Virus record (IMG/VR): IMGVR_UViG_3300042484_000262
Coordinates: 1-30,088 of that record
From: a virus
Strand: one strand, 5' to 3'
Length of the DNA stretch: 30,088 nt
The notes beneath the pieces were generated by a model. The model had not been told where the DNA came from, searched no databases, and saw nothing but the letters and a program-made list of their open reading frames with translations. The position numbers were made by a program, and so were the translations under genes. Below are positions 1-30,088 of the stretch, piece after piece. The stretch's first letter is position 1. Each line of letters opens with the position of its first letter.

Positions 1-2483
1 GCGCACGTTGGAGAGCAAAACGTTACAATAGCACAACACAACTATTTGAACAAATTGATGCTCCATTGTATTCGGACCCAACAACAGCTTTGTACAAGCT
101 AGATAAATCAGGCGGCGGCGCAAACTTAGCAGCTGGTCAATTGTATGTAAAATATAACACCACTGAAACAAGTCCGCAACAAGCAGACTTTGCTATCTAT
201 CGTAGAAAAAGTGCTGCTCCTACAGCTATTAAATCTAGCAAAGTGACAGCAAGCACATTTGCTGGCGATGCTGGAGTATTAACTGCGGTAACTACCCTTG
301 CTGGAACTAGTGTGTCCGCTGCCGCTACATACACAGCAGTAGCAGTTGCCACGGTTACAGGCACAGGCGCAAGCGCAATAGCCACTGTTACTAAAACGGG
401 TGTATTAACCACATACTCTAGTACAAATACAACAGTTGCAATAACAACTGGCGGCACAGGCTATCAATCAGGTAATACGCTGAAGATTTTAGGTACTGCC
501 CTTGGCGGCGCCACTCCAGCTAATGACTTAACATTTGTTGTAAGCGGAGAAAGCACAAGTTATACTTTTGACATTGCTTACACAGAACAAGGATCAGCCG
601 CACTAACTAATGATGCTACTATCAGTTTTACTATCGCAACACCTGCTGTGGCTAATGCCGCAACTGTGGCCACTGCTATTAATACACTATTACCATCAGG
701 TTCTCCTATTGAAGCCAGTGTTGACAGTCAGAATAGATTACAAATTGTTCACGAAGAAGGCGGTGATATTCACTTGTTAGATGGTACAAACGGCCCATTG
801 GCAGCACTTGGATTTGCAGAATATGTGCCAAGCACAGGTAATGGTACTCTTAATTTATATTTAGATCCTGATGGGGATCATGATCATGTTGCCAGCTTAT
901 GGGAACCATTGACTTATTCTGCCAACAGTAATCCTCCAACAAGTTTAACAGCAAACGGTACATTATGGTATAGCAGTGTTGTTGACGAAGTGGATATTAT
1001 GATTCACGACGGAAACGATTGGGTGGGATACCTAAATGAATTACCACTAACAGACCCAACTGGACCGCTTGTAAGTGCTACCAAGCCAGAAACACAGATT
1101 GACGGTTCACCGTTAGAGACTGGCGACTTATGGGTTGACAGCAGCGATACTGAAAACTGGGGAACAGTGTATCGATTTAATAAAGATTTATTAAAGTGGT
1201 TCTTGGTAGACAAGTCAGACCAAAGTACTGAAGACGGTATGTTGTTTGCTGATGCTCGCTACAACACAGCAGGCGCAACCAGTGACGAACCAGCAACTAT
1301 CGAAGAATTGTTATCGAGCGATTTCTTAGACTTTGATGCTCCAGATCCAGCACTATATCCAAAAGGTATGTTGCTATGGAACACACGTAGAAGTGGTTTT
1401 AACGTAAAAGAATTTAGACAAAATTATATCGATGTTGATGCTGATAATGTTCGTATGAACGACGCCAGCATGGCTCTTTACTATCCACATCGTTGGGTAA
1501 CAGTGAGCAGCAATCAAGACGACGGATCTGGTACATTTGGCCGTAAGGCACAGCGTAAAGTTGTTGTACGTGCTATTCAAGCAACAGTGAACAGCAATCA
1601 AGAAATTCGCGATGAAGAAAGTCGTGTGTTTAACTTGTTAGCTTGCCCTGGTTATCCAGAACTAATTGGCGAATTGGTCACATTAAACTACGACAGAGGC
1701 TTGACAGCATTTGTGGTAGGTGATACTCCGGCTCGTTTAACACCTGACGCAACCAGTTTGCTAGCATGGGGTACAAATCAACGTTTGGCACTAGAAGACA
1801 ACGACCTAGGCGGCGTCAGCTACGACGAATACATGGGTATGTTCTATCCATGGGGCTTCACAAGCGATAACTTTGGTAACAATGTTGTTGTTCCTCCAAG
1901 TCACATGATTTTACGTACTATTGCGTTGAATGACCAAGTGGCTTATCCTTGGTTTGCTCCAGCAGGTGTGCGACGTGGTGGTATTACTAACGCAACTGCA
2001 GTTGGTTATGTTACTAGCGAAGGTGAATTTGACAGTGTTGCTCTAAACAACGGACAACGTGATACATTGTACGAAGCTAAGATTAATCCAATCACATTCC
2101 TAACAGGAACCGGCTTGGTTAACTACGGACAAAAGACCCGCGCCAAGGCAGCAAGTGCATTGGATCGTATCAACGTAGCTCGCTTGGTAATTTACTTACG
2201 TAGACAACTAAGTGCTTTGGCTAAACCATATATCTTTGAACCTAATGATAAAATCACTAGAGATCAGATCAAATCTGCAGCAGAAAGTTTAATGCTAGAA
2301 CTTGTAGGACAACGTGCGTTGTATGACTACATTGTTGTATGCGACGAAAGTAACAATACGCCAGCAAGAATTGATAGAAATGAATTATACTTAGACATTG
2401 CTATTGAACCAGTCAAGGCTGTGGAATTTATCTTTATTCCACTACGCTTGAAGAATACTGGTGAAATCGCTGCGTTAGGTTAA
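1..2483 (+). CDS. gp18: Tail sheath protein gp18 (5' end outside window)
   Basis: Subunit of the contractile sheath that surrounds the tail tube. The reading frame is open to base 3 with no stop and no credible start, so the N-terminus lies upstream; the TTG at 66 is internal (it follows ...EQIDAP in frame). The last 250 residues are typical of T4-type sheath: APAGVRRGG, a segment ending INPITFLTGTGLV, a paired R-rich helix with YLRRQLSALAKPYIFEPND, and a C-terminus rich in alternating hydrophobic residues (VEFIFIPLRL). More than 826 residues are visible, against about 660 in T4. The extra length lies in an N-terminal Ala/Thr/Val-rich segment (roughly bases 230-550) containing a GTGYQSGN...LGG...ANDLT motif like those of marine phage fibre and decoration domains. 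The tube gene follows after 28 bases. Family assignment is firm; the role of the insert is inferred. Confidence 0.93.
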   Translation, partial: ARWRAKRYNSTTQLFEQIDAPLYSDPTTALYKLDKSGGGANLAAGQLYVKYNTTETSPQQADFAIYRRKSAAPTAIKSSKVTASTFAGDAGVLTAVTTLAGTSVSAAATYTAVAVATVTGTGASAIATVTKTGVLTTYSSTNTTVAITTGGTGYQSGNTLKILGTALGGATPANDLTFVVSGESTSYTFDIAYTEQGSAALTNDATISFTIATPAVANAATVATAINTLLPSGSPIEASVDSQNRLQIVHEEGGDIHLLDGTNGPLAALGFAEYVPSTGNGTLNLYLDPDGDHDHVASLWEPLTYSANSNPPTSLTANGTLWYSSVVDEVDIMIHDGNDWVGYLNELPLTDPTGPLVSATKPETQIDGSPLETGDLWVDSSDTENWGTVYRFNKDLLKWFLVDKSDQSTEDGMLFADARYNTAGATSDEPATIEELLSSDFLDFDAPDPALYPKGMLLWNTRRSGFNVKEFRQNYIDVDADNVRMNDASMALYYPHRWVTVSSNQDDGSGTFGRKAQRKVVVRAIQATVNSNQEIRDEESRVFNLLACPGYPELIGELVTLNYDRGLTAFVVGDTPARLTPDATSLLAWGTNQRLALEDNDLGGVSYDEYMGMFYPWGFTSDNFGNNVVVPPSHMILRTIALNDQVAYPWFAPAGVRRGGITNATAVGYVTSEGEFDSVALNNGQRDTLYEAKINPITFLTGTGLVNYGQKTRAKAASALDRINVARLVIYLRRQLSALAKPYIFEPNDKITRDQIKSAAESLMLELVGQRALYDYIVVCDESNNTPARIDRNELYLDIAIEPVKAVEFIFIPLRLKNTGEIAALG

Positions 2484-2511
2484 TCCTAAATTATAAAAGG
2501 AAACATACAAA

Positions 2512-3150
2512 ATGGCAATTTCATCATTAAACAACTTTACAGTTCCACTAGAAAGTGGAGCTGGTTCACAGGGCTTGTTGATGCCAAAGTTAAAGTATCG
2601 CTTTAGAGTTACTTTGATTGGTTTTGGCGTTACAGGAGGACAAGCAACTGAACTAACTAAACAAGTTATCGATATCGCAAGACCAACAGTGGCATTCGAA
2701 GCAATTGAAGTCCCTACTTACAACAGCAGAGTCTATCTAGCAGGCAGACACAGCTGGACAGCAGTGGCTTTAAACGTTCGCGATTCTGTAGACGGTAGCG
2801 TAAGCAAACTAGTAGGCGAGCAACTACAGAAACAATTCGACTTCTTAGAAATGAGTTCTGCAGCAGCTGGTATCGACTATAAGTTTACAACCAAATACGA
2901 AATCTTAGACGGCGGCAACGGCAACAATGCTCCGACAGTGTTAGAAACATGGGAACTATACGGTTGCTATCTAGAAAACGTTAACTATAACAACTTAGCT
3001 TACAGTGCTAACGAAGCAGTTACTATCACCATGACCATCAAGTATGATAACGCAAGTCAGGTAGGTGGCGGCGCAGGTGTTGGTATCACTACAGGCCTTG
3101 GCCGAAGTGTAGCAGCATCGTCAATGATTACCGGCCCAGGCCGAACTTAA
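2512..3150 (+). CDS. gp19: Tail tube protein gp19
   Basis: Monomer of the inner tail tube through which DNA passes. The 212-residue product starts with MAISSLNNF and has the T4-type tube pattern: a beta-rich core (KLKYRFRVTLIGFG), the conserved PTVAFEAIEVPTYNSR stretch near residue 60, and a beta-rich C-terminal half (TWELYGCYLENVNY). T4 gp19 is about 163 residues; the extra length includes a Gly/Asn-rich loop near residues 135-145 and a Gly-rich tail (VGGGAGVGI). AAAGGAAA about 10 bases before the ATG is the ribosome binding site. It directly follows the sheath gene, as in T4, and a strong terminator directly follows it. Confidence 0.92.
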   Translation: MAISSLNNFTVPLESGAGSQGLLMPKLKYRFRVTLIGFGVTGGQATELTKQVIDIARPTVAFEAIEVPTYNSRVYLAGRHSWTAVALNVRDSVDGSVSKLVGEQLQKQFDFLEMSSAAAGIDYKFTTKYEILDGGNGNNAPTVLETWELYGCYLENVNYNNLAYSANEAVTITMTIKYDNASQVGGGAGVGITTGLGRSVAASSMITGPGRT

Positions 3151-3157
3151 TCAAAAT

Positions 3158-3183
3158 AAAAAGGCTGGCAGCAGCCTTTTTTT
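3158..3183 (+). terminator. Rho-independent terminator after tail tube gene
   Basis: A perfect 10-bp stem, AAAAAGGCTG (3158-3167) with CAGCCTTTTT (3172-3181), closes a GCAG loop and continues into a run of seven T. It lies 8 bases after the gp19 stop codon and should separate the gp18-gp19 transcript from the next one, which has its own promoter at 3219. Confidence 0.9.
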
Positions 3184-3218
3184 ACGACTTTTCATTAACT
3201 ACGTAGTTTTCTGTAGTC

Positions 3219-3226
3219 GATAAATA
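3219..3226 (+). promoter_or_regulatory. T4-type late promoter, leaderless geometry
   Basis: GATAAATA stands exactly 5 bases (ATTAC) before the ATG at 3232. T4 late promoters are TATAAATA boxes with initiation about 5-7 bases downstream, so transcription should begin at the A of the ATG. No Shine-Dalgarno sequence lies between terminator and start. Confidence 0.7.
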
Positions 3227-3231
3227 ATTAC

Positions 3232-4302
3232 ATGACAAGCAAAGCCTGGAATCAATTTGTAAGTGGTGCAACTAATCCCCGCGGAAATGTGGGAGATTTT
3301 CAACATGCTTCACGGCTCCATGTAGACAGTGATTTAAGACTTGCTCCTAAGCAAAAGTTTTTATTTCATGTGGTGTTTAACATCAATACCAACGCATTAA
3401 AAAGTTTAAACTTTACCTATCAGCATAGAAACGAAATCAATATGCTGGTAAAGAAATGTGATCTTCCTAAGTTTACTATACAAACTGAAACACTAAATCA
3501 GTATAACAGGAAAAAAGTTGTACAAAATAAAATAGAATACCAACCTATTAATATTGCCTTTCATGATGACAATTTAGGTGTAGTTGGTCAGCTATGGCAA
3601 AATTATTTTGGTTACTACTATGGAGACAGTCAAGCTGCCAAAAATGGTACAGCCTATAACAGAAACGCCATGAAAGCTCCTGCTTTTATGAATTCTAGGT
3701 ACGGTCTAGATAACAACAGCAGTATGCCGTTTTTTAATGATATTACAATTTATCAGATGGCAAAAAAGGCTTGGTATAGTTACAAATTAGTAAATCCTAT
3801 TATCAAGAGTTGGAATCATGACGCTATGGACATGAGTTCAGGACAAAGTGCTGAACAATCCATGCAACTAGATTACGAAGCAGTTACCTATAACACAGGT
3901 TACGTGAGCCAAGGTAATCCTCCAGGATTTGGTGTCGAACATTATGACACTATGCCAAGTCCGTTAAGTATATACGGTGGCGGCACAAGAACACTGTTTG
4001 GTCAAGGTGGTTTCCTTGCTGGAGCCGAAGCAGTGTTTGGCGCATTAGGATCTGGCAAGGCATTTGACAGTCCGGCAAATTTTATAAGCACCGCTATCGC
4101 TGCAGTAAATACATATCAAAATGCCAAATCGTTAACATCAACAGGTGTAAGAAGTGAATTAACAGGCGCAGCCGTCCGCGGTCTTCAAAGTGCGGCTGTA
4201 ATAGGATTAAGTGGACAAAACACAATAAGTTTTCCTGTGAATAATCCATCAGCAACAACATCTGCTAAACCTATACAATTTGGTGGAGGCGGCGGACCAT
4301 AA
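3232..4302 (+). CDS. Tail-tube-like structural protein (gp19/gp54-type)
   Basis: A 356-residue virion protein with an N-terminal beta-rich part resembling tube proteins: KQKFLFHVVFNI near residues 42-53, then CDLPKFTIQTETLNQYNRK near residues 82-100, the position where tube proteins carry their conserved Pro and Tyr-Asn segment. The last third is Gly/Ala/Ser-rich and low in complexity, ending in FGGGGGP. Tube-fold paralogues in T4-like phages include the baseplate tube initiator gp54 and the cap protein gp48, so a tube-end or initiator role is plausible; which one is not decided. It opens a new transcription unit between the terminator at 3158 and a one-base (TAATG) overlap with the next gene. 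Confidence 0.6.
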   Translation: MTSKAWNQFVSGATNPRGNVGDFQHASRLHVDSDLRLAPKQKFLFHVVFNINTNALKSLNFTYQHRNEINMLVKKCDLPKFTIQTETLNQYNRKKVVQNKIEYQPINIAFHDDNLGVVGQLWQNYFGYYYGDSQAAKNGTAYNRNAMKAPAFMNSRYGLDNNSSMPFFNDITIYQMAKKAWYSYKLVNPIIKSWNHDAMDMSSGQSAEQSMQLDYEAVTYNTGYVSQGNPPGFGVEHYDTMPSPLSIYGGGTRTLFGQGGFLAGAEAVFGALGSGKAFDSPANFISTAIAAVNTYQNAKSLTSTGVRSELTGAAVRGLQSAAVIGLSGQNTISFPVNNPSATTSAKPIQFGGGGGP

Positions 4303-4670
4303 TGGCTTATAATTTACCATCAAAAATTAATGATGATAGCAGCGGAGAAGTTAAAAGTTTCTTCGACAAATATTTTAGACAGCAAATAACATTTCCATCT
4401 AATCAAATAGATATTGTATTAGGATTCTTTTTAAAAAGAGGGTGGGATCTAGAAGCTGCACGTAGTACCGCAATAGTATTACTAACTCAGTCCAAGATAG
4501 ATAACGTTGAAGTTATGGAACTTCTCGACACTATCAAAACTCTCAATGATGCTCAACTTAGTAATGTGGTTACACAAGTACTGAACGCTTATAGAGAAAA
4601 AACTAGTACTCTTGGTTTTAAATTATTAACAATTGAAGAAACTACAGAGAGCAGAAACATTAGAGTATGA
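4302..4670 (+). CDS. Small conserved marine T4-like phage protein, function unknown
   Basis: A 122-residue, largely helical protein starting MAYNLPSKI. It has a conserved-looking middle (FFDKYFRQQ, then a segment ending GFFLKRGWD around residues 20-50) followed by amphipathic helices. The ATG overlaps the stop of the upstream gene (TAATG) and its end overlaps the gp4 start, so it is translationally coupled in a structural operon. By position and my recollection of similar proteins in cyanophage and pelagiphage tail clusters, a virion or assembly factor is likely; no enzymatic motif is visible. Confidence 0.7.
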   Translation: MAYNLPSKINDDSSGEVKSFFDKYFRQQITFPSNQIDIVLGFFLKRGWDLEAARSTAIVLLTQSKIDNVEVMELLDTIKTLNDAQLSNVVTQVLNAYREKTSTLGFKLLTIEETTESRNIRV

Positions 4671-5104
4671 GTCGATTTGCTCAAGGTAAATTCGCAATAA
4701 CAAACCCAGAGAAATATGTAGGAAAGAAAACTCCAACATATCGCAGCTCTTGGGAGTTTGCGTTCATGAGATTTTGCGACACACATCCTAGTATACAAAA
4801 ATGGGCTAGTGAGGCTATCAGTATTCCTTACAGATGTCCTATTACTGGCAAGCAAACTATCTATATTCCGGATTTTTTTATTCAGTATGCCGATAAAAAT
4901 GGCAAAATGTTTGTGGAGCTAATTGAAGTTAAACCGCAAAATCAAACACTACGAGAAAAAGTAGGCAAGAATAAAAATAATCAAATTCAATATGTTAGAA
5001 ACGTGGCCAAATGGCGAGCTGCCATGGCATGGTGTAAAGCACAAGGAATAAAGTTCCGTGTAATCAACGAACAAGACTTATTCATTAACGGTAGAAATAG
5101 ATAA
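4667..5104 (+). CDS. gp4: Head completion protein gp4 (nuclease-fold)
   Basis: T4 gp4 (also 50/65) is needed to finish DNA-filled heads before tail joining. The 145-residue product has the family's length and landmarks: F-x-QGKF-x-ITNPEKYVG at the N-terminus, YRSSWEFAFMRFCD near residues 25-38, IPYRCPITGK, then YIPDFFIQYAD and VELIEVKPQ near residues 68-90. The D73...E86-V-K88 arrangement resembles the PD-(D/E)xK nuclease core (IPDF...EVK), which fits the proposed nuclease fold. It overlaps the upstream gene by four bases (ATGA), and its stop codon lies inside the next late promoter. Confidence 0.85.
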   Translation: MSRFAQGKFAITNPEKYVGKKTPTYRSSWEFAFMRFCDTHPSIQKWASEAISIPYRCPITGKQTIYIPDFFIQYADKNGKMFVELIEVKPQNQTLREKVGKNKNNQIQYVRNVAKWRAAMAWCKAQGIKFRVINEQDLFINGRNR

Positions 5105-5107
5105 GTA
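5100..5107 (+). promoter_or_regulatory. Late promoter variant, leaderless geometry, for gp16
   Basis: GATAAGTA ends exactly 5 bases (TTATT) before the ATG at 5113. The TAA stop of gp4 (5102-5104) is part of the box. No Shine-Dalgarno sequence is present, consistent with initiation at the start codon. Confidence 0.6.
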
Positions 5108-5112
5108 TTATT

Positions 5113-5589
5113 ATGAAAAAATTAGAAGAACTGCTCAACTTACCTGAAAATAAGAAACTGATTAAAGAATCAGAGAAGGAATCGGCAAAAGTTATGCCGC
5201 CACCTTTTCTTAGAGATTTATCAGAATTTGACAAAATTGCCGCTAGTTTACCCGCTGTCAAGGGACTGGGCGATGCAGCCGACGCAGAATTTGACGCACT
5301 AGCACAAAGAGCTACAGATGCCTATGATGATCTAATGGATTTGGGTATGAATGTAGAAGCTAGATACAGCGGACGTATTTTTGAAGTGGCGGGCGGCATG
5401 CTTAAAAATGCTATAGATGCAAAAAGTGCTAAAATTGACAAAAAACTTAAGATGATTGAACTTCAGCTTAAAAAACAACAACTTGATCAAAAAGCTGGCC
5501 CAGAAGAAGGCATTGACATTCCAGGCAGTGGAGTTATCATTTCAGACCGTAATAGTTTGATTGAGAAACTTAAAAATATGAATAAATAA
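5113..5589 (+). CDS. gp16: Terminase small subunit gp16
   Basis: Likely DNA-recognition subunit of the packaging motor, partner of gp17. The product is 158 residues (T4 gp16 is 164). It has a Pro-containing N-terminal part (MPPPFLRDL), a central pair of long helices (roughly residues 55-120, DAYDDLMDLG and a Lys/Gln-rich coiled-coil segment), and a C-terminal strand-like ending with SDRNSLIEKLKN. This resembles the conserved C-terminal tail of T4-type gp16 proteins. There is no P-loop. The large subunit lies two genes downstream rather than adjacent as in T4. Confidence 0.7.
   Translation: MKKLEELLNLPENKKLIKESEKESAKVMPPPFLRDLSEFDKIAASLPAVKGLGDAADAEFDALAQRATDAYDDLMDLGMNVEARYSGRIFEVAGGMLKNAIDAKSAKIDKKLKMIELQLKKQQLDQKAGPEEGIDIPGSGVIISDRNSLIEKLKNMNK
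5581..5588 (+). promoter_or_regulatory. Possible late promoter with short leader
   Basis: AATAAATA overlaps the end of gp16 (its last codons and TAA). Expected initiation near 5594 would leave a 13-base leader holding AGGAT as ribosome binding site before the ATG at 5607. Only the box similarity supports it. Confidence 0.4.
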
Positions 5590-5606
5590 GGTATCAGGAT
5601 TATAAT

Positions 5607-6209
5607 ATGAAACTATTCAGCGCATACCTACAAGAAAGTGTAGAAGAGAAAAAATATACTTTTAAAATTAAAGTAGCGGGCGACCTTCCGGATAACTGCG
5701 AAGATGTTATGGAAACTGCACTACAACAATACAAAGTAAGCAGATTTACCAAAGGTAAAAATACTCCTATTCAATCTCACCTATTAGACTTTCCCACACT
5801 TAAGAACAGTTCAATGACAGTGTTTGAAGTAGAATTAGATTATCCAGCTACAAGTTCTGTGCTATCTGAGTTGTTAGCAAACTGTACTGGTATTGGTAGA
5901 GAATCAATTCGTGTACGTACACCGCTCGAAGAAGCAAACGCTGCCATTGAAGCAGAAAACATGACGTTAGATGACAAAGGTCAAGCATTATTGTCGCAAG
6001 GTTATGAAAAGTCCAACAATCAAGGATTGTTTGGAGACAAGATGATTAGTAGTTTCTTGAAAGACGTTGCTAAAGCATCCAAGGATAAACAGTTAACACA
6101 AATAAAAGGTGTTAACGAAAAGCTATTAGCAAAGAGTACGCACAAAGAAAAAGCAGAAGCAATGCCTAAGGTAGGTCCTGCTAAGAGTTTATTTTCTACT
6201 AAGAAATAA
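5607..6209 (+). CDS. Probable prohead/virion-associated protein, unknown
   Basis: A 200-residue protein without a recognised enzyme motif. The N-terminus MKLFSAYLQESVEEKKYTF is an amphipathic helix followed by a two-strand alpha/beta domain (FKIKVAGDLP, then TVFEVELDYP near residues 70-80), and the C-terminus is Lys-rich and disordered (HKEKAEAMPKVGPAKSLF). Short helical N-termini and basic tails of this kind are common in head-core proteins processed during maturation. It sits between the two terminase genes with an AGGAT site 7 bases before the ATG. I recognise it only as a conserved-looking marine myovirus protein; the assembly role is inferred from position. Confidence 0.6.
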   Translation: MKLFSAYLQESVEEKKYTFKIKVAGDLPDNCEDVMETALQQYKVSRFTKGKNTPIQSHLLDFPTLKNSSMTVFEVELDYPATSSVLSELLANCTGIGRESIRVRTPLEEANAAIEAENMTLDDKGQALLSQGYEKSNNQGLFGDKMISSFLKDVAKASKDKQLTQIKGVNEKLLAKSTHKEKAEAMPKVGPAKSLFSTKK

Positions 6210-6220
6210 AAGGAACAATC

Positions 6221-7207
6221 ATGAATTTTCAAGAATTATTATCACGCTTAAATACCCTGGATCAACAATCGGTACAAGAAAGCGACAAAGCCAAGAAAGA
6301 TTACGACGGTGACGGCGAAATCGAAAGCGGTAAAGACGAGTACTACGGCAGTCGAATGAAAGCTGCTTTTCCTAAAGACAAAGAAAAAGAAAAGGAAGTT
6401 GATGAATCATTCATTGAAGAATGCGGCATGGACATGCCTGGTAGCATGATGGGTATGAGAACACCTCCGCAGCAAGATTCTGTGTCAATGAATCTAAGCA
6501 TGAACGGTGCCGGCGCAAACGGCATTCGTGATCTAATGGATATACTACGCAATCTAGACGGCGATGAAGGCGGCCAAATGGATTTAGAAATGCCAGGCAT
6601 GGATCACGGACATGATGGAATGGATTCTGAAATGCCAATTGTTATGAAAGCGTTAGGCGGAGACCAGGGCGATACAGGACACGACGAAGAAGAAAGGATG
6701 CCATTGGGAGACGAAATGTATTACGGCATCGACGCAGTTACTCAGCCACAAGGTGGCGGCGATTTAAATAAACCAAAGCAAACATTTCCAAAAGTGGCAG
6801 GCGGCGACAACCCAATGCAACCCATGGCAGAGCGAATTGCTGAACAGCTCAAAGGTCTGTATAGCGATATCAAATTAAGAGAAGGTTCAGGCCCTAAGGA
6901 AAAAGCACACAGCAAGTATGTTGACAGGAACAGTTCAGAATCCAAAGCTAAAGTTCAAGCAGCAAAAGATAAAATGGCCGCTGATAAAAAAGCAGAACCG
7001 GGTAAAAAACTTTTATCAAAAATGAAAGAAGCATACAATCCTAACTCAGTAGATGCTGAACATCGTCGCGGCCTTGAAAAATCACAAGAAGATAGCTTAA
7101 AGAAAAAAGCAGCAGACGGAGACGAGTCAGCTAAGAAGCGTTTACAAGCATTGAAAGATAAAAAAGAACGTATGCGTAACGATTATAACGATCGTATGGA
7201 ACGATAA
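6221..7207 (+). CDS. Acidic prohead-core-like protein with EF-hand-like motif
   Basis: A 328-residue, strongly charged, low-complexity protein. Near residues 28-45 it has KDYDGDGEIESGKDEYYGS, a DxDxDG calcium-loop-like motif also common in marine phage structural proteins (recalled, not searched). Residues 70-190 are Met/Gly/Asp-rich (acidic) and the C-terminal 100 residues are Lys-rich helix, so the protein is acidic then basic. T4 scaffold and internal core proteins (gp22, gp67, IP proteins) have similar composition; a core or scaffold role is inferred. A good ribosome binding site (AAAAGGAA) precedes the ATG, and a strong terminator lies 34 bases after the stop. The EF-hand loop has Lys at position 12 instead of Glu, so true calcium binding is uncertain. 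Confidence 0.6.
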   Translation: MNFQELLSRLNTLDQQSVQESDKAKKDYDGDGEIESGKDEYYGSRMKAAFPKDKEKEKEVDESFIEECGMDMPGSMMGMRTPPQQDSVSMNLSMNGAGANGIRDLMDILRNLDGDEGGQMDLEMPGMDHGHDGMDSEMPIVMKALGGDQGDTGHDEEERMPLGDEMYYGIDAVTQPQGGGDLNKPKQTFPKVAGGDNPMQPMAERIAEQLKGLYSDIKLREGSGPKEKAHSKYVDRNSSESKAKVQAAKDKMAADKKAEPGKKLLSKMKEAYNPNSVDAEHRRGLEKSQEDSLKKKAADGDESAKKRLQALKDKKERMRNDYNDRMER

Positions 7208-7241
7208 GATTCGTCGCAGTTAGCACTCTGTTTATAGTGCC

Positions 7242-7269
7242 AAATAGCCTCTTCGGAGGCTATTTTTTT
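7242..7269 (+). terminator. Rho-independent terminator with TTCG tetraloop
   Basis: Perfect 10-bp stem AAATAGCCTC (7242-7251) with GAGGCTATTT (7256-7265) around a stable TTCG loop, followed by TTTT. A smaller hairpin (GCACT...AGTGC, 7223-7240) precedes it. It closes the gp16-to-core-protein unit; gp17 has its own promoter two bases further on. Confidence 0.92.
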
Positions 7270-7270
7270 C

Positions 7271-7278
7271 AGTAAATA
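7271..7278 (+). promoter_or_regulatory. Late promoter variant, leaderless geometry, for gp17
   Basis: AGTAAATA lies exactly 5 bases (ACAAT) before the ATG at 7284, directly after the terminator. It shares the TAAATA core with the other late boxes. No Shine-Dalgarno sequence is present. Confidence 0.6.
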
Positions 7279-7283
7279 ACAAT

Positions 7284-8879
7284 ATGGCAAATAAAAGTCT
7301 AGACGGCGTACTAACTAAAAAAGCACACGCAAGAGAAACATTCACCGAAGAACACATTCGGCATCTTGCTGCCTGCTCAGATCCTGATAACGGATATCAT
7401 TATTTTTGTAGCCATTATTTTTATATACAGCATCCAGTCAAAGGCAAAATGTTGTTTGACCCATTTGAGTTTCAAACAAGACTGCTAGATGCATATCACG
7501 GACATAGATTTAATATTAACATGTTACCCAGGCAGATGGGCAAGACAACATGTGCTGCTGGCTATTTGCTATGGTATGCCATGTTCCATCCTGACCAGAC
7601 TATCTTAATCTCAGCTCACAAGTATACGGGTTCGCAAGAAATTATGCAACGTATACGATATGCCTATGAGTTGTGTCCTGATTTTATTCGATCGGGAGTG
7701 ACAAACTACAATAAAGGTTCTATTGAATTTGACAACGGGTCTCGTATTGTTAGTACAACAACTACGGGCAACACTGGTCGTGGTATGAGTATATCATTAC
7801 TATACTGTGACGAGTTTGCATTTGTGCCACCCAACATCGCAGAAGAATTTTGGACATCAATATCTCCCACACTGGCAACTGGTGGTAAGGCTATCATTAC
7901 CTCAACTCCTAACAGTGACGAAGATACATTTGCCACTATTTGGAAAGAAGCTAACAAGAAGTTTGACGAATTTGGTAATGAACAAGAAACTGGCATAAAC
8001 GGGTTTTTTCCATTCACTTGTAAGTGGCATGAGCACCCCGATAGAGATGAAATATGGGAACGTACAGAGCGTGGCCGTATTGGTGAAGAGCGTTTTCGCC
8101 GAGAATATAATTGTGAATTCTTAGTCTACGACGAAACACTTATTAACAGTATCTGTCTTGCGGGACTAGAAGGCAAGGAACCCACGCAAAGAATGGGTCA
8201 AACTCGCTGGTATAAACAATTAAATCGAGACAGCATGTACGCAGTTACATTAGACCCTAGTTTAGGTACAGGCGGCAATAGTGCTGCAATTGAAGTATTT
8301 GAATTACCCAGTTTTACGCAAGTGGCCGAGTGGCAACACAATTTAACACCCATCCAAGGACAAATCAAGGTTCTTAGGGAAATATTAAAATATATACAAG
8401 ACGAAACAGGTGAAACTGTCAACAATCTCTATTGGACTATAGAAAACAACACAGTGGGCGAAGCAGGATTGGTTTGTATCAAGGACATAGGCGAAGAAAA
8501 TTTTGCAGGCTTGTTTGTGAGCGAACCAGTACGAAAAGGTCATGTACGTAAATTTCGTAAAGGATTTAATACCACGCATGGCAGTAAGATTTCAGCAAGT
8601 GCCCGCCTAAAGTTCTTAATCGAAAGCGGTAAAATGAAAATTAACAGCAAGCCCTTGATATCTGAACTAAAAGCATATATAGCAGCCGGTGTAACATTCA
8701 AAGCGAAATCGGGAGAACAAGACGATTTAGTCAGTGCCACACTGCTAATGGTACGCATGAGCCAGGTGTTAGCGGACTGGGATGAACGGGTGTTTGACAG
8801 TATTAGCAGCCATTCAGGACACGCAGACGATGACTGGGAAATGCCGATGCCTATCTTTATTTCGTCTAATTTAGGATAA
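7284..8879 (+). CDS. gp17: Terminase large subunit gp17
   Basis: ATPase and nuclease that packages and cuts the genome at the portal. The 531 residues show both domains. The N-terminal ATPase has adenine-motif-like FEFQTRLLDAYH (61-72), Walker A RQMGKTT (83-89), Walker B LLYCDE (172-177) and coupling motif TSTPN (207-211). The C-terminal RNase-H-like nuclease has D324 (VTLDPSLGTGG), E387 (YWTIENN) and D480/D481 (GEQDDLVSA), matching the Asp-Glu-Asp triad of T4 gp17. T4 gp17 is 610 residues; this one is compact, as in marine relatives. It is the sole gene between the terminator at 7242 and the next late promoter, which overlaps its stop. Confidence 0.96.
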   Translation: MANKSLDGVLTKKAHARETFTEEHIRHLAACSDPDNGYHYFCSHYFYIQHPVKGKMLFDPFEFQTRLLDAYHGHRFNINMLPRQMGKTTCAAGYLLWYAMFHPDQTILISAHKYTGSQEIMQRIRYAYELCPDFIRSGVTNYNKGSIEFDNGSRIVSTTTTGNTGRGMSISLLYCDEFAFVPPNIAEEFWTSISPTLATGGKAIITSTPNSDEDTFATIWKEANKKFDEFGNEQETGINGFFPFTCKWHEHPDRDEIWERTERGRIGEERFRREYNCEFLVYDETLINSICLAGLEGKEPTQRMGQTRWYKQLNRDSMYAVTLDPSLGTGGNSAAIEVFELPSFTQVAEWQHNLTPIQGQIKVLREILKYIQDETGETVNNLYWTIENNTVGEAGLVCIKDIGEENFAGLFVSEPVRKGHVRKFRKGFNTTHGSKISASARLKFLIESGKMKINSKPLISELKAYIAAGVTFKAKSGEQDDLVSATLLMVRMSQVLADWDERVFDSISSHSGHADDDWEMPMPIFISSNLG

Positions 8880-8882
8880 ATA
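8875..8882 (+). promoter_or_regulatory. T4-type late promoter, leaderless geometry
   Basis: GATAAATA contains the TAA stop of gp17 (8877-8879) and ends exactly 5 bases (TCAGT) before the ATG at 8888. Initiation is expected on the start codon. No Shine-Dalgarno sequence is visible. Confidence 0.7.
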
Positions 8883-8887
8883 TCAGT

Positions 8888-10978
8888 ATGAACAAGAATC
8901 TAAGCAACATTGCTGAAGAACTATTTGGAAAAATTAGAACACAATTTCCCAAAGTAAAACTTCGCGACGAAGATCGTAACACAACGGATGAACCTGAATT
9001 AGCAAGATTTTTTAATTTTGATTACCATCATAATCGAGTTCCATTAGGAGCTATCGATATAAGTATTTCAGAAAAAGACGGTCTCGTAATAATTTACTCC
9101 AACGATATTGTGGAAGAAAAAGATGAATTTGTAAAAAATAAATTTTACAATTTCCTTCAAGAATTACGAGAATTTGCCAAACAACGCCTGATGAATTTTG
9201 ATACTAGGGATATTTCTAAAAGCAATCTAGATAAAAGAGACTACGAATTCATGTCTAAAAAGAACAACGGAGAAGACACTATGTCTGAAAGTAAATTATA
9301 TGGCACTAGCAAAACTAGCTATCAGCAATTAGGCGATGCTAAGTTAATTGTTAAACATAGTGCCCCAGTCAATTTTGAGAACCCGGCAGGTCGCGCTCAA
9401 CGTATTGAAAGCATCTATATTGAAAATGCTCAAGGCGAAAGATTTAAGTATCCTTTCAAACATTTAAATGGTGCTAGAGCATTGGCTACACACGTAGCGC
9501 ACGGCGGAACTCCATACGATTCCATTGGCGGACATGTGATTGGTCTTAGCGAAGAATTAAGCAATCTGCGAATGTTTAAACATTATGTTTCTAGAAATCC
9601 CATGGTCAGCGAAGCAATGGGTAGCATACATACCAAAGTGATGGAACGGATTGACGCTGTTAAAAAAGAAATTCATGGTTTACAAAGTGCTACTCGTTAC
9701 GTTGAATTTGCTGAAAATTTTCATGCTATCGATGCTAAAGAGATTCCAGAAGATGTGATGAATGATTGGATAGATAGATTGACTATTCGTACATTCAATG
9801 AAGAACTTAAAAATGTATTCCCTTATATCTTTAAATTGATAGATGAGGGTGACATTCCTGTTAAGGAATTATCAGCAGATGATTTATTGGCAGAACGTGT
9901 TTCACCGGAGTGGCTTGAAGTAAATCGCAAAGCAAAAGAATTATTAGCCAAAGGCATGACTGTTGAGCAAGTTGCTAAAGAACTAGGAGTTCAAGGTCCA
10001 AACAACGGTATGGCAGGTAGTATGGGCGGTTTGTGGGGAGCAATCAATTCCGCTCAGCGAGAAATTGGCGGACAAATAAAAGAATTTGCCGACTACGAAA
10101 GACAACTCAATCATATTATAGGCGAGCGTGTTGATATTTTTAGTGATGATGAGAACAGCAAACGAGAAGCTGTAGAAAAATTAAATCAACTAGTGGCACA
10201 ACCGATGCCTGTGGGCACTGACGGAAGTAATGCTGTTGAAAGTCTTTCTGATATTATCGACGATGACGAACTAACAGATGTTTTCAAAGAGCTTGCTGAT
10301 ATCGATCCCGAACATGATGTAAGAGATATCCTCAAAGATTACATCAAAATTAAAGACCAAGAAAACGGCACAGATATTTTGACACAGATCCAATTTCCTG
10401 CTGACGATGGCGGCATGGACGCGGCACCGGCATCACCCGAACCGGAAGCGGCCGCACCGGAAGCACCGACAGCTGAACCTGTACCTGCTGAACCAGCGCC
10501 GGTAGCACCTCCAATGGCAGAAGAGAAAGAAGAAGATCCACCATTCGATGGACCTTATAAAAAGTCAAGTGACAACAAAGATCAATTTGGTAACACTGTT
10601 AAGACTAAAAATATGGCCAAACATCTTGCTAAAAAAGGTATGGCTGACGCAATTAAAAAAGCCAAAAAGGCAGGCGCAACTGCAGAAACGATTATTCGAA
10701 TTGCCGGTAAAGAAATGACATTGGGCGAAGCAATCACTAAAGCAGGAATGAAAGTCGAAGACGTGTTTGGAAACAAAGCAGATGAGTTAATCGAATTTGT
10801 TAAGAGTATGTACAATACTGTTGAAGGAAATTTTCCAAAAGGAGCAGAAGGTGTAAAAATTGCTTGCGAAAAGAAATTTGGTGATAATGCCGGACCTATT
10901 GCTGAAAAAGTAATTGCTAAATTGAGCAGTCTCGGCGAAATGAATCGTATGAAGCAACTGGCAGGATTGGCAAGATAA
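8888..10978 (+). CDS. Large internal/head-type virion protein, unknown
   Basis: A 696-residue protein with no enzyme motif that I recognise. It appears multi-domain: an alpha/beta N-terminal part (1-120), then a segment starting MSESKLYGTSKTS near residue 131 with AGRAQRIESIYIENAQGER and ATHVAHGGTPYDSIGGHV (about 180-245). A helical middle follows, then a Pro/Ala/Glu linker (about 515-550, repeated EPEAAAPEAP-type units) and a Lys-rich helical C-terminus ending in EMNRMKQLAGL. The xxLAGL ending is common at termini of marine phage head proteins and may be a maturation or assembly signal. Its position after gp17 and its single late promoter suggest a head or internal protein, made late. Uncharacterised in what I know. 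Confidence 0.65.
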   Translation: MNKNLSNIAEELFGKIRTQFPKVKLRDEDRNTTDEPELARFFNFDYHHNRVPLGAIDISISEKDGLVIIYSNDIVEEKDEFVKNKFYNFLQELREFAKQRLMNFDTRDISKSNLDKRDYEFMSKKNNGEDTMSESKLYGTSKTSYQQLGDAKLIVKHSAPVNFENPAGRAQRIESIYIENAQGERFKYPFKHLNGARALATHVAHGGTPYDSIGGHVIGLSEELSNLRMFKHYVSRNPMVSEAMGSIHTKVMERIDAVKKEIHGLQSATRYVEFAENFHAIDAKEIPEDVMNDWIDRLTIRTFNEELKNVFPYIFKLIDEGDIPVKELSADDLLAERVSPEWLEVNRKAKELLAKGMTVEQVAKELGVQGPNNGMAGSMGGLWGAINSAQREIGGQIKEFADYERQLNHIIGERVDIFSDDENSKREAVEKLNQLVAQPMPVGTDGSNAVESLSDIIDDDELTDVFKELADIDPEHDVRDILKDYIKIKDQENGTDILTQIQFPADDGGMDAAPASPEPEAAAPEAPTAEPVPAEPAPVAPPMAEEKEEDPPFDGPYKKSSDNKDQFGNTVKTKNMAKHLAKKGMADAIKKAKKAGATAETIIRIAGKEMTLGEAITKAGMKVEDVFGNKADELIEFVKSMYNTVEGNFPKGAEGVKIACEKKFGDNAGPIAEKVIAKLSSLGEMNRMKQLAGLAR

Positions 10979-10989
10979 AACCATTTTTA

Positions 10990-11007
10990 AGCAAGATTTC
11001 TCTTGCT
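10990..11007 (+). terminator. Hairpin after the large virion gene
   Basis: Perfect 7-bp stem AGCAAGA (10990-10996) with TCTTGCT (11001-11007), loop TTTC, 12 bases after the stop codon. No T-run follows, so by itself it is a weak terminator or an mRNA end-protecting hairpin; a better terminator follows at 11017. Confidence 0.5.
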
Positions 11008-11009
11008 AA

Positions 11010-11017
11010 GATAAATA
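11010..11017 (+). promoter_or_regulatory. Late promoter for gp32, nested in terminator
   Basis: GATAAATA lies between two hairpins. Expected initiation near 11023 falls inside the 5' arm of the following terminator stem, so transcripts begun here lack half of the stem and should not terminate. This would give gp32 a leader of about 92 bases with its own hairpin and SD site. Confidence 0.55.
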
Positions 11018-11050
11018 AAAACGTATACAATAACATGTATGCGTTTTTTG
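11017..11050 (+). terminator. Rho-independent terminator upstream of gp32
   Basis: Stem ACGTATACA (11021-11029) with TGTATGCGT (11036-11044), one G-T pair, extended by AAAA/TTTT, loop ATAACA, followed by a run of T to 11049. It should stop read-through from the structural block. Confidence 0.75.
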
Positions 11051-11069
11051 TTTTAGAGGGTTCTAAAAC
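11050..11069 (+). promoter_or_regulatory. gp32 leader hairpin
   Basis: Perfect 8-bp stem GTTTTAGA (11050-11057) with TCTAAAAC (11062-11069), loop GGGT, followed by about 45 A/T-rich bases with little pairing and the AGGAG site before gp32. T4 gp32 represses its own mRNA by binding an unstructured leader next to a 5' structure; a similar arrangement is visible here, but I find no loop partner for a pseudoknot. Confidence 0.45.
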
Positions 11070-11114
11070 AATATAGGCACATAAAATATTAAAGGCTAAC
11101 AATAGGAGATTATT

Positions 11115-12086
11115 ATGGCATCTTTAGCAGAAATCCGAGCAAAGCTCAAAGAACAGGAATCACGTGGTTCCGACAATCAACGTTCCGGTGGTGATAATTC
11201 AATTTATCCATTCTGGAATCTCAAAGAAGGATCTGAAGCAACAGTAAGATTCTTACCAGACGGTGACTCTGACAACACATTTTTCTGGGCAGAACGAGCA
11301 ATGATTAAATTGCCATTCGCCGGAGTTAGTGGCAGCACAGATAGTCGTCCAGTCCAAGTCCAAGTACCTTGTATGGAAATGTATGGCGGCACATGCCCTA
11401 TTCTAGCAGAAGTGCGTCCATGGTACAAAGACGAATCGCTGAAACAAATGGCCAATAAGTATTGGAAAAAGCGTAGCTATATCTTCCAAGGTTTTGTTGT
11501 TGAAGACGGCCTTAAAGAAGAAAATCCAGCTTCGAACCCAATTCGTCGATTCATTATCGGCCCACAAATCTTTCAATTGATTCGTGGCGCATTGCTTGAT
11601 CCAGAAATGGACAACCTGCCAACAGACCTACTTCATGGCGTTGACTTCAAACTTATCAAGACTAGCAAAGGTGGTTATGCTGACTACTCTACTAGCAAGT
11701 GGAGCCGTCGTGAACGTCCATTAAGCGATGTTGAACAGTCTGCTTTAAAAGAGCACGGCCTGTATAATCTCAAAGACTTCCTGCCTAAAAAGCCAGGCGA
11801 TGTCGAACTTAAGGTTATCAAAGAAATGTTCGAAGCAAGTGTTGAAGGCGAACCATTTGATATGGATCGCTGGAGCCAATACTACAAGCCTGCTGGCATG
11901 AGCCAAGCAACAGGCGATCCAGTAGCCAAGACCAAAGTGGCTGAATCTGAAGATGCTCCATGGGAAGATGACACTACTGTTGCTAAGGTAGCTCCAGTAG
12001 CACCCAAACAAGAAGCTGCACCTTCCGCTAACGGCGGCAGAGCAGAAGACATTCTTGCGATGATTCGCAATCGTCAAAAGCAATAA
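11115..12086 (+). CDS. gp32: Single-stranded DNA binding protein gp32
   Basis: Coats single-stranded DNA at replication forks and recombination intermediates; partner of UvsX, gp61/gp41 and the polymerase. The 323 residues (T4: 301) show a basic N-terminal cooperativity arm (AEIRAKLKEQE), the OB-fold core with FWNLKEGSEATVRFLPDG (34-50), KYWKKRSYIFQGFV (about 115-128) and IRRFIIGPQIFQLI. An acidic C-terminal tail follows (ESEDAPWEDD, 280s) and then the ending DILAMIRNR. The T4 zinc finger uses His64, Cys77, Cys87 and Cys90; here only C86 and C94 are seen in that region and the last Cys position is Leu (CPIL), so zinc binding is probably lost. AGGAG precedes the ATG. Confidence 0.92.
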   Translation: MASLAEIRAKLKEQESRGSDNQRSGGDNSIYPFWNLKEGSEATVRFLPDGDSDNTFFWAERAMIKLPFAGVSGSTDSRPVQVQVPCMEMYGGTCPILAEVRPWYKDESLKQMANKYWKKRSYIFQGFVVEDGLKEENPASNPIRRFIIGPQIFQLIRGALLDPEMDNLPTDLLHGVDFKLIKTSKGGYADYSTSKWSRRERPLSDVEQSALKEHGLYNLKDFLPKKPGDVELKVIKEMFEASVEGEPFDMDRWSQYYKPAGMSQATGDPVAKTKVAESEDAPWEDDTTVAKVAPVAPKQEAAPSANGGRAEDILAMIRNRQKQ

Positions 12087-12098
12087 TAGCTTTTAAAA

Positions 12099-12120
12099 AT
12101 GAGGGCCCTCGTGCCCTCAT
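12099..12120 (+). terminator. Strong hairpin after gp32
   Basis: Perfect 8-bp stem ATGAGGGC (12099-12106) with GCCCTCAT (12113-12120), loop CCTCGT. The first arm overlaps the palindrome GAGGGCCCTC (12101-12110). No T-run follows, so it may be a weak terminator or a 3'-end stabiliser. A second hairpin (CCAC-C-TACGA / TCGTA-GTGG, 12123-12146, loop GTAGA) follows, so uvsX has a structured upstream region. Confidence 0.55.
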
Positions 12121-12181
12121 TGCCACCTACGAGTAGATCGTAGTGGTTAAAACAAGCTACCGAATTATAAAAGGAAGAATA

Positions 12182-13252
12182 ATGGCTACAAAAGCATTTG
12201 ATTTAAGTAAATTTAGAAAAACTCTAACAAAGAGTATTGAAGGATTGGGCGTGGGATTTAACGACCCAACAGATTGGATTAGCACTGGCAACTTTGCCCT
12301 TAACTATCTAATTAGTGGTGATTTTAACAAGGGTATTCCTTTGGGTAAGGTTACGGTGTTTGCCGGTGAAAGTGGTGCCGGCAAAAGTTATATTTGTTCC
12401 GGTAACATTATCAGGAACGCACAAGAACAGGGTATCTATGTCATTCTAGTTGACAGTGAAAACGCATTGGACGAATCGTGGTTACACGCATTAGGTGTTG
12501 ATACTAGCGATAAAAAATTGTTGAAACTTAACATGGCCATGATTGACGACGTAGCTAAAACTATTAGTGAATTTATGAAAGAGTATAAGGCTATGGAAGA
12601 CCGACCTAAGGTCCTGTTTGTTATTGATTCGTTGGGCATGTTGTTGACTCCTACAGATGTTAATCAGTTCGAAGCAGGTGATATGAAAGGTGACATGGGC
12701 CGTAAACCTAAAGCACTTACCAGTCTTGTACGTAATACAGTGAATATGATTGGTCAATACAATGTTGGATTAGTTTGTACCAATCACACATACGCAAGTC
12801 AGGATATGTTCGATCCAGATGACAAGATTAGCGGCGGCCAGGGCTTTATCTATGCCAGCTCTATTGTTGTTGCCATGCGTAAATTAAAATTGAAGACTGA
12901 TGCTGATGGCAATAAGACTACATCAGTTAATGGTATTCGCGCCGCATGTAAAATTATGAAAACACGGTATTCAAAGCCGTTTGAAACTGTACAAGTAGAA
13001 ATTCCATACACTACTGGCATGAGTCCTTATAGCGGATTAGTTGATTTGTTTGAAGGCAAGACCATGTTAAAGAAAGAAGGTAATAGTCTTGTTTATATTA
13101 CCAAAGATGGTGAAATTATCAAACAATTCCGTAAGCCATGGGAGCGAAATGAAAAATCTGGATTAGATGTCATCATGAAAGATGTTACTAATCACGGTGA
13201 AATTATTCCTTCCGAGATAACTACTAGTGACGGAGATCAGGAGACCGAATAA
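12182..13252 (+). CDS. uvsX: UvsX, RecA-type recombinase
   Basis: Strand-exchange protein for recombination-dependent replication and repair. The 356 residues carry Walker A GESGAGKS (62-69), a RecA-like VILVDSENALD strand (about 82-92), Walker B VLFVIDSLGML (about 142-152) and the DNA-binding loop region ending in a NHTYAS motif near 198. I start it at the ATG at 12182, preceded by AAAGGAAG, rather than at an in-frame upstream GTG at 12143 that lacks such a site and would add 13 unusual residues. The leader string AATTATAAAAGGAA is shared exactly with that of gp19. Its stop overlaps the next ATG by one base. Confidence 0.95.
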   Translation: MATKAFDLSKFRKTLTKSIEGLGVGFNDPTDWISTGNFALNYLISGDFNKGIPLGKVTVFAGESGAGKSYICSGNIIRNAQEQGIYVILVDSENALDESWLHALGVDTSDKKLLKLNMAMIDDVAKTISEFMKEYKAMEDRPKVLFVIDSLGMLLTPTDVNQFEAGDMKGDMGRKPKALTSLVRNTVNMIGQYNVGLVCTNHTYASQDMFDPDDKISGGQGFIYASSIVVAMRKLKLKTDADGNKTTSVNGIRAACKIMKTRYSKPFETVQVEIPYTTGMSPYSGLVDLFEGKTMLKKEGNSLVYITKDGEIIKQFRKPWERNEKSGLDVIMKDVTNHGEIIPSEITTSDGDQETE

Positions 13253-13500
13253 TGAACGAAAATCAAATTGCCGATATATGGCTTCTATTTAAAGAATATG
13301 CTGACAAAAAAGCAGTGGAGTCGTTAGCTGAACGCTATGTGGATTTGCTTGCTGATCATGGCATCAGCGACAAGGTTTTAAAAGATTCGCTGGGCCACGA
13401 TTCAGATCTTGACGAAGCAATCGAATATTATCTTGATCAAGATAGTGAAGAAAGTGTAGACGAGGAAGATAATTGGGATTTTGATGAAGACGAGGATTAA
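13252..13500 (+). CDS. Small acidic protein downstream of uvsX
   Basis: An 82-residue, strongly acidic protein (C-terminal third almost entirely Asp/Glu) with a predicted helical N-terminal half (DIWLLFKEYADKKAVESLAE). It overlaps uvsX by one base (TAATG) and has an AGGAG site inside the uvsX end. The next gene starts at the base after its stop, so the three form one coupled operon. Small acidic proteins of this shape occur beside uvsX in marine T4-like phages (recalled), function unknown. DNA mimicry or a recombinase partner is a guess from charge and context. Confidence 0.75.
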   Translation: MNENQIADIWLLFKEYADKKAVESLAERYVDLLADHGISDKVLKDSLGHDSDLDEAIEYYLDQDSEESVDEEDNWDFDEDED

Positions 13501-13956
13501 ATGAGTTGGTATTCAAAAGTTTCTAAGGATATTTCAAATATTCCAGATGCTGTGGCATATTATGAAACCGAATTACAGGCAGCTAGAGGCGACGCTCGTA
13601 TTTCGGGCAACATAGAAAAAGCTTCAGCAAGTATGCCGGGTATTGTGGAACAACGATTTAGTCAACTACAAGAAATCGAAGCAATATTAGAATATTTGAA
13701 TATAGAACTACGTAGACTGAAAAGTCAAATGTTCAGAAAGTATTTAGAGACGTACCAACGAGCTTTATCATCAAGGGATTGTGAAAAATTTGTGGAAGGT
13801 GAGGCAGACGTTGTTGATTATGAAAAAATTATCAACGAGTTTGCCTTGCTACGCAACAAATGGCTGGGCATTACCAAGGCGCTTGACATCAAACAGTGGC
13901 AACTTAGCAATATTATAAAATTACGAGTGGCTGGCATGGAAGATGCCACACTATAA
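13501..13956 (+). CDS. UvsY-like recombination mediator (tentative)
   Basis: A 151-residue, nearly all-helical protein starting MSWYSKVSKDISNIPDAVA. Core features are QRFSQLQEIEAILEYLN (about 59-75), FRKYLETYQRALSSRD (about 79-95), and an end with LRNKWLGI and NIIKLRVAGMEDA. T4 UvsY (137 residues) loads UvsX onto gp32-coated DNA and is also small and helical. Length, helicity and position behind uvsX support this call, but I cannot align it to T4 UvsY by eye. It starts at the base after the previous stop, with GAGG as binding site. The next promoter begins directly after its stop. Confidence 0.5.
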   Translation: MSWYSKVSKDISNIPDAVAYYETELQAARGDARISGNIEKASASMPGIVEQRFSQLQEIEAILEYLNIELRRLKSQMFRKYLETYQRALSSRDCEKFVEGEADVVDYEKIINEFALLRNKWLGITKALDIKQWQLSNIIKLRVAGMEDATL

Positions 13957-13985
13957 TTGACATTATTACAAACGTATGTTATAAT
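13957..13985 (+). promoter_or_regulatory. Consensus sigma70 promoter, leaderless geometry
   Basis: TTGACA (13957-13962), 17-bp spacer, TATAAT (13980-13985): a full match to the bacterial vegetative consensus. It fills the 34-base gap between genes. The ATG at 13991 is 5 bases after the -10 box, so transcription should start within the first codons (ATGATG). No Shine-Dalgarno sequence is possible in the transcript. Confidence 0.85.
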
Positions 13986-13990
13986 TTACT

Positions 13991-15166
13991 ATGATGACTG
14001 TCGATGCTTTACTAGTACACCTTTTTAACAATGCTTTTTTGACTGAAAAAGTATTTCCTTCAAAAGACAAGAGAATATTACTGAGTTTATCTCAACAACT
14101 GACACAAAGTACCTTTTTGACCGAGAGTCAATCGAAATTATTGACTAAAATCTTCAAAGAAAATACGACACACCTAGAAGGCATCGTTGGCAACATCCAC
14201 AATGTGCTTGATAACAATTTATGGTCTGAACCTTTTAGAGTAATTCAAAAAATTCGTAAAATTTACATAGATTCCGAAGATTCAGAAGCCCTCATCATCG
14301 AGTTTACCTATGACAAGAGACTTCGTAACAAACTCACCGGTCTTAACAACCGACTACAAGGACCATTATCCACTCACGGGACTAGACATTTTTCAGTGGC
14401 ACTTACCGAAAAAAACATTCATTTACTAGTAGGTGAATTTCTTCGAGAAAATTTCGAAATTGACGGGAAAATTATGAAATTTTATGAAGACATCGATAGC
14501 ATATTAACAACCTCCAAAATCAATTTTGCCATAGGCAACACAACTAATGAAAATTTAAAAAAACTACTAGAGAGTGATATTGGACCACTTGTTGACAATA
14601 ACGTGCTATTACTTAATGACCGTAAAATCCGATATCAGTACGAAATCTATGAAAAAACACCGAATATTTCATTGACCACTGCTATCGCCCAACGACCAGC
14701 TACTAATATTTTTATCAACAGTTTATCGCATACTCTAGTAGATGTGGTTGACAGTTTAAAAAGTCTTAATAGACTGCCGTTGCTAGTAATTTTTGACGGA
14801 CACGACTCTGCTGTGAACAAAAAAACACTAAATTTGCTCTCGGACGCATTAAAAACCAACGGTGTCGATGACCACATTGGAATTTATTTCAGATTTAATC
14901 AAGGCAATGATCCAGCTGGGTTTAACAAAATCATTTCCGAATTGGGGTACAATAAAAATCTTTCAAACCAATCACAGGTGGCTGGTATTGCCGCAGGAAA
15001 GTTACCTAAATTCTTCATTAAAGACAAATGGAAGCCTAAAAGTGTGATATCGTTTACAACAAGTTTTAGAAATAGTAAAAGTTATGTTTACTGTAACGAC
15101 GTTGATCTAATTATATATTATGGGGATAAGAAGCCCATTCAAGGAAATGTTGATGTCATCGTGTAA
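13991..15166 (+). CDS. Unknown protein encoded before uvsW
   Basis: A 391-residue protein that I do not recognise. It looks like a mixed alpha/beta protein without transmembrane segments or a P-loop. It has a His/Thr-containing stretch (LSTHGTRHFSVAL near 125), a strand followed by an acidic turn (LLVIFDGHDSA near 262) and a C-terminal beta-rich end (SVISFTTSFRNSKSYVYCN, then DLIIYYGDKKP). The late beta segments recall the second half of helicase-like folds, but no catalytic motif is present. It begins leaderless from the consensus promoter at 13957 and overlaps uvsW by 14 bases, so the two are co-transcribed. A DNA-metabolism role is inferred from context. Confidence 0.7.
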   Translation: MMTVDALLVHLFNNAFLTEKVFPSKDKRILLSLSQQLTQSTFLTESQSKLLTKIFKENTTHLEGIVGNIHNVLDNNLWSEPFRVIQKIRKIYIDSEDSEALIIEFTYDKRLRNKLTGLNNRLQGPLSTHGTRHFSVALTEKNIHLLVGEFLRENFEIDGKIMKFYEDIDSILTTSKINFAIGNTTNENLKKLLESDIGPLVDNNVLLLNDRKIRYQYEIYEKTPNISLTTAIAQRPATNIFINSLSHTLVDVVDSLKSLNRLPLLVIFDGHDSAVNKKTLNLLSDALKTNGVDDHIGIYFRFNQGNDPAGFNKIISELGYNKNLSNQSQVAGIAAGKLPKFFIKDKWKPKSVISFTTSFRNSKSYVYCNDVDLIIYYGDKKPIQGNVDVIV

Positions 15167-16619
15167 GCTGATAATTAAAGATGAAGTTAACATAAAGATA
15201 GAAGGTCTCAGTGTGGAAATGCGTAGAAAACTATCTAACGCATTCAAGTACGATATTCCTTATGCCAAGTATCATCCTGCTTACAAGCTAGGCAGATGGG
15301 ATGGTCAAGTAACATTGTTTGGCATCGGTGGCACCGGTTACATCAATCAGTTACCAAAGATATTAAGTCTATTAGATAGCTCAGGAGTCGACGTTTCTTC
15401 TATAGAAGATTTAAGACAACCCACAAATCTATCGTTCTCTAAAGTAACAGAATCCTACTGGGCCGACCAAGGAAAAACTTGGCCTAAAGGTCATCAGCAA
15501 CAAGGTCAACCTATTATGTTGCGCGACTATCAAGTAGATACTATTAATAACTTTCTTGAGAATCCGCAAAGTTTACAAGAAGTGGCCACAGGCGCTGGTA
15601 AAACAATTACCACAGCCACGTTAGCACAGTTATGCGAACCGTTAGGACGAACGATTACTATTGTACCTAATAAGAGTCTTGTTGAACAAACAGAAGAAGA
15701 TTTTATTAACGTAGATCTTGACGTGGGTGTTTACTACGGTGATCGTAAAGATCTAAATAAAACACACACTATTTGTACATGGCAAAGTCTTAACATACTA
15801 GATAAGAAAAGTAAAAACTTAGAACATGACATTGTGTCACTTGCTGAATTTTTAGAAGGCGTGTCTTGCGTAATCGTTGATGAAGTACACATGGCAAAAG
15901 CTGAAGTATTAAAGAATTTGCTTACACAAAATCTTGCTAACGCACCAGTACGTTGGGGTCTAACGGGTACAGTGCCCAAGGAAGCATTTGAATACGAAAG
16001 TATTTTTGCCAGTATTGGTCCTGTAATCGGCGGCATTAAAGCACACGAATTACAGGAAAAAGGTGTACTGAGCAATTGTCACGTTAACATTGCTCAGTTG
16101 ATAGATTTACCTGAATTTAAAACCTACGCAGAAGAATTAAAATACTTGGTTACCGATGATGATAGAATGGCTTATATCAGTAAAATGATCAAAGGTATAG
16201 CCGACAACGGCAACACGTTGGTGCTTGTTAATAGAATCGATACTGGAAAATTCATAGTTAACGAGCTAGCTGACAGTGTTTTTATTTCTGGTGAGGTTAA
16301 GACTAAAGATAGAAAAGAAGAATACGATGACGTTAAAACTAGTACTAATAAGATTATTGTGGCGACTTACGGTGTGGCCGCTGTGGGTATTAATATCCCC
16401 CGTATTTTTAATTTGGTTCTTCTGGAGCCCGGAAAGAGCTTTGTCCGCGTTATACAAAGTATTGGGCGAGGCATTAGAAAAGCAGACGACAAGGACTTTG
16501 TCCAAATCTGGGACATTACCTCGACGTCTAAATACGCAAAGCGGCATCTTACGGCACGGAAGAAATTCTACAAAGAAGCCAAGTATCCATTTACTCTAGA
16601 CAAAATAGATTGGAATTAA
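15153..16619 (+). CDS. uvsW: UvsW, SF2 helicase
   Basis: DNA helicase that regresses forks and unwinds R-loops and branched DNA, linking recombination to origin shut-off in T4. The 488 residues show an N-terminal UvsW-type domain (YHPAYKLGRWDGQVTLF), Q-motif region LRDYQVD, Walker A TGAGKT (146-151), DEVH box (243-246), motif III GLTGT, motif V/VI region with SIGRGIRKAD near 434. The start at 15153 is chosen because AAGGA lies 7 bases upstream; the in-frame ATG at 15120 has no such site. It overlaps the previous gene by 14 bases. Confidence 0.93.
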   Translation: MSSCKLIIKDEVNIKIEGLSVEMRRKLSNAFKYDIPYAKYHPAYKLGRWDGQVTLFGIGGTGYINQLPKILSLLDSSGVDVSSIEDLRQPTNLSFSKVTESYWADQGKTWPKGHQQQGQPIMLRDYQVDTINNFLENPQSLQEVATGAGKTITTATLAQLCEPLGRTITIVPNKSLVEQTEEDFINVDLDVGVYYGDRKDLNKTHTICTWQSLNILDKKSKNLEHDIVSLAEFLEGVSCVIVDEVHMAKAEVLKNLLTQNLANAPVRWGLTGTVPKEAFEYESIFASIGPVIGGIKAHELQEKGVLSNCHVNIAQLIDLPEFKTYAEELKYLVTDDDRMAYISKMIKGIADNGNTLVLVNRIDTGKFIVNELADSVFISGEVKTKDRKEEYDDVKTSTNKIIVATYGVAAVGINIPRIFNLVLLEPGKSFVRVIQSIGRGIRKADDKDFVQIWDITSTSKYAKRHLTARKKFYKEAKYPFTLDKIDWN

Positions 16620-16622
16620 AGG

Positions 16623-16651
16623 TTGACAACATTACCTAAATGTTGTATTAT
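16623..16651 (+). promoter_or_regulatory. Sigma70 promoter, leaderless geometry
   Basis: TTGACA (16623-16628), 17-bp spacer, TATTAT (16646-16651), then 6 bases (AACAAC) and the ATG at 16658. The expected +1 is the A of that ATG. It starts 3 bases after the uvsW stop. Confidence 0.8.
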
Positions 16652-16657
16652 AACAAC

Positions 16658-17164
16658 ATGCAAATACTTACATTAGACAATTTATCATACGACCTTAATA
16701 ACCTACCCGAAGAAGTAGATGAAAGTATGAGGTTCGCGGTTTTAGACAACAGTGATCCTAAAGAACCAGATTTTTTCTTCATGCCGTTAATTTTCTTAGA
16801 AAGTTTTAATAGCCCAGCAATGGTACTTAAAATAGGCGACGAGGAAGTTACTATGCCTTTAGATTGGAGCATAGCAGTGGGCGATCCGCAAAGCAGTTGT
16901 GATATAGAAATACTGCCGCTTACTAGTTTAAACGACCGCGGCTTCGAAGCATTATGTTTTAATCCACTCAGTAGTTTTAGAGTAGAGTTTAAAAAAATTG
17001 AAATTGTAAATTTTTATAATGATGTTAAATGGTACTTTCCTAAAATGAAAAATGGACAATTACTAGCAGTACCGCTTGGACAAGAACCTAAACCCTTATG
17101 TTCTTATTTTGTTAAAGAAATTTCGAGACAGATGGAACTAATTGATTTAAGCAAAATATTATAA
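16658..17164 (+). CDS. Conserved marine T4-like protein of unknown function
   Basis: A 168-residue protein with strands and aromatic residues but no enzyme motif: MRFAVLDNS, then FFFMPLIFLESFNSPA near 36-51, MPLDWSIAVGDP near 65, and LTSLNDRGFEALCFNPLS near 84-101. I recall very similar proteins beside uvsW in cyanophages, always unassigned. The start at 16658 fits the promoter geometry; an in-frame ATG at 16640 lies inside the promoter spacer and could not be on the transcript. It heads a run of tightly packed genes (16658-19504) whose junctions are a few bases or overlaps. Confidence 0.75.
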   Translation: MQILTLDNLSYDLNNLPEEVDESMRFAVLDNSDPKEPDFFFMPLIFLESFNSPAMVLKIGDEEVTMPLDWSIAVGDPQSSCDIEILPLTSLNDRGFEALCFNPLSSFRVEFKKIEIVNFYNDVKWYFPKMKNGQLLAVPLGQEPKPLCSYFVKEISRQMELIDLSKIL

Positions 17165-17165
17165 T

Positions 17166-17444
17166 ATGGGATCTCTTAAGCCTGGCGCCACATACATATA
17201 CGAACGCAACGGGGACACTGTGTATGCTAGAGAACACGGTGCTGACTCAAGTACCCGACAAGAAATTGGCTGGGATCATACGCCAGACCCTCGTACCGGT
17301 GACGGCAGATCGTTACATGAACATATGATGGAAAGTAAAATGTGGGGTGAAATTCGCCGAATGGCTCCATCCAATCCAGCTTTACAAAAGGCCTTGGATC
17401 GTGCTATAATGATATATAGATTAAGCAAGGACAAACCATTATGA
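17166..17444 (+). CDS. Small conserved phage protein, unknown
   Basis: A 92-residue protein with an N-terminal beta turn-rich part (GATYIYERNGDTVYAREHG) and a helical end (MWGEIRRMAPSNPALQKAL, residues 58-76). It begins one base after the preceding stop with no clear Shine-Dalgarno sequence, so it is probably coupled. It overlaps the next gene by four bases (ATGA). Similar proteins with a DHTPDPR-type centre are widespread in T4-like phages (recalled); no function is known to me. Confidence 0.75.
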   Translation: MGSLKPGATYIYERNGDTVYAREHGADSSTRQEIGWDHTPDPRTGDGRSLHEHMMESKMWGEIRRMAPSNPALQKALDRAIMIYRLSKDKPL

Positions 17445-17746
17445 GTAAAGAAGAAGACAAATTCAAACATAGTAAACGCCTGCTCAAAGACGATAACGCT
17501 ATCAAGAAACAAATGAAGATAGCTAAAGAACATAAGGTCATTGAGTTTAATCCTAAACTAGCACAACCACATAGATACCATAAACATCATGTAATGAATT
17601 GTGGAAACCCTGATTGTTTTATGTGTGCTAATCCCAGAAAGACGTGGAACGAATTAACTATCCAAGAAAAGCGAGAATTCCAAGAACTGGAAACTATTCG
17701 TATGCGACACAGTAATGGAACTTTAACGAAAGATGCTGATGAGTGA
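17441..17746 (+). CDS. Small Cys/His-rich protein, possible metal-binding site
   Basis: A 101-residue, basic N-terminus followed by a His-rich stretch (HRYHKHH, residues 44-50) and C54-x4-C59-x2-C62 in MNCGNPDCFMCANPRKTW. The three Cys with nearby His suggest a small zinc site. The C-terminus is helical (QEKREFQELETIRMRH). It overlaps both neighbours. Proteins with the same NCGNPDCFMC core occur in many phages and some bacteria (recalled), with no assigned role. Confidence 0.75.
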   Translation: MSKEEDKFKHSKRLLKDDNAIKKQMKIAKEHKVIEFNPKLAQPHRYHKHHVMNCGNPDCFMCANPRKTWNELTIQEKREFQELETIRMRHSNGTLTKDADE

Positions 17747-18209
17747 GAAAATTGAACTAAAAGAAAAAATGGCCGCTGCCGACATGGGTGCCCGCACAAT
17801 GTGGGACGAAATGGACGACCTTCAAAGAAAAAGTCTTAAACAAGAGTTCTTTATTCTCAATCGATACATTAGTAATGTTAAAGGTCAACCTAGAGATACA
17901 CAAGAACATTTTGTTCTTACTGTTAATGAATACTTTAACAAATACTGGTATGATTTACAAAATCATCCTAAGTTAATGTGGCAGTTACTTAGCATGTGCG
18001 CCCATGAAAGCAAAAAGATATTCTATCACGAATGGATTGGATTCAAAAAGAAAAAAGATAACAAGCGTATTAAGTTTTTAAATTTAGTATATCCTGATAT
18101 GAAAGATGACGAAATCGAATTATTGGCAAAACTATCGGAGTTATCAGAGTTAAAAGCTATGGCAGAGGATCTCGGTTATAGCAAAGAAGAAATTGCTAAA
18201 TTATTTTAA
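17733..18209 (+). CDS. Clamp-loader small subunit gp62-like
   Basis: In T4, gp62 with four gp44 subunits loads the gp45 sliding clamp. This 158-residue helical protein has landmarks I associate with phage clamp-loader A subunits: W-x-E-M-D near residue 24 followed by FFILNRYIS, a central MWQLLSMCAHESKKIFYHEW segment (about 82-101), KKKKDNKRIKFLN, and the C-terminus in which helices end with YSKEEIAKLF. T4 gp62 is 187 residues. It overlaps both neighbours and lies in the uvsW-primase block, so replication is a fitting context. No gp44 gene is in the window. The start may be this ATG or the one at 17739. Confidence 0.5.
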   Translation: MLMSEKIELKEKMAAADMGARTMWDEMDDLQRKSLKQEFFILNRYISNVKGQPRDTQEHFVLTVNEYFNKYWYDLQNHPKLMWQLLSMCAHESKKIFYHEWIGFKKKKDNKRIKFLNLVYPDMKDDEIELLAKLSELSELKAMAEDLGYSKEEIAKLF

Positions 18210-18907
18210 TGTTAAGTTTCGGCGTGAACAATAAACCTTATACCTGTCAATTTTGTGGGCATGGATACACTCAGGAAAAAACACTGGCTGTACACATGTG
18301 CGAGCAGAAACGCAGGCATTTGTCCAAAGATGAAAAACATGTTGTTATAGGCTATCAAACGTATGTTAGATTTTATCAGTTAACACAAAACGCCAAAACT
18401 ATAAAAACATACAACGAATTTTCTCGAAGCCCATATTACAATGCATTTGTAAAATTTGGCAGTTATGTCAGTAACGTAAATCCCTTGTACCCCGACCATT
18501 ATATTGATTGGGTAGTACGTAGTGGTGTCAAACTAGATCATTGGTGTAGAGACGCATTATACGAAAAATATGTATTAGAGTTAATTCATACAGAACAAGT
18601 AGAAACAGCATTAAACAGAAGTGTAACTCATATGCAGTCGTGGGCCAACGACAACAACAGTATATGGAGTCACTATTTTAAATATGTTAGCGTAAATAGA
18701 GCAACATATGATATACGAGATGGTAAAGTTAGCCCGTGGTTAATATTGAATTGTACTACTGGAAAACACTTACTAACATCACTTAGTGACGAGCAGTTGG
18801 CTTCGATAAGTAATGTTATAGATCCTACTGTATGGGTTAAGAAATTTAAAAAACAACGAGCAGATCTTGAACTTGTTAAAGAAGTAGTTAAAGAGTCTAA
18901 CTTATGA
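18209..18907 (+). CDS. Zinc-finger protein of replication block
   Basis: A 232-residue protein whose N-terminus carries a classical finger-like motif: C13-x2-C16-x12-H29-x-C31 with H37 nearby (YTCQFCGHGYTQEKTLAVHM). The rest is helical and rich in aromatic residues (YQTYVRFYQL, YIDWVVRSG, TVWVKKFKKQ) with no enzyme motif. The finger suggests nucleic-acid or protein binding. The start codon overlaps the stop of the gp62-like gene (TAATG). Marine T4-like phages often place such a gene just before the PolIII-alpha-like gene (recalled), so the two may act together; that is inference. Confidence 0.7.
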   Translation: MLSFGVNNKPYTCQFCGHGYTQEKTLAVHMCEQKRRHLSKDEKHVVIGYQTYVRFYQLTQNAKTIKTYNEFSRSPYYNAFVKFGSYVSNVNPLYPDHYIDWVVRSGVKLDHWCRDALYEKYVLELIHTEQVETALNRSVTHMQSWANDNNSIWSHYFKYVSVNRATYDIRDGKVSPWLILNCTTGKHLLTSLSDEQLASISNVIDPTVWVKKFKKQRADLELVKEVVKESNL

Positions 18908-18925
18908 ATCAGAGACAAAACACTA

Positions 18926-19504
18926 ATGCCAGATATAGACATTGATTTTTTAGACCGCAGCCAGGCCCTTGATGTTATAAAACACATCAAAGCAAGTCGA
19001 CGAGACGAATCTAAACTAGTAACACATAATACTGGCATCTACTTACAGACAATTCCTTGCGATCCTGTAAATAACTTATCAGGCATAGATTACAAAGAGG
19101 CAGAAGAACGAGGCTACTTTAAAATAGACTTTTTGAATGTTAACATTTATAAGGGTATCAGAGATGAGGCACATCTCACCCAACTTATGGAGACTGAACC
19201 ACTATGGGACCTTTTAGAGCAGGACGATTTCAGCAGTTTACTTTTTCACGTCAACGGCCACGGGGCAATACTACGACAGATGAAGCCGACGAGCATACTC
19301 CAACTAGCGGCAGTTTTGGCTATGATAAGACCCGCCAAGAGACACTTGATTGGGACAGATTGGACGACAGTGATGATGACTATTTGGACAAAGCCCGAGG
19401 ATGGTGAGTACTATTTTAAGAAGGCGCATGCCATTGCGTATGCAATGGCAATAGCGGTACAGATGAATTTAATATGTGAACAGATTAGTTATGGATATAG
19501 TTAA
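18926..19504 (+). CDS. Miniature DNA polymerase III alpha-like protein
   Basis: Only 192 residues, yet it carries in correct order the active-site landmarks of bacterial replicative polymerase DnaE: PDIDIDF (2-8), equivalent to the PDFDVDF strand with the first two catalytic Asp; HNTGIYL (34-40), like the HAGG motif; GYFKIDFLNV (63-72), equivalent to KFDFLGL with the third catalytic Asp; a LAMIRPAK segment (131-138), like the ALYRPGP motif; and FKKAHAIAYA (164-173), like FNKSHSAAYA. PHP, thumb, beta-binding and OB parts are absent. DnaE is about 1160 residues. T4-like phages use a family B polymerase, so the role here is unclear. The start at 18926 has a poor ribosome binding site; the frame is blocked by TGA at 18905. 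Confidence 0.75.
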   Translation: MPDIDIDFLDRSQALDVIKHIKASRRDESKLVTHNTGIYLQTIPCDPVNNLSGIDYKEAEERGYFKIDFLNVNIYKGIRDEAHLTQLMETEPLWDLLEQDDFSSLLFHVNGHGAILRQMKPTSILQLAAVLAMIRPAKRHLIGTDWTTVMMTIWTKPEDGEYYFKKAHAIAYAMAIAVQMNLICEQISYGYS

Positions 19505-19881
19505 CGACTTGGTGGTTTTCTAACTAATTGAACACTCCTTCGTTTTATTCGTTTGAGTGTTAAATTCATTAGATTGACCACTGGCCCGAGTACTACTCTC
19601 ACATCCTTGCTGTTGAATGTTTTTATGCTATATTTAAAAGGTTCAATTTCTTTACGAAGAAATATAGTTATAGGAATTTGACGATTTGATTCCCACCACC
19701 AAACTTCTCCAAGTTCCAATAATAGAGTCTTTTCATCAGGAGTTTTAATAGACTCTAGGTCGTAAAAACTCGTAACAAACTGATCTTGATTGATGATGAT
19801 TCCCACATATTCCAGCTCACCGTAATTTAATACGCTGATAAAGGGTAATTGATTCTCTATGTTATCTCTAAGTTTAACCAT
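19501..19881 (-). CDS. Conserved small phage protein, unknown
   Basis: A 126-residue protein on the opposite strand to its neighbours. It has a beta-rich N-terminal half (FISVLNYGELEYVGIIINQ), an acidic-aromatic centre (LGEVWWWESNRQIPITIFL, residues 56-74), and a basic C-terminus (LKRIKRRSVQLVRK). The centre suggests a structural or assembly role, but I know no function; similar proteins occur in cyanophages (recalled). It overlaps the PolIII-alpha-like gene by 4 bases tail to tail. Its ATG touches the plus-strand late promoter at 19881, and there is no Shine-Dalgarno sequence. A weak promoter (TTGCAT, 18 bp, TACTAT) could read into it. Confidence 0.75.
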   Translation of the reverse strand: MVKLRDNIENQLPFISVLNYGELEYVGIIINQDQFVTSFYDLESIKTPDEKTLLLELGEVWWWESNRQIPITIFLRKEIEPFKYSIKTFNSKDVRVVLGPVVNLMNLTLKRIKRRSVQLVRKPPSR

Positions 19882-19888
19882 ATAAATA
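19881..19888 (+). promoter_or_regulatory. T4-type late promoter (exact TATAAATA)
   Basis: Exact match to the T4 late consensus, 21 bases before the ATG at 19910. Expected initiation near 19894 gives a short leader containing AAGGA. This is a leadered counterpart to the leaderless boxes elsewhere. Confidence 0.7.
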
Positions 19889-19909
19889 GTAGTAAGGACT
19901 TTTAGCCAA

Positions 19910-20737
19910 ATGCAAAAAATTTCAAGTTATTTATATCCAAACCGAATAAACATCGTCGCGGATGTGACTCTATTTCCTGTAAGGTGGAACATTGTGTATC
20001 AAAATCGTATAAAACTTTATCAAGGCGTTGACAACGTACTTACCTTGGATGTAAAAAATTCGGATCAAAAACGGATAGATCTCGACGAGCTATTAGGTGT
20101 AGGTGAATCTATTAGAATGAGTATTCAAGATGTCATGGGAAAAGAATTTCTAGTAGCCACTGTCACCCCTAGTGCTACCAAAGGCCTGGCAACAGTTAAT
20201 ATTCAAGAAACTGATCTAGTCAATTTAGATCCGCAATTTTTAAATTTTACAATTTATAAAATCAACTCAGATACGTCTAAAACTGTGTTTTATGCGGATA
20301 CACAATTTGGCGTTAAAGGCAATATGGAATTAGTTGGAAGTGCTATGGGCACTGATACTGAGCCACGTTACATTACTAGATTTGCTCCTATCACAGTTAC
20401 AGATCCACAACCAAAAATAATTACTTATTATAGTGATGCTGTGGAAATTCGTCAGCCAAACTACCTAGATGCAGCAGTCAACGACAGCGTAGAACTTGAT
20501 TTTATATTCGACGGGTTGGCTGGTTCAATCACAGTAGAGTATACTGAGGACGCCGTAGTAAGTTCAAATACTTTGTGGACTACGTTAGAAACATTCGCAG
20601 TGACCACTGCTACAACAGCTATTACAAAAACATACGATAATCCGGAATATAATAGAGATGCCAATTGGTTACGTGTCAAATATGTTCGAACAACTAATAA
20701 TGTCGGAAACATTGACAAGATAACAATTAGATTGTAA
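19910..20737 (+). CDS. Virion structural protein (baseplate/fibre-associated type)
   Basis: A 275-residue, beta-rich protein, poor in Cys, with tandem beta-sandwich character. The start MQKISSYLYPNRINIVADV and the segment IKLYQGVDNVLTLDVKNSDQ (about 34-53) are typical of marine myovirus structural proteins and resemble the N-terminal domain of baseplate upper proteins. A second domain with many Thr/Val (about 175-275) ends in NWLRVKYVRTTNNVGNIDK. The late promoter TATAAATA just upstream fits a virion protein, although it is embedded in the replication region. Exact position in the particle is unknown. Confidence 0.7.
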   Translation: MQKISSYLYPNRINIVADVTLFPVRWNIVYQNRIKLYQGVDNVLTLDVKNSDQKRIDLDELLGVGESIRMSIQDVMGKEFLVATVTPSATKGLATVNIQETDLVNLDPQFLNFTIYKINSDTSKTVFYADTQFGVKGNMELVGSAMGTDTEPRYITRFAPITVTDPQPKIITYYSDAVEIRQPNYLDAAVNDSVELDFIFDGLAGSITVEYTEDAVVSSNTLWTTLETFAVTTATTAITKTYDNPEYNRDANWLRVKYVRTTNNVGNIDKITIRL

Positions 20738-20740
20738 AAT
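20712..20740 (+). promoter_or_regulatory. Sigma70 promoter, leaderless geometry, for primase
   Basis: TTGACA (20712-20717), 17-bp spacer, TAAAAT (20735-20740), then 6 bases (TAGTCT) to the ATG at 20747. The -10 box contains the stop codon of the structural gene (20735-20737). Expected +1 is the A of the ATG. Confidence 0.8.
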
Positions 20741-20746
20741 TAGTCT

Positions 20747-21724
20747 ATGAGCCTTATCATAGACACAGTAACATCTTACCTACCTCCCAAGAGAAAAGCA
20801 ACCCCCAGCGGGTGGATTAGCTTTAATGCTATCTGCTGTCATCACAATGGATCTAGCTTCGATACTAGGGGTCGAGGCGGCATAATGATAACTGAAGGCG
20901 TAAGCTATCATTGTTTTAATTGCGGTTTCAAAGCAAGTTGGCAACCTGGTAGAAAGATTTCAATTAAATTTAAAAGACTGTTACAGTGGCTCAATGTGGC
21001 AGATGATTTAATTACAAAATGTAGTTTAGAAGCACTAAGACTAAACGAAGATCCTGCTTATAAGGGAACAGTTAACGTCATTCCTACTTTTATAGATAAA
21101 GCAATGCCCTTGGGCTCAAAGCCCATACTGTCTTGGTTAGATAGTGATCCAGAAGAACTACGACCCGTTTTAGAATATATGTATTCACGAGGTTTTACTG
21201 TAGACGATTACCCGTGGCACTGGACTGATGAAGATGGGTTTCAAAACAGATTAATTGTGCCATTTTATTACCAAGGTAGACTTGTGGGTTATACCTCCAG
21301 ATCGATACGAGATAGTAAAGTCAAATACATTAGTGAACAGCAACCTGGTTATGTGTTTAATTTAGACCGACAAGACTATGCTCGTAAATTTACTATAGTA
21401 ACAGAAGGACCGCTAGATGCTATCTGTGTGGATGGTTGTGCTGTAATGAGTAACGAAGTGGGCCCGCAACAAATAGCACTATTAAATCAACTACAGCGAG
21501 AAATAGTAGTTGTACCGGACAGAGATCAGGCAGGATTAAAAATGGCAGAACAGGCGATTGAATTGGGATGGAGTGTTAGCATGCCTGATTGGCCCGAAGG
21601 TGTTAAAGATGTGAATGATTCTGTGAGACTTTACGGAAAGCTATATACTCTGTGGAGCATAGCAAGTAGTAAAGAATCTATGCCTTTAAAAATACAACTA
21701 AGGATGAAAAAATGGCTTGGCTAA
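20747..21724 (+). CDS. gp61: DNA primase gp61
   Basis: Makes RNA primers for lagging-strand synthesis with helicase gp41. The 325 residues (T4: 342) have an N-terminal zinc-binding region with C31-x-H33 (ICCHHNGSS) and C56-x2-C59 (YHCFNCGFK), then the catalytic TOPRIM-type core with E220 in VTEGPLDAI and PDRDQAG (257-263), the metal-binding Asp pair. A GRLVGYTSRSI strand near 177 precedes it. It starts leaderless from the promoter at 20712 and overlaps the next small gene by 13 bases. Confidence 0.93.
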   Translation: MSLIIDTVTSYLPPKRKATPSGWISFNAICCHHNGSSFDTRGRGGIMITEGVSYHCFNCGFKASWQPGRKISIKFKRLLQWLNVADDLITKCSLEALRLNEDPAYKGTVNVIPTFIDKAMPLGSKPILSWLDSDPEELRPVLEYMYSRGFTVDDYPWHWTDEDGFQNRLIVPFYYQGRLVGYTSRSIRDSKVKYISEQQPGYVFNLDRQDYARKFTIVTEGPLDAICVDGCAVMSNEVGPQQIALLNQLQREIVVVPDRDQAGLKMAEQAIELGWSVSMPDWPEGVKDVNDSVRLYGKLYTLWSIASSKESMPLKIQLRMKKWLG

Positions 21725-21813
21725 AAAATATATACTATAATATAAAAGATTATTTTGAATTACGTAAACGCCGCAAGGAACTACGGAAAAAAGATCCGTA
21801 TATTTACAAATGA
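21712..21813 (+). CDS. 33-residue conserved-type small protein
   Basis: A complete small reading frame starting ATG-GCT-TGG with a GGATG-type binding site (AAGGATGAAAAA) upstream, inside the primase end. The product starts MAWLKNIYYNIKDYF and continues with a highly basic stretch (LRKRRKELRKKDP) and the ending YIYK. It overlaps the primase by 13 bases and the next gene by four (ATGA), filling an otherwise 85-base gap exactly. An amphipathic, basic helix is expected; membrane or nucleic-acid contact is possible. I recall similar short proteins ending in KDPFIYK in marine T4-like phages, which supports reality. Confidence 0.7.
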   Translation: MAWLKNIYYNIKDYFELRKRRKELRKKDPYIYK

Positions 21814-22760
21814 TACAGTGGGGCATAAACGCTCTTAATCACGGCAGTAGTCTTGCTGTGTTTCACAACGATCAACTGATAGATAATAGCGTTGATAAGA
21901 CTCGTGATAATCCACACAAACTAATAAGTGACGCTATGTTCACCGGTTGGGAACCAGATCGTATTTTCTGGTATGAAAATCCCTGGGTCAAGAAAGCTAG
22001 ACAAATATATGCTAAACAATATAGTACAGCATTTAGATTAGACAATCTGCCCAGTCGTCATCTTAAAAAATGGGGTTTGGGAAATATACCAGTTACGTAT
22101 ACTCCGCATCATGCTAGTCATGCTGCCGCTGGATATTATACTAGTCCCTTTAATCACTGTGCTGTTGTGGTACTAGATGCTATAGGAGAATTCGAATGTG
22201 CTACAATCTGGGAAGCACGTCACGGCAAAATGAAAAAAGTATGGAGTGCGAGATATCCACATAGTTTGGGTCTGTTCTATAGTGCCTTTACAAAAATGCT
22301 GGGTCTTGAACCTATACGTGACGAATACCTATTACAGCAGATGGCAAAACAAGGTGATCCTAAAAGATTTCGAAATGATCTGAGTTTATATTTTAAATCA
22401 GGACCGGTGGTGTTAGACTATAATTTTCACCGAGGAGTATTGAATTGGAGTCCGGAACCTATACGTATTCAAGAACAATGCGATATTGCGGCCGCGGTAC
22501 AGGAACGATTTGAACTGGAAATTTACAAAGTTATGTATAGGGCTAAAACATTAACCAATGCCGATTGCCTCGTTTATATGGGCGGGTGTGCCATGAACAG
22601 TGATGCTAACAAACGCTTTGTAGAACCCGAATTTAAATATATTTGGAGTTTGCCTAATCCTGGAGATCCAAGTAGTAGTATGGGTGCTGTACTGTATCAT
22701 ACTCAACAACGAATAACAAAAGACTGGGCACCAGTCAAACATATTGCTATTAAAATTTAA
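21810..22760 (+). CDS. Carbamoyltransferase-like protein (Kae1-type domain only)
   Basis: Matches the N-terminal, Kae1-like half of NodU/TobZ/HypF-type carbamoyltransferases, which bind ATP and iron and move a carbamoyl group to an acceptor. Visible landmarks: GINALNHGSSLAVF at the N-terminus (nucleotide-fold start), H100-H101-x2-H104 in PHHASHAAAGYY (metal site), VLDAIGE (122-128, the usual DGxGE position), SLGLFYSAFTKMLGL near 151-165, YMGGCAMN near 255 and NPGDPSSSMGAVLYH near 281. The family is usually near 570 residues; this protein is 316 and lacks the YrdC-like C-terminal domain. It lies between primase and helicase, so a nucleotide or DNA-modifying role is possible but unproven. Confidence 0.8.
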   Translation: MIQWGINALNHGSSLAVFHNDQLIDNSVDKTRDNPHKLISDAMFTGWEPDRIFWYENPWVKKARQIYAKQYSTAFRLDNLPSRHLKKWGLGNIPVTYTPHHASHAAAGYYTSPFNHCAVVVLDAIGEFECATIWEARHGKMKKVWSARYPHSLGLFYSAFTKMLGLEPIRDEYLLQQMAKQGDPKRFRNDLSLYFKSGPVVLDYNFHRGVLNWSPEPIRIQEQCDIAAAVQERFELEIYKVMYRAKTLTNADCLVYMGGCAMNSDANKRFVEPEFKYIWSLPNPGDPSSSMGAVLYHTQQRITKDWAPVKHIAIKI

Positions 22761-22772
22761 AGAGTGTATAAT
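22744..22772 (+). promoter_or_regulatory. Sigma70 promoter, leaderless geometry, for helicase
   Basis: TTGCTA (22744-22749, 4 of 6 consensus bases), 17-bp spacer, TATAAT (22767-22772), then 6 bases (ATATAA) to the ATG at 22779. Expected +1 is the A of the ATG. No Shine-Dalgarno sequence lies upstream within reach. Confidence 0.75.
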
Positions 22773-22778
22773 ATATAA

Positions 22779-24260
22779 ATGACAACAAGACAAAACGCAG
22801 ATTACGGATACGACATCCAGAAATTATATTTAGAAATGATGCTGGCAGATGCTGAAACATTTGTTCGCTGCCAAGGCATTTGGGATAGCACTCTGTTTGA
22901 TAGAAAACTACAAGGCGTGGCAAAATTCCTAAAAGACTACGTGGATGACCATAACATTATTCCCACAGTGGACATTGTTAACGCCGCCACACAACAGGAG
23001 TTCAAGATACCTGACGGTCTTCAAGAAGCACACTTTGATTGGCTACTTGCCGATTTTGAAACCTTTATCAAACATAAAGGTCTGGAGAAAGCCATTCTTG
23101 AAAGTGCCGACTTGCTGGAGAAAGGCGAATACGGCCCAGTTGAAGAACTTATCAAACGAGCAGTACAAATTGGCCTACAGAAGGACATGGGTACAGATTA
23201 CTTTCTAGATCCCCGTGCTAGATTGATGCGTATCAAGGACAAGAATGGACAGATTAGTACAGGCTGGGAAGCAGTAGATCAGAAACTCTTTGGTGGGTTT
23301 AATCGCGGAGAACTCAACATCTTTGCTGGCGGTAGCGGAGCAGGTAAGAGTTTGTTTTTGGCCAACCTTGGTGTAAATTACGCACTCGCCGGGCTTAATG
23401 TAATTTATCTCACACTGGAACTCAGTGAAGAGCTTGTGAGTATGCGTGTGGACAGTATGATAACAGGAATCCCCACTAGAGAAATCTTTCGTCAAATAGA
23501 CGACGTTGAAATGAAGGTTAGAGTTATTGGCAAAAAGAGTGGACACCTACAGGTCAAATATATGCCGAGCGGCAAAACAGCCAATGATGTACGTGCCTAT
23601 TTGAAAGAGTATGAAGTCAAAATGGGACATAAATGCGATGTACTATTGGTGGACTATATGGACTTGTTAATGCCCTTGAGCAAGAAGATTAGTGCTGAAA
23701 ACTTGTTTGTTAAAGACAAGTATGTCAGTGAAGAACTACGTAACCTAGCAGTGGAAAAGAACTGTGTGTTTGTCACTGCGGCACAGTTGAATCGTGGTGC
23801 GGTAGAAGAAATTGAATTTGACCACAGTCACATTAGTGGTGGCTTAAGCAAGATTCAGACTGCGGATAACGTGTTCGGTATCTTTACATCGAGAGCTATG
23901 CGTGATCGCGGCAAATATCAAATCCAGTTAATGAAGACACGTAGTAGCAGTGGTGTGGGACAGAAAATTGATTTAAACTTTGATGTGGACACATTGCGCA
24001 TTACTAACAGTGAAGAACAAAGTGAAGACTCGGCGCAGTCTACCACACGTAGCAGTCAGATTCTCACTGATATCAAACGTAACAGCACCGTGAGTGAATT
24101 CCAAAAAGGTCAGCCTAAAGAAGGATTTGATCCTTTTAACCCTAGTCCCAACGCGGGCCGCAGTGACCCTACAGAAGGCATGATTGTCAAACCCAGTGCC
24201 GCCAAGGTGGAAAGCACCAAACTGCGTCAGCTGTTGAACAACTTGCCCCAAGATGTCTAA
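22779..24260 (+). CDS. gp41: Replicative DNA helicase gp41 (DnaB-type)
   Basis: Hexameric 5'-3' helicase of the replisome, working with primase gp61. The 493 residues have a helical N-terminal domain (1-135), a linker, and a RecA-type motor: GGFNRGELNIFAGGSGAGKS with Walker A at 184-191, catalytic Glu in LTLELSEELV (about 211-220), Walker B VLLVDYMDLL (about 287-296), and ISGGLSKIQTADNV and MKTRSSSGVGQ segments near the arginine finger region. A Ser/Pro/Asn-rich tail of about 70 residues follows and ends in KLRQLLNNLPQDV. T4 gp41 is 475. It overlaps the convergent GNAT gene by 4 bases. Confidence 0.94.
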   Translation: MTTRQNADYGYDIQKLYLEMMLADAETFVRCQGIWDSTLFDRKLQGVAKFLKDYVDDHNIIPTVDIVNAATQQEFKIPDGLQEAHFDWLLADFETFIKHKGLEKAILESADLLEKGEYGPVEELIKRAVQIGLQKDMGTDYFLDPRARLMRIKDKNGQISTGWEAVDQKLFGGFNRGELNIFAGGSGAGKSLFLANLGVNYALAGLNVIYLTLELSEELVSMRVDSMITGIPTREIFRQIDDVEMKVRVIGKKSGHLQVKYMPSGKTANDVRAYLKEYEVKMGHKCDVLLVDYMDLLMPLSKKISAENLFVKDKYVSEELRNLAVEKNCVFVTAAQLNRGAVEEIEFDHSHISGGLSKIQTADNVFGIFTSRAMRDRGKYQIQLMKTRSSSGVGQKIDLNFDVDTLRITNSEEQSEDSAQSTTRSSQILTDIKRNSTVSEFQKGQPKEGFDPFNPSPNAGRSDPTEGMIVKPSAAKVESTKLRQLLNNLPQDV

Positions 24261-24712
24261 ACAGCTCGAAGGGTTGCGCCAGCTGGATATTCGTAGTTAA
24301 CAGTGTCGAGATTTTCCCTAAGAGTTCTAGCACCGTTTTTATGATGAAATATGCGGGCCATATCAGTCTTTGGACTCAATGTGACAAAACGAGTGATTTC
24401 TGATTTGGCTGTTTGTATATGCGCCTGTGCTTGAGTAATAAGCTCGCGGCCAGCACCCGGTCGATAACTCCAAATAGTATAGAAAACTGCCACTTGGGCC
24501 AATTGACTGTTATCCAATTCCGACACACTGCCTGGAACATCATGAGTGTATCTCACACAGGTAACGGCAGCTGGCACACCATCTCGAATTAACACAAACA
24601 CTTCAGCCGCATCCTCACAGACTCTAGCAGCAATGGGGATCTCAGGACGAACCGGGTCGTCCTTGATGAGTTCTAGTAAAGGGTCGTTGAGAGTAGTAAT
24701 TACGTGCAGCAT
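24257..24712 (-). CDS. GNAT-family acetyltransferase
   Basis: A 151-residue protein with the pattern of a small GNAT fold: an acidic N-terminal helix region, EVFVLIRDGVPAAVTCVRY (about 37-55, central strands), then the strand VAVFYTIWSYRPGAGRELI (about 73-91). In the latter RPGAGRELI takes the place of the Q/R-x-x-G-x-G/A acetyl-CoA loop. A last strand-helix pair RFVTLSPKTDMARIFHHKNGA follows. Substrate unknown. AGGAA sits 6 bases before the ATG, and a late-type box lies further upstream at 24743. It is the distal gene of the minus-strand accessory segment and converges on gp41. Confidence 0.7.
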   Translation of the reverse strand: MLHVITTLNDPLLELIKDDPVRPEIPIAARVCEDAAEVFVLIRDGVPAAVTCVRYTHDVPGSVSELDNSQLAQVAVFYTIWSYRPGAGRELITQAQAHIQTAKSEITRFVTLSPKTDMARIFHHKNGARTLRENLDTVNYEYPAGATLRAV

Positions 24713-24735
24713 GGGATTTCCTGAAGTTATACACG

Positions 24736-24743
24736 TACTTATC
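24736..24743 (-). promoter_or_regulatory. Late promoter variant for GNAT gene
   Basis: On the minus strand, GATAAGTA reads toward the GNAT gene, the same variant as that before gp16. Expected initiation near 24730 leaves a leader of about 17 bases with an AGGAA site. It lies in the 57-base gap after the upstream gene. Confidence 0.5.
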
Positions 24744-24769
24744 TCTACTAGGGAAAAAACATGTTACAT

Positions 24770-25345
24770 TTACGTTACAGTGATATATCTGTCTGCTGAT
24801 AGTTTTTCGTAGCTGCCAATCAGCTTGTTAACATCTCTGCGTTGAAAGTTGAATGGTACACTACTATCATGATGTCCTATAGCAAGAAAAGGAATCTGCT
24901 CCAATTGTCTACGGGCCGCGGTATACTTTTCTTGATGTAATAGTACTTCTGCTGGATTCTTTTCGTAACAGATACAGAACCCTGTTTGACAACCTTGCTT
25001 GATAGCTCTATGGGCCAAGCGACTATAAAGTTCTCCCACAAGCGACATGCTGGTATGATTGTAGTCTTGGGGTATAGCCATGATTAACAACGGTGCCAAT
25101 AGCTGACTGTTCTTTCTACTTTCAAAGTTTTTAAACTTGAATTGATCATTGGCAGGAAGACTGCTTAAATCATAGATAGCTTGTATGGTCTGTTTGTCCT
25201 CGATGAATACAATTTCGTGAAACTGATTGGCCACGGGCACGGTTAAGTTTTTTAGCTCTTGTACCAAATGGCTGTCTAATCTTTCTTCAAAATTGAACGT
25301 GCGATGAGTGTGGCTAAAAGTTTGCCATTTTTCTAAATTAAGCAT
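24770..25345 (-). CDS. Uncharacterised protein, possibly nitroreductase-fold
   Basis: A 191-residue soluble protein. An N-terminal HTHRTFNFEERLD, a middle LLAPLLIMAIPQDY strand (about 81-94) and LVGELYSRLAHRAIKQGCQTGFCICYE (about 102-128) are arranged like the R-x-F, AP..I and long helix plus Gly-turn of nitroreductases, and the FLAIGHHD segment near 153 sits where these proteins have a second Gly loop. No flavin-binding residue can be assigned with confidence, so the fold call is a weak inference. Its ATG lies inside the end of the next gene upstream (8-base overlap), indicating one operon with 25338-26156. Confidence 0.5.
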   Translation of the reverse strand: MLNLEKWQTFSHTHRTFNFEERLDSHLVQELKNLTVPVANQFHEIVFIEDKQTIQAIYDLSSLPANDQFKFKNFESRKNSQLLAPLLIMAIPQDYNHTSMSLVGELYSRLAHRAIKQGCQTGFCICYEKNPAEVLLHQEKYTAARRQLEQIPFLAIGHHDSSVPFNFQRRDVNKLIGSYEKLSADRYITVT

Positions 25346-26156
25346 TTACAATTACCTCTATACGATCTTGTTGTCTGGGCACACTGTTTACCAAGGGTGG
25401 CATATGATCAAGACCTTGACCCAGCACAGTGATCACAGTGTCAAGTAAAATGTCAACCCATTCGACTGTACCGGGCTCTGCAGCTGGACCACTTAGCTGG
25501 CAGTCAGTGTGTGCTTGATAGCGTTGACTAGTCAGTGTTTGATCCATGATCTCACTGACTAGATTTCTAACAAATTGATAGGCAGCAAGTTCAACACTTT
25601 GTCTAACTAGAACATGTCCAGTTCTATCAAAGTATTCCATGAGCACAGCACGAACATGCTCATTGCTCATAAATTCAAGATCTTGACAAATTGCTGCAAG
25701 TACAAATGTCAAATCTCTATGACATTTAGCACTGTCATACTGATAATTTTTAAATACGCCTTGTTGCTTGATACGTTGTAGTTCTATCCACGTGCCTGTT
25801 TCATAGGCAATATAATCCATGTTGTTTCTTAATATTTGTCGAGCATTATGCTGACCAGCAACTGGTTTTGGCGGAAAACTGCGACTCACTGTGTAACTGA
25901 CAGCAGACTGATCCAGCCACTCTGTTAGATTGCCCAAGGCTAATCCAGTATGAAATACCATGCTTTCGTAGAGACTATCTCGATTTTTCTCTCCAATCCT
26001 GGTCCACGTAAAGTTGTCCAAGCTGGGCGTTAGTACCACTGAAATATGTTCGTTGTCCCTATCTGATATGACCACTCGGTAGCATATTTCTGCTTGCCTT
26101 GCTGGCGTGAGATGTATGACATTGGCCATTGTTTGTTTGATTAGTTGTCTATCCAC
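25338..26156 (-). CDS. Structural-like protein of unknown function
   Basis: About 272 residues from a GTG start at 26156. The start is chosen because AAAAAGG stands 9 bases upstream and a late-type box precedes it; the frame is open further (ATG at 26228) but that would run through the promoter. ATG at 26132 is another option, with no binding site. The second half has a CHRDLTFVLAAICQDLEF segment followed by EHVRAVLMEYFDRTG, resembling the repeated C-R-D-I...D-L helical units of large tail and fibre proteins in marine myoviruses. A virion or fibre-assembly role is a possibility. It overlaps the next gene by 8 bases. Confidence 0.55.
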   Translation of the reverse strand: MDRQLIKQTMANVIHLTPARQAEICYRVVISDRDNEHISVVLTPSLDNFTWTRIGEKNRDSLYESMVFHTGLALGNLTEWLDQSAVSYTVSRSFPPKPVAGQHNARQILRNNMDYIAYETGTWIELQRIKQQGVFKNYQYDSAKCHRDLTFVLAAICQDLEFMSNEHVRAVLMEYFDRTGHVLVRQSVELAAYQFVRNLVSEIMDQTLTSQRYQAHTDCQLSGPAAEPGTVEWVDILLDTVITVLGQGLDHMPPLVNSVPRQQDRIEVIVNA

Positions 26157-26185
26157 GGCACTGCACCTTTTTAAACGTTGTGAAA

Positions 26186-26193
26186 TATTTATC
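26186..26193 (-). promoter_or_regulatory. T4-type late promoter, minus strand
   Basis: GATAAATA on the minus strand, initiating near 26180 and giving a 24-base leader with AAAAAGG before the GTG at 26156. It is back to back with a plus-strand late-type box at 26208. Confidence 0.6.
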
Positions 26194-26207
26194 AGCTTGT
26201 GTCCATT

Positions 26208-26215
26208 GTTAAATA
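26208..26215 (+). promoter_or_regulatory. Late promoter variant, leaderless geometry
   Basis: GTTAAATA (TAAATA core at 26210-26215) stands 4 bases (TAAA) before the ATG at 26220. It supports that start over the in-frame GTG at 26199, which would be upstream of the expected initiation point. Confidence 0.5.
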
Positions 26216-26219
26216 TAAA

Positions 26220-26873
26220 ATGCAACAATTACCTGACTCATACAACCCTGCCACATTGCTGTACAGCAGCCTAACTAGATTTGGCAAATTATATCAACTG
26301 AATATGGCTAAAAGTCCCGAAGACTTTCTTAGGGAAATTGAACCTTTTAGAAACGATTGGAAACAGTATAATCCACGCAAACCCATTGCTAGATACGGAC
26401 TGAGCATAACCAGTTTGGATGGCGGGTTCAGTGGCAGGCCTGACTTGGACAGTCTCATGGAATATACTAGGGAAACTGGCATCAGGGTAAACGAGCTAGA
26501 CATCAAAACACCCACACCTGTATTTGAATTTGCCCAACCGTGGATGGGTCCCATGACTCCTTGGATAGTGCGCAGTCATGTTATACGCATGGAGCAAGGT
26601 GCCTTCTTTCCAGTACACAGAGATAACCGCGGCATGAATATTCGCAGTTTTAGATTGTTTGTGCCCTTGAAAAACTGTAACCCTCCCAATATGTATTTTA
26701 TACTTGATGGCAAATTGATAACATTTGAACCGGGCAGAGTTTACTTTATGGATACCTGTTTGGAACACACTCTGTTTACCACGGGCTTTGCCAGTTGGTT
26801 TATAGTGTTCAATGTGGAAATCACTGTGGAGAGTGTACAGACTCTAACCACTCATTGTTTGGCTATTCAGTGA
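26220..26873 (+). CDS. 2OG-Fe(II) oxygenase / hydroxylase-like protein
   Basis: A 217-residue double-stranded beta-helix protein. H133-x-D135 in FFPVHRDNRG and H183 in CLEHTLF form the HxD...H iron triad; between them run FRLFVPLKN and MYFILDGKLITFEPGRVYFMD, the typical strands of the aspartyl/prolyl hydroxylase type found often in cyanophages. Likely function is hydroxylation of a protein or small molecule using 2-oxoglutarate and oxygen; the target is unknown. It is the only plus-strand gene in the accessory segment. It overlaps the DUF2061 gene by 7 bases, tail to tail. Confidence 0.75.
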   Translation: MQQLPDSYNPATLLYSSLTRFGKLYQLNMAKSPEDFLREIEPFRNDWKQYNPRKPIARYGLSITSLDGGFSGRPDLDSLMEYTRETGIRVNELDIKTPTPVFEFAQPWMGPMTPWIVRSHVIRMEQGAFFPVHRDNRGMNIRSFRLFVPLKNCNPPNMYFILDGKLITFEPGRVYFMDTCLEHTLFTTGFASWFIVFNVEITVESVQTLTTHCLAIQ

Positions 26874-27067
26874 CGTTGCCACTTGATATTGTCCCACAAT
26901 CTTTCATGTAGATAGTACAGCAAAGTGTTGGCTGTTATTTGAATTAGGGCAATGGATCCTGCTATGGAAAAGTCTCCCAGGATCAAATAGGATATCACAA
27001 ACGTGCTAAAACTGCCTGTAATGCGCCAACTGACAGTTTTAGCCACAGATCTTAATTTACTTTCCAA
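26867..27067 (-). CDS. DUF2061-type small membrane protein
   Basis: A 66-residue protein with SVAKTVSWRITGSFSTFVIS followed by LILGDFSIAGSIALIQI and LLYYLHERLWDNI, the conserved layout of DUF2061: a charged amphipathic start, two membrane helices (about 15-33 and 35-52) and a YxHERxW end. Function unknown; in cyanophages and bacteria it is sometimes beside sulfur genes. The start is TTG at 27067, placed directly after the TAA of the sulfotransferase-like gene; a GTG seven codons in is an alternative. Confidence 0.75.
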   Translation of the reverse strand: MESKLRSVAKTVSWRITGSFSTFVISYLILGDFSIAGSIALIQITANTLLYYLHERLWDNIKWQRH

Positions 27068-27703
27068 TTAGATTACCCTAACATGTACATCTGACTCGGC
27101 ATAATCTTGGTAGGTGTCTTTGAGTACGGGCACTGCTATGTTTAATATACCGCACAGTTCCAAATTGTCCTTGAGATTGCCAGGCTGATATTTTTCAATG
27201 GCTGCTAAAATACCCACATTTTGCTCTGCTATTTTAACAGTCATGGTGGGCAAGTCTTTATAATATTCATGGTACAAGGGATAGGTAATATTGAAATGTC
27301 CACAACCTATCCACCATGATAGACAGTCGAAGTCGTTGCGATAGACTAACACTATGGCACATTCAGGCCAAGTGCTCTTGATAAAATCAATGTGATTGCT
27401 AAAGATATGGCTTTTAATAATGCGAAGACCCGTGCCCGTGAATTCTCGATCAAATATTGCTTCCAGCTCTTGTCGGCTGTATTGATCCAAATCTTGGGGC
27501 AAATTGGATTCCATGCCCGGATCAAAGTAGGCGCCCATGTGCATAGCTTCAGGTGCGCCCCAAGCTGAATGATAAAATACCCTGGAACTATTTTGATCCG
27601 TGGTGTCTATATCCGGACTATTGTAAAGATATTTGGCCACACTGCTCCATTTACTGCCGGGAGCACCTGCTAAGAAGATATATTTTGCTGGTGTATTATA
27701 CAT
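27068..27703 (-). CDS. Sulfotransferase-like P-loop protein
   Basis: A 211-residue protein fitting the compact sulfotransferase fold. FLAGAPGSKWSSVAKYL (10-26) is a PAPS 5'-phosphosulfate loop, IIKSH (95-99) the following strand and VYRNDFDCLSW (120-130) the 3'-phosphate binding segment with Arg and Ser. Substrates are unknown; modification of a cell-surface or virion sugar, or of a small metabolite, is possible. It is followed without a gap by the DUF2061 gene. A late-type box precedes it by 5 bases, with no Shine-Dalgarno sequence. Confidence 0.75.
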   Translation of the reverse strand: MYNTPAKYIFLAGAPGSKWSSVAKYLYNSPDIDTTDQNSSRVFYHSAWGAPEAMHMGAYFDPGMESNLPQDLDQYSRQELEAIFDREFTGTGLRIIKSHIFSNHIDFIKSTWPECAIVLVYRNDFDCLSWWIGCGHFNITYPLYHEYYKDLPTMTVKIAEQNVGILAAIEKYQPGNLKDNLELCGILNIAVPVLKDTYQDYAESDVHVRVI

Positions 27704-27708
27704 GATTT

Positions 27709-27716
27709 TATTTAGT
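27709..27716 (-). promoter_or_regulatory. Late promoter variant, leaderless geometry
   Basis: On the minus strand, ACTAAATA ends exactly 5 bases (AAATC) before the ATG at 27703, the same spacing as in the plus-strand late genes. No Shine-Dalgarno sequence is present. Confidence 0.55.
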
Positions 27717-27827
27717 TGGTCAATTGATGGATTGCGTTAAGCCTGACTCGCCCAGCGGAGCGCAAAAAATTTTGAAGCAAAATTTCCCAAGATTAAGTAC
27801 ACACATTTCAAATAGTTCTAACCACCG

Positions 27828-27835
27828 TATAAATA
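27828..27835 (+). promoter_or_regulatory. T4-type late promoter (exact TATAAATA), leaderless geometry
   Basis: TATAAATA stands 4 bases (CTGT) before the ATG at 27840. No binding site for ribosomes lies in the gap. The region between it and 27716 holds only an A/T-rich inverted repeat (AAATTTTG/CAAAATTT type, about 27768-27788) that might end minus-strand transcription. Confidence 0.6.
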
Positions 27836-27839
27836 CTGT

Positions 27840-28109
27840 ATGCGTAACTTGTTGACTGTTGTAGTGTTGACTGTGAGTATGACTGTGTCGTGGGCTGAAC
27901 CACGAACATTGAGCAAACGGGTCATGTGTGAGGATACCGCAACCGTGCTCGAGGCCATGACAGAAGAATTCAAGGAAACTCCACAATGGCATGGCTATAA
28001 TGCCCAGAACAACACCACTGTGATGTTGACTGTTAACTTGACTACAGGAGCGTGGACCTTGATTGAATTCAACAAGACAACAGCTTGTTTGACGCACTGT
28101 CAACGCTAG
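27840..28109 (+). CDS. Small secreted/periplasmic protein
   Basis: An 89-residue protein with a clear signal peptide: MRNLL, a hydrophobic core (TVVVLTVSMTVSW) and an A-x-A-like SWA/EP cut near residue 19. The mature part has C30, C83 and C87, so a disulfide is possible, and the motifs YNAQNNTTVMLTV and TGAWTLIEF, resembling a small beta-rich exported protein that I recall in marine phages and their hosts. The job is unknown, but export during infection (host envelope or exclusion) is a reasonable guess. It starts from the late box at 27828. A 5-bp hairpin (ACTGC-TTC-GCAGT) near 28127-28139 follows. Confidence 0.65.
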   Translation: MRNLLTVVVLTVSMTVSWAEPRTLSKRVMCEDTATVLEAMTEEFKETPQWHGYNAQNNTTVMLTVNLTTGAWTLIEFNKTTACLTHCQR

Positions 28110-28264
28110 TAGCTACGCTCTAGCGCACTGCTTCGCAGTAGAGGTTTGAAACACACACGATGAATTCGCACAGTCCAAATGGGTCCTGTAGGGTAAAAAA
28201 TCTCTGTCACGAAAATTTTAAAAGAAGTACTTATGCTTTCTGGGTGGTGATTTACAACCACTAA

Positions 28265-28304
28265 GGGCTTATAACTACAGTATTACATATAATATTATAA
28301 GCCC
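28265..28304 (+). repeat. Perfect 10-bp inverted repeat with 20-base loop
   Basis: GGGCTTATAA (28265-28274) pairs fully with TTATAAGCCC (28295-28304). The loop holds TATAAT. A smaller GTGGT/ACCAC hairpin precedes it by 3 bases. Confidence 0.85.
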
Positions 28305-28369
28305 CGACCCCCTCGAGAATAGTTTTTATTTTTATATTCCCGACCGAGTCATCACTCGACTCAAAAAAA

Positions 28370-28475
28370 AGTCCTGACACAACCGGGAGCGAATCGGAAT
28401 TATGATGTCAGGACTAGTCTGCCAGTGCGCCTCACTGGCCAGGAACTGGTTACCGGGAGCGAATCGTTGGCCAGT
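28370..28475 (+). repeat. Twin hairpins displaying the same 15-base loop sequence
   Basis: Hairpin 1: AGTCCTGACA (28370-28379) with TGTCAGGACT (28406-28415), 26-base loop. Hairpin 2: ACTGGCCA (28434-28441) with TGGCCAGT (28468-28475), 26-base loop. Both loops contain ACCGGGAGCGAATCG (28382-28396 and 28452-28466, exactly 70 bases apart). The stems are unrelated in sequence. A third arm GCCAGT (28421-28426) can pair with ACTGGC (28434-28439) in competition with hairpin 2. Confidence 0.8.
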
Positions 28476-28528
28476 TAGTGTACAGCATACAGCTCTTAGT
28501 GGCTGCTAGCTGTACTGTACATGTAGGG

Positions 28529-29428
28529 TTAGACCCTACGCATACATGTTACATCCGCTACACTACGCCAGTTGCCGGGCATACTCTTCTTCAAGTCTGC
28601 CAGCTTGAGTACCATGCGCAAGCTGAGCTCACGCAAGCGGCCCTGCTTCTCATCAATGAAGTCAATGAGCACTTCCTTCTCTAAGTCGCTAAACTCATAG
28701 TCGTCCAGCATGCCGCACTCGCTGACTACCTGCCGGATACGCAACAGCTTCTCACGATCCGTATCAATGGTAAGGTCCAAGTAATGGCAACGGCTCTCTA
28801 GTGCTGCCAAGTGATCCTGTAGCTTCTTGCTACGAACGTGCTCAAACTTGATGTTGGTAATAAAGATAGCACCACCCTTGAACTCAAACTGATTGGGCAC
28901 ACCTTCACTACGCAACAAACGACTGTCAGTGTTCCAATGGATCATACGCTTCTTGCTTGAATCCAATGCGGCCTTGAGAATGTTGAGACTCAAGTCGTCT
29001 AACAATACGCTGTCACAGTCATCGAATACAAGGATACACTTCTTATCGCTAAACTCGTAGAGCTTCTTGTACAAGCCAATGGCACTCATTGCGCCCTTGA
29101 CCACTTCATACTTCTTCAGCTTCTCGTTCTGTGCCACTGTGGCGAACACATCGTGTTTGGCTAGTACTTTCTCCACGCCAAAGCTCTTGCCCACACCCGG
29201 AGGGCCTGTTACAATCATGGCACGTACATCACCCTTTTTCACAGCACGGGTCATGTCATCCAAGATGCTGAACCGTTCGCGTAGTCGGCCCATGATGTCT
29301 TCGTCGGTGACGTTGCTGAGGTCCTTGTTGATTTTATCCATTTCCAGTGTGCTCACTGTGGCAGTGGCGGCTTTACGTGTGGTCTTCATGGTTTCTAGAT
29401 TCAAAACTTTATATGCTTTACCTGTCAT
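28529..29428 (-). CDS. AAA+ ATPase
   Basis: About 299 residues of AAA+ type: Walker A GPPGVGKS (75-82), Walker B ILVFDD (132-137), a sensor-1 segment GGAIFITNIKF near 183-193, and an arginine-finger-like ESR near 205, followed by a small helical lid. The start is the ATG at 29428 because GGAG stands 6 bases upstream; the frame's earlier TTG at 29440 overlaps this site. It is not an obvious clamp-loader gp44 (no zinc or collar signs). AAA+ proteins like this occur in marine phage genomes without a known job; ring remodelling of a protein or DNA partner is likely. The stop codon lies in a GTAGGGT/ACCCTAC hairpin (28522-28538). Confidence 0.8.
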   Translation of the reverse strand: MTGKAYKVLNLETMKTTRKAATATVSTLEMDKINKDLSNVTDEDIMGRLRERFSILDDMTRAVKKGDVRAMIVTGPPGVGKSFGVEKVLAKHDVFATVAQNEKLKKYEVVKGAMSAIGLYKKLYEFSDKKCILVFDDCDSVLLDDLSLNILKAALDSSKKRMIHWNTDSRLLRSEGVPNQFEFKGGAIFITNIKFEHVRSKKLQDHLAALESRCHYLDLTIDTDREKLLRIRQVVSECGMLDDYEFSDLEKEVLIDFIDEKQGRLRELSLRMVLKLADLKKSMPGNWRSVADVTCMRRV

Positions 29429-29457
29429 TGTTCGCTCCAATCGTGTTTAAAACAGTA

Positions 29458-29486
29458 ATTATACTATCAAGCCGCTACTAAGTCAT
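29458..29486 (-). promoter_or_regulatory. Sigma70 promoter for AAA+ gene
   Basis: Minus strand ATGACT (29486-29481, 4 of 6 consensus bases), 17 bp, TATAAT (29463-29458). Expected initiation near 29451 gives a 23-base leader with GGAGCGA before the ATG at 29428. The promoter overlaps the end of the upstream small gene. Confidence 0.55.
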
Positions 29487-29760
29487 CCATTTTGGACAAC
29501 ATGTTGGCGGGCACTCTCCATGCGCCCTGTGCTGTACGCACAGTTACATATTTAATGGCAATCTTCTCCACACGGCCCTGTAGGGTCATGCCAGTCTTTG
29601 AGCTGGTAAACTTGACGCTGTCACCAACCCGCAAGGTGTACTTGGCCAGCTGTGTCAGTCGGCTACGGGCAAACTTAACAGCATCAATCACGCTGACCAG
29701 CTCATCATTGGTAAGACCACCTTGGATGATAGCTGTGTTAATCTCTTGTATAGTACGCAT
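29467..29760 (-). CDS. Small basic protein with SH3-like/KOW-like C-terminus
   Basis: A 97-residue protein with a helical N-terminal half (EINTAIIQGGLTNDELVSVI) and a beta-rich C-terminal half, YTLRVGDSVKFTSSKTGMTL followed by GRVEKIAIKYVTVRTAQGAW and RVPANML. The latter resembles a small SH3/KOW barrel that could bind nucleic acid or protein. I recall similar proteins in pelagiphages, function unknown. AGGAG stands 7 bases before the ATG; a full-consensus promoter lies upstream. It precedes the AAA+ gene on the same strand. Confidence 0.7.
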   Translation of the reverse strand: MRTIQEINTAIIQGGLTNDELVSVIDAVKFARSRLTQLAKYTLRVGDSVKFTSSKTGMTLQGRVEKIAIKYVTVRTAQGAWRVPANMLSKMDDLVAA

Positions 29761-29790
29761 AGGTCGCTCCTGTGTGTTGTTTAAGTGTTT

Positions 29791-29819
29791 ATTATAACAC
29801 GTTTAGACCCAGCTGTCAA
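29791..29819 (-). promoter_or_regulatory. Full-consensus sigma70 promoter
   Basis: Minus strand TTGACA (29819-29814), 17 bp, TATAAT (29796-29791). Expected initiation near 29784 gives a 24-base leader with AGGAG for the gene at 29760. Unlike the plus-strand sigma70 promoters here, this one makes a leadered mRNA. Confidence 0.85.
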
Positions 29820-30088
29820 CCATCATGACGGGCTTTTTGAGCACTCGTTTGACAAAGTCCTCAGGCTCGTCGTCAGCACGTACCAGCACAAAGCCCATGC
29901 TCTCTACCAAGTCCACCTCGCATACCTGGAGGTCTATGGCGGCCGCTTCAAAGGCAATGTTCATCTTGGTAAGCGCATACTTGACGCCTGCTTGGAAGGC
30001 CTCGTACTCGCCATCACCTGTGTCTTCAAAGTCAAACTCTGACTCCATAATGTGGGCGTACTCTTGTCCATCTGCCACGATGAACTTG
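29803..30088 (-). CDS. Small conserved phage protein (5' end outside window)
   Basis: The frame stays open to the window edge (upstream codons read KFIVADGQ...), so the true start is probably beyond 30088; the GTG at 30078 is less likely. The visible part (95 residues) is acidic, with EYAHIMESEFDFEDTG and then a helix (YEAFQAGVKYALTKMN). The second half is alpha/beta (IDLQVCEVDLVESMGFVLV). I recall similar small early proteins in marine myoviruses, function unknown. It lies upstream of the 29760 gene; the strong promoter between them overlaps its 3' end. Confidence 0.65.
   Translation of the reverse strand, partial: KFIVADGQEYAHIMESEFDFEDTGDGEYEAFQAGVKYALTKMNIAFEAAAIDLQVCEVDLVESMGFVLVRADDEPEDFVKRVLKKPVMMVDSWV

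Follow-up and report, generated by a model that had tools for sequence, protein, structure and literature searches.

The replication block and its promoters

The window, that is the whole stretch of DNA analysed here, comprises 30,088 nt of the IMG/VR virus record IMGVR_UViG_3300042484_000262, and is contained as a 100% identical piece in a 383-kb phage contig. Its relevant features are as follows.

13957..13985, plus strand: site 1, sigma70-type promoter; TTGACA (13957-13962), 17 bp, TATAAT (13980-13985), 5 nt, ATG at 13991
13991..15166, plus strand: gene 13991, a fast-evolving protein with orthologues down to 23% identity; no PHROG match
15120..16619, plus strand: UvsW-like DNA helicase (phrog_16, E 6.6e-77); start without a promoter of its own
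16623..16651, plus strand: site 2, sigma70-type promoter; TTGACA (16623-16628), 17 bp, TATTAT (16646-16651), 6 nt, ATG at 16658
16658..17164, plus strand: gene 16658 (phrog_11279)
17381..17443, plus strand: leadered contrast within the block; TTTACA-18-TATAAT, 30 nt before the ATG at 17441, with AAGGA between
18926..19504, plus strand: DNA polymerase-type gene, called PolIII-like in the first-pass annotation (phrog_11778, E 2.5e-67); without a leaderless promoter
20712..20740, plus strand: site 3, sigma70-type promoter; TTGACA (20712-20717), 17 bp, TAAAAT (20735-20740), 6 nt, ATG at 20747
20747..21724, plus strand: DNA primase (phrog_47, E 3.5e-40)
22744..22772, plus strand: site 4, sigma70-type promoter; TTGCTA (22744-22749, two mismatches), 17 bp, TATAAT (22767-22772), 6 nt, ATG at 22779
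22779..24260, plus strand: DnaB-like replicative helicase (phrog_19, E 2e-68)
Gene listed at 29440, minus strand: ATGACT-17-TATAAT, 29 nt, ATG, with GGAG ahead of the ATG
29760..29819, minus strand: leadered contrast at the right edge; TTGACA-17-TATAAT, 30 nt, AGGAG, ATG at 29760

The first-pass annotation had described four sigma70 promoters with 17-bp spacers abutting ATG codons. Direct reading of the letters agrees, with the -10 positions recomputed at three of the sites: the spacer is 17 bp at all four (16-18 bp being allowed), the -10 box ends 5, 6, 6 and 6 nt before the ATG, and mismatches to TTGACA/TATAAT number 0, 1, 1 and 2. The promoter type was also held to be distinct from the late boxes of the phage, which is correct inasmuch as T4-type late promoters have a TAAATA-type -10 box and no -35 box, and the four sites read TATAAT, TATTAT, TAAAAT and TATAAT, each with a -35 box. 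With 5-6 nt between -10 box and ATG, all four also have the spacing of "TA-led" genes, in which the box is expected some 10-12 bp ahead of the start codon, and none of four Shine-Dalgarno (SD) tetramers was found by eye at the SD place of the four genes. The start of gene 13991 reads ATGATG, so that 13994 is a second candidate. For gene 16658, the mechanical list of open reading frames (ORFs) puts the start at 16640, which lies within the promoter spacer of site 2. The -35 box, spacer and part of the -10 box of site 3 overlap the 3' end of the upstream ORF. Finally, leaders with GGAG had been noted at three minus-strand genes at the right edge, and these were recovered as AGGAG, GGAG and GGGAG, each behind a -35/-10 pair; the third gene is cut by the window, and in the 383-kb contig TTGACA-17-TATAAT and GGGAG precede its ATG.

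Promoter-to-ATG distances in the lineage

Six related uncultured contigs were scanned for bipartite sigma70 sites followed by an ORF. Distances were taken independently of gene callers, because the first caller, which is blind to upstream signals, had missed the boxes of gene 13991 and the primase. The sites prefer two distances from an ATG, 5-7 nt and about 30 nt. Among 842 strong sites, 54 lie at 5-7 nt (30 at exactly 6 nt), 32 at 8-19 nt and 157 at 20-40 nt; for the 686 sites of the reversed motif, the first and last of these ranges hold 5 and 57 (Fisher P 7e-10). The 54 short-distance sites represent 37 protein families and number 2-18 per contig, and the spacer is 17 bp in 43 of the 58 sites at 4-8 nt. 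A repeat on other loci gave 120/852 vs. 6/558 for the reversed motif, a comparison that is biased because these loci were fetched around uvsW and the helicase. In the 383-kb contig, window included, 19 sites are followed 5-7 nt on by an ATG that opens an ORF of 40 codons or more, compared to a mean of 3.06 and a maximum of 9 over 200 circular shifts. Taken alone, the excess in the two smallest contigs is within chance (3 vs. 0.76 with a shift maximum of 3; 2 vs. 1.12 with a shift maximum of 4). The simple pattern TATAAT-N4-7-ATG, lacking a -35 box, was not above its reversed control in eight whole contigs; this test is weak because most ATGs are not starts, and it was replaced by the bipartite search in which an ORF must follow. 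The same ATG-adjacent layout had been attributed to late-type boxes, and indeed 130 of the 1272 TAAATA cases in the six contigs are followed by an ATG 4-7 nt further on. A gp55-like sigma factor is present in all 10 genomes searched.

The preference is largely one for ATG. Under a slightly narrower site rule (736 sites, ORFs of at least 40 codons), an ATG opening an ORF lies at 5-7 nt in 56 cases vs. a mean of 3.08 per position at 8-19 nt, and GTG (4), TTG (4) and CTG (3) stay near their own background; a modest rise is also seen for ATA, which is not a start triplet (22 vs. ~13). The single exception to AUG encountered is the GTG of a primase in a cultured relative, described below. An SD motif precedes 1 of the 54 short-distance starts vs. 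113 of the 157 starts at 20-40 nt, a scarcity that arises partly by construction, as the box itself takes up the SD position. Likewise, where a -10-like box without a -35 box precedes the ATG of an ORF of at least 100 codons, an SD-like tetramer is found in 12/156 cases, vs. 1256/7076 for other ATGs. The absence of an SD is by itself, then, no sufficient mark of the leaderless class.

Conservation at orthologous genes

Orthologue loci came from two scans, the best 80 of ~600 being kept in each. Rows were left out when the alignment began after residue 25, no in-frame ATG was nearby, the frame was minus, or the upstream region duplicated another exactly. A -10 box with at most one mismatch, 5-7 nt before the start, was then counted over distinct upstream regions. 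Among the matches listed, the box is present in 47/54 orthologues of gene 13991, 65/77 of the primase and 50/67 of the helicase, as against 9/381 for six neighbouring control genes; chance -10 matches further upstream amount to 1.2-1.6 per position. A TTGACA-like -35 box with at most two mismatches accompanies it at 16-18 bp in 44/47, 59/65 and 34/50 box-bearing orthologues, respectively. The helicase -35 box is weak, and by our own estimate this level of match is expected by chance in about one in ten with three allowed spacers. The box is missing in 7/54, 12/77 and 17/67 orthologues of the three genes, and 6, 10 and 10 of these have neither box nor SD. Elsewhere in the block, again among the matches listed, the box occurs in 2/91 orthologues of the DNA polymerase-type gene, and an SD-like tetramer in 35/74 of the UvsW-like helicase.

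Gene 16658 behaves differently, with a box in only 6/103 orthologues among the matches listed, one of the six lacking a -35 box; four rows labelled late-type leaderless are explained by a TAAATA that happens to lie at a stop codon, and these have an SD. The promoter at this gene is local to a few relatives. Thus, the proposal that -35, -10 and ATG are kept as one unit stands for most orthologues of gene 13991, the primase and the helicase and fails for gene 16658, and the pattern that would have spoken against it, a conserved SD with no promoter, is not what most orthologues of those three genes display.

Orthologue alignments also indicate where coding begins. Variability at third codon positions is seen from codon 2 on, and upstream columns outside the boxes mostly carry 1.4-2.0 bits. 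The codon-type constraint right after the ATG is clear in the primase and weaker in gene 13991 and the helicase. N-terminal peptides of gene 13991 orthologues, e.g., MTTVDNLL, begin at ATG 13991. These features argue that the ATG is the real start of all three genes.

Among cultured relatives, PA5oct (MK797984) carries TTGACA-17-TATAAT 6 and 7 nt before the starts of its orthologous primase (EST35_0223) and exonuclease (EST35_0240), its only short-class sites at annotated genes. A further short-class site in PA5oct heads a 46-codon ORF, and one exact pattern match lies where no gene is annotated. The primase start in PA5oct is GTG, and the deposited annotation begins 6 nt earlier; according to a review, GTG is used poorly by leaderless translation in E. 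coli (PMC9031893). In cultured relatives without a box at the primase or helicase, the start concerned carries an SD-like tetramer. No orthologue of gene 13991 could be detected in any of the five cultured phages searched. An IF3_C domain is encoded by four of the five cultured relatives searched (Phosso, Atu_ph07, 121Q and Vibrio phage 2.275.O) and is absent from PA5oct and from all 22 uncultured contigs searched, many of which are fragments. The same review notes that model leaderless mRNAs are inhibited in E. coli when IF3 is raised, that low IF3 levels are stimulatory and that one study finds IF3 required (PMC9031893). It is tempting, if doubtful, to suppose that early and late expression are partly leaderless throughout the lineage and tied to IF3, such that phages encoding it would be SD-led at these genes and those without it leaderless; the pattern may reflect a single evolutionary event, as trees leave the placement of PA5oct unsettled.

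Two further translation components were considered and set aside. Phage-encoded bS21 is unspecific as a cause, since Phosso, PA5oct and the Vibrio phage have it as well as three of the contigs (G001-G003). Judged by eye, three tRNA-Met genes of the 383-kb contig showed no GGG/CCC anticodon stem of the initiator type. As to the host, bS21 of the 383-kb contig is nearest to Burkholderiales (45-53% identity among the best 80 of 204 loci, in a search that favours shared short peptides), and the tmRNA appears in ARAGORN's starred form, which we took as permuted; both are weak hints.

Probable leaderless initiation and its alternatives

Leaderless initiation from ATG-adjacent sigma70-type promoters is, with high probability, the best explanation of the layout at these genes, its excess over chance, its conservation, the lack of an SD and the coding constraint that starts at the ATG. 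The first-pass suggestion that replication genes are read this way is supported by orthologue conservation at three of them, and leaderlessness itself is a strong inference from sequence. Promoters of the host sigma70 type would be spaced to make transcription by RNA polymerase begin at the A of the start codon or no more than one base away, and the resulting mRNA would be translated from its 5'-terminal AUG without an SD interaction. Both the sigma70-type and the T4-like late (TAAATA) promoters would thus come in two discrete layouts, one without a leader and one with a leader, which in the sigma70 type would be ~24 nt long and usually contain an SD. Leaderless sigma70 promoters would occupy narrow intergenic spaces and in many cases reach back into the end of the preceding gene, and the primase, helicase, exonuclease and gene 13991 may in this way gain their own transcript at little cost in DNA.

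It is improbable, in our judgment, that the promoters are real but serve only downstream genes, the first ATG being translated from read-through RNA by coupling to the upstream gene. The gap to the upstream stop is indeed short (median 32 nt at leaderless vs. 66 nt at leadered sites), mRNA from an upstream promoter would include these genes, and the helicase has no box in 7/7 orthologues lying directly behind the primase, which must therefore rely on read-through. However, coupling leaves the tight 5-7 nt placement and the restriction to ATG among start codons unexplained, and helicase orthologues retain the box when the gene before them encodes a carbamoyltransferase (28/28) and in 22/32 cases when it is some other or unidentified gene. 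A second alternative, that the TATAAT-like stretch is an A+T-rich ribosome-standby or translation-enhancing element rather than a -10 box, would suit its position at the SD place and the A+T-richness of these regions, but it is very unlikely given the TTGACA-like partner in most box-bearing orthologues and the dominant 17-bp spacer. Chance clustering of good promoter matches, noticed because they were being looked for in a phage genome rich in A+T, draws on the simple pattern and the two smallest contigs, but is contradicted by the reversed-motif and circular-shift controls, by orthologue conservation down to 23% protein identity and by matches at two of the same genes in PA5oct, and is hardly credible.

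Leaderless promoters, then, would stand side by side with leadered ones, and the same replication genes would keep the leaderless form over deep divergence, which raises the question of why such a phage would dispense with a ribosome-binding site at its primase gene. Gene finding may also gain, since the promoter itself could serve as a start signal at genes for which a search for SDs would presumably come up empty. A search by title and start of abstract, with subscription papers mostly outside its scope, found no report of leaderless promoters in this phage group, and the word "leaderless" does not occur in a review of jumbo phages (PMC13282480).

Leaderless genes as such are already known, if uncommon; what is new is a layout with two preferred promoter distances shared across a lineage of jumbo phages. 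The textbook example in phages is a single lambda gene, cI, a maintenance gene of a temperate phage whose mRNA starts at the AUG and is made by host RNA polymerase. In contrast to that one maintenance gene, the sites reported here cover 37 protein families in six contigs, including several replication genes. Lambda is named as the place of discovery of leaderless initiation in a paper that also describes bacterial "TA-led" genes, with TANNNT ~12 bp before the start (PMC3160421). Our sites resemble these in -10 distance, lack of an SD and leaderless reading, and differ in belonging to jumbo phages, in their near-consensus -35 and -10 boxes, in the leadered class beside them and in gene-by-gene conservation. 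Leaderless mRNAs are described as infrequent in enterobacteria but frequent in certain other bacteria (PMC9031893), and transcripts of phages as "often leaderless" (phage AR9 paper, PMC5312081). In Sinorhizobium meliloti, 171 leaderless starts have been mapped, all AUG (PMC3616915); the sites here would likewise be a minority class beside leadered mRNAs and restricted to AUG, although the starts of that bacterium were measured and those of our phages are deduced from sequence. T4-type late promoters with a gp55-type sigma find their counterpart in the TAAATA boxes and gp55-like sigma of the lineage, whereas the four sites in the window belong to the sigma70 type. The closest cultured parallel is PA5oct, with short-class promoters at two annotated genes, one starting with GTG, vs. 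2-18 sites per contig in the lineage.

Sigma70-type promoters at start codons

Re-reading of the sequence placed four sigma70-type promoters where the first-pass annotation had reported them, all with 17-bp spacers and with -10 boxes that end 5, 6, 6, and 6 nt before the ATGs of gene 13991, gene 16658, the primase (20747), and the helicase (22779), respectively. The -35 box of the fourth promoter is weak (TTGCTA). The window matches part of a 383,411-base IMG/VR contig (G001) at 100% identity, as two adjoining pieces, and its UvsW-like helicase is nearest to those of jumbo phages among the annotated phages searched. G001 also carries 41 tRNA genes, a tmRNA, and a bS21 ribosomal protein gene (L166 18913-19159; L180 10145-18720; L181 10730-11135; L162 10739-11017).

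Identity of the window's UvsW-like helicase to jumbo-phage proteins
Sinorhizobium phage Phosso: 53.6%
Agrobacterium phage Atu_ph07: 52.0%
Pseudomonas phage PA5oct: 51.0%
Escherichia phage 121Q: 46.1%

As a caller-free measure, we used the distance between a strong bipartite site (spacer 16-18, one mismatch or none in either box) and the next ATG opening at least 40 codons. Among 842 sites in six contigs of the lineage, the window's own sites included, 54 lay at 5-7 nt from the ATG (the short class; 30 of these at 6 nt). A further 32 fell between 8 and 19 nt, and the 157 sites between 20 and 40 nt (the long, or leadered, class) peaked around 30 nt. A reversed motif of equal composition gave 5/686 at 5-7 nt and 57/686 at 20-40 nt (Fisher P = 7e-10 for the short class). 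By contig, short-class sites numbered 19, 10, 12, 10, 3, and 2, against circular-shift means of 0.8-3.1; the four contigs with 19, 10, 12, and 10 sites were above every one of 200 shifts, and those with 3 and 2 were not above all 200. A simple pattern without the -35 box showed no enrichment. Start codons at the short distance were ATG (56), GTG (4), TTG (4), and CTG (3), with only ATG enriched, and the non-start triplet ATA was also somewhat raised (22 vs. ~13 expected). Leaderless initiation is reported to prefer AUG (PMC3616915, PMC9031893). The median gap to the upstream stop codon was 32 nt for leaderless vs. 66 nt for leadered sites, which fits a compact way of adding a promoter inside a gene block.

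Conservation in orthologues

The proposal that promoter and ATG are conserved as one unit held for gene 13991, the primase, and the helicase, where the box was present in 47/54, 65/77, and 50/67 distinct orthologue upstream regions, respectively. It failed for 16658, whose orthologues carry the promoter in 6/103 cases, an SD (Shine-Dalgarno) tetramer in 48/103, and neither in 49/103; with so few carriers, the promoter at 16658 looks like a recent gain. Six control genes of the same block had the box in 1/74, 1/93, 2/91, 3/59, 1/26, and 1/38 regions. By the criteria used, neither box nor SD was present in 6 of the 7 misses for gene 13991, 10 of 12 for the primase, and 10 of 17 for the helicase, and some misses are near-boxes (e.g., TAAACT with an intact TTGACA). 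The most striking case is gene 13991 (window 13991-15166), a fast-evolving gene with no PHROG match, in which protein identity drops to 23% while promoter, distance, and ATG persist. The helicase argument is strengthened by box counts according to the upstream gene: 28/28 orthologues behind a carbamoyltransferase, 22/32 behind another or unidentified gene, and 0/7 directly behind the primase. In the window, a carbamoyltransferase-like gene (phrog_1601, 21810-22760) lies between primase and helicase. Upstream columns are mostly at 1.4-2.0 bits outside the boxes, and codon-type constraint starts at the second codon, clearly in the primase and less so in gene 13991 and the helicase.

Mean entropy at codon positions 1, 2, and 3
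Primase: 0.94, 0.52, 1.53
Gene 13991: 1.37, 1.14, 1.59
Helicase: 0.98, 1.05, 1.29

Shine-Dalgarno sequences and late boxes

In the six contigs, an SD-like tetramer precedes 1/54 short-class vs. 113/157 long-class starts. The low count is partly mechanical, because the -10 box occupies the place of the SD, and the SD argument for a leaderless class is weakened by a similar scarcity at ATGs with a -10-like box but without a -35 (12/156, vs. 1256/7076 at other ATGs; ORFs of at least 100 codons). The T4-like late box TAAATA shows two distances to the following ATG as well: 4-7 nt in 130/1272 cases, 9 of which have an SD tetramer, and 14-34 nt in 253/1272, of which 151 do. This split is like that of the sigma70 sites, so both promoter types of the lineage come in a short and a leadered form, which the first-pass annotation had already suspected. 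Its leadered starts at the window's right edge were likewise recovered: opposite-strand genes there and beyond belong to the leadered sites, with SD. A gp55-like late sigma gene was present in 10/10 genomes searched. Within the window, TAAATA boxes occur 5, 5, and 4 nt before ATGs 3232, 8888, and 27840, respectively; 3232 and 27840 are without an SD tetramer, and 8888 has AGGA just upstream of the box. A divergent gene pair near 130.9 kb of G001 (L168) has a palindromic TATTTATTAATAAATA in common, with one gene's ATG 7 nt away and the other gene having a leader and SD.

The sequences themselves show the layout, its excess over chance, its conservation, the lack of an SD, and the onset of coding constraint at the start; the polymerase, the exact +1, and translation are inferred. 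Most probably, the host's RNA polymerase and main sigma factor bind these boxes, and transcription starts at the A of the ATG or within one base. The usual sigma70 spacing from -10 box to start supports a +1 at the ATG. The resulting RNA would begin with AUG and presumably be translated without an SD.

Cultured relatives and known leaderless genes

By the same site count, the short class is rare among cultured relatives.

Short-class sites in cultured phages
PA5oct (MK797984): 2/173
T4: 1/73
Phosso: 2/35 (400 of 469 kb scanned)
121Q: 2/273
Vibrio phage 2.275.O: 0/93

The box is missing at the primase and helicase starts seen in Phosso, 121Q, and the Vibrio phage, and an SD tetramer is present instead. 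PA5oct is the telling exception, aside from its helicase, which has an SD at its start. One of its short-class sites heads an exonuclease and the other a 46-codon ORF, its primase has the same promoter-start layout with GTG, and one more exact match to the pattern lies where no gene is annotated. Exonuclease and primase alike have leaderless orthologues in the lineage, with 34% and 42% identity between the PA5oct and G001 proteins; the 121Q exonuclease has an SD. In the annotation, the PA5oct primase (MK797984.1 145884-146912) starts at a GTG that immediately follows the -10 box, and a GTG 6 nt further on suits the promoter better.

Of the five cultured relatives searched, four (Phosso, Atu_ph07, 121Q, and the Vibrio phage) carry a gene for initiation factor IF3; none was detected in PA5oct or across 22 lineage contigs, which are fragments. 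IF3 can discriminate against leaderless mRNAs, and low-level IF3 has also been reported as stimulatory (PMC9031893). With non-independent lineages, and trees that leave PA5oct unplaced, its absence is a suggestive lead only as to why these starts would be leaderless.

In searches of an open-licence library, we found no report of such a two-class layout in these jumbo phages. Leaderless initiation as such was first found in phage lambda, and bacteria are already known to have a class of leaderless genes in which the -10 box lies ~12 bp ahead of the start (PMC3160421). The lineage resembles that class in having a -10 box near the start and differs from it in the two-class layout and its gene-by-gene conservation, and it is this combination, lineage-wide in jumbo phages, that seems to be new here.
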